Of a stretch of 64,000 nt of DNA, positions 1-64,000 are shown piece by piece; within the stretch, counting starts at the first letter, position 1; each line of letters opens with the position of its first letter. The translations under genes and the position numbers were made by a program. The stretch comes from Parapedobacter lycopersici (GTDB lineage Bacteria; Bacteroidota; Bacteroidia; Sphingobacteriales; Sphingobacteriaceae). The notes under the pieces are model-generated. The model worked only from the letters and a program-made list of their open reading frames with translations, did no database searches and was not told the origin of the DNA. The DNA lies in contig NZ_JAMSLW010000002.1 in assembly GCF_024643285.1 (NCBI RefSeq), forward strand, positions 496,001 to 560,000, in the 5' to 3' direction.

Positions 1-67
1 CTCCTTTTTTGCAGGCCATGGGCAGGACCAGCAAAACAAAAGAAGCGATGTACAGTATGTTGGACAT
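1..67 (-). CDS. Putative lipoprotein, 5' end only
   Basis: The minus strand opens an ATG at 67 directly after the pheS stop codon (68-70), with no spacer, and runs off the window edge after 22 codons. The visible residues are MSNILYIASFVLLVLPMACK and onward: a short n-region, a hydrophobic core of about 12 residues, then LPMAC followed by lysines. That is the layout of a lipoprotein signal peptide, although Pro at -3 is not the usual lipobox residue. The tight spacing suggests co-transcription with pheS. Nothing can be said about the mature protein. Confidence 0.6.
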   Translation of the reverse strand, partial: MSNILYIASFVLLVLPMACKKG

Positions 68-1105
68 TTAAATTAATTCCGTGTCAAACTGGCTAAGGAA
101 ACGGACGTCATTTTCGGAAAACAACCTCAGATCCTTGATTTCATATTTCAGGTTGGTAATGCGTTCGATACCCATTCCGAAAGCAAAACCACTGTATTTC
201 GTGCTGTCAATCCCACAGTTGTTGAGCACATTGGGATCTACCATTCCGCAGCCCAATATCTCCACCCAGCCGGTTTGCTTACACAGCTGGCAGCCTTTCC
301 CCTTGCAGATGGTACAGCTGATATCCATTTCGGCCGAGGGTTCTGTAAACGGGAAATAAGACGGGCGGAAACGCACCTTGGTATCGGCACCAAACAGCTC
401 CTGTACAAAGTAATACAGTGTCTGTTTCAGGTCGGCGAAGGACACCCCTTCGTCGATGTAGAGCCCCTCTACCTGGTGGAAAAAACAGTGTGCGCGTGCC
501 GAAATGGCTTCGTTTCGATAAACCCGGCCCGGCATAATGGAACGGAAGGGCGGCGTGCCGTTTTCCATCATCCGCACCTGCACAGACGACGTATGGGTGC
601 GCAGTGCAATATCGTTTCCTTCCTGCTTTTTAATGAAAAAGGTATCCTGCATGTCACGGGCGGGATGTTCGGGAGGGAAATTAAGTGCCGTGAAATTGTG
701 CCAGTCGTCCTCGATTTCGGGGCCTTCCGCAACCGTAAAACCCAGTTTTTTAAAAATCTCCACGATTTCCTTCCGCACCAGAGACAACGGATGCCGTGAT
801 CCCACGGCAAAGCCCTCCCCGGGGAGCGTAAGGTCGTACTGTGCTTGTTTGGATGCTGATGAGGCCGAAGAAAATTGCTCCTGAAATGTGGCATAGCGGC
901 TCTCGGCAAGCTGCTTGAATTCATTCAGCACCTTGCCCAGCACACGCTTCTCTTCCACGGGCACTGTTTTGAATGCTTCGAACAAATTCCGCACAATGCC
1001 TTTGGTTACTAAAAACTTAAGCCGGAATGCTTCGGCATCGTCAGCGGATTTCGGGTTAAACGCTTCTATTTCTTTGGTATACTGCTGTATTTTCTCTTGC
1101 AACAT
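68..1105 (-). CDS. pheS: Phenylalanine--tRNA ligase alpha subunit
   Basis: This is the catalytic alpha subunit of the alpha2beta2 phenylalanyl-tRNA synthetase, which charges tRNA-Phe in the cytoplasm. The 345 residues start with the helical N-terminal arm that contacts tRNA (about 1-100) and continue with the class II catalytic core. Motif 2 is seen as RVYRNEAISARAH and motif 3 as FGMGIERITNL near the C-terminus. A Cys-rich segment, CTICKGKGCQLC, sits inside the core; its spacing suggests a metal site, but I infer that only from the pattern. The length is normal for the family. pheT, the beta subunit, is not in this window. A TATCTTTG -7 element ends five bases before the ATG, so the mRNA may be leaderless. 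Confidence 0.97.
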   Translation of the reverse strand: MLQEKIQQYTKEIEAFNPKSADDAEAFRLKFLVTKGIVRNLFEAFKTVPVEEKRVLGKVLNEFKQLAESRYATFQEQFSSASSASKQAQYDLTLPGEGFAVGSRHPLSLVRKEIVEIFKKLGFTVAEGPEIEDDWHNFTALNFPPEHPARDMQDTFFIKKQEGNDIALRTHTSSVQVRMMENGTPPFRSIMPGRVYRNEAISARAHCFFHQVEGLYIDEGVSFADLKQTLYYFVQELFGADTKVRFRPSYFPFTEPSAEMDISCTICKGKGCQLCKQTGWVEILGCGMVDPNVLNNCGIDSTKYSGFAFGMGIERITNLKYEIKDLRLFSENDVRFLSQFDTELI

Positions 1106-1110
1106 GACGC

Positions 1111-1118
1111 CAAAGATA
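1111..1118 (-). promoter_or_regulatory. -7 promoter element (TATCTTTG) of pheS
   Basis: Minus-strand TATCTTTG matches the Bacteroidota -7 consensus TAnnTTTG. Only five bases (GCGTC) separate it from the pheS ATG, so transcription should begin at or next to the start codon. No clear TTTG -33 element is seen at the usual distance. Confidence 0.55.
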
Positions 1119-1299
1119 CAGCAAAAAAATAAATTAGCGAGCAGCTATTAGCAATGGGTTCGCGACAAGATCCGTTATTGCCCGTGGAGCGTGTGCTTAG
1201 GTGTTGACATGATGCAGGCAAAGCCGCCAAATGCGAAACGCGCTTCAGCTTCGCTAGAATCGGCCCGACACCAACCGGGTATGTGAAGTAAGGGGTACG

Positions 1300-1749
1300 T
1301 TAAAAAAGTGCATCATCTTCGTCATCATTTTCCTTGAAGTCTACCTCGGCATCGCCATCCGTCTTCTTTGCCGCCTGTTCCCCTCCCGACACGCCGGTAC
1401 TGCCCGTTGGTTCAAAATCACTCCGGCGCCCCAGCAGTGTAAAGTTCTCGGCAACAATTTCAGTGGTATAACGCCGGATCCCTTCCTTATCCTCATACGT
1501 GCGTGTCCGGAGCTTGCCCTCAATGTATACTAACTTCCCCTTGAACAGGTACTTTGCTGCTACTTCAGCCAGTCCGCGCCACATCACAATATTATGCCAC
1601 TCCGTCTGTTCCATCTTCCGGCCGTCTTTATTGTAAGTTTCCGACGTAGCCAGCGGAAAACTGGCAACGGTAACATTACCTTCTAAATGACGAATTTCCG
1701 GATCCTTCCCCAGGTGCCCCACTAAAATGACTTTGTTGATGCCCGACAT
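1300..1749 (-). CDS. ssb: Single-stranded DNA-binding protein
   Basis: This is the replication and repair SSB that coats single-stranded DNA. Residues 1 to about 108 form the OB fold: it begins MSGINKVILVGHLGKDPEIR and contains the WHNIVMWRGLAE region. A low-complexity linker follows and the protein ends in an acidic tip, DDEDDALF, the docking peptide for partner proteins. The length of 149 is normal. The gene lies 13 bases downstream of mutY on the same strand and probably shares its transcript. The C-terminal Phe is preceded by Leu, whereas the better known tip ends in Pro-Phe. Confidence 0.96.
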   Translation of the reverse strand: MSGINKVILVGHLGKDPEIRHLEGNVTVASFPLATSETYNKDGRKMEQTEWHNIVMWRGLAEVAAKYLFKGKLVYIEGKLRTRTYEDKEGIRRYTTEIVAENFTLLGRRSDFEPTGSTGVSGGEQAAKKTDGDAEVDFKENDDEDDALF

Positions 1750-1762
1750 AATAATTTAGGTA

Positions 1763-2824
1763 TTACAGTTTAACCATAAAATTTTCCAAAAAGGAAAAAA
1801 TCAGCTTAGGTTTAGCTAATGTATTCAAATCTTTTAAAAATACATAATTCCCGCTGATCTTTTTTTCTATGGCTATTGAGGTATCCCTGCGGCTTACGAG
1901 GATAAACCGGGCAAAGAGGTTTTGATGGCTCAATACGTGTTTAACAGTTCCTGATATGGCTTGCAGCACCGCTTGTTCTCCGAAGAGGCCGGCTACCTCC
2001 TCCTGCACTGCCAGTTCGGCGATGTCCATCGCATGTACCGTTTCCACGAGGGGCAGTTCATACAGGTTCTCCCAGATATCGCCCTTCCCGCGCTTATGCA
2101 TTAACATCCTGTTATCCTCCATCACGACGAAATAATTGAAATAGCGGTTCCGGCTTGCCTTGCCCTTAATTTTAACCGGCAGACGCTCGACATCGCCCGC
2201 ATGGAAGGCCCGGCAGCCTAAGCGGATAACGCAATTGGCACATTGGGGATTTTTAGGGCGGCATTGCAACGCGCCGAACTCCATGACGGCCTGGTTATAC
2301 AGGCCTGGCTGTGTCTCATCGAGCAGGCTTTGTGCCAGCTCCAGAAAAAGCTTCTTGCCTTTCACGGAATTAATCGGCTCGTCGATACCGAAATAACGGG
2401 CCAGCACCCGGAACACATTGCCATCTACCACCGCACGGGCTTCGTTCGCCGAAAACGAGGCAATGGCTGCTGCCGTATATTCCCCGATGCCTTTCAGTTT
2501 GATCAGGGCGTCATACCGCGAAGGAAAAACGCCGCCATGTTCCGCTACCACGGCTTTGGCTGCCGCGTGCATGTTGCGCGCCCGGGAGTAATATCCCAGC
2601 CCTTGCCAATGGAGCAATATTTCATCCTCGGGGGCATTGGCAAAATCAGTCGCCGTAGGGTAGTGCTCCAGAAACCGGTAAAAGTAAGGCAAACCCTGCT
2701 CCACACGCGTCTGCTGCAGAATCACCTCCGAAAGCCAGATCACATAAGGATCGTGTGTATGCCGCCAGGGAAGATCACGTTTGTGGCGTTGGTACCAGGC
2801 CATGATTTCATTGGAAAATGCCAT
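1763..2824 (-). CDS. mutY: A/G-specific adenine glycosylase
   Basis: This base-excision repair enzyme removes adenine mispaired with 8-oxoguanine. The helix-hairpin-helix KLKGIGEYTAAA lies at about residues 109-120. The expected catalytic Asp is D134 in AVVDGNVFRV, and the conserved Glu is E33 in LSEVILQQTR. The iron-sulfur loop has Cys at 188, 195, 198 and 204, with the family spacing C-x6-C-x2-C-x5-C. The C-terminal third (about 225-353) is the NUDIX-like domain that recognises 8-oxoG. The length of 353 is typical. The gene is followed 13 bases later by ssb. No convincing promoter was found just upstream. Confidence 0.97.
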   Translation of the reverse strand: MAFSNEIMAWYQRHKRDLPWRHTHDPYVIWLSEVILQQTRVEQGLPYFYRFLEHYPTATDFANAPEDEILLHWQGLGYYSRARNMHAAAKAVVAEHGGVFPSRYDALIKLKGIGEYTAAAIASFSANEARAVVDGNVFRVLARYFGIDEPINSVKGKKLFLELAQSLLDETQPGLYNQAVMEFGALQCRPKNPQCANCVIRLGCRAFHAGDVERLPVKIKGKASRNRYFNYFVVMEDNRMLMHKRGKGDIWENLYELPLVETVHAMDIAELAVQEEVAGLFGEQAVLQAISGTVKHVLSHQNLFARFILVSRRDTSIAIEKKISGNYVFLKDLNTLAKPKLIFSFLENFMVKL

Positions 2825-3320
2825 GCTGCAAACATCTTACTTTTTTTTCATACCCACTGCAATTTGCCGGCTCATCTTAAATTTAGCCCTCGCCGGGCAG
2901 GCCTTCATTTTGCCTTGATGCAAAACGAAGCAAAAAATCAAGGCTGTGAAGTCTCGGTCGCAGGCTGATTGCAAATCATCTATTGCGCGTATTGTAGCCG
3001 CTACGCTTCCCCAATCCGCTTGGTTGTTGCCTGTACAAATTTGCAGCACATGCTTTGCTTCTCGCTGCTTCCCGATTCTTCAAGGCCAATATTCATCCGA
3101 ATGGCCGTCCGGTGCACGTCCAGCACCAGCCCTCCGTTCACCGTCAATGCCGCCTTGGCCGGATGCGATATGCACGTTGATGCACTGCCGTGGTAGCATC
3201 CGGGTACAGCGGCGAGTTTTGGACACTTTTGCGATCAAAAGTGCCTACGCCCGGCAATCTGCCAAACTGTCACACATTCAAAAATATTATTGTTAACTTT
3301 GTAGGCTTTAATAAACAAAA
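2825..3320. other. 496-base intergenic region between mutY and miaB
   Basis: No gene with a credible start was recognised. The minus strand has an uninterrupted frame from about 3234 to a TAG at 3001-3003 (about 77 codons) containing AKAALTVNGGLVLDVHRTAI, but it lacks an upstream ATG. An inverted repeat CACTTTTG-CGAT-CAAAAGTG lies at 3224-3243. The miaB promoter occupies the right end. Shorter frames near 2837-3049 look spurious. Confidence 0.5.
3294..3301 (+). promoter_or_regulatory. -7 promoter element (TAACTTTG) of miaB
   Basis: TAACTTTG matches TAnnTTTG and lies 19 bases before the miaB ATG. No exact TTTG is found at the -33 position. Confidence 0.55.
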
Positions 3321-4757
3321 ATGGTTGAGATACCCACAAGTACGAAACAGCACGATGAATCCCGGCAGGGAGAAGCCCTGTTGTTGGAGCAGGACCCCAA
3401 AAAAAGTGACGGCCGGAAACTGTATATCGAAAGCTATGGTTGCCAGATGAATTTTTCTGACAGTGAAATCGTGGCTTCCATCTTAGTGGATAAAGGATTT
3501 GAGACCACACGCGATTACCGGGAAGCCGACGTAGTGTTTATCAATACCTGTTCGATACGGGAAAATGCCGAACAGCGGGTACGTAACCGGCTGAAGGAAT
3601 TTGAGTCGGCCAAGGCCAAGAACCCCGGTATGGTTGTAGGCGTATTGGGCTGCATGGCCGAACGGCTTAAATCTAAATTCCTCGAAGAGGAAAAATTGGT
3701 GGATGTGGTGGTGGGTCCGGATGCATACCGGGATCTTCCCAACCTGATTGAGCAGGTCGACGAAGGTGCCCGGGCGGTCAATGTACTGCTGTCCCGCGAG
3801 GAAACGTATGCAGACATCAGTCCCGTCCGGCTTAATTCCAACGGAGTAACCGCATTTATTTCCATCATGCGGGGATGCGACAATATGTGCTCTTTCTGTG
3901 TGGTTCCGTTTACCCGGGGCCGTGAACGCAGCCGTGATCCGCAGTCTATCGTTAAAGAGGCACAGGATCTTTTTATGGCGGGTTACCGGGAAGTGACATT
4001 ATTGGGCCAGAACGTAGATTCGTATAAATACGCGGCTCCGGCTACCGATGGCGGGGAACCTGAACCGGCGATTAATTTTGCCAGACTGCTTGAAATGGTC
4101 GCCCAGGTAAATCCGTTATTGCGCGTACGTTTTTCAACGTCGCATCCGAAAGATATCACCGACGAAGTACTGCACACCATAGCCCGCTATGAGAACATCT
4201 GTAAATACATCCATTTGCCGGTGCAGTCGGGCAATTCACGCGTACTCGAACTAATGAACCGCACGTATGACCGGGAGTGGTATATGGAGCGTGTGGACGC
4301 CATCCGGCGGATCATTCCGGAATGTGGTATTTCCACGGATGTAATTACCGGGTTCTGCAGCGAGACAGAAGAGGAGCACCGGGATACATTAGCGATGATG
4401 GACTATGTGAAATACGATTACGCATATATGTTTGCCTACTCGGAACGGCCGGGTACCCTGGCTGCCAAACGTTATGCCGATGACATCCCGGAGGAGGTGA
4501 AGAAAAGGCGGCTCACTGAGGTGGTTGATAAACAACGTGAACATAGCCTGGGACGTTTGCAGACTTACGTTGGCAAAGTACATAAAGTACTTATCGAAGG
4601 ACTTTCAAAGCGGTCCGACCAGGATTACTGCGGCCGGAATGACCAGAACAGCATGGTCGTTTTTCCGGCGGACACACGCTATAAGGTCGGCGATTACGTT
4701 AATGTCTATACAGACCGGTGCACTTCGGCCACATTAATCGGCCGCATTGTGGATTGA
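3321..4757 (+). CDS. miaB: tRNA-2-methylthio-N6-dimethylallyladenosine synthase
   Basis: This radical-SAM methylthiotransferase adds the methylthio group to i6A37 of tRNAs reading UNN codons. The N-terminal MTTase domain supplies three cluster Cys: C41 ([13 protein letters not shown]), C77 (INTCSIREN) and C111 (VLGCMAERL). The radical-SAM cluster is C186-x3-C190-x2-C193 in [14 protein letters not shown]. The C-terminal portion (about 410-478) is the TRAM domain. The length of 478 fits, with a roughly 30-residue N-terminal extension before the conserved start of the fold. It is the first gene of a plus-strand run that continues with the sigma-54 activator 53 bases later. Confidence 0.97.
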
Positions 4758-4810
4758 TTAAGATCAGTGCCAGGGGATACCAATGGCGAGGACGCAACTA
4801 AGAAATAAAA

Positions 4811-6064
4811 ATGGACATTCAGGACATAAAAAATAGATTTGGTATCATTGGCAACTCACCGTTGCTCAACCGGGCGATTGATGTAGCCCGTCAGGTGGCG
4901 CCAACGGATATCTCGGTGTTGATTACGGGCGAAAGCGGAAGCGGTAAAGAAGTATTTTCCCACATTATCCATCAGCTTAGCTCGCGCAAACACGGTCCTT
5001 TTATCGCCGTTAACTGCGGGGCAATTCCCGAAGGCACCATTGACTCCGAGCTTTTCGGCCATGAAAAAGGGTCATTTACCGGTGCCCATGAATCCCGGAA
5101 GGGTTATTTCGAAGTGGTTAATGGCGGCACTATTTTTCTAGATGAGGTGGGTGAATTACCCATTGGCACGCAGGCCCGGCTGCTTCGCGTGCTGGAAACG
5201 GGTGAATACATCCGCGTGGGTTCGTCAAAAGTACAGAAAACCAACGTGCGCGTAATCGCAGCGACTAACGTGGACATCTACGAGGCGGTGCAGAAAGGTA
5301 AGTTCAGGGAGGACCTCTACTACCGGCTGAATACCGTTCCCCTGCGGATCCCCCCGCTGCGCGACCGAAAGGAAGATATTTACCTGCTCTTTCGTAAGTT
5401 CGTAGCCGATTTTACCGACAAATACCGGAGCCCGAGTGTACAATTGACCGAAGACGGGCAACAGCTGCTTTCCGGCTTTTCGTGGCCTGGCAACGTCAGG
5501 CAGCTAAAAAACATTGCCGAGCAGATTGCGGTACTGGAAAAAGAACGGGTTATTGATGCGCAGACGTTGCAGCATTACCTGCCGGCGGATAACCGAAGCA
5601 ACCTTCCGGTGTACGTGGGCCAGAAATCCAACGATGATTTCTCGGAACGGGACCTACTTTACAAGGTACTCTTCGACATGAAAAAAGACATGGTCGAACT
5701 GAAAAAGCTGGTAGTCGAAATCATTCAGAACGGCATTAATTCGCGGACTTTCGAAGATAATTCCCCCTACATACACCAGCTGTACCGTGAAGTGGATACG
5801 CCTGTGGGGCAGGAACAGCAGCTGGCCGCACCTTCCACGCTTACGATCCATCGTCCGCAAACCAGTAGCCAGCACGATGATTTTAATATCCAGACACAGG
5901 ATGCGGAGGAAATAGAAGAGTCGCTCTCCCTGGTGGAGAAGGAGTCAGACCTGATCAAAAAAGCATTGAAAAAGCATAAAGGGAAACGTAAGTCCGCCGC
6001 CCAGGAGCTGGGTATATCCGAAAGGACGCTGTACCGGAAAATCAAGGACCTGAATTTGAACTGA
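4811..6064 (+). CDS. Sigma-54 interaction AAA+ activator, no receiver domain
   Basis: This is a transcription activator that remodels sigma-54 RNA polymerase by ATP hydrolysis. The AAA+ domain starts at about residue 10: Walker A GESGSGKE (40-47), the sigma-54 contact loop GSFTGA (87-92, a common variant of GAFTGA) and Walker B GGTIFLDE (105-112). A linker of about residues 250-360 contains a Lys/Glu-rich, probably coiled-coil segment. The C-terminal Fis-type helix-turn-helix, ISERTLYRKIKDL, ends the protein at 417. There is no N-terminal sensor, as in PspF, so activity is probably set by a partner or by abundance. The gene is followed 7 bases later by lptE, which hints at an envelope role, but that is inference. 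Confidence 0.93.
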   Translation: MDIQDIKNRFGIIGNSPLLNRAIDVARQVAPTDISVLITGESGSGKEVFSHIIHQLSSRKHGPFIAVNCGAIPEGTIDSELFGHEKGSFTGAHESRKGYFEVVNGGTIFLDEVGELPIGTQARLLRVLETGEYIRVGSSKVQKTNVRVIAATNVDIYEAVQKGKFREDLYYRLNTVPLRIPPLRDRKEDIYLLFRKFVADFTDKYRSPSVQLTEDGQQLLSGFSWPGNVRQLKNIAEQIAVLEKERVIDAQTLQHYLPADNRSNLPVYVGQKSNDDFSERDLLYKVLFDMKKDMVELKKLVVEIIQNGINSRTFEDNSPYIHQLYREVDTPVGQEQQLAAPSTLTIHRPQTSSQHDDFNIQTQDAEEIEESLSLVEKESDLIKKALKKHKGKRKSAAQELGISERTLYRKIKDLNLN

Positions 6065-6071
6065 CGACAAC

Positions 6072-6599
6072 ATGGGTTTTACGACACGCAATAAACGTTT
6101 CTTTTTCAGCTTGCTGCTGTTGCTGGCCGGCATCCAGAGCTGCGGGGTTAAATATGGCTTTACCGGAGGCTCCATCCCCGAGGGAATGAAGACGGTAAGT
6201 GTCCTGTTTTTCGAAAATGCCGCCCCCATCGTTTATCCCACACTCAGCCAGTCGTTCACCGAGGCGCTGAAGGAACGTGTCCGCAGCCAGTCAAGCCTCA
6301 GTCAGGTCGACAGCGAAGGCGACGCCATCTTTGAGGGGCGGATCACGGGATACAGCATCACACCTGCTGCCGTGGAGGCCGGAACGGACCGCGCAGCACT
6401 GAACCGGCTGTCCATTACTATCAGTGTAAAATATACCAACAACATTAAACCGGAAGACAGCTTTGAGCAGTCGTTTACCCGGTTTAAGGATTTTTCTTCG
6501 GCTACGAATACCATACAGGGCCAGGAAGAGTCATTAATACGGGAGATCAACGAGATGCTTACCGAAGATATTTTCAATAGGGCATTTGCCAATTGGTAA
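6072..6599 (+). CDS. lptE: LptE-like LPS-assembly lipoprotein
   Basis: This is the likely outer-membrane lipoprotein partner of LptD, which delivers lipopolysaccharide to the cell surface. The 175 residues begin with basic residues and a hydrophobic stretch (FFFSLLLLLAGIQSCG) ending in Cys, a lipoprotein signal. The body has the order seen in Bacteroidota LptE: YGFTGGSIPEGMKTVSVLFF, then FTEALKERVRSQ, then FEGRITGYSITPA. That matches a short alpha/beta fold of the secretin/LptE-associated type. The gene lies 7 bases downstream of the sigma-54 activator and 29 bases before the next gene. The family assignment comes from sequence pattern and context, since LptE is poorly conserved. Confidence 0.82.
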   Translation: MGFTTRNKRFFFSLLLLLAGIQSCGVKYGFTGGSIPEGMKTVSVLFFENAAPIVYPTLSQSFTEALKERVRSQSSLSQVDSEGDAIFEGRITGYSITPAAVEAGTDRAALNRLSITISVKYTNNIKPEDSFEQSFTRFKDFSSATNTIQGQEESLIREINEMLTEDIFNRAFANW

Positions 6600-6628
6600 C
6601 CATCCATTCGAAATGGAATAGAAGCATT

Positions 6629-7807
6629 ATGGCTGATCAGGCACTTTATAATCAAATCTTGTCCAATCCTGCGGATTACAATGGGGAAATTATTGCCGGG
6701 CTGATCCAGCAGTATCCCTATGCACAGTCTTTAAGGATTATCCAGGCTCAAAAACAACACGAAGCAGCAGCAGCAAATCCTTTTGATGAGGCATTGCTCT
6801 ATACCCATAACCCGCTATGGCTTTACGAGCAGGTAACGGAGGTGAAGGCGGAAACAGCTCCGCCGGCGGAAACAGCCGATGAGGAGGAAGCCAGCTACCA
6901 CCCCGGTGAGCAACCCCATGCAGCCATCGATGAGCAGGAGGAAATTGCATTGCAGTTAATGCGGGAAGACCAATCCGGGTCTTTGCAGGATGGGGCAGCC
7001 TTCGGGATTGACGACCCTGAGGCCCAGGCCGCCGATGAAATGCTCCGGGAAGAGGTTCCCGCACTGGCGGCACCGGAAGTCCCGGATCAGCAAATTGATT
7101 CGGATAACGGGACTGACGAAGAACCGACGGAAGCATCAGTTACCGCAGACCCACTATTGCCGGATCATCCGGTATCTGTAGATTACCTTGCCTACGAACA
7201 ACTAACAGATGAAGAGCCTCCCGCTGAAACAGCGGACGACCGACAGGGTGGCCGCCTGGATATTGTTCCCGCGTCGCAGGGAACACCTCATGAAAAAGTG
7301 AGTCTTTACGACGATGAGCACATGCCTTATAGTTTCCTCTGGTGGCTCAATAAAACCCGGATGGAATATGCACATACCTACCAGCCCTACGCCTCAGACC
7401 CTAGCGCGGCAACGGCGCACGCGGGCGAGGAACAGGTGCTGGACCAGCAGATCCGGGAGAATATTTTTCACCTGCAATCGCCGGAAGAGAAACTCAGCGA
7501 TCCATACAAAGCCAATACCATACCTTTTAAGGTACCGCAAAAAACAGATCCGGTAATCGAGCGGTTTATCCGTGAGGAACCCCAGATCAAACCGCCGCAG
7601 CCCGAAAAGATCAATCTGGAAAACAAAGCGAGGCAAAGTGCAGAGGACCAGCTGACGCTGGTAACAGAAACATTGGCAAAAATATACGAGGATCAGGGGC
7701 TATATCCTAAAGCAATAGCCATTTATAAAAAATTAAGTTTGAAATATCCTGAAAAAAGTGCTTACTTTGCCGCGCTGATTACTACATTGGAAAACAAGTT
7801 AACATAA
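6629..7807 (+). CDS. Acidic protein with C-terminal TPR-like repeat
   Basis: I do not recognise a named family. The ATG at 6629 (MADQALYNQILSNPADYNGE) is preferred to one at 6593, because the latter overlaps lptE and adds a non-conserved leader. This gives 392 residues. About 1-75 is a compact folded head, 75-230 is strongly acidic and probably disordered (many Glu, Asp, Pro, Ala), and about 340-392 reads as a tetratricopeptide-like helix pair (LAKIYEDQGLYPKAIAIYKK). There is no signal peptide or membrane segment, so it is probably cytoplasmic. It sits between lptE and secG with short gaps, so it is likely part of that operon. Confidence 0.8.
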   Translation: MADQALYNQILSNPADYNGEIIAGLIQQYPYAQSLRIIQAQKQHEAAAANPFDEALLYTHNPLWLYEQVTEVKAETAPPAETADEEEASYHPGEQPHAAIDEQEEIALQLMREDQSGSLQDGAAFGIDDPEAQAADEMLREEVPALAAPEVPDQQIDSDNGTDEEPTEASVTADPLLPDHPVSVDYLAYEQLTDEEPPAETADDRQGGRLDIVPASQGTPHEKVSLYDDEHMPYSFLWWLNKTRMEYAHTYQPYASDPSAATAHAGEEQVLDQQIRENIFHLQSPEEKLSDPYKANTIPFKVPQKTDPVIERFIREEPQIKPPQPEKINLENKARQSAEDQLTLVTETLAKIYEDQGLYPKAIAIYKKLSLKYPEKSAYFAALITTLENKLT

Positions 7808-7815
7808 CACATACT

Positions 7816-8154
7816 ATGCAAACGCTATTGATCATACTGATTATTTTAGCCAGTATTTTAATTTCTTTTATCGTCTTGATCCAGAACCCCAAAGGAGGAG
7901 GTCTTGCATCCGGTTTTGCCGGAGGCACTAACCTGATGGGGGTAAAACGTACAGGTGATATTCTGGAAAAAGGAACCTGGGGATTGATGATTGCCATCAT
8001 TTTATTTTCCCTTGTAATCAACATTTTAGGTCCGTCTACCGGTTCATCCGGGGGTGGCCTCACCGATCAGATTAATCAGCAGACGCCCACTGCGGCTCCG
8101 CTTCCCGCTGCAGAAGCACCGGATACCGTGCTGGAAACCGATACGGCGCAGTAA
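7816..8154 (+). CDS. secG: Preprotein translocase subunit SecG
   Basis: This small inner-membrane subunit of SecYEG stimulates protein export. The 112 residues have two membrane segments: about 2-22 (QTLLIILIILASILISFIVL) and about 53-72 (WGLMIAIILFSLVINILG). Between them is the family loop QNPKGGGLASGFAGG. The tail is rich in Pro, Thr and Ala and is longer than in E. coli. The gene starts 8 bases after the preceding one and is followed by a hairpin terminator, so it closes the miaB-side operon. Confidence 0.95.
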   Translation: MQTLLIILIILASILISFIVLIQNPKGGGLASGFAGGTNLMGVKRTGDILEKGTWGLMIAIILFSLVINILGPSTGSSGGGLTDQINQQTPTAAPLPAAEAPDTVLETDTAQ

Positions 8155-8195
8155 CTCATTTATGGCTGCGGTAGGCGCAGCCGGTTGACAGACTT

Positions 8196-8232
8196 ACCGT
8201 CATCCGCTGGATCAGCAGGTGACGGTTTTTTT
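8196..8232 (+). terminator. Rho-independent terminator after secG
   Basis: The arms ACCGTCA (8196-8202) and TGACGGT (8220-8226) flank a 17-base loop and lead into a run of T to 8233. The site lies about 40 bases past the secG stop. Confidence 0.75.
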
Positions 8233-8357
8233 TATGCGTGACACGTGCACTGATGTCATCCGGGAACCAACTGCCATCCTGACACGCAGCCCATTTAGCA
8301 AAACCGATGCTGGCCGTATAACGTGAAAAAATGGCAAAAACGAATAACAATTAATGC

Positions 8358-8382
8358 CTTTGGCATAGTTGATGAGCAACTA
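8358..8382 (+). promoter_or_regulatory. Candidate operator/promoter of groESL
   Basis: The region reads CTTTGGCATAG and then TTGATGAGCAACTA. It contains a perfect inverted repeat, TAGTTG (8366-8371) and CAACTA (8377-8382), with a 5-base spacer. TTGGCATAG resembles the -24 half of a sigma-54 promoter, but the matching -12 half (ATGA in place of TTGC) is poor. No CIRCE element and no clear TAnnTTTG are present. It lies 50-75 bases before groES. Confidence 0.35.
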
Positions 8383-8431
8383 ATTGCAGAAAAATTAAAA
8401 CAAATTAATAACAATAATAATTAAATCAATT

Positions 8432-8707
8432 ATGGCATTAAGTATTAAACCTATTGGAGACAGAGTGGTGGTGGAATCCGCCCCTGCTGAGGAAAAGACT
8501 GCTTCAGGAATCTACATCCCGGATACCGCGAAAGAGAAACCCCAGCGCGGAACCGTAGTTGCTGTCGGCACCGGAAAGCCGGACGAACCACTTACAGTGA
8601 AGGTAGGCGATCAGGTGTTGTATGGAAAATATTCAGGAACTGAAATCACGTATGAAGGCAAAGAATATCTGATCATGAAGGAATCGGATATCTACGCTAT
8701 CCTCTAA
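8432..8707 (+). CDS. groES: Co-chaperonin GroES
   Basis: This is the 10-kDa heptameric lid of the GroEL chamber. The 91 residues begin [20 protein letters not shown], carry the mobile-loop segment [19 protein letters not shown], and end with the typical [14 protein letters not shown]. The length is slightly under the usual 95-97. It is the first gene of groES-groEL; the AT-rich leader just before the ATG and the inverted repeat further upstream are the likely control region. There is a 113-base gap to groEL. Confidence 0.98.
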
Positions 8708-8751
8708 GGATCGCATTCGATACGGGTTTCGATAAACGATTCAAGCGTTAA

Positions 8752-10458
<1,707 letters not shown>

Positions 10459-10480
10459 TATCCGGTTGAACCGATCAAAC

Positions 10481-10519
10481 AAAAAGCGGCATTCCAAATG
10501 GAATGCCGCTTTTTGTTTT
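10481..10519. terminator. Bidirectional terminator between groEL and the barrel gene
   Basis: The perfect stem AAAAAGCGGCATTCC (10481-10495) and its complement (10500-10514) enclose a 4-base loop, AAAT. It is flanked by A and T runs, so it can act for groEL on the plus strand and for the convergent receptor gene on the minus strand. Confidence 0.9.
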
Positions 10520-10549
10520 TCTATGGTCCGGTTACTTTAAAAATCCACC

Positions 10550-13033
10550 CTAAAAACCGCCGCCTTCGTTATATTCTCCCTGATTCCCTTCCATACCGTT
10601 ATTTCGTTGTTCATCGTCGTTGCGGCGCCGAAAATCCTGTTTTCCAAAACGGTAACGTAATGAAAGCATAAACATCCTCGGCATCCAGCGGCTTTCGAAA
10701 TACCGGTAGAACTGTTCGGTCTGCGTATACCCACCCCACTTACGCTGGTTGAGCAGGTCGCGTACGTTAAACATAATACTTCCCCGCTTATCCAATACAT
10801 CCCACCGCATACCGGCATTGATCACGAACATCTCTATTCCCCGGCCCTGCGCCATTACCCGCGGTGCCTGATAATCGGCCCGTGCCTGCATGGAAAGCCA
10901 GGGTTTGATGCGGTAATTAGCCGTAACATTGGCATTCCAATTGAAGCCTTCAGACGGTTCAATATGAAATTCTTCGCTCCCATGGAACTTGGAATGATAT
11001 AAATTCGCATTGAACATGGCGTCTACCTGCTTCGTGATATCCACGTGAGATATGAGCTCAAAGCCGGCGGATTCATTGCGGCTGATGTTTTCCCATCGCG
11101 AAAAAGTGGCTCCTCCTGCCCCCTCGGCAGTAGTAACAATCGGATTTATTACATCATTTACCCGCCGGTAGTACACGGAAGAGTTCAACGTAACCCCATC
11201 CCAGAATTTGGCATAGCTTAACTCAAAGGAATGGATATCTTCCGGTAACAGGTTAGGGTTGCCCTGACGTTTATTAATCGGGTCAGAGACGTCAATAAAT
11301 GGGTTGACCTGCCATCCCCGTGGCCGGCTTACCCGACGGGTATAATTCAGCTGTACCTGATGGCGGTCGCCAAATTCCTGCGTGAGGAAGATGCTGGGAT
11401 ATACCCGGAAATAATCCAGGCTTCCCACCGCTACGCGGTCCTCCGGGCTCAGCTCCGGGTCAAATGAAATATATTCGGTATTCAGGTAGGCCTGTTCGGC
11501 CCGCAGCCCAACCTGGAAGCCCAATTTCTCCGTCAGCTTCTTCCGGTAATTGGCGTATAATGCGTGTACACTGCTCTCCATTTCAAAGTCATTGGTGAGA
11601 TCATAATCCGGAAGCATTGTTCCCTGATCGACGTCAAAATAGGCGGAATGCTGAGAGTCGTTGGATCTCCTTATAAACGTGCGGTAACCAGCCTCTACTC
11701 GCTGGTTTTTGCCAAATGGCCGTACATAATCTACCTGAACGTTGAGGTTCCTGCCATCCTCGCCAGTATTGTTTACCCGCTTATCCTGTACACCGGATGG
11801 ATCGGTAAATGTCTGGTCGAAGGTATTCACCCCATCTTCGGTATCCCGTCCGAATGAAAAATTGGCTTCCAGCTTTTCGCTCTCACGGCGGAAATTATGC
11901 TCAAAATCCAGGTTAAGGTCATATCCAAAATCATCTTCGTCCTGCCGGGAGAACCGGTCGCTGGTACCCGTAAGTTCGGGATTATTAAAATAAGTATAGT
12001 AAATATCCTCGTTTCGATTATTTCCGCGAAGGCTGAAATTTCCTGAAGCGCCAATGATCGTCCGATCACTGAAATAATACTCCGTGCCCAGACGGACACC
12101 GTGGTTCAGTCCCAGATTCGCACTCTTACTGGAATTCTCCGTGATGCTGTTATTCGAAAAGAACTCGATATTATTCAATCCATTACCCACGCTATTCCGC
12201 CGGTTAAAGTGATAGCCGCCGAAATAGTTCCATTTATCGCCCCGGTAATTGAGATTCAGCCCGGCGTTGTAATTATCATAGGAACCCGCTGAAACGTTTA
12301 CTGTGCCGTTGATACCCAGCCGCACATTCTTTTTCAGTACGATATTGATGATGCCCGATTGACCCTCCGCATCGTACCGGGCGGAAGGATTGGTGACCAC
12401 CTCTATCCTTTCGATCGAATTGGCAGGCATGGCCTGGAGCAATTGGGTGATGTCGCTGCCGGCCATGGCCGACTCGCGTCCGTTGATTAGGATCCGTACA
12501 CTGCTCGATCCCCGCAGGCTTACACTGCCGTCTACATCCACCTGCAACGACGGGACATTCTCCAGCAAGTCTGTCGCTGTACCGCCTTCGCTGATGGTGC
12601 TCTGTGCCACGTTAAAAATTTTGCGGTCTATCCCCAGCTCCATGGCCGGAGGAGTACCCGATACAACAACTTCTTCCAGCAGCTCTCCAGATGGTGTCAG
12701 CGGGATATTTCCGAGGTTTGCTGCCCGACCTGACTGGATTCCGATGTCTTCCCTTACGTAGTCCTTATACCCCACGTAAGTCACCCGGATCATATACGTG
12801 CCCGCCGGAACGTCTGTAAACGTAATCTTACCGTCATCAACGGTCTGCATCCCCTTGACATAACGCTGCGAACCCTGCTCCAGCAGCGCCGCACTGGCGA
12901 ACCCCACGGGTTCTTCCGACGTGGCATCCACCACCACGGCGGTAATCGACGAATTTTCCTGGGCTATGGCATTACTGGAGATGGTGATGACCGCAAATAA
13001 AATAATCCTTCCGGCTTGTTGTACGAAGTTCAT
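10550..13033 (-). CDS. Outer-membrane TonB-dependent-receptor-like barrel (OMP_b-brl_3)
   Basis: This is a large outer-membrane barrel of 827 residues. It begins with a signal peptide (MNFVQQAGRIILFAVITISS, cleaved near AIA-QE). A carboxypeptidase-regulatory-like fold follows at about 27-115 (EEPVGFASAALLEQG, DVPAGTYMIRVTYVGY). A plug domain spans about 130-235 (SLRGSSSVRILINGRES, IERIEVVTNPSARYDAEG, GIINIVLKK). The rest is a beta-barrel with many aromatic-ended strands. No TonB box is obvious. The C-terminus carries a soluble Gly/Asn/Glu-rich tail. The substrate is unknown. It is a single gene with no SusD partner, convergent with groEL. Confidence 0.9.
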   Translation of the reverse strand: MNFVQQAGRIILFAVITISSNAIAQENSSITAVVVDATSEEPVGFASAALLEQGSQRYVKGMQTVDDGKITFTDVPAGTYMIRVTYVGYKDYVREDIGIQSGRAANLGNIPLTPSGELLEEVVVSGTPPAMELGIDRKIFNVAQSTISEGGTATDLLENVPSLQVDVDGSVSLRGSSSVRILINGRESAMAGSDITQLLQAMPANSIERIEVVTNPSARYDAEGQSGIINIVLKKNVRLGINGTVNVSAGSYDNYNAGLNLNYRGDKWNYFGGYHFNRRNSVGNGLNNIEFFSNNSITENSSKSANLGLNHGVRLGTEYYFSDRTIIGASGNFSLRGNNRNEDIYYTYFNNPELTGTSDRFSRQDEDDFGYDLNLDFEHNFRRESEKLEANFSFGRDTEDGVNTFDQTFTDPSGVQDKRVNNTGEDGRNLNVQVDYVRPFGKNQRVEAGYRTFIRRSNDSQHSAYFDVDQGTMLPDYDLTNDFEMESSVHALYANYRKKLTEKLGFQVGLRAEQAYLNTEYISFDPELSPEDRVAVGSLDYFRVYPSIFLTQEFGDRHQVQLNYTRRVSRPRGWQVNPFIDVSDPINKRQGNPNLLPEDIHSFELSYAKFWDGVTLNSSVYYRRVNDVINPIVTTAEGAGGATFSRWENISRNESAGFELISHVDITKQVDAMFNANLYHSKFHGSEEFHIEPSEGFNWNANVTANYRIKPWLSMQARADYQAPRVMAQGRGIEMFVINAGMRWDVLDKRGSIMFNVRDLLNQRKWGGYTQTEQFYRYFESRWMPRMFMLSLRYRFGKQDFRRRNDDEQRNNGMEGNQGEYNEGGGF

Positions 13034-13160
13034 TGTTTTAGTTAATAGTATCTGATCTGGTATTTAAGCCACAAAGATTATGCTTTTATCACGATAGGGG
13101 GTATCGCGTAACCGCATTATTACAGCTACAGGGCTGCTTCGATGACATTGTTACGTAGTG

Positions 13161-13442
13161 CTATTCGACACTGACGGTCAGGCCTTCGGATTTAAGGATT
13201 TTCCGGTAAACTTCCACCTCGGTATAGGTTCCTTCCAATACGATGCATTTGCCCTCGTTATGGACGGTCCAGGCGATCTTCTCAGCCTGTGTCTCGGTAT
13301 ATTGCAGGTGTTTCACCAGGCAGTTTATGACATGATCGAACGTATTCGTATCGTCATTCCATAGCACCAGCTTATGACTGGCAGCGATGGTTGCCAACAC
13401 TTCATCCAGTGTATAGGTTTCTTCCTGTGTCTCAACAGTCAT
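13161..13442 (-). CDS. clpS: ATP-dependent Clp protease adaptor ClpS
   Basis: This adaptor delivers N-degron substrates to ClpAP. The 93 residues include the conserved core KLVLWNDDTNTFDHVINCL and the later IVLEGTYTEVEVYRKIL. I start it at the ATG at 13442 (MTVETQEETYTLDE). A longer reading from 13472 is open, but a TAATTTTG promoter element lies inside it, only five bases before the chosen ATG. The preceding N-terminal stretch is short and Thr/Glu rich, as in other ClpS. It stands alone, divergent from fabH. No clpA-like gene is nearby. Confidence 0.93.
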   Translation of the reverse strand: MTVETQEETYTLDEVLATIAASHKLVLWNDDTNTFDHVINCLVKHLQYTETQAEKIAWTVHNEGKCIVLEGTYTEVEVYRKILKSEGLTVSVE

Positions 13443-13447
13443 GCATA

Positions 13448-13455
13448 CAAAATTA
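13448..13455 (-). promoter_or_regulatory. -7 promoter element (TAATTTTG) of clpS
   Basis: Minus-strand TAATTTTG matches TAnnTTTG. The gap to the clpS ATG is five bases, the same spacing as at pheS, which predicts a leaderless transcript and decides the clpS start. Confidence 0.55.
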
Positions 13456-13650
13456 GCGAAATTGGCCTGCATTCACCAACTTCAGGCGAACAAAATGCAT
13501 ACGCTGTTGTTAATTACCTGGTGCCCGGGACTGTCGCAGTCACCATCACCTTGAGTGAAAGCTACTTGCAGGACACCTCGTGGACGGCCGACCGGTCATC
13601 TCACAAAATTTATGTAATTTGCACACCAAATAAAGCCGCAATCATCGCCT

Positions 13651-14697
13651 ATGTATCAATCAAAAATAGCAGGAGCCGGTTACTATGTGCCACAGCATGT
13701 ATACACCAATCAGGACCTTACCCGTTTTATGGACACTAGCGATGAGTGGATACAGGAGCGGACTGGAATCAGGGAGCGGCGCTTTGCCGACCGACACGGG
13801 GAAACAACCACGACGATGGGCATTGAGGCCGCTAAAATGGCACTGGAACGGGCGGGCATCACCGCGCAAGACGTTGACTTCATCGTGTTTGCCACGTTAA
13901 GCCCGGATTATTATTTCCCCGGCTGCGGCGTGCTGTTACAACGCGAGATGGGTATGGGTGAAATCGGCGCACTGGATGTCCGGAATCAATGCTCGGGATT
14001 TGTATATGCCCTTTCCGTGGCCGATCAGTTTATCAAAACAGGTATGTATAAGAATGTGCTGGTTGTCGGTAGTGAGAAGCACTCCTTTGCAATGGATTTT
14101 GAAACACGGAGCCGGAATATATCGGTTATTTTTGGAGACGGCGCCGGCGCGGTGGTACTCCAGCCTACAACGGAAACGGGTAAGGGAATCTTAAGCACGC
14201 ATCTGCACAGCGATGGGACGGATGCCGAGTCGTTGGCCATGTACTACCCCGGATCACATGCGAACAAATGGCTACCGGAGAAACCGCCTTTTCCGGAACA
14301 GGAACTGGGCGGTTTGTTTTTAACAACGGAACAGCTGGAAAATGGCGAGGCCCGGCCATACATGGACGGCCCAGCGGTATTTAAGAAGGCGATAGTCAAA
14401 TTTCCGGAGGTCATCCGGGAAGCCTTGGCGGCAAACAACCTAACGACACAGGACCTTGATTTACTTATCCCTCATCAGGCCAACCTGCGCATCAGCCAGT
14501 ATGTGCAGCAAACATTGGGGTTGCGGGACGACCAGGTTTTCAATAACATCCAGAAGTACGGGAATACCACTGCAGCTTCTGTGCCCATCGCCCTTTGTGA
14601 AGCGTGGGAAGAAGGAAAAATCCGCGATGGTGATTTGATTTGCCTGGCCGCTTTCGGTTCCGGGTTCACCTGGGCAAGCGCGTTGATCAGGTATTGA
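13651..14697 (+). CDS. fabH: 3-oxoacyl-ACP synthase III family protein
   Basis: This ketoacyl synthase condenses an acyl-CoA with malonyl-ACP to start fatty-acid synthesis. The catalytic triad is visible: C114 in VRNQCSGFVYA, H275 in LIPHQANLR and N305 in YGNTTAAS. The glycine-rich SGFTWASALIRY-type end is present. At 348 residues it is about 30 longer than E. coli FabH; the extra length lies around residues 186-235 (HSDGTDAESLAMYYPGS onward). That insertion also occurs in FabH-like enzymes outside primary lipid synthesis, so a specialised substrate cannot be excluded. The gene is monocistronic, convergent with the CapD-like gene 31 bases later. Confidence 0.88.
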   Translation: MYQSKIAGAGYYVPQHVYTNQDLTRFMDTSDEWIQERTGIRERRFADRHGETTTTMGIEAAKMALERAGITAQDVDFIVFATLSPDYYFPGCGVLLQREMGMGEIGALDVRNQCSGFVYALSVADQFIKTGMYKNVLVVGSEKHSFAMDFETRSRNISVIFGDGAGAVVLQPTTETGKGILSTHLHSDGTDAESLAMYYPGSHANKWLPEKPPFPEQELGGLFLTTEQLENGEARPYMDGPAVFKKAIVKFPEVIREALAANNLTTQDLDLLIPHQANLRISQYVQQTLGLRDDQVFNNIQKYGNTTAASVPIALCEAWEEGKIRDGDLICLAAFGSGFTWASALIRY

Positions 14698-14728
14698 CTC
14701 TCCTCCGCAATTGGCCGCGGGCAATTGG

Positions 14729-16669
14729 TTATTTTACCGGATCCAGTGCTTCAAACGGCGAGTTCTTGCTCACGAATTCCGGAACAATTTCTTTCATTTT
14801 CCGGACCACCCCGCTGCTATTTTTACGTTCATTCAGGGCGATCAGCTCGTATACCACACGCTTGGCTACCTCATGGTCAATGGGGTTTACTTTTGCAATA
14901 TGGATTTTCTGATGGTATGTAGGCAATACTTTCTCTCCGTCGTTTAGCAGTTCTTCATAGAGCTTTTCACCACTTCGCAGGCCGGTATAAACGATTTCGA
15001 TGTCCTTCTCCGGCTTTAGTCCGGCAAGCTGGATCATTTTTCTCGCCAGGTCAATGATCTTCACCGGATTGCCCATATCGAAGACATAGATTTCCCCTCC
15101 CTGTCCCATGGTACCCGCTTCCAGCACCAGCTGTACCGCTTCAGGAATAGTCATAAAGTAACGGGTAATTTCGGGATGCGTAACGGTAATCGGGCCGCCC
15201 TTTTCGATCTGGGCCCTGAAGCGGGGAATAACCGAGCCGTTCGACCCAAGGACGTTACCAAACCTTGTTGTGATAAAACGGGTTCCTTTCACCATCATCC
15301 CAACACCGTTTGCCGCTGGCGTCAGCGGCATCGACTGCGTACCGTCCAGGCTCTGCGTATAGATCTCCGCAATCCGTTTCGAAGCCCCCATCACATTGGT
15401 TGGATTTACGGCCTTATCGGTCGAAATCATCACAAATTTTTTGACCCCGAACAAAATGGATAAATCGGCCACATTCTTCGTTCCTCCCACATTGGTGCTA
15501 ACCGCTTCACCCGGATTCTTTTCCATCATCGGCACGTGCTTATATGCAGCGGCGTGATACACCAGTTCGGGACGGTAATCGTTAAATATCTGGTGCATGC
15601 GTTCCAGGTTCCGGATATCCGCAATGGTGATCACCACATTGCTATTGGGGAATTTCTCTTCGATTTCCAGCTGAATGTCATGCATGGGTGACTCGGCCTG
15701 GTCGCAAAGCACCAGCATTTGCGGCTCATAACGCAGTACCTGACGCACAATTTCCGATCCGATGGAACCCGCGGCACCGGTAATCAATATGCGCTTTCCG
15801 CAGAGGTCATCACAGACCTTATCGTTATTAATTTTAATCGGCGCGCGCTGCAACAGGTCTTCGATACGCAGGTTTTTAATCTGCTGTATTTTCAGTCGAC
15901 CGGATACCCACTCCGAAGCAGGGGGAACGGTAAGCACTTTGATACCCAGCCGGAGGCACCGCTCCACAATTACTTTTTTATCACGGGTTCCCAGGTGATC
16001 CTTTACAAAGATCATCTGATCAATCGCATATTTCTTTTTGAGAGCAGCCAGGTCCTTGATGTGGTAAACCCGCTTTCGCTCAATATAGCTATTCAGCTTC
16101 CCCCGGCTGATATCAATGAAACCGACGATAACAAATTTGGTTTCTGTGCTATTTTCCAGGGCCTGTTTGGCCATGATTGCATTTTGGTCCGCTCCATATA
16201 TCAGCACCCGTACCGTGTCCAGATCGCGGGCTTTACGGGTCAATATGAAATAAATGTTTTTCACCGTAATGCGGAGCATGACCAGAAGGGATGTCCCGAT
16301 AAAGAAGTTAATCAGCAGGACGAGACGCAGCTGGGTACCTTTTATATCCAGCAGTGGGACAAGTGCCGAGTAGATGACAATCACATATGCAGCGCTCGTA
16401 ATCAGCATTGCCGAGAAAATCTTCAGCATGTCCCGTGTATCCGAATACCGGATCAAGCCGGTATGGATCCGCATAAAATAGAAGACGGGTAGCGCCAGGC
16501 TACCGTAAACCGCAGTATAAATAAAGAAGTGTCCACGGACAATCTCCTGAAAATTAAATTGCTTGGCTATAAAATAGGAAAGCGTAAATGCCCAGGTCAG
16601 CAACAACAGATCCAAGAGCAATATGGCCCAGCGGGGGACGGTCTTGAAACGAAGTATAAGTTCTTTCAT
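14729..16669 (-). CDS. Membrane-bound nucleoside-diphosphate-sugar 4,6-dehydratase (CapD/PglF type)
   Basis: This is a polysaccharide-biosynthesis enzyme of the WbpM/PglF/CapD class, which dehydrates UDP-GlcNAc as a first step to deoxyamino sugars. About four membrane segments fall in residues 14-135. A first Rossmann-like region follows (VRVLIYGA, about 154-160). The catalytic short-chain dehydrogenase domain begins with the NAD-binding motif GAAGSIG (298-304). The active-site segment STDKAVNPTNVMGASKR has Met where classical SDRs have Tyr, as is usual for this class. The length of 646 is normal. No other sugar genes flank it; GT90 lies 10 kb away. Confidence 0.93.
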   Translation of the reverse strand: MKELILRFKTVPRWAILLLDLLLLTWAFTLSYFIAKQFNFQEIVRGHFFIYTAVYGSLALPVFYFMRIHTGLIRYSDTRDMLKIFSAMLITSAAYVIVIYSALVPLLDIKGTQLRLVLLINFFIGTSLLVMLRITVKNIYFILTRKARDLDTVRVLIYGADQNAIMAKQALENSTETKFVIVGFIDISRGKLNSYIERKRVYHIKDLAALKKKYAIDQMIFVKDHLGTRDKKVIVERCLRLGIKVLTVPPASEWVSGRLKIQQIKNLRIEDLLQRAPIKINNDKVCDDLCGKRILITGAAGSIGSEIVRQVLRYEPQMLVLCDQAESPMHDIQLEIEEKFPNSNVVITIADIRNLERMHQIFNDYRPELVYHAAAYKHVPMMEKNPGEAVSTNVGGTKNVADLSILFGVKKFVMISTDKAVNPTNVMGASKRIAEIYTQSLDGTQSMPLTPAANGVGMMVKGTRFITTRFGNVLGSNGSVIPRFRAQIEKGGPITVTHPEITRYFMTIPEAVQLVLEAGTMGQGGEIYVFDMGNPVKIIDLARKMIQLAGLKPEKDIEIVYTGLRSGEKLYEELLNDGEKVLPTYHQKIHIAKVNPIDHEVAKRVVYELIALNERKNSSGVVRKMKEIVPEFVSKNSPFEALDPVK

Positions 16670-16818
16670 GTGTTAGTGTTAAGTGCCCACCCTCCGCAAA
16701 ACCAACCAGACCCGATTCTTGCCGCGTATGTAGCTAAGAACCAGACCAAACACACATCACCCCCAACTATTCAATAACCCTGCCAAAAGGAAGTTATCCA
16801 CATTGCGGGCATTTTGAA

Positions 16819-16826
16819 CAAAGATA
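16819..16826 (-). promoter_or_regulatory. -7 promoter element (TATCTTTG), probably for the CapD-like gene
   Basis: Minus-strand TATCTTTG matches TAnnTTTG. It would give a leader of about 140 bases before the ATG at 16669. The -33 element is weak (TTG only). Confidence 0.4.
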
Positions 16827-16871
16827 ATGCAATTTCCGAACATTCAACATACCCAATTGTATGTATTTTAG

Positions 16872-16929
16872 GGCAAAAGAAAAGGCTGCCTCCCACGCTG
16901 AGTACTTAATACTCAACTGGTAGGCAGCC
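16872..16929 (-). terminator. Terminator of the atp operon
   Basis: The outer arms GGCTGCCT (16884-16891) and AGGCAGCC (16922-16929) enclose an inner stem, GAGTA and TACTC. On the minus strand the hairpin is followed by TTTTCTTTTG. It lies 15 bases after the atpG stop. Confidence 0.8.
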
Positions 16930-16943
16930 CTTCCGTTTGATTC

Positions 16944-17828
16944 TTAACCGTTGGACAATGCAGCTGCTCCACTCACGATTTCCGTCAGTTCGGTCGTGAT
17001 TGCAGCCTGCCGTGCCTGGTTATATGATAACTTCAATGCTTTCAGCAATTCGCCGGCATTGTCTGTTGCCTTATCCATCGCGGTCATCCGGGCACCGTGT
17101 TCAGAAGCGTGCGAATCCAGTACGGCTTTGTACAGCTGTACTTTGATGGCTTTTGGAATCAATTCCTCAACGATCGCCTCTTTGTCCGGTTCAATAATGT
17201 AATCGACCTCGGCTTTGGGCTGTTCGGTTGTTACCGCTGCCGGCAACAACGGTAACAATTGCTCGGTAGTCAGTATCTGTACGGCCGCATTCCTGAACCG
17301 GTTATACACCAGCTCTACCCGATCGTACATACCCTCCGCGAACCCTTTCATAATGGCCTCGGTAATTTTTGAGGTATTCTCAAAACTAAGGGTGGTAAAC
17401 AACTCATTATTGTCGCCAACTACCTGATACCTGCGTCTCAGGTAATAATCTTGTGCCCTTTTTCCAATGGCAACAATGTGTACATTGCCTGCCTGAAACT
17501 GCACATTATACTTAGCGGTAATCAACTGGTTGGCCGTCTTTATCGCGTTGGTATTAAATGCACCCGCCAGTCCTCTATTGGAGGCGATAACCACAACCAG
17601 TACTTTTTCCGGTTTGCGATCAACCGTATACGGCGATGCCCCGTCTTCTACACTGGCAGATACGTTGGCCAGAATTTCACGCAGCTTCTCTGCATACGGA
17701 CGCAACTGCGTAATTGCATTGGTTGCCCGTTTGAGCTTAGCCGCGGAAACCATTTTCATGGCTTTCGTTATCTGTTGCGTAGATGTGACCGACGCAATAC
17801 GGTTTCTTACCTCTTTTAAGTTTGCCAT
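16944..17828 (-). CDS. atpG: ATP synthase F1 gamma subunit
   Basis: This is the central rotating stalk of F1. The 294 residues begin MANLKEVRNRIASVTSTQQI and end with the paired helix motif YNQARQAAITTELTEIVSGA, the two long helices of the rotor shaft. The middle carries VVVIASNRGLAGAFN, the Rossmann-like globular part. It is the last gene of the operon, 2 bases after atpA, and is followed by a hairpin terminator. Confidence 0.98.
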   Translation of the reverse strand: MANLKEVRNRIASVTSTQQITKAMKMVSAAKLKRATNAITQLRPYAEKLREILANVSASVEDGASPYTVDRKPEKVLVVVIASNRGLAGAFNTNAIKTANQLITAKYNVQFQAGNVHIVAIGKRAQDYYLRRRYQVVGDNNELFTTLSFENTSKITEAIMKGFAEGMYDRVELVYNRFRNAAVQILTTEQLLPLLPAAVTTEQPKAEVDYIIEPDKEAIVEELIPKAIKVQLYKAVLDSHASEHGARMTAMDKATDNAGELLKALKLSYNQARQAAITTELTEIVSGAAALSNG

Positions 17829-17830
17829 AG

Positions 17831-19405
17831 TTAGTACTTGCCTGCTAATTCTTTAGCTACGGTATCCAAAACACCTGTCAGGTCATCGCTGAACTTACCT
17901 GCTTTCAGTGCGCTCAGCACCTCAGGATGACGCTGCTCCAGTTGCTGTAAGTATTCTGCTTCAAACTCTTTCACTTTATTCACCGGTACGTTACGGAACA
18001 ACCCTTTGGTACCCGCATAAATGATGGCTACCTGCTTCTCTACCGCAACCGGTGAAAACTGTCCCTGTTTCAGGATTTCCACGTTACGTACCCCTTTATC
18101 CAACACCGCTTTTGTGGCCGCATCCAGGTCGGAACCGAACTTGGAGAATGCCTCAAGCTCGCGGTACTGTGCCTGATCAAGTTTCAGTGTTCCTGCAACC
18201 TTCTTCATGGATTTGATCTGGGCATTACCACCCACGCGCGATACGGATATACCTACGTTAATTGCAGGGCGGACACCGGCGTTGAACAGGTTGGATTCCA
18301 AAAATATCTGGCCGTCCGTAATCGAGATCACGTTGGTCGGGATATAAGCCGACACGTCACCCGCCTGGGTTTCAATGATCGGGAGTGCCGTAAGTGAGCC
18401 TCCTCCTTTTACCAGATGCCGGATGGATTCCGGCAAATCGTTCATCTGCTGCGCGATAGTGTCTGATGTATTGACCTTAGCCGCACGTTCCAGTAAACGG
18501 CTGTGCAGGTAAAATACGTCACCCGGGTAGGCTTCACGGCCCGGCGGGCGGCGCAATAACAGTGACACCTCACGGTACGCCACCGCCTGTTTAGACAAGT
18601 CATCATAGATGATCAGGGCAGGGCGGCCGGTATCGCGGAAAAACTCCCCGATTGCTGCACCAGCCATCGGAGCGTAGAACTGCATTGGAGCAGGATCCGC
18701 CGCCGATGCCGAAACGACAACCGTATAAGGCATCGCACCATTTTCTTCCAGCGTACGCACGATGTTTGCCACTGTAGAGCTTTTCTGGCCAACAGCTACA
18801 TAAATACAATACACCGGCTGGCCGGCATCATAAAATTCCTTTTGGTTGATGATCGTATCGATACAAACGGCTGTCTTACCCGTCTGGCGGTCGCCGATCA
18901 CCAGCTCGCGCTGTCCACGGCCAATAGGGATCATGGCGTCAATCGCCTTAATACCGGTTTGCAGGGGCTCGTTCACCGGTTGACGGTAAATAACACCCGG
19001 GGCTTTACGCTCAATGGGCATTTCGTATGTTTCACCGACGATAGGTCCCTTTCCATCAATTGGCTGGCCCAGGGTATTCACCACGCGGCCCAACATGCCT
19101 TCGCCTACTTTAATGGAGGCAATCCGGCGAGTACGCTTAATGGTATCACCTTCCTTGATCTCATCGGAAGGGCCCAGGAGCACGACGCCCACATTATCTT
19201 CTTCAAGGTTCAATACGATACCCTGTAATCCATTCTCAAATTCAACCAGTTCACCGGACTGAACTTGCGTTAAGCCGTAAATCCGTGCAATACCGTCGCC
19301 TACCTGCAATACGGTACCCACTTCCTCAAGTTCGGCTTCTGATTTGAAGCCCGACAATTGCTCTCTTAAGATTGCCGATACTTCATCTGGTCTTACCTCT
19401 ATCAT
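17831..19405 (-). CDS. atpA: ATP synthase F1 alpha subunit
   Basis: This non-catalytic nucleotide-binding subunit alternates with beta in the F1 hexamer. The 524 residues contain Walker [10 protein letters not shown], the family signature [14 protein letters not shown], and the N-terminal crown domain ([11 protein letters not shown]). The length is normal. It follows atpH after a 56-base gap. The partner beta and epsilon genes are not in this operon; in many Bacteroidota atpD-atpC lie elsewhere on the chromosome. Confidence 0.99.
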
Positions 19406-19461
19406 TTTTTTTGTATTAGGGGTTTTTGATACTTATAACTTTATATCCCGATCGGGGAAAA

Positions 19462-20010
19462 TCAATTCACGCTGCTTGATTCGAAATGACGTTCCAGTTT
19501 CTGGAGCCGCCCTGCGAGACTGGCATCAATCTGCCGGTCGCCCACCCGCACCACAAAGCCGCCAATCAATTCGGGGTCGACTTCGTTATGCAGTACTACT
19601 TCTTTGTTAATCTCTTTTGCGATCGCGTTTTTCAACGCGTCCAGATTAGCTTCCGACAGTGCTGAAGCTGATGCCACCGTAGCATGTACAATGCCTTTTA
19701 CGTCGTTGTATTCACGGATAAATTCCTGCGCTGTCGGGTACAGGATTCCCGCACGGCCCTTACGCACCATAATATGGAAAAAGGCCATCACGGACGGATG
19801 GACTTTCTTTTCAAACAACGCATTCAGTATGTTACTTTTCTTGTCTCCCTTCACGATGGGATTGCGGAATATCGCCTGAAGTTCCTTATTGGTGTACAAC
19901 ACATCAATGAACTGCTCCATATCCTGCTTTACCTCCTCTAGAACACCCCGTTCCTGTGACAGGTCAATAAGTGATTTTGCGTATCGGGAGGCGACTTTAA
20001 ACTCTGACAT
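19462..20010 (-). CDS. atpH: ATP synthase F1 delta subunit
   Basis: This peripheral-stalk subunit (OSCP homologue) joins F1 to the b subunits. The 182 residues begin SEFKVASRYAKSLIDLSQER, a typical N-terminal helical domain. They end with the conserved segment DPELIGGFVVRVGDRQIDAS, followed by SLAGRLQKLERHF. It sits between atpF (27-base gap) and atpA. The length is normal. Confidence 0.97.
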   Translation of the reverse strand: MSEFKVASRYAKSLIDLSQERGVLEEVKQDMEQFIDVLYTNKELQAIFRNPIVKGDKKSNILNALFEKKVHPSVMAFFHIMVRKGRAGILYPTAQEFIREYNDVKGIVHATVASASALSEANLDALKNAIAKEINKEVVLHNEVDPELIGGFVVRVGDRQIDASLAGRLQKLERHFESSSVN

Positions 20011-20037
20011 ATCGTTATGCGATTAGCTTAGGGCTTC

Positions 20038-20538
20038 TTAATTCAATTTTACGTCCTTAAGCAAGTCGGCTACCAATGCTTCCTGCTTTTTATCGTCTTC
20101 AAACTCCTTTTGGAGTACTTTCCGGGCTATTTCCAGCGAAAGCGAAGAAACCTGGTCCTTAACTTCAGTCAGCGCCCGTTTCTTCTGGTCGTCGATCTCC
20201 TTTTTTGCCTGTTCGATCAGTTTAGCCCCTTCGGTCTGTGCCAGTGTTTTGGCATCGGCTACGATCTGGTCTTTCAGCACCTTGGCTTCCTTAAGGATGA
20301 CATCACGCTCCGCACGCGCTTCTTTAAGCAGCTGTTCGTTTTCACTCGTCAGGCGTGCCATTTCTTCCTTAGCCTTTTCGGCAGAAGTCAACGCGTCTTC
20401 GATCGATTTTTCACGTTCTCCTATCGCCTCCATGATGGGTTTCCAGGCAAACTTCCGCAAAAGCAGCAACAACAGCAGGAATGCGATTAATGTCCAAAAT
20501 ACCAATCCGTAACTCGGATTGCCAATATCAAAATTCAT
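20038..20538 (-). CDS. atpF: ATP synthase Fo b subunit
   Basis: This is the membrane-anchored stator stalk. A single N-terminal membrane segment (about 10-27, GLVFWTLIAFLLLLLLL) is followed by FAWKPIMEAIGEREKSIEDA. A long charged helix with heptad character then runs to the C-terminus at 166, as expected for the b-subunit coiled coil. Only one b-type gene is present, so the stalk is probably a homodimer. It is encoded between atpE and atpH. Confidence 0.97.
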   Translation of the reverse strand: MNFDIGNPSYGLVFWTLIAFLLLLLLLRKFAWKPIMEAIGEREKSIEDALTSAEKAKEEMARLTSENEQLLKEARAERDVILKEAKVLKDQIVADAKTLAQTEGAKLIEQAKKEIDDQKKRALTEVKDQVSSLSLEIARKVLQKEFEDDKKQEALVADLLKDVKLN

Positions 20539-20625
20539 ATTGCACGTTTAAGTATTAATGTGTCAAGCAATAAAGGCCGGATACAGGACCAACCGTCAGG
20601 GATCCGGCCTTTGTATTCAGTAACC

Positions 20626-21973
<1,348 letters not shown>

Positions 21974-21987
21974 CTATTCCCAATTTT

Positions 21988-22377
21988 TTATGTCTGATTT
22001 TGGTCGCGCAAGTTACGCAACAAACATATAACTTCAAAGAGCGTGAACAAGAAATATAATGAAAAAAAATTGATTGCTGTAAGCAGCTTATTTTCAGGAA
22101 ATTTTATGATCAATACGGCAATTACAACCAAACTGATCAGCAGCTTCAAAAAAAGCCCTCCCATGAGGCTGAGAATGGACACCTGCCCCCCTTTCCGAAT
22201 GCCAATATCGCTCAACCCGTAAGCCAAGCCGGTAAGCAAGAAAATCACAGCAAAGAGCAGCCAGAAATGCGGACTCAATACGGGCACGGTTTCCATAAAA
22301 TGTTGCAGGCCCAATGCCAGCAGCGCAACCGCCAGGGAAAACGAAATATACAAAATGGCGAAACGCGAAAATTTCAT
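21988..22377 (-). CDS. AtpI-like four-helix membrane protein
   Basis: This is a 129-residue protein with four predicted membrane segments (about 4-22, 37-55, 70-90 and 95-118), read from the ATG at 22377 (MKFSRFAILYISF). A longer reading to 22458 overlaps dapF and was not used. Its position directly before atpB and its size suggest the AtpI/gene 1 role, helping c-ring assembly or ion supply, but I recognise no diagnostic motif. It starts 13 bases after the dapF stop, so dapF and the atp genes may be one transcript. Confidence 0.75.
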   Translation of the reverse strand: MKFSRFAILYISFSLAVALLALGLQHFMETVPVLSPHFWLLFAVIFLLTGLAYGLSDIGIRKGGQVSILSLMGGLFLKLLISLVVIAVLIIKFPENKLLTAINFFSLYFLFTLFEVICLLRNLRDQNQT

Positions 22378-22390
22378 TTGCCTATTTAGA

Positions 22391-23176
22391 TTACCAGGCC
22401 ACTTCGCCCTTAAAGACAAACTGCGCAGGCCCCACCAGATAGACCTCGGAGAATTCATCGCCCTGCCTGTGGAACCTAATATTCAAATGTCCGCCGGCAA
22501 CCCGGATCGGTGTCTGCACATCGCCGGATTTACCCGTTTTATAAGCCATGGCCAACGCTACCGCCGTGGCTCCCGTGCCGCAGGCCAGGGTTTCGTCTTC
22601 TACGCCGCGTTCATAGGTGCGCACAAAATAACCTGCTCCCTCCGGCTGCACGAAATTAACGTTAATGCCCTGCGCACGGAACGTATCGTTATAGCGTATC
22701 TTCTGTCCTTCGGCGACTACAGGGAAAGCAGCCAGGTCATTTATTTCCTGCACATAGTGGGGTGATCCGGTATTTAAAACATAAGCACCCGCCTGTTGTT
22801 CGATTTTAGCGACATCCATCATTTTAAGATGTACCAGTCCATCGCCTGCAATACGGGCATGATGCCGCCCGTCTACTGCCAAAAAGTCAGCTTCCGAGTC
22901 AATCAGTCGCATATCCCGCGCGAATGCCACGATGCAGCGCCCGCCATTGCCGCACATACTGCCTTCCCCGCCATCGGCGTTGAAATAAACCATTTCAAAA
23001 TCATAACCGTCGATGGACTGCAACAGCATCAGGCCATCTCCCCCGATACCGAACCGCCGGTCGCAAAGCTGACGCACCAGCGCTTCATTATTTCGGTCAA
23101 AAAAGCCCGTCCTGTTGTCAAACAGGATAAAATCATTCCCTGCGCCCTGGTACTTATAAAATGGATATGCTGCCAT
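22391..23176 (-). CDS. dapF: Diaminopimelate epimerase
   Basis: This enzyme converts LL- to meso-diaminopimelate for lysine and peptidoglycan synthesis. The two catalytic Cys are seen in GEGSMCGNGGRC and ETLACGTGATAVAL. The substrate-binding start is FYKYQGAGNDFILFDNR. I use the ATG at 23176 (MAAYPFYKYQGAGND), because a TACCTTTG promoter element at 23202-23209 lies inside any longer reading. This gives 261 residues, the usual length. It is followed 13 bases later by the AtpI-like gene and the atp operon. Confidence 0.96.
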   Translation of the reverse strand: MAAYPFYKYQGAGNDFILFDNRTGFFDRNNEALVRQLCDRRFGIGGDGLMLLQSIDGYDFEMVYFNADGGEGSMCGNGGRCIVAFARDMRLIDSEADFLAVDGRHHARIAGDGLVHLKMMDVAKIEQQAGAYVLNTGSPHYVQEINDLAAFPVVAEGQKIRYNDTFRAQGINVNFVQPEGAGYFVRTYERGVEDETLACGTGATAVALAMAYKTGKSGDVQTPIRVAGGHLNIRFHRQGDEFSEVYLVGPAQFVFKGEVAW

Positions 23177-23201
23177 GGATACCACTGTTTTATTCAATCG
23201 C

Positions 23202-23209
23202 CAAAGGTA
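23202..23209 (-). promoter_or_regulatory. -7 promoter element (TACCTTTG) of dapF, possibly dapF-atp
   Basis: Minus-strand TACCTTTG matches TAnnTTTG, about 25 bases before the chosen dapF start. No -33 match is clear. It may also drive the atp operon, since gaps downstream are short. Confidence 0.5.
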
Positions 23210-23387
23210 ATCAAATCTGTCCAATAATCAGCTACTGCAGCGGGTAGCTGCGCAACAGCCGGCGATAGGCACAAGGCGGCAAACGGCAGTCAGCGGCCGG
23301 CGATAGCCTGTGGTCAATAAGTAATGCCTGATTGTACCGGAAATATGCCTGCTTTAACATTATTTAACAGAAAAACCGGTCTTCCCA

Positions 23388-23420
23388 TTTGTTTTAGGGT
23401 CACAAATGGTATTACATTTG
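23388..23420 (+). promoter_or_regulatory. Promoter of the HtrA/Deg gene
   Basis: TTTG (23388-23391), a 21-base spacer and TACATTTG (23413-23420) match the two-part Bacteroidota promoter. The start codon follows 45 bases later. Confidence 0.6.
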
Positions 23421-23465
23421 AACAATTGCTAATAACAGCAAATCATACTATAATATTATTGCATT

Positions 23466-25022
23466 ATGAAAAAAATAGGATTAACATTAATAACCGCACT
23501 GGTGGGGGGGGTGGTCGCTGTGGGCGGTTATAAACTGTTTGAAGACAAACGGCAAAGCAAGATGTCTTTTGAGGAAAGGCAGGAGCTGTATTACGCCAAC
23601 AACCCCAGCTCAGAAATAACGGCCTCCACGGGCAACCCGGATTTCACGCAGGCGGCAGCGGCAGTAGCACCCGGAGTCGTACACATCCGCACGACGTACA
23701 CCGCACAGCAATCCTACGGGGCAAGTCCTTTCGATATGTTTGAGGAGTTCTTCGGCATGCCCCGGCAGCGGCAACAACAACGGTCGCAGCCCGTTCAGGC
23801 AACCGGCTCGGGTGTGATTATTTCAGAAGACGGCTACATTGTTACCAATAACCACGTGGTGGCCGATGCCAATAAAGTGGAGGTGCAGCTTACCGACAAA
23901 CGGATTCTGGAAGCCAAAATCATTGGCCGCGATCCGAATACCGATATTGCACTGATCAAAATCAGCGCATCCGGACTGCCGTTCGTCAAACTGGGCAATT
24001 CTGACAATGTCAAGATCGGCGAGTGGGTACTTGCTGTCGGCTATCCGCTTGGGCTGGAGTCGACGGTGACCGCGGGTATCGTAAGTGCCACAGGACGCTC
24101 TACAGGCATCATCCGGCAGGAACAATACGAGCAATACCAGCGGGAAATGCAGCAACGTGGCTACCGTCCGCAAAACGATGAGTTTATTGCCAATGCGGTG
24201 GAATCCTTCATTCAGACCGATGCCGTTATTAACAAAGGCAACAGCGGCGGCGCTTTGGTCAATGCGCACGGCGAGCTGATCGGCATCAACTCCAATATTG
24301 CCTCACCCACCGGGTACTATGCCGGATACGGCTTTGCCGTTCCGGTTAATCTTGTCAAGAAAATTGCCGACGATTTCATCAAATACGGCGAAGTAAAACG
24401 GGGCCTGATCGGCATCACATTCCGGGAACTTGATCCGGCTTATGCCGAAGAACTGGGCATCAAGGAAATCAACGGGCTGTATGTAAACGGCGTGACGCCT
24501 AACGGGGCTGCCGAAGAAGCCGGTATCCGGAAGGGCGACATCATTACGAAACTGGATGACCAGCTGATCGGTTCATCTGCCCAATTACAGGAGCGCATAT
24601 ACCGTCTGCGTCCGGGCGACAAGGTAAAACTCACCTACAAGCGCGACGGTAAGGAGCGTGACGCGACCGTCACCCTGAAAGAAGACAACCGTCCAAAGGC
24701 CGAAGAAGAGACGGCGGCCGAGCGGAGCGCAACGGAAATATACAACCGGTTAGGTGCGGGCTTCGTACCGGCTACCGACGCCAAGAAAAAGGAACTGGGT
24801 GTGAGTTCCGGCGTAGTGGTCACCCAGGTACATTCCGACGGACTGTTCGACTATTTTAATGTACAGCGCGGGCTGGTCATTACCCATGTTAACGGTCAAC
24901 CGGTAAACAGCGCAGATGACGTGGAAAAAGCGTTGTCCAGTACAGATCGTAATATCATACGCATCACCGGTGTACCGCAACGTGGCAGCCGGGTAGAACT
25001 GAACATTCCCGTGGATTACTGA
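23466..25022 (+). CDS. Do/HtrA-family periplasmic serine protease
   Basis: This is an envelope quality-control protease of the DegP/DegQ type (S1C). The N-terminal hydrophobic stretch (IGLTLITALVGGVVAVGG) exports or anchors it. The catalytic triad is H130 (VTNNHVV), D160 (NTDIALIKI) and S260 (NKGNSGGAL). Two PDZ domains follow, about 300-395 and 415-515. The Gln-rich loop at about 95-110 (MPRQRQQQRSQ) corresponds to the LA loop. The length of 518 is typical. It is monocistronic with its own promoter and a strong terminator. DegP versus DegQ cannot be decided from sequence, so no symbol is given. Confidence 0.96.
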   Translation: MKKIGLTLITALVGGVVAVGGYKLFEDKRQSKMSFEERQELYYANNPSSEITASTGNPDFTQAAAAVAPGVVHIRTTYTAQQSYGASPFDMFEEFFGMPRQRQQQRSQPVQATGSGVIISEDGYIVTNNHVVADANKVEVQLTDKRILEAKIIGRDPNTDIALIKISASGLPFVKLGNSDNVKIGEWVLAVGYPLGLESTVTAGIVSATGRSTGIIRQEQYEQYQREMQQRGYRPQNDEFIANAVESFIQTDAVINKGNSGGALVNAHGELIGINSNIASPTGYYAGYGFAVPVNLVKKIADDFIKYGEVKRGLIGITFRELDPAYAEELGIKEINGLYVNGVTPNGAAEEAGIRKGDIITKLDDQLIGSSAQLQERIYRLRPGDKVKLTYKRDGKERDATVTLKEDNRPKAEEETAAERSATEIYNRLGAGFVPATDAKKKELGVSSGVVVTQVHSDGLFDYFNVQRGLVITHVNGQPVNSADDVEKALSSTDRNIIRITGVPQRGSRVELNIPVDY

Positions 25023-25044
25023 CCCGCGGAACATTCATCCATTG

Positions 25045-25079
25045 AAAAACCCCTCTGCCGAATGGCGGAGGGGTTTTTC
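25045..25079 (+). terminator. Terminator after the HtrA/Deg gene
   Basis: The stem CCCCTCTGCC (25050-25059) and GGCGGAGGGG (25064-25073) has a GAAT loop, is flanked by A's and is followed by TTTTTCTT. It may serve the convergent bacilliredoxin gene as well. Confidence 0.88.
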
Positions 25080-25107
25080 TTATTATTCAAAAAATTAAAA
25101 AGAAAGA

Positions 25108-25518
25108 TTAGCAGTATTCATCGAAAGCGGCCACCAAATTGTCGGCAATCATTTGCGCCGGACGGCCCTCGATCTGATGCCGTTCAATCATGTGCACCAG
25201 CTTGCCATCCTTAAACAGTGCCATTGCGGGTGATGATGGCGGATAGGGCAGCATGTAAGCGCGGGCTTTGTCTACCGCATCCTTTTCCATGCCGGCAAAA
25301 ACAGTTACCACCTTATTGGGGTGTTTTTCATGCTGGATCGCGGTACGAGCTGCCGGGCGTGCGTTCGCTGCCGCACAGCCGCAAACTGAATTGACCACGA
25401 CAAATACGGTGCCTTCCTGGTTAATGGCCGCATCTACCTCAGCTGGGGTCTTCAATTCTTCAAAGCCGACATCGGTCAGCTCCTGGCGCATCGGCGCTAC
25501 CAAATATTCTGGATACAT
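25108..25518 (-). CDS. BrxA/BrxB-family bacilliredoxin
   Basis: This thioredoxin-fold protein of the YphP/YqiW family (former DUF1094) removes bacillithiol from oxidised proteins. The active site is the unusual Cys-Gly-Cys, C46-G47-C48, in VVNSVCGCAAANAR. The 136 residues match family length. It implies that this organism makes bacillithiol, as several Bacteroidota do; no bsh biosynthesis gene is in the window. It has its own two-part promoter, divergent from that of ahcY. Confidence 0.93.
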   Translation of the reverse strand: MYPEYLVAPMRQELTDVGFEELKTPAEVDAAINQEGTVFVVVNSVCGCAAANARPAARTAIQHEKHPNKVVTVFAGMEKDAVDKARAYMLPYPPSSPAMALFKDGKLVHMIERHQIEGRPAQMIADNLVAAFDEYC

Positions 25519-25562
25519 AGTGTTTAGTCCTTTCTGTTATACTATTATATTGCTACTCGCTA

Positions 25563-25594
25563 CAAAGATACGGTACTGTCCCGCGTTAACCAAA
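25563..25594 (-). promoter_or_regulatory. Promoter of the bacilliredoxin gene
   Basis: On the minus strand, TTTG (25591-25594), a 20-base spacer and TATCTTTG (25563-25570) make a full two-part promoter. The predicted leader is about 40 bases. Confidence 0.65.
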
Positions 25595-25638
25595 TACAAC
25601 GTTTCAGGGGAATGTCAGATTTTGTATTGTCCGCCGCT

Positions 25639-25673
25639 AGGGTATTACTTTCTTCCGTAAAAAGTAACACCCT
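25639..25673. repeat. Inverted repeat between the bacilliredoxin and ahcY promoters
   Basis: The arms AGGGTATTACTTT (25639-25651) and AAAGTAACACCCT (25661-25673) pair over 13 positions with one mismatch, with a 9-base spacer. It lies between the two divergent promoters and outside both predicted transcripts, so it may be a regulator-binding site. Confidence 0.5.
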
Positions 25674-25689
25674 AACAGTGAGCATCAAA

Positions 25690-25721
25690 TTTGAAATTCA
25701 GACCCAAAACCGCTACCTTTG
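25690..25721 (+). promoter_or_regulatory. Promoter of ahcY
   Basis: TTTG (25690-25693), 20 bases and TACCTTTG (25714-25721) form a complete promoter. The leader is about 30 bases, too short for an SAH riboswitch. Confidence 0.7.
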
Positions 25722-25756
25722 CAGCGATATTTATATAACATTAAACACAGAAAATC

Positions 25757-27073
25757 ATGTCAGCAACAGCAACCGCATACATCCCTTACAAGGTAAAAGA
25801 CCTCAGTCTGGCCGATTGGGGCCGCAAGGAAATCGAACTGGCCGAGGCCGAAATGCCCGGACTGATGGCCCTTCGCGAAGAATTCGGTGCGTCCAAACCA
25901 TTGAAGGGTGCCCGTATCGCCGGTTGCCTGCACATGACCATTCAGACGGCCGTATTGATCGAGACCCTGATTGAGCTGGGTGCCGATGTTACCTGGTCGT
26001 CTTGCAACATATTTTCTACGCAGGACCACGCTGCGGCAGCCATTGCCGCCAAGGGCATTCCCGTATACGCTTGGAAAGGCATGACCGAGGAAGAATTTAA
26101 TTGGTGCATCGAGCAAACACTGTTCTTTGGCGAATCCCGCCAACCGCTCAATATGATCTTAGACGATGGAGGCGACCTGACTAACATGGTCTTCGACAGG
26201 TACCCCGAACTGGTGGAGGGTATTAAGGGACTTTCCGAAGAAACCACCACCGGCGTTCACCGGCTGTATGAACGGATGAAAAACGGCACGTTGCACCTGC
26301 CGGCGATTAATGTGAACGATTCGGTCACCAAATCTAAATTTGACAATAAATATGGCTGCCGCGAGTCGCTGGTTGATGCGATCCGTCGCGCCACCGACCT
26401 GATGCTCGCCGGTAAAGTAGCGGTTGTAGCGGGGTACGGTGATGTGGGGAAAGGTTCCGCCGAATCGCTCAGCAGCGCCGGCGTACGGGTTATCGTAACG
26501 GAAATTGATCCCATCTGTGCATTGCAGGCCGCCATGGAAGGTTACGAAGTCAAAAAATTCGCCAACGCCGTAAAAGAGGCCGACATCGTGGTAACGACAA
26601 CCGGCAATCGCGATATTGTCAGGGCCGAACACTTTAAATCCATGAAAGACAAAACCGTGGTATGTAACATCGGTCACTTTGACAATGAAATTGACGTCGC
26701 CTGGCTCAACACCAATTACGGCCAGACCAAAATTGAGATCAAGCCACAGGTGGACAAATACACGATTGACGGCAAAGACATCATTTTACTGGCTGAAGGC
26801 CGTCTGGTAAACCTCGGATGTGCCACTGGCCACCCTTCTTTTGTCATGAGTAATTCGTTTACGAACCAAACACTGGCACAGATCGAGCTTTGGACCAACA
26901 GCGGCAACTACGAAAACGAAGTATACACACTCCCGAAGCACCTGGACGAAAAAGTAGCCCGCCTGCACCTGGCGAAAATAGGCGTGGAACTCGATGTCCT
27001 CGATGCCCATCAGGCCGAATACATTGGCGTACCGGTGGATGGCCCGTACAAACCGGAACATTATCGGTATTAA
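25757..27073 (+). CDS. ahcY: Adenosylhomocysteinase
   Basis: This enzyme hydrolyses S-adenosylhomocysteine to adenosine and homocysteine, clearing the inhibitor left by methyltransferases. The NAD-binding motif is GYGDVGKG (226-233). Substrate residues lie in [17 protein letters not shown] and in the conserved [16 protein letters not shown]. The C-terminal [12 protein letters not shown] and KPEHYRY complete the family pattern. The length of 438 is normal for the form without the 40-residue insertion. It has its own promoter; GT90 follows 36 bases later. Confidence 0.98.
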
Positions 27074-27109
27074 GCAGCATGGGCAACCGCTGCCAGACAG
27101 GTAACCGTC

Positions 27110-28093
27110 ATGTTTTTCCAGCGGCATAAACGCAGCAAATTAGGCTATTATATCCGGGCAGTTGCAAATACATTCTTAATGCCCCGCAGCACCTGCCGGC
27201 GGCAGCTTAAAGCCAGGCTGCTTTCCGTATCGGCATTTGACAGGCATGTGATCAAGCAGCGCGTTAACCACTATAATAGGCTGGCAGGGCGATACCAGCT
27301 TTCGGACGGGGCAATCCGTATTGCCGATGTTGACCGGCTGGCGAGGCCGCGCGTATATAGTTTTGATTCCCAGGAGTACCTGCGTTATTTCCCCGCCTTC
27401 CTAAAAATCAATTACCGTTGGGGCGATGTTACCCACGTCCCCGGGGAGCCGGCATTTGTAAAAAGCAGGCCGGTGCAGGGCGATAATGCCAACGCAGTGA
27501 TCCTGAAACTTGATAAGGTCAGGCACTTTAATTTCATCAACGACCGGAAGCCTTTCCTGCATAAGCAGGATAAACTGATCGGACGGGGAGCCATTACCCA
27601 ACCGCACCGCATCCGGTTCTACGAACAGTATTTCGGGCATCCCCTGTGTGACCTTGGACAGACCAATACAGACGGAAACCCGCACTGGTCAACGGAAAAG
27701 CTCAGCATCGACGCGCACCTGGATTACAAATTTATCCTGGCACTGGAGGGCAATGATGTGGCCACCAACCTGAAATGGATAATGTCGTCCAATTCGCTGG
27801 CCGTAATGCCCGTCCCAAAATTTGAGACCTGGTTTATGGAATCGACGTTAATACCCGACTTCCATTATGTGTGCATCAAGGACGACTATTCGGACCTGGA
27901 AGAAAAGTTAACGCATTACATCCAACATCCAAACGAGGCATTAAACATCATAGCCAACGCACACCACTTTGTGGCACAGTTCAAAAACCGGGAACTGGAA
28001 AACCTGATTTCCCTCCTGGTGATCGAAAAATATTTTTATCGAACCGGACAGCTGAAGCCCATCGATGCATCGCTGTACGAACCGGATCAGTGA
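27110..28093 (+). CDS. CAP10/GT90-type glycosyltransferase
   Basis: This is a putative glycosyltransferase of the CAP10/LpsA family, members of which add sugars to capsule or lipopolysaccharide. The 327 residues carry the C-terminal family block FILALEGNDVATNLKWIMSS, followed by SLAVMP and WFMESTLIPDFHYVCIKDDY. The mid region HWSTEKLSIDAHLDYKF leads into it. There is no signal peptide or membrane helix, so it acts at the cytoplasmic face. The donor and acceptor are unknown. The gene follows ahcY by 36 bases but has no obvious functional link. It overlaps the convergent NadR-like gene by 7 bases. Confidence 0.85.
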   Translation: MFFQRHKRSKLGYYIRAVANTFLMPRSTCRRQLKARLLSVSAFDRHVIKQRVNHYNRLAGRYQLSDGAIRIADVDRLARPRVYSFDSQEYLRYFPAFLKINYRWGDVTHVPGEPAFVKSRPVQGDNANAVILKLDKVRHFNFINDRKPFLHKQDKLIGRGAITQPHRIRFYEQYFGHPLCDLGQTNTDGNPHWSTEKLSIDAHLDYKFILALEGNDVATNLKWIMSSNSLAVMPVPKFETWFMESTLIPDFHYVCIKDDYSDLEEKLTHYIQHPNEALNIIANAHHFVAQFKNRELENLISLLVIEKYFYRTGQLKPIDASLYEPDQ

Positions 28094-28641
28094 CCGGTTG
28101 CCTTACTGTTTTTAAGAAACCCGTCTACCGCCTGAAGTGCCTGCGCGAACCGCTGGTCACCCAGTCCGGATATCACCTGATAGCTGGCATGGATAGCCTG
28201 CAGTTCCCGGTGCCATACCTGCATGAAATGTACTCTTAAATCCGGAAAATCCCGAAGCGGGTCATCCATCCAGGGGAGATCGATGTCCATTAAAAGGAAG
28301 AAGTCGTACCGGTGCCGGCTTAGTTCATCGTGTACGGCCTGAGGGGTATGCCCAAACAGGTGATCGCACCACACCTTGATGGTAAGGAACATGGTGTCGC
28401 AGATTAACAGGCCATTCTGGGCCAGTGGCACCAGGGACTGTTCCAGGGCCAGCTGGCCATAAAACATATTCATCTCATCCTGCAGCGTGTACTGGCGGTT
28501 GAGGTTCAGGCAGTATTCACGGGCATATTCGGGTACGCATACCGTATGATAGTGCCGAGCCAGCTGCTTGGCTATTGTGGATTTACCGGTGGACTCCGGT
28601 CCAACTACCGCTATTTTAATCACATGCTGCTGATCGCCCAT
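28087..28641 (-). CDS. NadR-like P-loop kinase (AAA_28 type)
   Basis: This is a nucleoside-kinase-like P-loop protein resembling the ribosylnicotinamide kinase domain at the C-terminus of NadR. Walker A is GPESTGKST near residue 14, followed by PEYAREYCLNLNRQ, and LICDTMFLTIKVW serves as the Walker-B-like strand. I start at the ATG at 28641 (MGDQQHVIKIAVVGPES), which gives 184 residues; a longer reading to 28692 adds an unlikely leader. No NMN adenylyltransferase domain is present and no pnuC is adjacent, so nicotinamide riboside phosphorylation is a family inference only. Confidence 0.85.
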   Translation of the reverse strand: MGDQQHVIKIAVVGPESTGKSTIAKQLARHYHTVCVPEYAREYCLNLNRQYTLQDEMNMFYGQLALEQSLVPLAQNGLLICDTMFLTIKVWCDHLFGHTPQAVHDELSRHRYDFFLLMDIDLPWMDDPLRDFPDLRVHFMQVWHRELQAIHASYQVISGLGDQRFAQALQAVDGFLKNSKATGH

Positions 28642-28820
28642 TGCCGATGGAGATGGTGTGGGGCAATAATAACAAAAGCCCGGTATAATCATGCAATAAA
28701 TGCAAAAACGTTAAGTACCGCCCGCCCCGAAGAAAACAGCCAGCACCCCCTGCCTGCGCGCCATGAAAAAGTTATTGGCTGATTCTTAAAATATTTAACC
28801 GGTTATTCCCCAAAAAGGTT

Positions 28821-28828
28821 TACCTTTG
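28821..28828 (+). promoter_or_regulatory. -7 promoter element (TACCTTTG) of carB
   Basis: TACCTTTG matches TAnnTTTG, 105 bases before the carB ATG. The first transcribed bases would form the small hairpin CCGAC-AAAGCA-GTCGG (about 28833-28848). Confidence 0.6.
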
Positions 28829-28933
28829 CACTCCGACAAAGCAGTCGGAATATCCTACCTACAGTTCCTCAGGCATTCATGCTGTTTTGTACCCTAACGA
28901 TAGTTGGAATTTGTTAACATTTTTCACCATATA

Positions 28934-31750
28934 ATGCCCAGAAACACCTCCATTAACTCCGTATTAATTATCGGCTCAGGTCCTATTGTCATTGGTCAGG
29001 CCTGCGAATTTGACTATTCCGGCTCACAGGCCGCGCTGTCGCTTAAAGAAGAAGGGATCACCGTATCCATCATCAATTCCAATCCGGCGACCATCATGAC
29101 CGACAAGGTTATTGCAGACCACGTCTATTTATTGCCGCTTACCTGCGAAAGTATCGAGCAGATTCTTCAGGAGCAGCAAATTGACGCGGTATTACCCACG
29201 ATGGGCGGCCAAACCGCACTTAACCTCTGCATACAGGCCGATGAGCGGGGACTATGGGAAAAATACAATGTACAGGTAATCGGCGTGGATGTTGCTGCCA
29301 TAGAAAAAACGGAAAACCGCGAAGAATTCCGTAAACTGATGGTCGACATCGGTGTCGGCGTAGCCCCATCCAAAATCGCCAACTCTTTCCTCGAAGGAAA
29401 GGAAGCTGCCCAGGAGATTGGATTCCCATTGGTTATCCGTCCATCTTATACCCTTGGCGGGACCGGTGGCGGGTTCGTGCATAAAAAAGAAGATTTTGAA
29501 GCTGCCTTAAGCCGTGGGTTACAGGCATCGCCTACGCACGAAGTACTGGTAGAGCAGGCCGTGTTGGGATGGAAGGAATTTGAGCTCGAACTGTTGCGTG
29601 ACGGCAACGACAACGTGATTATTATCTGTACCATCGAAAATTTCGATCCGATGGGCATCCATACAGGCGACTCCATCACCGTAGCCCCGGGCATGACACT
29701 CAGCGACCGCTGCTACCAGGAGATGCGTAACCAGGCCATTAAAATGATGCGCGCGATCGGCAATTTTGCCGGCGGATGTAATGTCCAGTTTTCGGTCAAT
29801 CCGGAAAATGAGGATGTCATTGCCATTGAGATCAACCCGCGGGTATCCCGGTCATCTGCCCTGGCATCGAAAGCCACTGGGTACCCCATCGCCAAAATCG
29901 CTTCCAAACTAGCCATCGGCTATAACCTGGATGAGATTGAAAACCAGATCACCAAAACAACATCGGCCTACTTCGAACCGACACTCGACTACGTCATCGT
30001 GAAAGTTCCGCGCTGGAATTTCGCCAAGTTCAAGGGCGCAAACCGCGAACTGGGCCTACAGATGAAGTCCGTGGGCGAGGTGATGGCAATCGGACGCACA
30101 TTTATCGAAGCCTTGCAGAAAGCCTGTCAGAGCCTCGAAATCGGTCGCAGCGGACTGGGTGCGGATGGACGGCAGAGCCGCAACCTGGAAGAGATTATGC
30201 ATAGCCTCGAACATCCGAGCAGCGACCGCCTCTTCCATATTAAGGACGCGTTTGAAATGGGCGTACCGCTCGAATCCATCCGCAAAACCACGAACATAGA
30301 CAAATGGTTTCTGGTCCAGATACAGGAACTGGTGCATTTTGAAACAGAGTTGCGCCGCTACCAGCTCAACAACATCCCCAAAGACTTTTTCCTTACCCTC
30401 AAACAAAAGGGATATTCCGACGCACAGCTCGCCTGGCTGCTTGGCAACGTCACAGAGGACGACGTATATTACCGGCGCAAGGAACTCGGCATCCGCCGGG
30501 TATACAAAATGGTAGACACCTGTGCCGCTGAGTTCCCGGCTCAGACCCCTTATTACTACTCCACATTTGAGGAGGAAAACGAATCAGTGGCTTCCGACCG
30601 GAAAAAAATAATCGTACTGGGATCCGGCCCTAACCGTATCGGCCAGGGCATCGAGTTCGATTATTCCTGTGTACACGGCCTGTTGGCGGCAAAAGAAGCC
30701 GGCTATGAGGCCATCATGATCAACTGTAACCCGGAAACGGTGTCGACGGACTTTAACATGGCCGACAAGCTCTACTTTGAGCCGGTATTCTGGGAGCATG
30801 TACGTGAAATCATTGAACTTGAAAAACCGGTTGGCGTTATCGTACAGCTTGGCGGGCAGACCGCCCTCAAAATGGCCGAGCAGCTGGAGTCCAACGGTGT
30901 CCGTATCATCGGCACATCGTTCCAGAATATGGACCTTGCCGAAGACCGCGGCCGGTTCTCCGACTTGCTCAAATCACTGGACATTCCCTACCCCCGGTAC
31001 GGAGTAGCCGAAAGTGCAGAAGAAGCGCTTAAGGTGGCCAATGCAGTGGGTTATCCGGTACTTGTACGCCCCAGCTACGTCCTTGGCGGCGAACGCATGA
31101 GCATTGTTATTAACGATGAAGAGCTCGAAACGGCTGTAGTCAAACTCCTGCGCAACCTGCCCGGAAACCGGGTGCTGATCGATCATTTCCTCGATCGCGC
31201 AGAGGAAGCCGAGTCCGACTCCATCTGTGACGGTGAGGATGTGCATATTATCGGCATGATGGAACACATCGAACCGGCGGGCATCCACTCCGGCGATTCC
31301 AGTGCCGTACTTCCGCCGTTCAGCCTATCAAAAAACGTTCAGGAAAAAATGGAGGAATACACCATCAAGCTCGCCAAAGCACTGAACGTAAGCGGACTGC
31401 TTAACATCCAGTTTGCCATAAAAGACGAAAACGTATATGTGATTGAAGCCAACCCACGCGCTTCCCGGACGGTGCCGTTTATTGCCAAGGCATACGATGT
31501 GCCTTATATTAATATAGCTACCAAAGTAATGCTGGGCACCAATAAACTGAAGGATTTCACCATCGAACGCAAACTGAAGGGTTATGCCATTAAAGAACCG
31601 ATCTTCTCATTTGATAAATTCCCCGATGTCGATAAACAGCTTGGCCCGGAGATGAAATCTACCGGTGAGGCGATTCGCTTTATCAAAGACCTGGACGATC
31701 CGTTCTTCCGGGAAATGTATGCAAAAAAATCGATGTACCTGAGCAAATAG
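28934..31750 (+). CDS. carB: Carbamoyl-phosphate synthase large subunit
   Basis: This enzyme makes carbamoyl phosphate for arginine and pyrimidines using ammonia passed on by CarA. It has two homologous halves, each with an ATP-grasp domain. The first begins [20 protein letters not shown] and the second [20 protein letters not shown]. The ATP-grasp glycine loops are seen as [13 protein letters not shown] and [14 protein letters not shown]. The 938 residues are shorter than E. coli CarB (1073), because the C-terminal allosteric MGS-like domain is missing: the protein ends soon after the second ATP-grasp. The ATG at 28934 ([16 protein letters not shown]) is preferred to a TTG at 28904. carA is not adjacent. 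Confidence 0.96.
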
Positions 31751-31782
31751 CGAGGTCATAGATCCATACAATATTATTCAAA

Positions 31783-31820
31783 GAAAAACCCCGGCAGTCA
31801 TTCCTGCCGGGGTTTTTCTT
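31783..31820 (+). terminator. Terminator after carB
   Basis: CCCCGGCAG and CTGCCGGGG pair around a short loop, with A's before and TTTTTCTTTT after. It lies about 40 bases past the carB stop and may also serve the convergent gene. Confidence 0.9.
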
Positions 31821-31891
31821 TTCGCATGATACCCTTTACCCATTCCCTGCCGGACCCTCGGTGGCATTTCCTGCAGTTCATTGCCGGCCGG

Positions 31892-33709
31892 CTACGACAG
31901 CGTCTTCACAACATGTGCCCCGGCTAATTGAAGTTGTATTTTTTCCACATCTGCCATGGCAGCTTTCATTTCGTCTGTCCCCGTGTGGGTATAACGCTGC
32001 AGCTCGTGGACAATAGCATGGTAATATTCGATCCCCCGCAGGAGGTTATCACAAAAAGACTGATAATAGACGATACGCTTTTCAGTAAAATCATGCTGGT
32101 GTTTTCCGATTTCTCCTTTTAAGTAATCGACATAAAGGCGTAGCTCATTGACGAACAGGTTTGGACGGAAACGGCCGTTCAATACGTTGACTTTACCGTA
32201 AATGTGACCGACCATTTCCTTCAGCGATACGATACTGGAAAAGTAGGCCAGGTTGGGTCCCGGGCAGATCGTTACCGCCCGGAGGTTGTGTGCGGGTGTT
32301 ATGTTATTGACCAGTACAGCCGGCGCGGCGAGCCCCTCACACAGGCAGTCCTTTTCCGTAATTGCCGCCACCAATTGCCGGTATGCCTGCTCATCGGGAA
32401 AACGGATACGTGCTTCCTGCAGTTTCAGGTGCTGGTATAGCCTCGAAGCAGTGCAGATCGCTTTATCCGTATATTCCGTATTAAACGAAAGGAATTTCTT
32501 GTGGCAGGGACTGCCCGGACGGTTCCTGGCGATCCGCAGTTTCCGTTGTTCCTCGGAGCTGCTCGGACGGAAGTTATGGAAAGGCACCCCGAGCGGCGAC
32601 GCGTTACTCAGGTAAAAATCCCCGGGCTGTGCATCCGCCAGTTTACCGAGTGTATCTTCATCCACATTCGTGGCTTCAGGGACCAGCAGAAAGGGGCTTC
32701 CCCAGCCGGTGCCATCCAATTGATAATAATCCCGTAGAAATCGGTCCTCACCAGCTGTACCGATTCCGCCCTGTACAGTAATACGCTGCGGGGGATTCCC
32801 CCCGAACCCCGGCCGTTGTTTTGTGATGAGCGCGGTATCGCACAGGCCTTTCAACTCGGCATAAAGCATCTCTCGTTGGGTCTTGAATGTTTCCATAATC
32901 GGTCCCAGCAGCATCCCGTCACTGATGAATGCGTGTCCGCCGCAATTCAGGCCGGACTCGATCCGGAACTCGGACACCCAGAGCCCTTTCTTCGCCAGCA
33001 GTTTGCCCTGGATCAACGCCGACCGGTAATCACTTACTTTCAGAATGATCCGTTTAGCAAGCCTGCCGTTTCCATCCGGGAAGAAATCGTCAAACTGTTC
33101 AAAGTAGCTATACAGCCGCGGGTTTAACCCAGCCGACAGGATAACAGCCGACTGGAGTGTGCTCATCGCAAATCCCCGCAGCGCAGCCGACGCATCCGAA
33201 TACTCCGGCGGCAACGGAGAGCCATCTGCTGCATAATTTGTTTTGTCGACCTTGGTCATGATGTTCACATCAATCGCGCCCGCTGTAACGGCCGCACGAA
33301 GTTCGGTGGCCAGCCTTTCCCGCTCGGCACTTTTGCTGGAACACATCGTTATGTAATCCCGTTTCACCGGCGATTCATCCGGCAGCAGTTCGAAATAACG
33401 GGTAAGCTCACTGCCCGCTTCAAACTGTCCGTTGCGCAGCCGTGTCACCTGCTCATTAACGATGTCGTGTACCAGGTTGAGGTACGCTGTAATCCGCCGG
33501 GCCCTGTAGTCGGTAGCATGAGTTGAAATCGGACGAAACGGGCGACCGGATGCCGGTGTATAAAACGCCCGCATCTGCTCCAGCAGGTGATCGTCGGCCA
33601 GGGAAAGTGCTGATGCAATGCCATATCGCGCCACTTTCAGCGGTGTGTCAATCGTAAATCCCAGTCCCATTACGGGTATATGAAAGCGATGTTGATTGGT
33701 TTCGTTCAT
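31892..33709 (-). CDS. Large conserved protein of unknown function, possible TIM-barrel
   Basis: I do not recognise a characterised family. The 605 residues have no signal peptide or membrane segment. The start HIPVMGLGFTIDTPLKVARY and the phrases SGLNCGGHAF (253-260) and ITVQGGIGTAG (310-320) resemble phosphate- and flavin-binding turns of TIM-barrel enzymes such as nitronate monooxygenase (AGGH motif). This is a motif-level resemblance only. Cys residues cluster in the C-terminal half (402, 419, 455, 457, 482), including DCLCEG and ICPGPN, which could ligate a metal. The gene is isolated, with its own promoter, between carB and fumC. Confidence 0.85.
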   Translation of the reverse strand: MNETNQHRFHIPVMGLGFTIDTPLKVARYGIASALSLADDHLLEQMRAFYTPASGRPFRPISTHATDYRARRITAYLNLVHDIVNEQVTRLRNGQFEAGSELTRYFELLPDESPVKRDYITMCSSKSAERERLATELRAAVTAGAIDVNIMTKVDKTNYAADGSPLPPEYSDASAALRGFAMSTLQSAVILSAGLNPRLYSYFEQFDDFFPDGNGRLAKRIILKVSDYRSALIQGKLLAKKGLWVSEFRIESGLNCGGHAFISDGMLLGPIMETFKTQREMLYAELKGLCDTALITKQRPGFGGNPPQRITVQGGIGTAGEDRFLRDYYQLDGTGWGSPFLLVPEATNVDEDTLGKLADAQPGDFYLSNASPLGVPFHNFRPSSSEEQRKLRIARNRPGSPCHKKFLSFNTEYTDKAICTASRLYQHLKLQEARIRFPDEQAYRQLVAAITEKDCLCEGLAAPAVLVNNITPAHNLRAVTICPGPNLAYFSSIVSLKEMVGHIYGKVNVLNGRFRPNLFVNELRLYVDYLKGEIGKHQHDFTEKRIVYYQSFCDNLLRGIEYYHAIVHELQRYTHTGTDEMKAAMADVEKIQLQLAGAHVVKTLS

Positions 33710-33762
33710 GGTGTGTTTTTCAGTGCCGGCTTCACGCTCATTCGATCGCGGATTAAGCCTAA

Positions 33763-33770
33763 CAAAATTA
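33763..33770 (-). promoter_or_regulatory. -7 promoter element (TAATTTTG) of the 605-residue protein gene
   Basis: Minus-strand TAATTTTG matches TAnnTTTG, about 54 bases upstream of the ATG at 33709. Confidence 0.5.
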
Positions 33771-33847
33771 ACGATTCCCCATCCACACGCCGTGACAACG
33801 GTCAGTTATGAGAATGACGGGTATCATAATTATTTCGTGTGTGCAAG

Positions 33848-33887
33848 CTGTGATGCACAGGTGCATATGCCCGGCTGGGCATATGCA
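33848..33887. repeat. Two adjacent palindromes upstream of fumC
   Basis: CTGTG-ATG-CACAG (33848-33860) is followed at once by TGCATATGCCC-GGCT-GGGCATATGCA (33862-33887), a perfect 11-base stem with a 4-base loop. There is no T run, so it is not an ordinary terminator. It lies in the divergent gap, roughly 80 bases upstream of the fumC promoter. Confidence 0.6.
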
Positions 33888-33965
33888 GTTGCAGCAATGG
33901 CCGTGGCAGATGAGCTGGCTATGCTTATTTTCCATTATATTTCCGCACATCTCCCATATCATTTG

Positions 33966-33973
33966 TAACTTTG
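33966..33973 (+). promoter_or_regulatory. -7 promoter element (TAACTTTG) of fumC
   Basis: TAACTTTG matches TAnnTTTG. It overlaps an upstream TTG in frame with fumC, which rules that TTG out as the start and supports the ATG at 34001. Confidence 0.6.
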
Positions 33974-34000
33974 GACGATTTAATCAAAAACAACGATTCC

Positions 34001-35398
34001 ATGTCATACCGAATAGAACACGATACCATGGGCGAGGTGCAGGTACCTGCCGACAAGTATTGGGGAGCGCAAACCGAACGCTCACGCAACAATTTCAAAA
34101 TTGGTCCGGCAGCCTCCATGCCAAAAGAAATTATTGAGGCATTCGCCTACCTTAAGAAAGCCGCCGCTTACACCAATACGGATGCAGGTATACTCCCGGC
34201 CGAAAAGCGCGACCTGATCGCCCGGGTATGTGACGAAATATTGGCGGGCCAGCTGGACGATCAGTTTCCGCTGGTCATCTGGCAGACCGGTTCCGGCACG
34301 CAGTCGAATATGAATGTGAATGAAGTGGTCTCCAACCGTGCCCATGTGCTCCAGGGACATAAACTCGGCGAAGGAAAACCCTTTATCCATCCCAATGACG
34401 ACGTAAATAAATCGCAGTCATCCAACGACACCTATCCTACAGCTATGCACATCGCTGCCTATAAGCGGATTATTTCCACCACCATCCCAGGCGTGGAAAA
34501 GCTGCGGGATACGCTGAAGGCAAAATCAGAAGCATTTGCCGGAGTAGTGAAAATCGGACGTACCCACTTGATGGACGCAACGCCGCTAACCCTGGGACAA
34601 GAATTTTCAGGTTATGTGGCCCAGCTGGATTATGGCTTGAAAGCACTCAGAAATACGCTGGACCACTTGGCGGAACTGGCACTTGGCGGAACGGCTGTGG
34701 GTACAGGCATTAACACGCCAAAGGGTTACTCCGAGAATGTGGCCAAGTATATCGCCGGGTTTACAGGACTTCCCCTGCGTACGGCACCCAATAAGTTCGA
34801 GGCACTTGCTTCCCACGATGCCATCGTAGAGAGCCATGGTGCACTGAAACAGCTGGCCGTATCGTTGCATAAAATCGCTAACGATATCCGCATGCTGGCT
34901 TCCGGTCCACGCTCAGGTATCGGCGAAATCCTGATTCCCGAAAACGAACCGGGATCATCCATTATGCCCGGCAAGGTCAATCCGACGCAGTGTGAAGCAC
35001 TGACAATGGTTGCCGCACAGGTCATAGGCAATGACGTGACTATCGCATTCGGCGGTGCCAATGGCCACTATGAGCTCAACGTATTCAAACCGGTGATGGC
35101 CGCCAATTTCCTGCAATCCGCGCAACTGATCGGCGATGCCTGCGTATCCTTCAACGACCACTGTGCTGTTGGTATTGAGCCCAACTACGCCGGTATCAAA
35201 AAGCACGTGGAAAATTCGCTGATGCTTGTTACCGCACTCAATCCGCATATCGGCTATGAGAATGCCGCCAAAATCGCAAAAAAGGCACACAAAGAAAACA
35301 AATCGCTCCGCGAAGCGGCGCTGGAGCTGGGCCTGTTAACCAATGAGCAATTTGACGAATGGGTGCGGCCAGAGGATATGATCGGCGGGTTGAAGTAA
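34001..35398 (+). CDS. fumC: Class II fumarate hydratase
   Basis: This TCA-cycle enzyme interconverts fumarate and malate without an iron-sulfur cluster. The family signature [13 protein letters not shown] is present, along with the active-site segments [14 protein letters not shown] and [16 protein letters not shown]. The 465 residues are full length from the ATG at 34001 ([20 protein letters not shown]). Related lyases such as aspartase share the core, but the start [20 protein letters not shown] is that of fumarases. The next gene overlaps its 3' end by 40 bases. Confidence 0.97.
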
Positions 35399-35916
35399 CG
35401 GCCGGCGACTCCCGAAAATCATTTTTACCACCGCTATCGGCACTGCTGCTGATCGCGCTTTGCCTTTCTGCATGCCGTTTTAACCCCGACATACGACAGG
35501 AAGGCCTGGAATACCTGCATGGCCACTGGACACAGGACAGTGTAGCCATGCAGGGCGACCTGCTGCAATACACCCTGCATGAACTGACTGTCGCCCCCGA
35601 CTCCATCTATTTCACCCTGCGCACCACAGCCCGGGTAAAAAAGATGGCCGATTCATGCTATAATAATGGAACATGGGTAGAATATGCCCGGGGCATCTAC
35701 GTTGTACGACAGGACAGTCTGCTGGTGGAGGGCTGGTACCGTCAGGCTGACGGGCAGCTCAAAACGGCCGGTTGCCATCACATCGGTAAATATCGGCCGC
35801 GTTTCCTTATCCTGCACCATACAGCCGATTCACTGATCCTCGAAGAGCGGCTCAGCCGGCAACGGCTTTTGTTACGGAGGGTCGCCGGCAACCCTGGCGA
35901 ACCATCGGAACAGTAA
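35359..35916 (+). CDS. Putative lipoprotein of unknown function
   Basis: I do not recognise a family. The 185-residue frame starts at the ATG at 35359 inside the end of fumC (another frame) and has a long n-region of about 25 residues. A hydrophobic core follows ([17 protein letters not shown]), ending in a lipobox-like LSAC at about residue 39. The mature part (about 145 residues) is rich in beta-prone segments ([33 protein letters not shown]), consistent with a lipocalin- or META-like barrel, but that is only an impression. No in-frame ATG lies closer to the signal peptide. Its likely location is the outer or inner membrane, periplasmic face. Confidence 0.7.
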
Positions 35917-36040
35917 CCTGCCGGCTGCGTTTCCATGTAAACGGCTGCAGGGCTTCCATCTTTCTTTCTCAGTTGCCGGACTGATTCAAATACCGTATAC
36001 TTTACGTTAGGTAATCCGATACGGACCCCGTAGGGATATC

Positions 36041-36069
36041 ATAGGGATTTCCCCCTACAAAGTCCCTAT
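36041..36069. repeat. Inverted repeat in the gap before the DUF3127 gene
   Basis: ATAGGGATTT (36041-36050) and AAAGTCCCTAT (36059-36069) pair over 10 positions with a one-base bulge. Copies of TAGGGAT also precede it at 36031-36037. It sits between the ends of two convergent genes, and no T run follows. Confidence 0.4.
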
Positions 36070-36137
36070 CATCTTCCTTTATGATGTAGCCGGGAAATCA
36101 AACGGGGCACTACCTCATACCTGGCGGAAAGAAGCAA

Positions 36138-36165
36138 CAAAAAAAGGCGGCACAGATCCTGCGCC
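36138..36165 (-). terminator. Terminator of the DUF3127 gene
   Basis: On the minus strand, GGCGCAG and CTGTGCC pair around a GAT loop, followed by GCC and seven or more T's. It lies about 40 bases past the DUF3127 stop. Confidence 0.7.
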
Positions 36166-36205
36166 ACCCTCTTCGATTTATCAACAAATACGTTTGTTTA
36201 CATTT

Positions 36206-36592
36206 TTAGAACGGTAGATCGTCGTCCTTTCCATCGTCAGCAGAAATATCTACTGTCGGTGGCGTGCTGGGAGCCGGTGCAGCCGCATAAGCTGACCCTC
36301 CGTTTTCCGATCCGGTCACTTTACTTACCCGCCAGGCCACTAACGAATTGAAATAGCTGGTTACCCCGTCTTTATTGGTCCAGGGACGTCCACGCAGGTT
36401 AAATGAAACTTCCACCTCTTCACCGATGCCCAGGTTATCAAACAATGAGGTACGGTCCTGTGTTGCCTCAAAACGGATATATTCAACAAATTGAGGGTTC
36501 TCCGCATATTGGATGATTAGATCTCTTTTCTTAAACGTATCGGTAACCTGCTGCACATCACCAATTTCGTGTACTTTTCCTCGTATTTCCAT
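36206..36592 (-). CDS. DUF3127 OB-fold protein with SSB-like C-terminal tip
   Basis: This is a 128-residue member of the DUF3127 family. The first 95 residues are beta-rich (VHEIGDVQQVTDTFKKRDLI, VEVSFNLRGRPWTNKDGV), consistent with a single OB fold. A Gly/Ala/Pro-rich linker follows and the protein ends DDDLPF. That ending is nearly the same as the DDDIPF tail by which SSB proteins recruit partners, so a role as a second single-stranded-nucleic-acid-binding protein is inferred. It is divergent from the THUMP methyltransferase gene and has a hairpin terminator. Confidence 0.88.
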   Translation of the reverse strand: MEIRGKVHEIGDVQQVTDTFKKRDLIIQYAENPQFVEYIRFEATQDRTSLFDNLGIGEEVEVSFNLRGRPWTNKDGVTSYFNSLVAWRVSKVTGSENGGSAYAAAPAPSTPPTVDISADDGKDDDLPF

Positions 36593-36649
36593 TACTTTGC
36601 GATTTTATTGAAACTGTAAAATTAAAAATTTTTTACCTACAATAATAGG

Positions 36650-36657
36650 TAACTTTG
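36650..36657 (+). promoter_or_regulatory. -7 promoter element (TAACTTTG) of the THUMP methyltransferase gene
   Basis: TAACTTTG lies 10 bases before the ATG at 36668, so the leader would be only a few bases. Confidence 0.55.
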
Positions 36658-36667
36658 CCGAAATCTT

Positions 36668-37849
36668 ATGGAAGTTTTCAACACCCCGGCTAAAATCATT
36701 ATCACGTGTTACCGACGCCTGTCGCCCTACCTGCAAGACGAAGTAAGGCAACTCGGGTTCGATGTCAAACAAGCTTTTGCTACAGGCATTGAGCTCGAAG
36801 GGACAGTCAACGATTGCATCCGACTCAACCTGAACCTGCATTGCGCCAGCCAGGTCTTTTATTCCCTGAAGGCGTTTCGCGCAAATGACCCCCAGGAACT
36901 TTATGAAGCACTGGCGGACGTTCCCTGGGAAACACTCATTGCAGCTGACGGCTATGTTTCTGTTACGTCCAATGTAAACAATTCCACCATTACCACACCG
37001 CTCTTTGCCAACTTAAAGGTAAAAGATGCAATTGCCGACCGCATCAAGAGCAAAAAGGGACTCCGGCCCGACAGCGGGCCAAGCCTGCAGCGGACCGTGG
37101 TGCACCTGCATTGGCAGAAAGACCGTGCAGAGGTCTTTCTCGATACTTCAGGGGAAACCCTTGCCAAGCACGGCTACCGCAAATTCCCCGGCAAAGCGCC
37201 AATGCTGGAGTCGCTGGCCGCCGGCGTGGTGTATGCCACTCGTTGGGATAAGCAATCGGTCTTTATCAACCCGATGTGTGGGTCGGGAACCCTGGCCATC
37301 GAAGCAGCACTCATTGCAACGAACCGCAAGCCGGGTCTTTTTCGGATGAATTACGCATTCATGCACATCCTGGGTTACGATGAGCAGGTCTTCTTTGCCG
37401 AGCGGCGCAAACTGAAAGAGCAGGTCAACAAACAGGCACCGGCCAAAATTGTAGCCTCAGACCGTTCAAAAGAGGCCGTTGAAACGGCCATTCTTAATGC
37501 CAAGACCGCGGGAGTGGATAAGCTTATTGACTTTCATGTCTGCGATTTTGCCGAAACACCCCTGCCCGGGGCGCCCGGAGTGGTTGTCTTCAATCCCGAA
37601 TATGGCGAGCGTATGGGGACACATACCAAACTGGAGGCTACATACAGCCGCATCGGCGACTTTTTCAAACAGGACTGTGGCGGCTATACCGGCTACGTGT
37701 TTACAGGCAACCCCGACCTGGCCAAAAAAATAGGCCTGCATTCGTCGCGCCGGATTGAATTTTATAACGGAAGACTGGATTGCCGGCTACTGGAATATGA
37801 AATTTATGCGGGTAGCCGCCGGCAACCTGCTGACAGGCCGCATTCATGA
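36668..37849 (+). CDS. THUMP-domain class I 23S rRNA methyltransferase
   Basis: This is an RlmL/RlmK-N-half type N2-guanine RNA methyltransferase. A THUMP RNA-binding domain covers about residues 50-155. The SAM-binding fold shows PMCGSGTLAIEAALI (motif I), and the catalytic motif reads NPEYGERMG, where most relatives have NPPYGxR. The length of 393 corresponds to the THUMP-methyltransferase half only; the second methyltransferase half of E. coli RlmL is absent. The HD-hydrolase gene overlaps its stop by 4 bases (ATGA), showing translational coupling. Confidence 0.93.
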   Translation: MEVFNTPAKIIITCYRRLSPYLQDEVRQLGFDVKQAFATGIELEGTVNDCIRLNLNLHCASQVFYSLKAFRANDPQELYEALADVPWETLIAADGYVSVTSNVNNSTITTPLFANLKVKDAIADRIKSKKGLRPDSGPSLQRTVVHLHWQKDRAEVFLDTSGETLAKHGYRKFPGKAPMLESLAAGVVYATRWDKQSVFINPMCGSGTLAIEAALIATNRKPGLFRMNYAFMHILGYDEQVFFAERRKLKEQVNKQAPAKIVASDRSKEAVETAILNAKTAGVDKLIDFHVCDFAETPLPGAPGVVVFNPEYGERMGTHTKLEATYSRIGDFFKQDCGGYTGYVFTGNPDLAKKIGLHSSRRIEFYNGRLDCRLLEYEIYAGSRRQPADRPHS

Positions 37850-38502
37850 AACACTGCATTGATCAAACGGTCAATTTTGTGCGCCGGCAATTGGCCAATG
37901 CGGAGGCAGGACACGATTGGTGGCATATCCTGCGGGTATGGAATAACGTTAAGTACCTCCTTACCCGGGAACCGGCAGACACACTTGTATGCGAGCTGGC
38001 TGCCCTGCTGCACGATATTGCCGACAGCAAGTTCCATGGTGGCGATGAAACGCTGGGACCCCGGATCGCAGGCGAATACCTAAACGGAATCGGAGTGGAT
38101 GAGAACCGGGTAAAGCATGTGCAGGAGATTATACTGAACATGTCATATAAGGCGAGCCTGGGCCATGTTACCTTTCATTCACCGGAGCTGGCCATCGTAC
38201 AGGATGCTGACCGGCTGGATGCCATCGGCGCCATTGGCATTGCCCGTGCGTTCCATTATGGCGGCTTCAAAAATCGCGAACTATATAACCCCGGTATTCC
38301 TCCCGTCACCCAACAGAACAGGGAGTCGTACAAAAACAGCACCGCCCCGACGTTAAATCATTTCCACGAGAAACTGCTCCTGCTGAAGGACAAAATGAAC
38401 ACCGATACCGCAAGGGAGCTTGCCGCCTCACGGCACGCCTTTATGGAGCAATACCTGGCACAGTTCCATGCAGAATGGGCAGGCGGATTGCCCGCTCAGT
38501 AA
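37846..38502 (+). CDS. HD-domain metal-dependent phosphohydrolase
   Basis: This is a 218-residue HD-superfamily hydrolase of the YedJ/PF01966 type, probably acting on a nucleotide or phosphodiester. The metal ligands are visible as HDWWH (23-27), the HD pair in ALLHDIAD (56-57) and the distal Asp in VQDADRLDAIG (about 128-132). No partner domain is present. The start codon overlaps the upstream methyltransferase stop (ATGA), and the 3' end overlaps the convergent TM2 gene by 7 bases. The substrate is unknown; coupling to an rRNA-modifying enzyme is a hint only. Confidence 0.92.
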   Translation: MKHCIDQTVNFVRRQLANAEAGHDWWHILRVWNNVKYLLTREPADTLVCELAALLHDIADSKFHGGDETLGPRIAGEYLNGIGVDENRVKHVQEIILNMSYKASLGHVTFHSPELAIVQDADRLDAIGAIGIARAFHYGGFKNRELYNPGIPPVTQQNRESYKNSTAPTLNHFHEKLLLLKDKMNTDTARELAASRHAFMEQYLAQFHAEWAGGLPAQ

Positions 38503-38852
38503 CCCGCTACCATTTGGAGGCATTCGCGCGTTGCGCGCTGGTTATACTCATCAGTCATGCTCTTGTGGTTAATCAGGTCGACAATCGTGCCTATCCAGCA
38601 GAAGCCAACGGTCAGGAAATAGATAACACCCATTGCTACCTGGCCAAGTATAAAGCGCTGCACGCCGGCAAATCCCAGAAAACCAAGCAGCGTAAACAGC
38701 AGGATATCCTGTGCGCGTTTTCGTTTGCCAATATAGAGCAGCACGAAATTTTTAAGCTGGTCATCGGTCAGTGAGGCGGTGGCATGCTGGAGGTACAGCA
38801 GTTCATCGGGCGTGATTCCCTCGATGTTCATCAATATGTTACGGTTGCTCAT
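38496..38852 (-). CDS. TM2-domain membrane protein
   Basis: A cytoplasmic N-terminal region (about 1-45) leads to two membrane segments of the TM2 family, about 48-66 and 72-92. The motif LGFLGFAGVQRFILGQVAMG and the later FCWIGTIVDLIN are the TM2 signature (GxxGxHRFYLG-like, here with Gln in place of His before Arg-Phe). The length is 118. Its function is not known. It overlaps the upstream DUF2752 gene by 4 bases, a conserved-looking pair of small membrane proteins. Confidence 0.9.
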   Translation of the reverse strand: MSNRNILMNIEGITPDELLYLQHATASLTDDQLKNFVLLYIGKRKRAQDILLFTLLGFLGFAGVQRFILGQVAMGVIYFLTVGFCWIGTIVDLINHKSMTDEYNQRATRECLQMVAGY

Positions 38853-39151
38853 AGGTATCGTAATTTAGCTGTTATATTCAGTTTTGTCAAACAATAAATT
38901 CGGTGGACAAGCACCAAAAAAGCCGGAATTCCCAGCGGGTGCATTGATACGGATGCTACAAACTCGCCATGCATCAACAGGGTGAGCGAACGGCCTAACC
39001 CACATCCCGGACACCAGTCGACACCCACATTTTCCAATGGACACAGGGTGAAATGATGCATACCGGGATTGGATAAGTAAAGCAGCACCAATGCCCCTAT
39101 CCAACAGCATAATTCAATCGGAAACCTGGAAAATTGGACCTGCTGCATCAT
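38849..39151 (-). CDS. DUF2752 membrane protein
   Basis: This is a 100-residue small membrane protein of the DUF2752 family. The diagnostic segment is TLCPLENVGVDWCPGCGLGR, in which CPGCGLGR is the conserved core between two hydrophobic stretches (about 11-26 and 70-86). The paired Cys suggest a metal site or a disulfide, but no function is established. It is the first gene of a two-gene unit with the TM2 gene (4-base overlap), divergent from the phosphodiester glycosidase gene. Confidence 0.9.
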   Translation of the reverse strand: MMQQVQFSRFPIELCCWIGALVLLYLSNPGMHHFTLCPLENVGVDWCPGCGLGRSLTLLMHGEFVASVSMHPLGIPAFLVLVHRIYCLTKLNITAKLRYL

Positions 39152-39332
39152 ATTTATGCTAATTAGATGTGTGCCCTTTCAGGATGTTACATCCGGTGTT
39201 TTGGTAATTGCCTGATAAAAGTAAACAATCTTTCTGTAAAACAAATAAGAGGCCGCTGCCGTCATTTATAGCTAATTCCTTGATACCCCGGTAATATTTA
39301 TATAATTTGCGATTCGCATATTGCCAACGATT

Positions 39333-40229
39333 ATGAAAACAAAAAAACAATACTTTCAACGTTTAACCGGTGCAGCCTATCTCGTAGGCTGTATTTTATG
39401 GTTGGCTCCGCAGTTTATTTTTGCGCAGACCCCGGCAGATTCACTCCGCATCGTCACGACCGTATGGAAGGAAAAAGCCATAGCCCCGGGGGCGGTTTGG
39501 AAACAGGCACATTTTGACAGCCTGTTTGCATCCCAGCAGGAAGTCAACCTGCTGGAGATCGACCTGACAAACCCCGACCGCACCATCGCGTTTGCCGGAT
39601 TGCCCGATGGTGTTGAGCTGACCAGTGTTTTTGCCAAAGAAGCAGGTGCCCTGGGCGCTATCAATGCCACATTTTTTGACGTACAGCACGGGGGTGCCAC
39701 TACATTTGTACGGATCGACGGGAATGTGGTCAACGAAACGAAAATGCTGCTGCCCAATGGCACCAATCATGAACGGGCCAACGGTGCCCTGATTGTCGAC
39801 GGAAAGACAGCCTCCATTGTCCTTGGCGACAATCAGACTGCCGGCTGGGATAAACGCTTGGAAGGAGCCAACGTTATGGTATGCGGCCCGATGCTGTTAC
39901 AGGACGGAACGGCTGTGGCACTGCAGAAAAACGCATTCAACGACAACCGCCACCCCCGGTCAGCCGTGGCACATACTGCCGATAATAAGCTTGTGCTGCT
40001 TACGGTAGACGGGCGGAACGCCAGCGCCCACGGCATGAACCTGCCGGAACTGGCTTTTTTACTGCGCGTAATGGGCATGCAGGATGCGCTCAACCTCGAC
40101 GGAGGTGGGTCAACGACATTGTATTTGAAGGGAGAAACCGAATCGGGGGTGGTAAATTATCCATCAGACAATAAAAAATTCGATCATGAAGGTGAACGTA
40201 AGGTAGCCAATGTCATTCTGGTCTTTTAA
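39333..40229 (+). CDS. Secreted phosphodiester glycosidase (NAGPA/DUF2233 type)
   Basis: This is a predicted periplasmic or secreted enzyme related to the uncovering enzyme NAGPA, which removes N-acetylglucosamine from a sugar-phosphate diester. The signal peptide is MKTKKQYFQRLTGAAYLVGC onward, ending FIFA-QTPADS. The family marks are NRHPRSAVAHT and LDGGGSTTLYL near the C-terminus. The start at 39333 is used because 39321 is a TTG. The length is 298. It is followed by two further secreted phosphodiester-cleaving enzymes in the same direction, suggesting a shared substrate class. Confidence 0.9.
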   Translation: MKTKKQYFQRLTGAAYLVGCILWLAPQFIFAQTPADSLRIVTTVWKEKAIAPGAVWKQAHFDSLFASQQEVNLLEIDLTNPDRTIAFAGLPDGVELTSVFAKEAGALGAINATFFDVQHGGATTFVRIDGNVVNETKMLLPNGTNHERANGALIVDGKTASIVLGDNQTAGWDKRLEGANVMVCGPMLLQDGTAVALQKNAFNDNRHPRSAVAHTADNKLVLLTVDGRNASAHGMNLPELAFLLRVMGMQDALNLDGGGSTTLYLKGETESGVVNYPSDNKKFDHEGERKVANVILVF

Positions 40230-40300
40230 TTCCGGCAAATTAGTTACCTTTAATGAGCCATACATATAATCAATTTATTCATTCGCTGAAAACGAAAACC

Positions 40301-41089
40301 ATGAATTTGATCACCCGCACCCTACTGGCTGTTATTTGCTGCACCATGTCACAAACCACCTTTGCCCAATTTGTCCAAAATGAAGCCATTGCCCACCGCG
40401 GCGCCTGGAAGGTAGACAACCTGCCGCAAAACTCCATCGCTTCGCTGCACCGTGCCATCGAGTTGGGCTGTGCAGGCACTGAATTTGATGTGCACCTTAC
40501 CAAAGACGGTGTACTCGTGGTGAACCACGACAAAGATTTCTACGGGCTGGATATTGCTACCTCAACATATGCCGAATTGCTGGCCAAAAAACATCCGAAC
40601 GGGGAATCGATCCCAACAGCGGAGGCCTACCTGCGTGAAGGCATGAAGCAGCGCAAGACTAAGCTTATCTTTGAACTCAAAACCTCACCCCTGGGGCTGG
40701 ACCGTACGCTTGAAGCGGCCGACCAATCAATAGAACTGGTCAAAAAACTACATGCGGGGGATTGGGTCGAGTACATCCTGTTTGATTATGCGGGTGCAAA
40801 ACGGATCATCGAGCTGGATCCACAGGCTAAGGTTTATTACCTGAATGGCGACGTAACGCCGGCCCAGGCCAAAAAGGATGGCTTTTATGGCCTGGATTAC
40901 CATTTTGACGTGTACAAGAAAAATCCGACCTGGATTCAGGAAGCGCAGCATCTCGGACTCGTGGTTAATGCGTGGACCGTTAACACGGAGGAAGAAATGA
41001 TCCGGCTGCTCGATCAGCAGGTTGAGTACATTACCACCGACCAGCCGGGGCTACTGCTTGACGTCATCCAGCAACATGCTAAAAAATGA
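40301..41089 (+). CDS. Secreted glycerophosphodiester phosphodiesterase
   Basis: This enzyme of the GDPD family cleaves glycerophosphodiesters to an alcohol and glycerol-3-phosphate. The active-site and metal motifs are IAHRGAW, TEFDVHLTKDG with VVNHDKDF, and the later FELKTS. The signal peptide (MNLITRTLLAVICCTMSQTT, then FA-QF) starts at 40301. An earlier ATG at 40253 is rejected because a TACCTTTA promoter-like element (40245-40252) directly precedes it and transcription would begin downstream of it. The length is 262. The next gene overlaps the stop by 4 bases. Confidence 0.94.
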   Translation: MNLITRTLLAVICCTMSQTTFAQFVQNEAIAHRGAWKVDNLPQNSIASLHRAIELGCAGTEFDVHLTKDGVLVVNHDKDFYGLDIATSTYAELLAKKHPNGESIPTAEAYLREGMKQRKTKLIFELKTSPLGLDRTLEAADQSIELVKKLHAGDWVEYILFDYAGAKRIIELDPQAKVYYLNGDVTPAQAKKDGFYGLDYHFDVYKKNPTWIQEAQHLGLVVNAWTVNTEEEMIRLLDQQVEYITTDQPGLLLDVIQQHAKK

Positions 41090-41919
41090 AAAAAACAGCC
41101 GTCACCGCCCTGCTCTTTTTTACCTGCATTGCCTTTGGCATTGCCCAGCAATTCCGTGTAGCCACCTACAATATCCGGTATGATGCCACAGGCGATATCG
41201 GCAACCTTTGGGAAGACCGGGCACCCCATCTTACCGGGCTCATCCGGTTCCATGGTTTCGACATTTTCGGCATTCAGGAGGGGCTTAAGCATCAGGTAGA
41301 GGCAATCAAAGCGGCTCTTCCCGGTTATGCCTATATCGGTGTTGGGCGCGATGATGGCAAGGAACAGGGTGAGTATTCAGCCATATTTTTTGACACAACG
41401 AAATTTGAGGTGGTCAGGCAGGGCACCTTTTGGCTTGCTGAAAATACGGGGACACCCAACAAAGGCTGGGATGCGGCCCTGCCACGTATCTGTACCTGGG
41501 GATTATTCAAGGACCGGCGTACCGGCTTCCGGTTTTTCCTGTTCAACACCCATTTTGACCACGTGGGTACCGAAGCCCGGACGGAAAGTGCTAAACTTAT
41601 CGTAAAAAAAGCCAGTGAACTGGGCAGCGGTACACCGATGATCATCACCGGCGACTTTAATGTGGACCAGCACAGCGACAGTTACCAGTTGCTCCACACT
41701 GGTGGAGTAGTAGAAGATGCATATGAGCTATCGCCCCTGAAATATGCACCTAATGGCACTTTCAATAGTTTTGACATCACCCGTGTGAGTGACAGCCGGA
41801 TCGATCATATTTTTCTTTCTCCTCCGTTTAAGGTGGTCCGCTATGGTATACTGACAGACAGCTATGCGGGCAAGCTGCCCTCTGATCACTTTCCGGTAAT
41901 GGCAGAAATCCGCTATTGA
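41086..41919 (+). CDS. Secreted endonuclease/exonuclease/phosphatase family protein
   Basis: This is a metal-dependent phosphodiester or phosphomonoester hydrolase of the EEP fold. The signal peptide is MKKTAVTALLFFTCIAFGIA-QQ. Family residues are seen in order: RVATYNIRYD, FGIQEGL, FNTHFDHVG, ITGDFNVDQ, RIDHIFLS and SDHFPVMAEI. The length of 277 fits. It is translationally coupled to the GDPD gene (ATGA overlap). Its substrate could be a sugar-phosphate, phospholipid head group or nucleic acid; the neighbours favour a sugar or lipid phosphodiester. Confidence 0.94.
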   Translation: MKKTAVTALLFFTCIAFGIAQQFRVATYNIRYDATGDIGNLWEDRAPHLTGLIRFHGFDIFGIQEGLKHQVEAIKAALPGYAYIGVGRDDGKEQGEYSAIFFDTTKFEVVRQGTFWLAENTGTPNKGWDAALPRICTWGLFKDRRTGFRFFLFNTHFDHVGTEARTESAKLIVKKASELGSGTPMIITGDFNVDQHSDSYQLLHTGGVVEDAYELSPLKYAPNGTFNSFDITRVSDSRIDHIFLSPPFKVVRYGILTDSYAGKLPSDHFPVMAEIRY

Positions 41920-41986
41920 TTGCTTTCTTAGCCCGAGAATGGTACCTTTACGCCTTTATCCAACGTATGGTTAACTTTTTTATCCT

Positions 41987-42748
41987 ATGAAGAATCGGCT
42001 GAAAGTACTTTCCCTTGCCTCCTCACTCCTCCTGTTTACCAAGTGCGATACACTGAGCCAGATGACATACCCGGACGGTGCTGCCACAACACCATCCGGC
42101 GGCACAACGCAGGGCACGGCCGTTTCTTCCAGTGAAATCGCCGCGGGCATAAAGCAGGCTTTGAGCCAGGGATTAGACAGGAGCATTCAGTCGCTCGCGG
42201 TAAAAGACGGCTTCCTGGGCAATACAGCGGTTAAAATCCTCATGCCCCCGGAGGCACAAAAAGTAGAACGTACCCTACGGGATATTGGGCTGGGGTCGTT
42301 GTGCGACAACCTGATCCAAAGCCTTAACCGCGCAGCAGAAAGCGCCGTAAGCGAAGCGGCACCGGTGTTCGTTTCGGCACTTTCGCAGCTCACCGTCCGC
42401 GATGCAACCAATATCCTGCTCAGCGGGCAGAAGGATGCGGCTACTCAGTTTTTCCAGCGCGCCACCACGGATGAACTGACCAAGCGGTTCAGTCCCATTG
42501 TGGAGCAGGCGCTGGGCAAACACAATGTCGCACAGTACTGGAGCACCGTGATGACCAGCTATAACCAGATTCCCCTTATTAACGATAAGGTGGAAACCGA
42601 TTTGAACAAGTACGTAACCCAGAAAGCCATAGCCGGCCTCTTTCATCAGGTTGCCCAGGAAGAACTTAAAATCCGCAATAACCTCGGCGGTACACGTACC
42701 ACACCATTGCTGAAAAAGGTATTCGGCTACGCCGACAAACAGCAATAA
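41987..42748 (+). CDS. DUF4197 envelope protein
   Basis: This is a 253-residue DUF4197 protein. It has an N-terminal export signal (VLSLASSLLLFTKCD); a Cys at residue 20 suggests a lipoprotein, but Lys at -1 is not a normal lipobox residue. The mature part is alpha-helical, with the family segments EIAAGIKQALSQGLDRSIQS, DATNILLSGQKDAATQFFQ and LFHQVAQEELKIRNN. Its function is unknown. A TACCTTTA promoter-like element lies at 41943-41950. It stands alone between the hydrolase cluster and the stress-protein operon. Confidence 0.9.
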   Translation: MKNRLKVLSLASSLLLFTKCDTLSQMTYPDGAATTPSGGTTQGTAVSSSEIAAGIKQALSQGLDRSIQSLAVKDGFLGNTAVKILMPPEAQKVERTLRDIGLGSLCDNLIQSLNRAAESAVSEAAPVFVSALSQLTVRDATNILLSGQKDAATQFFQRATTDELTKRFSPIVEQALGKHNVAQYWSTVMTSYNQIPLINDKVETDLNKYVTQKAIAGLFHQVAQEELKIRNNLGGTRTTPLLKKVFGYADKQQ

Positions 42749-42794
42749 TATGCCGGCTGCTTTTCTTTCATCCGTTCAAATAGCGATCTTTTCC

Positions 42795-42802
42795 TATCTT
42801 TG
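42795..42802 (+). promoter_or_regulatory. -7 promoter element (TATCTTTG) of the universal stress protein gene
   Basis: TATCTTTG matches TAnnTTTG, 50 bases before the ATG at 42853. It probably drives the stress protein, pepT and the nitroreductase together. Confidence 0.55.
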
Positions 42803-42852
42803 GGAGATACACTAAGCCCATTGCCAGTTAGGGGTGCTTTATAGACGATTGA

Positions 42853-43686
42853 ATGAACACGTTTTTAGTCCCGGTTGATTTTTCCGATGTATCGTATAAT
42901 GCAGCGCAGTATGCAGTGGATATGGCCGGGGAATTAAAAGCGCTGCGGCTTATTTTCTACCACTCCTATAAGGAAGCACCCGTAGACAGGACCCGATCCG
43001 AACAGGGGCGGAATCCATACCATGAAGTGGCCATGAAGCATTTAGACACGATGGTCAGCAAGCTTCATCGGATCAATGACATGAAGGACCGTATCCTGCT
43101 ACTCGCCGATGACCAAAGTGTAAAGGCAGGTGTGGAAGCCATTGTCAACATCCATCAGGTATCCATCATCATCATGGGAATTGCCGGCTTATCTGATATT
43201 GAAAACACCCTTATTGGCCGGCATACACTGGCCGTGGCGGAATCTGGTATCGCACCGCTTCTGATTGTACCGCGTGATCACCTGCTCCGGTCCATAAAAA
43301 AAGTAGCCTACGCCACCGACCTGGTCGATGTGGAGACTGAAACGCCCATCAATTCCATTGTCCAGCTGGTAAGCCCCTTCCGCGCAGAAATGCATATCCT
43401 GCATGTGGATTATGCACTAAAGCGCCAGTCGCCGGCGACGCTGCTTGGCCAGAAACAACTCATGCGATACCTGGATGAACTAACCCCCGTTTTTGAAACC
43501 ATCAGCACACATAAGGATACGGCAACAGGCATATTCGACTACGTAAAAAAACAGCACATTGACCTGGTCCTTATCGCCTCGAAAAATTACGGTATTTTAC
43601 GTCGGCTATTTCATTCCAGCGTGCGCAAAAAATTACTGAATATTACGGATGTACCCGTTGTACTACTAAAGAAAAAACGACTATGA
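42853..43686 (+). CDS. Universal stress protein, two Usp domains
   Basis: This is a 277-residue tandem UspA protein. Domain one starts NTFLVPVDFSDVSYNAAQYA (about 2-140) and domain two KKVAYATDLVDVETETPINS (about 150-277). The usual ATP-binding loop G-x2-G-x9-G-S/T is not clearly intact in either domain, so it may be of the non-ATP-binding class. It is cytoplasmic. Its stop overlaps the pepT start by 4 bases, so the two are co-translated. Confidence 0.93.
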   Translation: MNTFLVPVDFSDVSYNAAQYAVDMAGELKALRLIFYHSYKEAPVDRTRSEQGRNPYHEVAMKHLDTMVSKLHRINDMKDRILLLADDQSVKAGVEAIVNIHQVSIIIMGIAGLSDIENTLIGRHTLAVAESGIAPLLIVPRDHLLRSIKKVAYATDLVDVETETPINSIVQLVSPFRAEMHILHVDYALKRQSPATLLGQKQLMRYLDELTPVFETISTHKDTATGIFDYVKKQHIDLVLIASKNYGILRRLFHSSVRKKLLNITDVPVVLLKKKRL

Positions 43687-44942
43687 ATGAGGTGATAAAC
43701 GCAGTTGAGGCGTTTACCGTTGAAGAACGGTTTTTGCGATATGTACAAATAGATACGGAGTCCGATCCCGCTTCTTTATCCTGTCCGTCCACGGAAAAAC
43801 AAAAAAATCTCGGTCAGGTCCTGGTTAACGAGTTATTGGCCATGGGCATTGTTGATGCCCACCTCGACTCCGATGGTTATGTATATGCAACCATTCCCGC
43901 CAACACGGACAAACGGGTACCAACGATCTGCTTTTGTTCACACATGGATACATCGCCCGATTGCACTGGCGCTGATGTAAAGCCAGTGGTGCACCGCGGT
44001 TACGCAGGGGGAGACATTAACCTGCCTGATGATCCCGATGTGATTATCCGATGGGATGAGCACCCTGACTTGTCCAGGCAACTGGGCAACGACATCATTA
44101 CCGCCAGTGGAAAGACGTTGTTAGGTGCGGACGATAAGGCTGGTATTGCTGAAATTATGGACGCAGCACGCATTTTAATGCATTATCCTGCCATTAAACA
44201 CGGTACCATTAAAATCCTGTTTACACCTGATGAGGAGATCGGCCGGGGTGTGGATCGGGTGGACCTCCGGAAGCTTGGTGCGGACTTCGCATATACCGTA
44301 GACGGCGAAACAGCCGGAACCATCGAGGATGAAACGTTTTCGGCAGATGGCGCCGTGATCACTATTCATGGGGTCGGCGTTCACCCCGGTTTTGCCAAAG
44401 GAAAAATGCAAAGTGCGATAAAAATTGCCGCGGAAATCGTGCATGAACTTCCTTCCGGCCGACTGTCGCCGGAAAGCACCGGCGGGCGCGAAGGTTTCGT
44501 GCATCCGGTATCTTTCAAAGGAGGGGTGGAACAGGCGGAAATCACATTTATTATCCGTGATTTTACCGATGAAAAACTGCGGGCACATGGAGAAGAGCTG
44601 GAAGCATTGGTCAAATCGGTACTGGCATCCCACCCCGGTTGCAGCTACCGGTTTACCGTCAACGAACAGTACCGCAACATGAAACAGGTGCTTGACCAAT
44701 ACCCCCAGGTAATGGATATTGGTATGGAGGCGATCCGGCGGGCAGGTATGGAGCCGGTACGGCGCAGTATCCGCGGCGGAACAGACGGCTCCCGGCTCTC
44801 CTTCATGGGGCTTCCCTGTCCGAACATTTTTGCGGGCGGCCATGCTTTCCACGGCCGGGAAGAGTGGGTATCCGTACAGGATATGCAAAAATCCGTACGC
44901 ACTATCCTCCACATCGCCGCATTATGGGAAGAGCGGGGTTAA
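43683..44942 (+). CDS. pepT: Peptidase T (tripeptidase)
   Basis: This zinc aminotripeptidase of the M20B family removes N-terminal residues from tripeptides in the cytoplasm. Metal and catalytic motifs appear in order: CFCSHMDTSPDCTG, LLGADDKAGIAEIM, LFTPDEEIGRGVD, YTVDGETAGTIEDETFSADG and the C-terminal FAGGHAFHGREEWV. The segment HPGFAKGKMQSAIKIAAEI marks PepT rather than other M20 enzymes. The length is 419. It sits between the stress protein (ATGA overlap) and the nitroreductase (29-base gap). Confidence 0.96.
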   Translation: MNEVINAVEAFTVEERFLRYVQIDTESDPASLSCPSTEKQKNLGQVLVNELLAMGIVDAHLDSDGYVYATIPANTDKRVPTICFCSHMDTSPDCTGADVKPVVHRGYAGGDINLPDDPDVIIRWDEHPDLSRQLGNDIITASGKTLLGADDKAGIAEIMDAARILMHYPAIKHGTIKILFTPDEEIGRGVDRVDLRKLGADFAYTVDGETAGTIEDETFSADGAVITIHGVGVHPGFAKGKMQSAIKIAAEIVHELPSGRLSPESTGGREGFVHPVSFKGGVEQAEITFIIRDFTDEKLRAHGEELEALVKSVLASHPGCSYRFTVNEQYRNMKQVLDQYPQVMDIGMEAIRRAGMEPVRRSIRGGTDGSRLSFMGLPCPNIFAGGHAFHGREEWVSVQDMQKSVRTILHIAALWEERG

Positions 44943-44971
44943 CATAATACGGTTTAATCAATCCATATTAA

Positions 44972-45547
44972 ATGACAGCACACGACAATAATTCATTACA
45001 GGAACTGATAAAGAACCGCCGGAGCATCTTTCCGGACAGCTATACAGACCGGGAGCTTTCCAAAGAAACGTTATTGCAATTGCTGGAATGCGCCAATACA
45101 GCGCCAACGCATAAACTTACGCAGCCCTGGCGTTTCACGGTATTCCGCGGCGAAGCATTAACCCGGTTGGCGGATAAAATGGCCTCCCTTTATCAGGAAA
45201 ACACACCGGCGGCGCTTTTCCTGCAAAAGAAGTATGAGGCTACCCGAAGAAAAGTACTCCGGTCGGCCGCTGTCATTGCCATTAACATCCATTACTCAGG
45301 GGAAGTCCCCAAATGGGAAGAGTTGGCTGCCACCGCCTGCGCCGTGCAGAACCTCTGGCTGTCGGCTTCTGCCGAAGGTATCGGTGGTTATTGGAGCAGT
45401 CCGGGCTCAATTAAACACATGGCTGATTTTCTGGAGCTCTCCGATGGGGAAGAATGCCTGGGCTTCTTTTATATGGGATATCACGAGGAGCCGCAGCGGG
45501 GGGCTAGCCGGACACCGGTAGCTGAAAAAATACGCTGGGAAGAATAA
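44972..45547 (+). CDS. Nitroreductase-family flavoprotein
   Basis: This is a 191-residue FMN-dependent oxidoreductase of the nitroreductase superfamily (YdjA-like size). The FMN-phosphate-binding start KNRRSIFPDSYTDRELSKE and the segment APTHKLTQPWRFTVF are typical. The later SASAEGIGGYWSSPG forms the second flavin contact. The physiological substrate is unknown; members reduce nitro compounds, quinones or act on flavins. It is the last gene of the presumed usp-pepT operon. No clear terminator was found. Confidence 0.93.
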   Translation: MTAHDNNSLQELIKNRRSIFPDSYTDRELSKETLLQLLECANTAPTHKLTQPWRFTVFRGEALTRLADKMASLYQENTPAALFLQKKYEATRRKVLRSAAVIAINIHYSGEVPKWEELAATACAVQNLWLSASAEGIGGYWSSPGSIKHMADFLELSDGEECLGFFYMGYHEEPQRGASRTPVAEKIRWEE

Positions 45548-45591
45548 CGCGCACGGAGCGCGGGACGGGATAATGTTGAGGGGTTAATGTA

Positions 45592-46245
45592 TCACTCAAC
45601 GGAAATCGTCAGCTTCCCTTTTGTACCTTTCCATAACGGGCCCTCCTGCAACAGGCGTTGCACATTGGCCAATAATGATGCACTTGTCCCATCTAAGGTC
45701 CGGACGGCGGTCGGCTTACCCATGGGGTCGACATCAAACGTCACCACCAGTTTGCCAGCGATTGGCAGGTTACCTTTATTTTCGGCAAGATAAGTATTGA
45801 ACTGTTCCCAGCCTGTTCCCGGATAGGCATCCAGCCCTTCGCCCATTACCGGTTCCGCATGGATTCCTGCAATCGTTTCGGGTACCGTAAGTTCAACCAC
45901 CACCTCCTTTTCCGTAGGCGTCGTGTGGGTGGTGTGGCTGCGCATCCAAAGCAGGACGAGGACCAGTACCATCAACACACAGGCGGTAGCCGCCACGCCA
46001 AGCCGTTGCCAGCCAAAGTAAAAGGTATGCCGCTCTTGTTGCTGGCCTTCAATACGGGCCGCCAGCCGTTGCTGTAGCAGGCTAAGCCGGCCATGGTCTA
46101 CCTTGTTCTGCAACCGATACCCTTCAATAGCATCATTAAGCAGCGGGTCTTCAAGGGCTTCCCGCTCCATTTGATGCATTTCCTCCCGGCTCAATGTGCC
46201 GTTGAGGTATTGCTGTATACGGATAATATGGTAATTGTCGTTCAT
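45592..46245 (-). CDS. Anti-sigma-like membrane protein with TonB C-terminal domain
   Basis: This is a probable regulator of the ECF sigma factor encoded just upstream; its ATG overlaps the sigma stop (ATGA). Residues 1-80 are cytoplasmic (YLNGTLSREEMHQMEREALE, DPLLNDAIEGY), resembling Bacteroidota anti-sigma N-termini without Cys or zinc ligands. One membrane segment lies at about 82-101. The periplasmic part ends at about 148-217 with GKLVVTFDVDPMGKPTAVRT and onward to PLWKGTKG, the pattern of a TonB C-terminal domain. Such a fusion could link sigma release to an outer-membrane receptor or to envelope stress. The length is 217 from 46245. Confidence 0.82.
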   Translation of the reverse strand: MNDNYHIIRIQQYLNGTLSREEMHQMEREALEDPLLNDAIEGYRLQNKVDHGRLSLLQQRLAARIEGQQQERHTFYFGWQRLGVAATACVLMVLVLVLLWMRSHTTHTTPTEKEVVVELTVPETIAGIHAEPVMGEGLDAYPGTGWEQFNTYLAENKGNLPIAGKLVVTFDVDPMGKPTAVRTLDGTSASLLANVQRLLQEGPLWKGTKGKLTISVE

Positions 46246-46790
46246 GTCTGCTTTTTCTCCATACAAATCTTCAGGTTACGTTTGCCATTCTGGATATGGC
46301 TTTTCACCTTGTTCAGCTCGTAGCCGGTAAGCGCTGCAATTTCCTTATAGCATTTCTGTTCCAGGTAGAAAAGCGTAACGCACTGTTGCTGTTCATCGTT
46401 GAGTTCGGCGAGACAGGCCTCCATCCGCACGAGCTGCTCTTCAGGAACCTTATTTTCCTTATCGTATTGATGCAGAAATGCATCGCTTTCCACAAGGTAT
46501 TCGTCAATAGCTACGTTTTTTATGCGGCTGGTTACCCGTAGATCCATCAGGCAATGATTACGCGCCAGGGTATACAGCCAGCTTTTGAAATGACTTACCT
46601 GATGTACCCGCAATTTATCGATGAGCGCTTCGAAAATCTGCATTACTGCATCTTCACTTTTCGCCTCATCCTTATAGTATTTTAAGCACACCCCATAAAT
46701 AAGCGGCATATACGGCTCGTACAGCTTACCCAGTAATTGCAGGTCGCCCGTTTGCCTATATTCTGCCAGAAGTTGCTGTTCCGAGTGCAC
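46242..46790 (-). CDS. ECF-type RNA polymerase sigma factor
   Basis: This is a sigma-70 family factor with only regions 2 and 4. Region 2 shows LYEPYMPLIYGVCLKYYKDE, SEDAVMQIFEALIDKL and HFKSWLYTLARNHCLMDLR. Region 4 shows NDEQQQCVTLFYLEQKCYKE and the helix-turn-helix IAALTGYELNKVKSHIQNG. The first in-frame start is a TTG at 46811, but a TATGTTTG promoter element (46809-46816) covers it. The GTG at 46790, with AAAAGGAA about 10 bases upstream, is therefore the likely start and gives 182 residues. It is co-transcribed with the anti-sigma-like gene. Confidence 0.9.
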   Translation of the reverse strand: MHSEQQLLAEYRQTGDLQLLGKLYEPYMPLIYGVCLKYYKDEAKSEDAVMQIFEALIDKLRVHQVSHFKSWLYTLARNHCLMDLRVTSRIKNVAIDEYLVESDAFLHQYDKENKVPEEQLVRMEACLAELNDEQQQCVTLFYLEQKCYKEIAALTGYELNKVKSHIQNGKRNLKICMEKKQT

Positions 46791-46808
46791 GGCTGGATTC
46801 CTTTTAGT

Positions 46809-46816
46809 CAAACATA
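46809..46816 (-). promoter_or_regulatory. -7 promoter element (TATGTTTG) of the sigma factor gene
   Basis: Minus-strand TATGTTTG matches TAnnTTTG. Transcription starting a few bases later would begin after the TTG at 46811 and just before the purine-rich AAAAGGAA, supporting the GTG start at 46790. Confidence 0.45.
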
Positions 46817-46900
46817 CAAAATAATCGGTTAGTCGCTACCGATTTTCCGCAATCCGTTACGGCCGGCACCATCGTAGCTGACTGCCGGCAGCGGGTATGG

Positions 46901-48681
46901 TTAAAAGCCGTATTTATTGGCTTCAATCAGGCGGCGGGCAACCTGCCGGCGGGCATTCTTGCTATTGAACGGCTCCACTTTAGTAAAGCGGCGCAAACCC
47001 ATCAATAGCAAACGCAGTTCATCGCCCTCGGCAAATCCGAGCAAGGCCTCTTTACCCGCGAGGTAAATGCGATCAACGGCTGCATGCAGATAAATACGGG
47101 CCATCAATGCCTGGATACCGCCCGTGTCCCCTTCACCCTGCTGCTGCGCCAGCTTTTCAGCCCGGAGCAACGCCGATTCAGCGACGTAGACGTCGCCGAC
47201 CATATCGGCCAGCAGCATCAGGATCTCCTGCTCCTGCGGAAGCGCAGCAGCTATTTTTTTCACCGCGGCCCCGGCGACCAGCAATACTGCCTTTTAAGGT
47301 TAACCAGCAGCTGCTTTTCACGGATAAACGGGGCGTCTTCGGAGATTCCCGAATCCGGAATGGCCATCAACTCATCGGCTACCGCCTGTGCAGGTCCCAT
47401 GAGATCAAGTTCCCCTTTAAGGGCGCGCTTGAGCAGCATATCCACCATAAGCAGCCTGTTTACTTCATTCGTGCCTTCAAAAATACGGTTGATGCGCGCA
47501 TCGCGATACGCCCGTTCCATGGGCGCATCAGCGGAATACCCCATTCCTCCGTATACCTGCACACCCTCATCCACCACATAGTCGAGCATTTCCGACCCCC
47601 ATACCTTAAGGATAGCGCATTCGACAGCAAACCTTTCGGTTGCTTTCAGCTTCGCCTGTGCATCATCCATGCCTTCAGCAGACAGCGTTCCATAGGCATC
47701 GTCAATTTGCTGCCCGGCACGGTAGGCCGCGCTTTCCACGGCAAAGGTACGGACGGCCATTTCAGCAAGTTTATGCTGTATGGCACCGAATGTGGCAATC
47801 TGTACACCAAACTGCATCCGCTCATTGGCATAAGTAACCGCCTGGTCGATTACGCGCCGTGCTGCGCCGATGGCTGCGGCCGCGAGTTTGATACGGCCGA
47901 TGTTAAGAATATTTACGGCTATGCGGAATCCGTTTCCCCGTTCGGACAACATGTTTTCAACAGGTACGGCGCAGTCATTAAAAAATAACTGCCGGGTCGA
48001 CGAGCCTTTAATGCCCATTTTATGTTCTTCAGGGTTCATCGTGATCCCTCCGAATCCGCGTTCAACGATAAAAGCCGTCAGGTGTTGATCGTCATCAATT
48101 TTGGCGAACACAATAAACACATCGGCAAAACCACCGTTAGTGATCCACATTTTCTGGCCATTGATCAGATAGTGGGTCCCTTCCGCATTGCGTCTGGCGC
48201 TGGTACGGCCGGAGTTGGCATCCGATCCGGCATTTGGCTCCGTTAGGCAATATGCCGCCTTCCACTCACCTGTTGCCAGCCGGGGCAGGTACTTGCCTTT
48301 CTGTGCAGTACTGCCGTAATAGAGAATGGGCAATGTGCCGATGCCCGTATGTGCCGATAGTGCCACAGCGAAGGAGTGTCCAGCGCCGACAGCATCCGTT
48401 ACCAGCATAGCCGTGTTGAAGTTTTTTCCAAAACCGCCATATTCCTCGGGAATGGACACACTGAGTAACCCCAATTCCCCCGCCTTATCCAGCAGGTGCT
48501 GCATCAAGCCCGCTTCCTGTGCGTCGATACGATCCAAGTTGGGGTAAACTTCCGTCTTAAGAAAATCTTCGCAGGTCTGACGAATCATCCGCTGCTCCTC
48601 ATCAAACTCCTCGGGAATAAAGACCGACGTATAGGGCGTCTCGTTAATCAGAAAGGTGTCTCCTTGTGTGCTCGTATTCAT
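46901..48681 (-). pseudogene. fadE: Acyl-CoA dehydrogenase (FadE type), split by a one-base frameshift
   Basis: This FAD enzyme makes the first oxidation of beta-oxidation. One frame from the ATG at 48681 holds the catalytic domains (YCLTEPNAGSDANSGRTSA, MWITNGGFADVFIVF, VYGGMGYSADAPMERAYRDA) but ends at 47260 shortly after FIREKQLLVNLK. The C-terminal 120 or so residues (LVAGAAVKKIAAALPQEQ and onward to 46901) continue in the next frame. Adding one A to the AAAA run at 47292-47295 would join them as NLKKAVLLVAG and give about 593 residues, the normal FadE length. The second frame has only a TTG start and a TAA just before it, so two separate genes are unlikely. It may be a true mutation or a base-call error. 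It lies 16 bases after fadA. Confidence 0.9.
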
Positions 48682-48697
48682 GTTCACAGTGATAAGA

Positions 48698-49966
48698 TTA
48701 AAGCATCTCAAAGATCCCGGCGGCACCCTGCCCGTTACCTACGCACATGGTTACCATACCGTATCGCTGGTTTCTGCGCTTCAGTTCATGGAAAAGCTGC
48801 ACCGAAAGCTTAGCCCCCGAACAACCCAGCGGATGCCCAAGTGCGATGGCACCGCCGTTGACATTCAGGATTTCGGTATTAATCTTCAGTTCACGGATGA
48901 CGGCCAATGACTGGGAGGCGAAGGCCTCATTGAGCTCAATGAGATTCATATCATCCAGTGTCATTCCGGCCATTTTCAGCGCCTTCGGAATGGCGTGAAT
49001 GGGGCCGATACCCATAATCCGCGGCGGCACCCCTGCCACACCATAGGAAACCAGGCGGGCGATCGGACTGATATTCAATGATTTCAGTTTTTTCTCAGAC
49101 ACGACGAGCACAAATGCCGCACCGTCCGAAGTCTGCGACGAGTTTCCAGCTGTAACGCTTCCCCCTGCGGCAAACACAGGCTTCAATTTCGCCAAGGCCT
49201 CCAGACTCGTATCGGCACGAGGTCCTTCATCGGTATCCACCACATACTCGCGGGTTTTGATGCTGTTTCCACCTTTAGTCGGGTTTGCCCCACCACCCTG
49301 CTGCCCCGTATGCAAAGCCGCATCGAGGTAGTTTGATGCGTCCCACTGTCCCGCACCCACGGCCGCATCGAGGTAGTTTTCCCGAACGGTAATGGGCACC
49401 ACTCCATCTTTAAGGTGGCCGTTTTTTATAGCCGCGATTGCCTTTTGGTGTGAGGCAAGGGCAAAAGCATCCTGATCTTCCCGGTTTACCCTGTATTCTT
49501 TGGCGACTGCCTCTGCGGTAAGCCCCATCCCCCAGTACCAGTCGGGGTGACGTTGGGCAACTTCGGGATTGGGCACCAGTTTCCAGCCACCGAATGGCAT
49601 GCCCGACATGACTTCCACACCGCCGGCAATAATGGCATCGGCCATACCGGTCTTGATTTTGGCAACCGCAGTGGCAATCGTTTCCAGTCCGGAAGCGCAA
49701 TACCGGTTTACGGTTACACCGGGTACCTTTTCGGTGTCAAGCCCCATAAGTGAGATCATCCGGCCGATATTGAGTCCCTGCTCCGCTTCAGGTGTGGCAT
49801 TTCCCACAATCACGTCGTCGATTTCTTCTTTATCCAGGTTAGGTACCGACGCGATCAACTGTTTAACAACTTCGGCCGCCAGGTCGTCTGCCCGGGTAAA
49901 GCGGAACACCCCTCGCGGGGCTTTTCCAACCGCAGTCCGGAATCCGGCGATAATGTATGCTTCCAT
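48698..49966 (-). CDS. fadA: Acetyl-CoA C-acyltransferase (3-ketoacyl-CoA thiolase)
   Basis: This is the thiolytic last step of beta-oxidation. The catalytic Cys lies in [15 protein letters not shown], the catalytic His in [17 protein letters not shown], and the second Cys in [13 protein letters not shown]. The 422 residues start at the ATG at 49966 ([19 protein letters not shown]); an upstream ATG at 49990 would add eight residues. It lies 26 bases after fadN and 16 before the fadE reading frame, the same order as the fadNAE operon of Bacillus. Confidence 0.96.
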
Positions 49967-49992
49967 GTTTGTGTCTTTAATATTCAGCAAAA

Positions 49993-52467
49993 CTAATTCC
50001 GTAAAGGTTTCCCCTTCGTTAACATGTGCTGGATACGCTCCAGCGTTTTCCGTTCACCACAGAGCGAGAGAAATGCCTCGCGCTCCAGGTCCAACAGGTA
50101 CTGTTCCGACACCTGCGTCGGTGTGGAGAGATTACCTCCACACATCACCCAGCCGAGTTTTTCCGAAATTTTCTGGTCGTGTTCAGATATATAGTTGCCC
50201 GCGCGCATGGAGTTAGCACCCACATAGACAATACCCAGTCCCTGCTTACCCAGCACCGTAATATCCGCCCGTGGCGCGGGCTGGGTATAACCCGCTTCGG
50301 CCAACTCCACCGCTTTGGCTTTGGCGTCCGCAAGCAACCGGTTACGGTTCATGCTGACGGCATATTTGCCCGCCTGCAGGTATCCCAACTCAAAAGCCTC
50401 TGCCGCAGAAGTGGAGACCTTGGCCTGACCGATGGTAAGGAACCGCTCCCGCAACACCTGCTGTACAATCTGACCTTCCTTAAACTCGTCCGAAGCACGC
50501 AGGGCAAACTCTTTGGTACCTCCTCCCCCTGGAATCACCCCTACGCCAAATTCAACGAGCCCCATATAGGTTTCGGCATGGAGCTGTATAAAGTCCGCAT
50601 GCATTGAAAATTCACATCCGCCCCCAAGTGCCAGATTAAACGGCGCTGCCACTACGGGAATAGCCGAATAGCGAAGGCGCATCGAAGTATCCTGAAAGGT
50701 TTTTATTGCGTTATTCAGGCCATCATAATCCTGCTCAACGGCCATCATGAATATCAAACCGATATTGGCACCGGCTGAGAAGTTTGCACCATCATTGCCG
50801 ATAACCAATCCCCGGAAGTCCTTTTCGGCGATGTCAATGGCTTGGTGAAGCCCCTGGATGACATCGCTTCCTATGGTGTTCATCTTGGTGTGGAATTCCG
50901 CATTGAGAATACCTTCGCCGAGGTCGATAACGGTAAGCCCTTCATTTTTCCATACCGTGCGCTGCCCGCGGAGGTCATTTAGAATGATAAAGCTTTCGGC
51001 ACCGGGTATGGGTTTGTATGATTTGCTTTGTGCATCATAATAATGGCGTACGCCATCTTTCACCTGATAAAACGACTCGTGGCCGCTATCCAGCATCTGC
51101 CTGACCCAGTCGGCCACTTCGCCGGAATGACCGGGTATCCGCCGCTCTTCCGCCCGGATTTTTTCCACCGTTTCCCTAACACCCAATGCGTCCCATATTT
51201 CAAAGGGGCCAAGCTCCCATCCAAACCCGGCACGCATGGCGTCATCGATGCGGAAAAACTCGTCAGTAATCTCCGGCACACGCCGCGAAACGTATTCAAA
51301 TAACGGATAATGCATCGCCCGGAAGAGCGCGCCAGCCTTGTCCGTACCCTGTTCATAAACCTTCATCCGCTTACGGATATCGTCTATCGGTTTGGTAGCT
51401 TCCAGGGTAGCCGCGGTTACCTTTTCCTGCTTCCGGTATTCAAGCGTCCCAAGGTCAAGCGCCAGAATTTCACTGTTGCCCTTATCGTCTTTTATTTTTT
51501 TATAAAACCCCTGTTTTGCTTTTTCCCCCAGCCATTGCCGCTCCACCATCTGCCGGATATAGGACGGAAGGTTGAATATTTCTTTTGCCTCGTCATCCGG
51601 TGCATTTTCTGACAGGCCTTTCGCTACATTCACCAGTGTATCCAGTCCGACCACGTCGGCGGTACGGAAGGTGGCCGATTTCGGGTGCCCCATGGCCGGA
51701 CCGGTAAATTTGTCGACATCCTCGACGGTCAGTTCCAGCTGCTCCACCAGGTGCGTAAGGGCCAGCATGGAATATACGCCGATCCGGTTGCCGATAAACG
51801 CCGGTGTATCTTTGCACAGCACCGTCGTTTTCCCCAAAAATTTATCACCATAGTGCATCAGGAAGTCTACTACCTCGGTTTTGGTTTCCGGGGTGGGGAT
51901 GATTTCAAGCAGGTGCAGGTAACGTGGCGGATTGAAAAAATGCGTGCCGCAGAAATGTGCCTGAAAATCGGCGCTCCTTCCCGCTGCCATCAGGTGGATG
52001 GGTATCCCCGAAGTATTCGAGGTAATCAGCGTTCCTTCCGTCCGGTACTGTTCGACCCGATCCAGCAGCTGTTTCTTGATATCCAGCCGTTCCACAACGA
52101 CTTCAATGACCCAATCGGCCAAGGCGATGGCTGCCATATCATCATCAAAATTCCCGGTCTGGATAAGACTGGCGGTATGCTTACTGAAAACGGGTGAGGG
52201 GTTGGTCCTGATTGCGGTTTCCAGGGATTGGTTTACCAAGCGGTTGCGTACGGTGCTGCTGTCCAGCGTCAGGCCCCTGGCTTGTTCTGCCGGCAGTAGT
52301 TCCCGGGGAACCATATCCAGCAGCAGTACCTGCACGCCTATATTGGCAAAATGGCAGGCAATGCGCGACCCCATTACCCCGGAGCCCAATACCGCCACTT
52401 TTTTGATGCGCCGCCCCGGCCCGTGCTCACCGCTGCCTTGCGTTAGTTTGATCCTTCTATTTACCAT
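49993..52467 (-). CDS. fadN: 3-hydroxyacyl-CoA dehydrogenase / enoyl-CoA hydratase fusion
   Basis: This bifunctional beta-oxidation enzyme hydrates enoyl-CoA and oxidises the hydroxyacyl product. The NAD-binding dehydrogenase comes first (KVAVLGSGVMGSRIACHFAN at about 22-42; FCGTHFFNPPRYLHLLE; the second part to about 450). The crotonase fold comes second (about 510-740; NFSAGANIGLIFM, ALGGGCEFSMHAD). This domain order and the 824-residue length match Bacillus FadN rather than E. coli FadB, whose hydratase is N-terminal. It is the first gene of the operon. Confidence 0.96.
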   Translation of the reverse strand: MVNRRIKLTQGSGEHGPGRRIKKVAVLGSGVMGSRIACHFANIGVQVLLLDMVPRELLPAEQARGLTLDSSTVRNRLVNQSLETAIRTNPSPVFSKHTASLIQTGNFDDDMAAIALADWVIEVVVERLDIKKQLLDRVEQYRTEGTLITSNTSGIPIHLMAAGRSADFQAHFCGTHFFNPPRYLHLLEIIPTPETKTEVVDFLMHYGDKFLGKTTVLCKDTPAFIGNRIGVYSMLALTHLVEQLELTVEDVDKFTGPAMGHPKSATFRTADVVGLDTLVNVAKGLSENAPDDEAKEIFNLPSYIRQMVERQWLGEKAKQGFYKKIKDDKGNSEILALDLGTLEYRKQEKVTAATLEATKPIDDIRKRMKVYEQGTDKAGALFRAMHYPLFEYVSRRVPEITDEFFRIDDAMRAGFGWELGPFEIWDALGVRETVEKIRAEERRIPGHSGEVADWVRQMLDSGHESFYQVKDGVRHYYDAQSKSYKPIPGAESFIILNDLRGQRTVWKNEGLTVIDLGEGILNAEFHTKMNTIGSDVIQGLHQAIDIAEKDFRGLVIGNDGANFSAGANIGLIFMMAVEQDYDGLNNAIKTFQDTSMRLRYSAIPVVAAPFNLALGGGCEFSMHADFIQLHAETYMGLVEFGVGVIPGGGGTKEFALRASDEFKEGQIVQQVLRERFLTIGQAKVSTSAAEAFELGYLQAGKYAVSMNRNRLLADAKAKAVELAEAGYTQPAPRADITVLGKQGLGIVYVGANSMRAGNYISEHDQKISEKLGWVMCGGNLSTPTQVSEQYLLDLEREAFLSLCGERKTLERIQHMLTKGKPLRN

Positions 52468-52537
52468 GGGATGATAACATTTCCGGGGACGAGATAACGA
52501 ATTATTAAATGAGCCGCCCGCACCCCGCTGTGAATAC

Positions 52538-52568
52538 CAAACTTAGACAAATTCGCCGTTATATGCAA
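52538..52568 (-). promoter_or_regulatory. Promoter of the fadN operon
   Basis: On the minus strand TAAGTTTG (52538-52545) matches TAnnTTTG. A partial -33 (TTG, 52566-52568) lies 20 bases upstream. The leader to the fadN ATG is about 65 bases. Confidence 0.5.
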
Positions 52569-52747
52569 TATAAAAGGAATTTATCGGTCTCGCCGCCGCC
52601 ATTGGAATCTAATTTTAATAGTGGAAATACATCAAACGGCCCGTACGCCCGCAAGAAACATCCGGACCGGGAAGGTTGTTTGTTTATCGCAGTGTCTATT
52701 TGTCGCAAACCAACGAATGCCTTATATTTACCTCAAAAAGTTGCACC

Positions 52748-53713
52748 ATGTCTATCGTCACGATACCCCGGTTGGATCTGCTTGCTTATACACAAGGTTC
52801 AGCAGCACAGCGCCGTCAATTTTCACAGGATATAGGCTCCGCTTTTACCGGGACCGGCTTTGCCACGATTACCAATCACGGCATGGATAAGGCGTTAATC
52901 ACCGAATTATATGAGGTGATACAGGCGTTCTTTGCTTTACCGGAAGAAAAAAAGCGGCAATACGAAGTCCCCGGACTCGCCGGGCAGCGGGGGTATACCT
53001 CAAAAGGCCGGGAAAAAGCCAAGGATGCCAACACACCGGATCTTAAGGAATTCTGGCAACGTGGGCAAACGCTCAGTGATGAAACGCTGTCCAAAGCCGA
53101 TTATCCGGACAACGTTGCTGTCTCCGAAATTCCCCGCTTTGACACAGTAACGGGCACGATATACGGCAGGCTGGAAGCTATCGGACGAGAATTGCTTAAG
53201 GCCATTGCGGTTTACCTGAACCTGGACGAGGATTACTTTGAACCCAAAGTGCATCAGGGCAATTCCATTTTGCGTGCCATCCATTACTTCCCGATTGAAG
53301 AACCGGATCACCTTCCCGCGGACGCCGTACGTGCAGGTGCACATGAAGACATTAACCTGATTACCCTCCTTATCGGCGCCAGTGCTGACGGGCTGGAGGT
53401 ACTCACCCGCAGAGGCACGTGGTATCCGGTGAAAGCACATGGTGAAGATATCGTCGTGAACGTTGGCGACATGCTGCAGCGGCTCACCAACAATAAACTG
53501 AAATCCACCACCCACCGTGTGGTAAATCCGCCCCGTGAGCTGATGAAGATGTCGCGCTACTCCGTCCCGTTTTTTCTGCATCCGCGGGCTTCCATGAGCC
53601 TGGCAGCGCTGCAGTCCTGTGTAGATGACCACCATCCGAACGCATATCCCGATACCACTGCAGGGGAATACCTTAACGAACGATTACGTGAGATTGGGCT
53701 AAAGTTGAACTGA
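52748..53713 (+). CDS. 2-oxoglutarate/Fe(II)-dependent oxygenase, isopenicillin-N-synthase family
   Basis: This is a non-heme iron oxygenase of 321 residues. The N-terminal DIOX_N domain has FATITNHGMD. The iron triad is H199-x-D201 in GAHEDINLITLL and H256 in STTHRVVNPP. The oxoglutarate-binding pair is R270-x-S272 in MSRYSVPFF. The start is the ATG at 52748 (MSIVTIPRLDLLAYTQG); an upstream reading from 52676 adds a non-family leader. The substrate is unknown: relatives make ethylene, antibiotics, or modify hormones and amino acids. It is monocistronic, divergent from the fad operon. Confidence 0.94.
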   Translation: MSIVTIPRLDLLAYTQGSAAQRRQFSQDIGSAFTGTGFATITNHGMDKALITELYEVIQAFFALPEEKKRQYEVPGLAGQRGYTSKGREKAKDANTPDLKEFWQRGQTLSDETLSKADYPDNVAVSEIPRFDTVTGTIYGRLEAIGRELLKAIAVYLNLDEDYFEPKVHQGNSILRAIHYFPIEEPDHLPADAVRAGAHEDINLITLLIGASADGLEVLTRRGTWYPVKAHGEDIVVNVGDMLQRLTNNKLKSTTHRVVNPPRELMKMSRYSVPFFLHPRASMSLAALQSCVDDHHPNAYPDTTAGEYLNERLREIGLKLN

Positions 53714-53734
53714 GGAGGCTAATCGCTGTTCTCA

Positions 53735-53778
53735 AAAAAGGGGCCCCCATACACCGGGCGGTGTATCTGTTGGGGGCC
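53735..53778 (-). terminator. Terminator of small paralog A, shared with the oxygenase gene
   Basis: A two-part stem (GGCCCCC with GGGGGCC, then ATACACCG with CGGTGTAT, loop GG) is followed on the minus strand by CCTTTTTTG. A five-base bulge separates the two stem parts. It also lies 21 bases after the oxygenase stop on the plus strand. Confidence 0.75.
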
Positions 53779-53803
53779 ACACATCTACCAAATTCAATAT
53801 TTT

Positions 53804-54073
53804 TTAATTCGCTATTTTAATTATGGTATCCATAAAGCGGCGGATGCAGATTTCTCCGACAAACTTACCCTGAAACTGCTCCTGCACTTTATCAATGATT
53901 CCCTCCTTTAGCTCCTTCATATTATTTGCGAACGCAACCATGCCATAATTTCCTTCGATGGCTACCTTGGTTCTGTTTTTCCCTTCCATTACCACGAAAA
54001 CAAATCTGTTCATTTTCAATAATGGTGCTGTGTCATTTCCTAATTCGTCGACTGAGTACCCAGCTTTCTTCAT
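53804..54073 (-). CDS. Small protein, paralog A (HicB-like pattern)
   Basis: This is an 89-residue protein that I cannot assign. Its core RFVFVVMEGKNRTKVAIEGN, then YGMVAFANNMKELKEGIIDK and VQEQFQGKFVGEICIRRFMD, has the strand-strand-helix-strand order of the small HicB-like fold. No HicA-type toxin is adjacent. It is clearly homologous to the gene at 54543-54806: shared KVA-EG-YG, KVQE-F-G-F-G-I-IR. It is likely cytoplasmic. A hairpin terminator follows. Confidence 0.75.
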   Translation of the reverse strand: MKKAGYSVDELGNDTAPLLKMNRFVFVVMEGKNRTKVAIEGNYGMVAFANNMKELKEGIIDKVQEQFQGKFVGEICIRRFMDTIIKIAN

Positions 54074-54542
54074 AAAATTTTTGTTTAATCGTATCCGGCT
54101 AGGTTAATACGACCTTTCCCCATTTCAGCACTGAAGCGGTATTCAGCTGCACCGATTACGGCATGGTTAAATACAGCTTAAATGCTTGTACCTTTATGCA
54201 AAGATGGAGAGCACCATGCAGAAAAATGTATACAATTATTGGGATGTTCAAGGTTCCTAATTATTTGAAACCTTAATTTTCAATGAATTAACAAAATAGC
54301 AGTAATTAACTGCCTGATTACACTGCCGGGGTTTGCTGCTTTGCGGTAAAGCAGCAACCAAATGAACAACAGCCATTACCCTTACACCCGCCCCCGCAGA
54401 TCACACGGCAGATAGCCGTTCATAACACCAAAAAATATACGGAAAACTACCGATCAGCTGTTTCACAATAAAAGTCCAATAACACCGGGCGGTGCATTAG
54501 CCAGGGCTGCCTATCAATCAAAAGTTCACAGGTGCCTGCTTG
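54074..54542. other. 469-base intergenic region between paralogs A and B
   Basis: No gene was found. It holds a short inverted repeat, AAGGTT and AACCTT (near 54249-54272), a CATCTTTG element on the minus strand near 54197-54204 that could be a weak promoter for paralog A, and ACACCGGGCGGTG at 54482-54494. The last is also found in the terminator behind paralog A. Confidence 0.5.
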
Positions 54543-54806
54543 TTATTTTTTCATGCTGATCAGCTCGTCGACATATTGGCGAATGCGGATTTTCCCGTGA
54601 AATGTACCGCCAAAATGTTCCTGTACCTTGCCGACAACCATACCCTGCAAATCGTCCATTTCCTCCATAAGGAAGACGATCCCATAACGGCCTTCGACGG
54701 CCACTTTGCCCCCGTCATGTGCATCCGTAATTACAAAAACCAATTCGGGAGGTTCAGTATCGGTTTCGGCTGTATGGTCTGGTACAGCATCTTTATTTTC
54801 ACTCAT
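54543..54806 (-). CDS. Small protein, paralog B (HicB-like pattern)
   Basis: This 87-residue protein is homologous to the one at 53804-54073. The N-terminal 20 residues are acidic and probably flexible (SENKDAVPDHTAETDTEPP). The core ELVFVITDAHDGGKVAVEGR, then YGIVFLMEEMDDLQGMVVGK and VQEHFGGTFHGKIRIRQYVD, aligns without gaps over most of its length to paralog A. It has a TAACTTTG promoter of its own. Its function is unknown. It lies downstream of the cbb3 oxidase cluster on the same strand, but the separate promoter argues against being part of it. Confidence 0.75.
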   Translation of the reverse strand: MSENKDAVPDHTAETDTEPPELVFVITDAHDGGKVAVEGRYGIVFLMEEMDDLQGMVVGKVQEHFGGTFHGKIRIRQYVDELISMKK

Positions 54807-54837
54807 CTCTTACCCGCTTGTTGAATAGATTGATGCG

Positions 54838-54845
54838 CAAAGTTA
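54838..54845 (-). promoter_or_regulatory. -7 promoter element (TAACTTTG) of paralog B
   Basis: Minus-strand TAACTTTG matches TAnnTTTG, 31 bases before the ATG at 54806. Confidence 0.55.
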
Positions 54846-54887
54846 AGAAAAAGATGGTGTTGTTGTATTTGGATTTTTCCTGATTCC

Positions 54888-55580
54888 CTACTTACAGGTG
54901 ATTGCTCCTTCCGGATAAATCAGCGGGCTCAGGTAAGGGATATCCAGGTTAGCCCCACGCAACAAAAACCAGCTCCCCATGACCAAAAACAGCAAGGGTA
55001 ACCACTTTGCTATGTTCAGACGGAACTTCCATTTCAGGCCTGCTCCTGCGATCGAGACCCCGATCATAGCGGGCAATGTGCCCAAGCCAAAGGCCATCAT
55101 AAAAATAGCGCTGCTCATAATGGAATCAGCACTCAGTGAAGCGGCCAGTGCCATGTACACCATACCGCACGGAAGCAGTCCGTTCAGTATTCCGGCTATA
55201 AAACTACCCCCCGGGCGGTATAACCAATGGCCCATCAGGCGGGCTATTGGGGCAACAAGCTGTTGTTGCCTGCGGCTAAATGAGGGGGTATATTTCCCGA
55301 ACAAATTAAATAACCCCATACCCACAAGCAGTACCCCGGTCCCTAATGTCATTGCCTGCTGCCACCCTTTGATGGAACCGGCGTGGCCGATCAGTCCGAC
55401 TAAGAGTCCCAACAGCCCATACGTGAGTACCCGTCCCGCCTGATAGCGTAATCGGTTAAGCCATACCCCCCCTATGGATTTATTCAGGGTGGGCAGTGCC
55501 AGTACCAGCGGTCCGCACATGGCGACGCAGTGCAGGCTACCGAAAAAGCCCATAAAGAAAGCCAGCTGTTGATAACTCAT
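54888..55580 (-). CDS. Sulfite-exporter TauE/SafE-family membrane protein of the cbb3 locus
   Basis: This is a 230-residue inner-membrane protein with about six segments. The motifs are SLHCVAMCGPLVLALP (H17, C18, C22) in the first helix and GLLPCGMVYMALAAS in the middle. Those paired Cys and Pro-Cys motifs resemble the CcdA/DsbD transmembrane fold and the protein often encoded at the end of cbb3 loci. A role in copper or thiol handling for oxidase assembly is inferred. Its start overlaps the ccoH stop by 4 bases. It is the last gene of the cluster. Confidence 0.9.
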   Translation of the reverse strand: MSYQQLAFFMGFFGSLHCVAMCGPLVLALPTLNKSIGGVWLNRLRYQAGRVLTYGLLGLLVGLIGHAGSIKGWQQAMTLGTGVLLVGMGLFNLFGKYTPSFSRRQQQLVAPIARLMGHWLYRPGGSFIAGILNGLLPCGMVYMALAASLSADSIMSSAIFMMAFGLGTLPAMIGVSIAGAGLKWKFRLNIAKWLPLLFLVMGSWFLLRGANLDIPYLSPLIYPEGAITCK

Positions 55581-56005
55581 TTACTTAAAAATAACTGTTT
55601 TTCAAATTGATATGGGATACCCGCAGCCTCCCATTCCAGCTGAAGTTCCCACGCACCGCGGCTGAAGGCTTGCATCGGTAGCCGAAAAAGCCGATCCGCA
55701 AAATCAAAGGGAATCACGACGTCCTGTGCCTGGTCCGAGGGCCGCCGCAGCAACAATTGCCCTTTATTTCCCGGCTGTACAAACTGGATTGTCAATGTAT
55801 CCGCAGCAATGGTTATGCGTGGCAACGCCTCGTGCTGCCGTACGTTTTGCCTACGGCGATAGACCTTATCATACTGCAGTCCCTGTTCGTAGTAATCGCC
55901 TATCTCCAGGGTATCCGTATCATTGCTGACCATGTATACACCAAAAGACACGATGACTGCAATAAACAGTGCCAGTGTGATTACAATTTTTACCCCCCAG
56001 TTCAT
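55577..56005 (-). CDS. ccoH: FixH/CcoH-type cbb3 oxidase assembly protein
   Basis: This is a 142-residue assembly factor for cbb3 oxidase. A single N-terminal membrane segment (MNWGVKIVITLALFIAVIVS) is followed by YEQGLQYDKVYRRRQNV and a periplasmic beta-sandwich domain. The ATG at 56005 is preceded by GGAAAG, and the MNWG start is the common one; an upstream ATG at 56029 is also open. The gene lies between ccoG and the SafE-like gene, overlapping the latter. Confidence 0.9.
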   Translation of the reverse strand: MNWGVKIVITLALFIAVIVSFGVYMVSNDTDTLEIGDYYEQGLQYDKVYRRRQNVRQHEALPRITIAADTLTIQFVQPGNKGQLLLRRPSDQAQDVVIPFDFADRLFRLPMQAFSRGAWELQLEWEAAGIPYQFEKQLFLSK

Positions 56006-56033
56006 ATTACTTTCCGTTATGATACCCATTTAG

Positions 56034-57416
56034 TTACTGTGGTGTCCAGCTTGCCCCACCCGGTGGCGCCACAAAAGTGGTTTTCAGCGTCTCCACAATT
56101 TTCCCATTTACTTCCACATTGATCCTTACATTGGTTTTGTAGGTTTGTATAGCCTGCTGGTCGCTGATCAGGAAAAAACTCACCTGCGCGGCGGCGCCCC
56201 GTTTCAAGGTATCAATGTGATTGATCGTTTTAATGGCAAAGCGTTGGCTTTCGGGCACCAGCTGAATGGGCAGATCGCCGTTAGTTTTGTTAATCAGCTC
56301 CACACTATAAAGGTTGCTGATGGTGCCATTGGGATGTTTCTGGTAACTACTTCCCTTGGCACGAAGCAATGTACCGTCTATGGCCGTACGGCTAAAGATA
56401 AGCCACCCAAATACGATCAGCAAAAACGACAGGACCAGGGTATAGGCAATGGCCCGGGTATTGCCTTTCTTTTTTGAACCGCCGAGTTCCATGGCGGAAT
56501 AGAACCCAATAAGCCGCTTGGGCCTATCCAGCTTTTCCATTACGGCATCGCAGGCGTCGATACAAGCGGTACAATTAACGCACTCCATCTGGATACCGTT
56601 ACGGATATCGATGCCGGTTGGACATACCTGTACACAGAGGTTACAGTCTACGCAGTCGCCCTGTTCCTCTTCCGCGCCCTTTTTCCGGTGTCCACGGGGT
56701 TCCCCACGGTTAACATCATAAGCAATGGTAATACTCTGGTCGTCCAGCAGCACACCCTGTAACCTTCCGTATGGACAGATCGTAGTACATACGATCTCCC
56801 GCACATACGCAAATACACCATAAAAGACCAGCGTAAACAACAAGATGGCGATGAGCCCGCCCAGGTGCTGGCTTACGGGGTCGGTCATGATTTTCCACAG
56901 GGCATCAACTCCAATAATATAGGCAAGAAAAATATTGGATATCAGGAACGATATACCGAAGAAAATAGTATGTTTAAGTCCCTTTTTCAGTTGTTTTTGC
57001 AGCGTATTGGGCCTTTCGTTCAATTTACGTTGCTGTTGCCAGTCACCTTCAATCCAATATTCGATCCGGCGGAATACCAACTCCATAAAAATCGTCTGTG
57101 GACATGCCCATCCACACCATATGCGGCCATACACCACGGTAAACAATACGACACATACCATGGCGATTAACATACCGAATACGAATATGTGCAGGTCCTG
57201 TGGCCAAAATACGCTGCCAAACAGCACGAATTTACGATCAATAATGTTGAACATCAGGAATGGCTCCCCGTTGATCTTGACAAACGGTGCTGCAAAAAGG
57301 AAAAAGAGCAGGGTATAACCAAACCATTGGCGGTAGTTAAACAGTTTACCACCTGGTTTTTTGGCATAGATCCACTGCCTTTTGGATTTTGTTCCCGGAA
57401 TGGTAGTTGCTCCCAT
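56034..57416 (-). CDS. ccoG: Cytochrome c oxidase accessory protein CcoG (FixG/RdxA)
   Basis: This membrane-bound polyferredoxin is thought to reduce copper for the cbb3 active site. The 460 residues have about five membrane segments. Two cluster-binding motifs are seen: CVDCNLCVQVCPTG and CVNCTACIDACD. A NapH-like motif, WCGWACPQTIFMELVFRR, lies in the first third. The C-terminal third is a periplasmic immunoglobulin-like domain. It is co-directional with ccoP (9-base gap) and ccoH. Confidence 0.97.
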   Translation of the reverse strand: MGATTIPGTKSKRQWIYAKKPGGKLFNYRQWFGYTLLFFLFAAPFVKINGEPFLMFNIIDRKFVLFGSVFWPQDLHIFVFGMLIAMVCVVLFTVVYGRIWCGWACPQTIFMELVFRRIEYWIEGDWQQQRKLNERPNTLQKQLKKGLKHTIFFGISFLISNIFLAYIIGVDALWKIMTDPVSQHLGGLIAILLFTLVFYGVFAYVREIVCTTICPYGRLQGVLLDDQSITIAYDVNRGEPRGHRKKGAEEEQGDCVDCNLCVQVCPTGIDIRNGIQMECVNCTACIDACDAVMEKLDRPKRLIGFYSAMELGGSKKKGNTRAIAYTLVLSFLLIVFGWLIFSRTAIDGTLLRAKGSSYQKHPNGTISNLYSVELINKTNGDLPIQLVPESQRFAIKTINHIDTLKRGAAAQVSFFLISDQQAIQTYKTNVRINVEVNGKIVETLKTTFVAPPGGASWTPQ

Positions 57417-57425
57417 ACGATTTGC

Positions 57426-58319
57426 TTAAATTGCCGTTTCTTCCCCCGCGGCCGGTGCCGTTTCCCCTTCCTCCAACTGCCCCTGTGGTGCTTTCGCATT
57501 TGGCGGGTTTGTTCCCTGTAAGGAAAGGATATAATTGCTTACTTCTGCAATCTGTCCGGGAGTAAGGTTCTGTTCCCAGGGCACCATGCCCTTGTCGAGC
57601 ACCCCATATTTGACAACTTTGAATATCGATTTAATGTCTCCTCCATGGAGCCAGTATTGGTCGGTCAGGTTAGGGCCTATCCCGCCCTCCCCGGAACCAC
57701 CATGGCACGCTGCACAGTTCTGGGTAAAGACCGCCTGGCCGGAAGCAAGCACTTCAGGCGTCCCATTCAGCTCCACATTATTTTCATCGACATTATTAGC
57801 CGACTGCGCGAGCCATTCCTGGCGGGCCACTTCAGCGAGCGCCATCTCCCGCTCATACTCCTGATCCTGGTTAAGACCCCAGCCGAAGACATGATACACG
57901 CATAGGTAAATAACAGCAAAAGCCATAGATCCATAGAAAAGCGCGTTAAACCAAGCAGGCACAGGGTTGTCAAGTTCCTTAATGTCGTCATACGAATGGT
58001 CGATAACCAGCTCCTCCTCTTCGGCAATCGGCCGCAGCCCCATCAGCTTATTCCACCGGGTTATACGGCGTGTCCTGCGATCGGCCTTTGCTGCTGACAC
58101 GGCCGCCTTTTCGTCTTCCAGCAATTGTGGCATGGTCATCTTGATCATCGTCTGCATGGCCTTAAGCACGACTGCGGCGGCTACCAGGATAACGACCATG
58201 ACCACAACCAGTGCGATCATGAGTAAATCATTGCTGCTGTTTCCACTGTTGAACGTGTGAGATGCGGTTTCCGCGACATCTGACGCGACGGCAAGTTGCA
58301 TGAATATCATCGTTTTCAT
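57426..58319 (-). CDS. ccoP: cbb3 oxidase subunit CcoP, mono-heme form
   Basis: This cytochrome c subunit feeds electrons to CcoO/CcoN. The 297 residues include a first membrane segment at about 32-53, a charged loop, the FixP N-terminal block IKELDNPVPAWFNALFYGSM with a second membrane segment (about 120-145), and one heme c site, CAACH (202-206), with a later Met ligand candidate in KGMVPWEQNL. Proteobacterial CcoP has two heme sites and one fewer segment; only one CxxCH is present here, which is common in Bacteroidota. The tail is Pro/Glu/Ala rich. Confidence 0.96.
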   Translation of the reverse strand: MKTMIFMQLAVASDVAETASHTFNSGNSSNDLLMIALVVVMVVILVAAAVVLKAMQTMIKMTMPQLLEDEKAAVSAAKADRRTRRITRWNKLMGLRPIAEEEELVIDHSYDDIKELDNPVPAWFNALFYGSMAFAVIYLCVYHVFGWGLNQDQEYEREMALAEVARQEWLAQSANNVDENNVELNGTPEVLASGQAVFTQNCAACHGGSGEGGIGPNLTDQYWLHGGDIKSIFKVVKYGVLDKGMVPWEQNLTPGQIAEVSNYILSLQGTNPPNAKAPQGQLEEGETAPAAGEETAI

Positions 58320-58322
58320 GGA

Positions 58323-58514
58323 TTATTCCTGTTTGTTTAGTTTAGACATATCCTGTTCATCGTCATCAATAGGCATATCCTTCATGTAGTCAATGTAATC
58401 TTTCCGCATGCGGAACAGCATCAGGCCAACGACAATGAAAAAGAGGAGAAAAATCCAGAGTGAAGCGATCAAGTACCATTCGTTTCCGTTTAAATCCGTT
58501 ATTTGCTTAAACAT
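58323..58514 (-). CDS. ccoQ: cbb3 oxidase subunit CcoQ
   Basis: This is a 63-residue single-span membrane protein (span about 13-34, WYLIASLWIFLLFFIVVGLM). It has a charged cytoplasmic tail, RMRKDYIDYMKDMPIDDDEQ. Its size, topology and position between ccoNO and ccoP identify it as CcoQ, a stabilising subunit; sequence conservation in this family is low. Short gaps on both sides support operon membership. Confidence 0.85.
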   Translation of the reverse strand: MFKQITDLNGNEWYLIASLWIFLLFFIVVGLMLFRMRKDYIDYMKDMPIDDDEQDMSKLNKQE

Positions 58515-58547
58515 AATCTCGTTTTTTTGTTAATATCTGCTGACTCA

Positions 58548-60677
58548 TCACTCCATGGAAGCCATTGGTGTTTCCTGCGCTTTGATATCGGTACCCAGTC
58601 GCTGTAAGTAGGCAATCATGGCAACAATTTCTGTGTCCGGACGAATCTGCACGTCGTTTTCTGCCAGATCGTCTGCAATTGCCTGGGCCTGCCTTTTCAG
58701 ATCATCGAGCGCTGCGCTGACGTATTCATCTGAATAGGGTACTCCCAGCAGACGCATCGCATTGAGTTTAGCCACTGTGGTACTGATATCCAGTGTTTGC
58801 TCGATCAGCCAGGGGTAGGCCGGCATAATGCTTCCCGGCGAAGTAATCGTCGGATCAAGCAGGTGGTCGAAATGCCATTTATTCGGATATTTCATTCCGA
58901 TGCGGTGCAGATCCGGCCCTGTACGCTTAGACCCCCAGAGGAAGGGGTGGTCATATACAAACTCACCGGCCTTACTGTATTCGCCATAACGGGCAGTTTC
59001 TGAACGGAAGGGGCGTACCGTCTGCGTATGGCAGTTGACGCACCCTTCACGGATATACAGGTCGCGCCCCTGCAGCTCCAGCGCCGTATAGGGCTGTACG
59101 CTGGTAATGGTAGGCACGTTGGACGAGATCATAAAGGTCGGCATCATCTGTACCATCCCACCGATCAGGATCACGATCAGTGCAAGGACCATAAACAACA
59201 CCGGTTTGCGTTCCAGCCGGCGATGCCTGGACCGTTCATTGACCAGTACAGGCGTTAATTCGGGGGCCTCCGCAGGTTCATTGGCCAGCAACCGGCCTTG
59301 TTTCATTGTTTTTACCAGGTTATATGTCATTAAAATGGCACCGCTCAGGTATAATGCGCCGCCAATGGCCCGCAGCATATGCATCGGAATAATCTGAAGT
59401 GTTGTCGCCAGGAAATTAGGATACTTTAACACTCCCTCCGGTGTAAACTCTTTCCACATGAGGCCCTGCACCACAGCTGCCCAGTACATCGGAATCGCAT
59501 AAAAGAGGATGCCCAATGTGCCAATCCAGAAATGGACCGAAGCAAGTTTCTTGGAGTACAGCTCGGTTTTGTAGATCCGGGGGATTAGCCAGTAGAGAAT
59601 GGCGAATGTCATAAACCCATTCCATCCCAATGCACCCACGTGCACGTGCGCTACAATCCAGTCGGTGAAGTGCGCGATCGCATTCACCTGTTTCAACGAA
59701 AGCATCGGGCCTTCGAACGTAGCCATGCCATATGCGGTAAGCGCCACCACCATGAATTTAAGGATGGGTTCCGTACGCACCTTATCCCATGCACCGCGCA
59801 GGGTAAGCAGCCCGTTGATCATGCCTCCCCAGCTTGGCGCAATGAGCATAATGGAAAATGCTACGCCGAGCGACTGCACCCATCCGGGTAACGATGTGTA
59901 CAACAGGTGGTGCGGACCGGCCCAGATGTAAATGAAGATCAATGACCAGAAATGGAGAATACTCAGCTTATAGGAGTAAATAGGCCGATTGGCCATTTTG
60001 GGCAAGAAATAATACATCATGCCTAAATAGGGGGTAGTGAGGAAAAACGCCACCGCATTGTGACCATACCACCACTGTACCAGGGCGTCCTGTACACCCG
60101 CATATAAGTAGTAACTCTTCCACATGGAAACCGGCAGCTGTACCGAGTTGACGATGTGCAGTACTGCCACCGTGACAAACGTGGCAATGTAGAACCAGAT
60201 GGCCACATACATGTGCCGCTCCCGCCGTTTAATGATGGTACCGAACATATTAATACCAAACACAACCCAGATGATGGTAATACCAATATCGATCGGGAGT
60301 TCCAGCTCGGCATATTCATGGGAGGTTGTGATGCCAAGCGGCAGGGTAATGGCCGCTGCCAGAATAATGAGCTGCCATCCCCAAAAGTGTACCCTGCTCA
60401 GCAAATCACTGTACATACGAGCCTTAAGAAGGCGTTGCAGTGAATAATAAGCGCCCATAAATATCGCGTTACCCACGAAAGCGAAAATGACCGCGTTGGT
60501 ATGCAATGGCCGTACCCTTCCGAAGGTCGTGTACTGAAGGTTGAAATTCATAAACGGCCAAACGAGTTGTACGGCAACCAATAGGCCCACGGTCATGCCC
60601 ACTATGCCCCAAACAATAGTGGCGATGCCAAAATCCCTGACGATTTTGTTGTCGTAATTAAATTTAGTTAGCTGCAT
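58548..60677 (-). CDS. ccoNO: cbb3 oxidase fused subunits CcoN and CcoO
   Basis: This fuses the catalytic heme-copper subunit CcoN (about 1-480) to the mono-heme cytochrome c subunit CcoO (about 490-709). The CcoN part has about twelve membrane helices; the heme and copper ligand regions include PLHTNAVIFAFVGNAIF, WYGHNAVAFFLTTPYLG and IVAHVHVGALGWNGF. The CcoO part starts with its own membrane anchor and has the heme motif CVNCH (546-550) in REGCVNCHTQTVRPFRSE. In Proteobacteria these are two genes; the fusion is common in Bacteroidota. A palindromic site lies just upstream. Confidence 0.97.
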   Translation of the reverse strand: MQLTKFNYDNKIVRDFGIATIVWGIVGMTVGLLVAVQLVWPFMNFNLQYTTFGRVRPLHTNAVIFAFVGNAIFMGAYYSLQRLLKARMYSDLLSRVHFWGWQLIILAAAITLPLGITTSHEYAELELPIDIGITIIWVVFGINMFGTIIKRRERHMYVAIWFYIATFVTVAVLHIVNSVQLPVSMWKSYYLYAGVQDALVQWWYGHNAVAFFLTTPYLGMMYYFLPKMANRPIYSYKLSILHFWSLIFIYIWAGPHHLLYTSLPGWVQSLGVAFSIMLIAPSWGGMINGLLTLRGAWDKVRTEPILKFMVVALTAYGMATFEGPMLSLKQVNAIAHFTDWIVAHVHVGALGWNGFMTFAILYWLIPRIYKTELYSKKLASVHFWIGTLGILFYAIPMYWAAVVQGLMWKEFTPEGVLKYPNFLATTLQIIPMHMLRAIGGALYLSGAILMTYNLVKTMKQGRLLANEPAEAPELTPVLVNERSRHRRLERKPVLFMVLALIVILIGGMVQMMPTFMISSNVPTITSVQPYTALELQGRDLYIREGCVNCHTQTVRPFRSETARYGEYSKAGEFVYDHPFLWGSKRTGPDLHRIGMKYPNKWHFDHLLDPTITSPGSIMPAYPWLIEQTLDISTTVAKLNAMRLLGVPYSDEYVSAALDDLKRQAQAIADDLAENDVQIRPDTEIVAMIAYLQRLGTDIKAQETPMASME

Positions 60678-60695
60678 GCTGTATTTGTTTTACGG

Positions 60696-60709
60696 CGGTA
60701 AAATTACCG
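60696..60709. promoter_or_regulatory. Inverted repeat and promoter-like element before ccoNO
   Basis: CGGTAA-AA-TTACCG (60696-60709) overlaps a minus-strand TAATTTTA, close to the -7 consensus, about 20 bases before the ccoNO ATG. An FNR-type TTGAT-N4-ATCAA was not found. A second short palindrome, GTGATCAC, lies near 60758. Confidence 0.4.
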
Positions 60710-60918
60710 TTACGGCCGGGGTGGGCGAGTGACATTGATTGGCTTTAAAAGTAATCGTGATCACAATTTTTGGGGTTCAAAATTGCTTCAACTGGCGCAC
60801 CTGTACAGGTATCGGCGCTTATCAGCCTATTCAGGAAGAAACAGTGAAATACGCACCGCGCAAACGGTAACGGACAACACCTACCGTGATAAACAGACAC
60901 ACCGCAATTGCCCTTCCG

Positions 60919-61137
60919 TCAGCTACGTGTTTGCTCCCGAGCGGCCGGTGCTGATTGCCGGTGTTCATTGCTTGGTCCGCAGTCCGTATCCTGAGCTACC
61001 TCGTCGTCAAACAATATTCTTACTGATGGCGTATACGTATCTTCATGCTGACCGGTTTTATTTGCCCAGAAGAAGGCCGCCAAAAAAATCAGTGCGATAA
61101 ATACGCTACAACCGATGAGGAAGAAAATAGCACTCAT
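60919..61137 (-). CDS. ccoS: cbb3 oxidase maturation protein CcoS
   Basis: This is a 72-residue single-span membrane protein (MSAIFFLIGCSVFIALIFLA, then AFFWANKTGQHED). The FFWANKTGQ block after the span is the family mark. The acidic and polar tail is longer than in most CcoS. It is needed for cofactor insertion into CcoN in other bacteria. It starts 9 bases after ccoI and ends 241 bases before ccoNO. Confidence 0.92.
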   Translation of the reverse strand: MSAIFFLIGCSVFIALIFLAAFFWANKTGQHEDTYTPSVRILFDDEVAQDTDCGPSNEHRQSAPAAREQTRS

Positions 61138-61146
61138 AAAAACAGA

Positions 61147-63543
61147 TCAGTTTAATTGACGCTTAACTGCATAGCAATGTGTCGCAATCGTGGTAAATCC
61201 AATGATGGTTACCGTGCTCAACGGCATCAGGACAGCCGCAAATAGCGGCGACATGGTGCCTAGCACGGCAAAGCTGAGCCCGACTACATTATAACTGAGC
61301 GAAATGCCAAAGCTGCAGTGAATGATCCTGACCGCATCTTTGGCAAACTGGAAAAACCGCGGCAATTTAATAAACGAACGACCATCAAGTATGGCATCAC
61401 AACCCGGCGAGAAATTATTAATATCGTCACTCACCGCGATACCGAAATCTGCCTGTTTAAGTGCCCCCGCATCGTTCAACCCGTCGCCCAGCATACAAAC
61501 CTGTTTGGTTCGCTGCTGCAGCTGCTGGATGTAATTTCGTTTTTCATCGGGCATCTGGTTAAATAGCAGTGTAGCACCCGGGGGAAAAAGCCGCTGGAGT
61601 ACCGGCAGGCTCCGGTCACGGTCGCCCGAAACCAGGTGCAACGAATAATCCGGCTGGAATTCGGTCAGCATATCGGTAAGCCCCTCCCGCCAGGGCTGAT
61701 CGACGCTGAAGAAACCTTTCACAACACCATTAATGGCGACAAAGACCTGACTGCCTGTTACCGTATCCGGCCGTAGCGACGCCCCAACAAAATCGGCACT
61801 GCCGATGCGGAGTGAGTCACCGCCGAGTCGTGCCATCATCCCTTTCCCGGCCTGCTCGCTGTAGGCCGAGACCGGCTTAAACTCAATAACGCGCAGCCAC
61901 TTTACAATCTCACGGCTCAGCGGGTGTACGGAGTTACGGCAAACCGATGCCACCATGCCCCGCTCATCCGTGGTCAGCTCCCCGTTAAACCGCATCGCTG
62001 CAGCTGCCGGCGACGAAATCGTGCCCGTTTTGTCAAAGACGAGGGTATCGACAGCGGCCATCCGCTCAATCATGCCGGTACTTTTTACATAGTATCTATT
62101 TTTATCAAAAATACTCAGTGCAGCGGAAAGTGTAAATGGACTGCTTAACGCCAGCGCACAGGGGCATGCAATAATAAGGACAGCCGTAAAGGCTCCCCAT
62201 GCCCGGCCACTATCTCCCTGGTACAGCCAAAAAGCAGCGGCTATCACCGCAATAAAGATTAAAACAGGTGTAAAATACCGACTTACCGTATTGCTAAAGG
62301 TGTGAAACTCCTTTTCCGTCACATCACCGCTATTATTCCACAACCGCGTCAAATAGCTTTGCGATACCGGTTTGGTTATTTCCAGCTCAATGGCATCCGC
62401 AGTCTGCCGGCCCCCGGCATAAATCACGTCTCCCTGTGTTTTCTGGACGGGTTCAGATTCTCCGGTAACAAAACTGAAGTCCAAAGCGGCATGTCCTTTA
62501 AGCAGGATCGCATCCGCCGGAATAATTTCGTTATTACGAATCAGAATCCGGTCGCCTACCTGTAAATCGGCAATGGGTACAGGCCGTTCGGTTTGACCGG
62601 TTATGCGGGTAACGGCCACCGGGAAATAAGAACGGTAATCGCGTTCAAACGAAATGTGGTGGTACGTACGCGCCTGCACCCAACGGCCCACAAGAATAAA
62701 AAAGACCAGTCCGCATAATGTATCTGCGAATCCGGGACCACTGCCACTCAGCACTTCCGAAGCCGTCCGGATGAACAGCACTGCAATCCCGAGGGCCAGC
62801 GGCACGTCGAGATTGAGCTGTCGCTGCTGTAGACTCTGCCAGGCCGACCGGAAATACCCCCGGGCACTGTACAGGAGTACTGGCAGGCAAAATGCCAGAT
62901 TCATCCATCCAAAAAAAACCGCGTATTTAACTTCAAAGGATGCCATTCCGAAATATTCCGGGAAACTGAGCATCATCGAATTGCCGAAGCAGAAGCCAGC
63001 AACTGCAATTTTAGCAACTAAACTGTGCTGATCCAATTTTTTTCCGGCTTTTACGACATCCTGCAACGTGATTTTAGGCTCGTATCCGATTCGGGTCAAC
63101 AGCGCAACCAGCTGTCGGAGGGACAGCTGCTCCTGTTGAAAAGTGATGCTGACCTGTTTCTTCATAAAATCACTTTGTGATGAAACAATACTCGGGTGAA
63201 GCTTATAAAGGTGTTCGAGTAGCCAGATGCACGAGCTGCAATGGATGGCCGGCACATAAAATGTAACGACGGTAACCGTTTCGTTTTTAAAATCGATCAG
63301 TGTATCGGCTATGGCCGGTTCATCCAGGTAGTCAGACCTGGAGGCTTGCCCCCGCTGCGAGCTGCCGGGATGTGTATTGTACCGGTAGTAGTGCTGCAGG
63401 TTGTGGCTATGCAGCACTTCATATACCGTTTTACAGCCTAAACAACAGAAGTAATGTCCATCCTGCCGATAGTCTTCGGTATAGGCATGATCACCGCAAT
63501 GGTAACAGGTCAATGCCGTAGCTGTATTTACCGTCGTACTCAT
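61147..63543 (-). CDS. ccoI: Copper-translocating P-type ATPase CcoI (FixI)
   Basis: This P1B ATPase exports copper for cbb3 oxidase assembly. It starts with a Cys-rich module (C13, C16, C33, C34, C37), followed by the HMA domain with HCSSC (101-105). About eight membrane helices follow, with the metal-site motif CPCALALSSPF. The phosphorylation motif is VFDKTGTISS, and the hinge GDGLNDAGALKQADFGIAVS is near the C-terminus. The ATG at 63543 is used because the apparent earlier start is a TTG; this gives 798 residues. It lies 5 bases after hemN. Confidence 0.96.
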   Translation of the reverse strand: MSTTVNTATALTCYHCGDHAYTEDYRQDGHYFCCLGCKTVYEVLHSHNLQHYYRYNTHPGSSQRGQASRSDYLDEPAIADTLIDFKNETVTVVTFYVPAIHCSSCIWLLEHLYKLHPSIVSSQSDFMKKQVSITFQQEQLSLRQLVALLTRIGYEPKITLQDVVKAGKKLDQHSLVAKIAVAGFCFGNSMMLSFPEYFGMASFEVKYAVFFGWMNLAFCLPVLLYSARGYFRSAWQSLQQRQLNLDVPLALGIAVLFIRTASEVLSGSGPGFADTLCGLVFFILVGRWVQARTYHHISFERDYRSYFPVAVTRITGQTERPVPIADLQVGDRILIRNNEIIPADAILLKGHAALDFSFVTGESEPVQKTQGDVIYAGGRQTADAIELEITKPVSQSYLTRLWNNSGDVTEKEFHTFSNTVSRYFTPVLIFIAVIAAAFWLYQGDSGRAWGAFTAVLIIACPCALALSSPFTLSAALSIFDKNRYYVKSTGMIERMAAVDTLVFDKTGTISSPAAAAMRFNGELTTDERGMVASVCRNSVHPLSREIVKWLRVIEFKPVSAYSEQAGKGMMARLGGDSLRIGSADFVGASLRPDTVTGSQVFVAINGVVKGFFSVDQPWREGLTDMLTEFQPDYSLHLVSGDRDRSLPVLQRLFPPGATLLFNQMPDEKRNYIQQLQQRTKQVCMLGDGLNDAGALKQADFGIAVSDDINNFSPGCDAILDGRSFIKLPRFFQFAKDAVRIIHCSFGISLSYNVVGLSFAVLGTMSPLFAAVLMPLSTVTIIGFTTIATHCYAVKRQLN

Positions 63544-63548
63544 AGGAT

Positions 63549-64000
63549 TCAAATGGACTGACTGAATAAGCCACTTTTATTCCCTCCCAAGGCAAGCCGC
63601 TGATCGAACGCCGTGCAAATATTCCGCAGGAAGGAGCGCCCGGTCGCTGTCACCTGGATTTCCGGGCCATGAATGGTAATCAAACCATCGTCCTGCATTG
63701 GGCGGAGCCGCCTCATGACATCGGCATCAGGTGCGACCGGATTCCCGAGTACCGTTAGCCCCCTGCACATGATATCCAATATATGGCGGCGCAGTACCAG
63801 GTCCTCCACGGTAAGTACGTGTCCCTTTATCAATGGAAATTTGCCTTCCTGTATATACGCGTAATATGTTTCCAGTTTTTTTACGTTTTGGGCGAAGGAA
63901 AACCAGGCATCACTGATGGAAGATACACCAAGTCCGATCAGCAAAGGAGTATAACGTTCAGTATATCCCATGAAATTGCGGTGCAGATTGCCTGCCGCGG
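63549..64000 (-). CDS. hemN: Oxygen-independent coproporphyrinogen III dehydrogenase, 3' part
   Basis: This radical-SAM heme-biosynthesis enzyme is cut by the window edge; only the C-terminal 149 or so codons are seen. The frame is open to the edge, and the visible GNLHRNFMGYTERYTPLLIG is the conserved HemN segment, followed by LGVSSISDAWFSFAQN and the C-terminal winged-helix-like domain. The N-terminal SAM motif lies outside. It is co-directional with ccoI, 5 bases apart. It would supply heme under low oxygen, in keeping with the cbb3 cluster. Confidence 0.95.
   Translation of the reverse strand, partial: AAGNLHRNFMGYTERYTPLLIGLGVSSISDAWFSFAQNVKKLETYYAYIQEGKFPLIKGHVLTVEDLVLRRHILDIMCRGLTVLGNPVAPDADVMRRLRPMQDDGLITIHGPEIQVTATGRSFLRNICTAFDQRLALGGNKSGLFSQSI

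Follow-up and report, generated by a model that had tools for sequence, protein, structure and literature searches.

NAGPA-type enzymes cleave sugar-1-phosphodiester bonds; the animal enzyme uncovers 6-phosphomannose, and the product of human NAGPA is mannose-6-phosphate. For GlpQ, the metal-binding or catalytic residues have been named as H43, R44, E70, D72, H85 and E152, and the enzyme digests the teichoic acid chain as far as the linkage unit and is stopped by glycosylated units (PMC7086022). The same text places the side-chain sugars of teichoic acid at glycerol C2 and describes wall teichoic acid as attached to N-acetylmuramic acid, at its C6, through a glycosidic phosphodiester (PMC7086022). 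Moreover, phosphate depletion of Flavobacterium induces secreted mono- and diesterases of SusCD-type clusters (PMC8115612), a wheat-straw consortium secreted, among other proteins, Sphingobacterium glycerophosphodiester phosphodiesterases (GDPDs) with GH16 (PMC4666044), and a domain survey records calcineurin-like phosphoesterases fused to NAGPA (PMC11488536).

Here, we describe a cluster of Parapedobacter lycopersici in which genes for an NAGPA-like enzyme, a GDPD and a phosphatase of the EEP (endonuclease/exonuclease/phosphatase) family follow one another. The stretch of DNA analysed (64,000 nucleotides, hereafter the window) comes from a 3.6 Mb genome in 22 contigs. The trio is a new combination of known enzyme families, and the case for the combination is strong for GDPD and EEP and moderate for NAGPA; we found no description of it among open-licence papers, in agreement with the preliminary description, whose author knew of no pathway with these three enzymes. 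We lean towards the view that the trio is a secreted phosphoester-stripping module, in which two diesterases feed one phosphomonoesterase. The cluster and its conserved downstream neighbour occupy the following positions:

39333..40229, + strand, NAGPA-like secreted phosphodiester glycosidase (298 aa; PF09992)
40301..41089, + strand, secreted GDPD (262 aa; PF03009)
41086..41919, + strand, secreted EEP-family phosphatase (277 aa; PF03372)
41987..42748, + strand, DUF4197 gene, conserved downstream neighbour, not claimed for the pathway (PF13852, 242 bits)

Three co-directional genes with signal peptides, the last two of them coupled, had been noted before, and this was confirmed by Pfam, by the 4-bp overlap between the GDPD stop and the EEP start (ATGA, 41086-41089) and by inspection of the N-termini by eye, which in all three proteins resemble type I signal peptides ending near A-Q. 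Against Pfam, the NAGPA protein scored 133.7 bits with PF09992 (cut-off 25; residues 105-298), the GDPD 88.0 bits with PF03009 (cut-off 23.6) and the EEP 57.9 bits with Exo_endo_phos, PF03372 (cut-off 24.5); NCBIfam yielded nothing for the NAGPA, matches far under the cut-off for the GDPD and EEP, and a specific name for none of them. The NAGPA and GDPD genes are 71 bp apart if the latter starts at ATG 40301 and 23 bp apart if it starts at the in-frame ATG 40253, which would add 16 residues; we favoured 40301 because the homologue alignments begin there. Scans for sigma-70 promoters and terminators gave none above shuffled sequences, Bacteroidota promoters lying outside the reach of that scan.

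The solved relatives of the NAGPA include 3ohg (DUF2233; E 4.5e-14) and the animal NAGPA 6pki (E 5.3e-11), and its D256-S260 (DGGGS), H207-P208-R209 and D226-G227-R228 are at least 95% identical in 116 rows (rows L088 and L084 left out). The GDPD is related to 7ww4 (E 1.3e-78), which is the GDPD portion of a protein that carries the deposition name beta-1,3(4)-glucanase, and to 3no3 (E 3.2e-58); its H32, R33, E61, D63, H76 and E125, at least 95% identical in 45 rows, match those named for GlpQ, the two sets being paired by motif and not by structural alignment. The EEP resembles 3mpr (E 3.2e-87) and 4c1r (E 4e-87) over nearly the whole domain, and the label of 4c1r, mannosyl-6-phosphatase, is the depositors' own. 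Its N29, E65, H156, D158, H159, D190 and N192 are at least 95% identical in 30 rows, and we take N29, E65, H156, D190 and N192 to be the EEP active-site residues.

The cluster sits among housekeeping genes and not in a PUL. Upstream of it lie genes for SSB, an RlmL-like methyltransferase and an HD protein, and downstream those for DUF4197, Usp, PepT and a nitroreductase, the names SSB, Usp partner, PepT and nitroreductase being assigned partly by eye. TM2 and DUF2752 genes (38496-39151, - strand) separate the HD gene from the cluster and are inverted; this pair is found in most Parapedobacter genomes. In Sphingobacterium, the cluster occupies this block too, but the inverted pair and Usp are missing: HD or RlmL is upstream in 84 of 86 loci, DUF4197 or PepT downstream in 79, and both flanks are present in 77. 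The DUF4197 gene follows the cluster in most loci of the site, including those with GDPD only. Neither SusC nor SusD genes flank the trio in the window or adjoin it in the other loci of the site.

Conservation of this neighbourhood in Sphingobacteriales, a matter raised in the preliminary description, was indeed found: GDPD and EEP stand together at the fixed site in 85 of 87 Sphingobacterium and 8 of 9 Parapedobacter genomes, and NAGPA joins them in 42 of the former (absent in 45) and in 2 of the latter (absent in 7). The Sphingobacterium set comprises 93 genomes, and the site counts cover 87 of them (86 loci plus G399), the others being G389, G392, G406 (no match at 1e-60), G418, G440 and G442. 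By arrangement, 34 of the 87 have NAGPA-GDPD-EEP, 8 GDPD-NAGPA-EEP, 43 GDPD-EEP and 2 GDPD alone. In Parapedobacter, all nine genomes have the GDPD at the site; G003 is without the adjoining EEP, and the upstream NAGPA is present in the window genome (G000) and G007. Among the other seven, G001, G003 and G005 carry a NAGPA of about 50% identity elsewhere, G008 has a weak match only, and G002, G004 and G006 have no NAGPA. The nearest named relative in the set, Parapedobacter tibetensis (L036), is 66% identical in NAGPA, 75% in GDPD and 73% in EEP.

The spacing in the Sphingobacterium clusters is operon-like. With start codons set to the ATG closest to the beginning of the alignment, a choice that may make single values inaccurate, NAGPA and GDPD in the usual order are at most 30 bp apart in 25 of 33 measured clusters, and the GDPD-EEP gap is more variable (at most 30 bp in 39 of 75, maximum 357 bp). 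In the GDPD-NAGPA-EEP loci, the first gap is 6 bp and the second 15-35 bp in all eight, and in Parapedobacter G007 the NAGPA-GDPD gap is 182 bp. The idea of a conserved gene order held for the usual arrangement, but the order changed once, to GDPD-NAGPA-EEP, in 8 of the 42 Sphingobacterium trios; the eight NAGPAs concerned are a single clade, and its sister, row L316, is in the usual first position. Since the genes stayed adjacent, their linkage outlasted the rearrangement.

In the GDPD tree, each genus has a clade of site proteins of its own and off-site GDPDs come between the two, a split which suggests that the site may be old or may have been filled more than once; the site EEPs of the two genera are likewise in two clades. 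The NAGPAs of the trio do not group as a single clade (AU test, p 2e-4 and 8e-7 in two tests), the reason being that NAGPAs from elsewhere branch within them, and a 72-row NAGPA tree divides the site NAGPAs into two parts, each with off-site rows; the long or partial rows L109, L088 and L090 were left out of this tree and of that behind the p value of 8e-7. We do not claim repeated recruitment of NAGPA, as the three label changes are explained no worse by one gain and two departures than by three gains. A single ancient origin followed by losses and departures accounts for the history as well as repeated gains do.

A survey of the class at E<=1e-40 showed both the GDPD and the EEP of these subfamilies in 25 of 296 genomes, adjacent in 5 (2 from the window's own family) and apart in 20; given thousands of genes per genome, chance predicts almost no adjacent pairs, and thus five exceed it. 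Two fusions of these domains were found as well. The Parapedobacter locus L177 (G008) encodes GDPD-EEP in a single frame of 521 aa, from which the EEP signal peptide has been lost, and in L206 (G270, from a different family in the class) a protein of 522 aa with the order EEP-GDPD is encoded inside a SusC-SusD operon; neither contains an inner stop, and both domains are above the Pfam cut-offs in each. The class survey did not list the GDPD half of L206 among its GDPD matches, although this half has a strong PF03009 match. The opposite domain orders argue for two separate fusion events. Many further GDPD-EEP fusions in Sphingobacterium, taken from an open-frame column, were withdrawn, and a GDPD-NAGPA-EEP triple fusion (rows with an open frame of 830) proved at the DNA level to be three separate ORFs that share a frame.

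Fusions of GDPD with GH16 were also encountered: in L203, L204 and L205 (genomes G359, G354 and G370, from two families), SusC, SusD and a GDPD-GH16 gene are followed directly by EEP, an aquaporin (GlpF-like) gene is upstream in L204 and L205, and L190 has another GDPD-GH16 protein. Perhaps L203-L205 represent a locus for glycerophosphate-substituted beta-glucan.

Related GDPDs elsewhere lie beside glycerol-3-phosphate oxidation, FGGY kinase and aquaporin genes (L178-L181, L183 and L187, not all of these genes in each), and four of these loci with GlpD-, GlpK- or GlpF-type genes also contain SusC. In L179 and L180, a HAD phosphatase adjoins the GDPD, its N-terminus in L180 being signal peptide-like; this is the same pairing, a GDPD with a secreted phosphatase.

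The surroundings of NAGPA are more varied. In Maribellus (L064/L065), genes for SusC, SusD, an EEP-fold protein, a 256-aa protein, another EEP-fold protein, a calcineurin-PQQ protein and NAGPA are tightly packed, and L087 has NAGPA in a SusCD operon with EEP-fold and calcineurin-like enzymes; the EEP-fold genes of these loci gave no match to the window EEP at E 1e-5 and belong to a different EEP subfamily. In the Barnesiella-like loci L068 (9938-15417) and L071, NAGPA, a calcineurin-like phosphoesterase, an alkaline phosphatase and a glycerate kinase stand in a row, hinting at a glycerate-containing substrate, and a glycerate kinase is also near the NAGPA of L106. The window genome itself has a second, distant NAGPA of 342 aa (L109:9401-17000, G000:C18), which ends a regulator/SusC/SusD locus; L109-like loci of relatives have two NAGPA genes. 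The ECF-sigma-like and anti-sigma-like names in such NAGPA SusCD operons were given by sequence inspection, not by a scan.

In the module that we propose, the GDPD would convert a glycerophosphoryl diester to glycerol-3-phosphate and an alcohol, the NAGPA, where present, would cut a sugar-1-phosphodiester at C1 of the sugar and leave a phosphomonoester on the other partner, and the EEP would dephosphorylate the monoesters from both diesterases, after which glycerol, sugar and phosphate would be available for uptake. For NAGPA, this would be the other kind of phosphodiester that is common in glycans, a sugar-1-phosphate bound to a hydroxyl. The enzymes would act outside the cytoplasm, in the periplasm or at the surface, and their substrates would come from other organisms: envelope polymers or lipid head groups bearing glycerophosphate or sugar-phosphate. 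The linkage of the genes, their fixed site, the fusions, the conserved motifs and the kinship of the proteins are what we observed, and from these we infer the reactions, their order, location and targets; within the model, the action of EEP on GDPD products is the best supported step. The presence of related GDPDs in glycerol operons, together with the HAD partner, makes a route from the diester via glycerol-3-phosphate to glycerol and phosphate likely. The reactions of NAGPA and EEP may connect as well, since the EEP is closest to 4c1r, labelled a mannosyl-6-phosphatase, and mannose-6-phosphate is an NAGPA product. Given the linkage of the trio and the fusions, the genes probably serve one small pathway for phosphorylated glycans or lipid head groups; NAGPA, being dispensable at the site, need not share its substrate with the GDPD/EEP pair. 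According to the preliminary description, the three enzymes could jointly strip a sugar, free glycerol phosphate and release phosphate from a glycosylated phosphodiester. That the three belong together is upheld by the linkage and the GDPD/EEP fusions, but the chemistry is partly wrong: with the side-chain sugars of teichoic acid attached to glycerol C2, it does not follow for them that NAGPA removes a sugar so that the GDPD can work.

Alternatively, NAGPA could be a passenger with its own job, and only GDPD and EEP would cooperate. About half of the Sphingobacterium and most of the Parapedobacter genomes have no NAGPA at the site, and this, its relatives standing alone or in PULs, and the NAGPA-GDPD gaps in the window and in G007 agree with such a role; however, the linkage outlives the change of order, the gaps in Sphingobacterium are very short, and elsewhere NAGPA pairs with EEP-fold and calcineurin-like enzymes. 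We regard a mere passenger as unlikely. A possible, though rather doubtful, account is plain scavenging of phosphorus and glycerol, drawn from mixed sugar-phosphates and phospholipids that have lost their acyl chains, without one particular polymer as target. Against it, a glycan is suggested by the SusCD operons in which GDPD-GH16 fusions adjoin EEP, and NAGPA is, to our knowledge, not an enzyme of lipid head group use. Scavenging would nevertheless be consistent with the glycerol-operon context and secreted phosphatase partner of related GDPDs, with the position among housekeeping genes outside PULs, and with the precedent of phosphate-depletion-induced mono- and diesterases in Flavobacterium (PMC8115612).

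We give little credence to the trio being a kit for dismantling Gram-positive wall teichoic acid, in which the GDPD would be a GlpQ-like exo-teichoicase on polyglycerolphosphate, the NAGPA would cut the GlcNAc-1-phosphate bond that joins C6 of muramic acid to the linkage unit, and the EEP would dephosphorylate glycerol-3-phosphate and the muramic acid 6-phosphate that remains. The linkage-unit bond is indeed of the type found in NAGPA substrates, and the GDPD retains the equivalents of the residues named for GlpQ. Moreover, in L106:1162-10370 (G070), NAGPA, the exo-muramidase NamZ, SusC, SusD and a GHL10 hydrolase are all encoded in one direction, with NAGPA and NamZ 1 bp apart, and this is possibly a locus for peptidoglycan or teichoic acid utilisation; in L063 and L070, NamZ is close to NAGPA with one gene between. 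However, NamZ queries against 196 loci gave matches in L106, L063, L070 and L088 only and none near the trio itself, and the glycosylated units that block GlpQ are not known to be removed by any member of the trio. Fungal phosphomannan, from which NAGPA would uncap mannose-1-phosphate-6-mannose and EEP would take off the exposed 6-phosphate, seems to us a highly improbable target. It would suit the mannosyl-6-phosphatase label among the best solved EEP relatives and the uncovering of 6-phosphomannose by animal NAGPA, but it leaves the GDPD without a role, and genomes with the trio have fewer GH92 and GH76 genes, not more, which makes such a target unlikely. Among 84 Sphingobacterium genomes (42 trio and 42 pair; the two with GDPD alone and G399 left out), in a comparison confounded by kinship and genome size, the median was 4 GH92 genes with the trio versus 11 with the pair (per Mb, p about 9e-7) and 3 versus 5 GH76 genes (no difference per Mb, p 0.36), and 7 of 42 trio versus 3 of 42 pair genomes had no GH76.

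The phosphoester-stripping module that we favour would join three families, whose annotations are usually separate and vague, in a single testable pathway that follows one chemical principle, namely two ways of opening a phosphodiester and one way of finishing the monoester. The fusions in both orders may guide the annotation of many secreted EEPs of Bacteroidota now called endonuclease/exonuclease/phosphatase. If it is true that NAGPA cuts the linkage units of teichoic acid, soil Bacteroidota would harvest phosphate and glycerol from Gram-positive walls.

Compared with described systems, the locus resembles the PusCD phosphate utilisation clusters of Flavobacterium, likewise clustered mono- and diesterases in Bacteroidota (PMC8115612), but no SusCD or TonB transporter is present at the window site. 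The EEP shares with 4c1r and 3mpr (E about 1e-87) a KGWDA-LPRIC-WG stretch; it lies in no mannan cluster. With the GlpQ-type GDPDs and the GDPD-GH16 type of 7ww4, the window GDPD has in common the GDPD domain and the catalytic residues named for GlpQ, whereas it is without GH16 and is partnered by an EEP phosphatase, either separate or fused. The NAGPA belongs to the same Pfam family as the animal mannose-6-phosphate uncovering enzyme (6pki, 6pkg) and the DUF2233 protein 3ohg, with the DGGGS motif aligned, but unlike animal NAGPA it is a bacterial, sequence-distant protein that is encoded beside a GDPD and a phosphatase.
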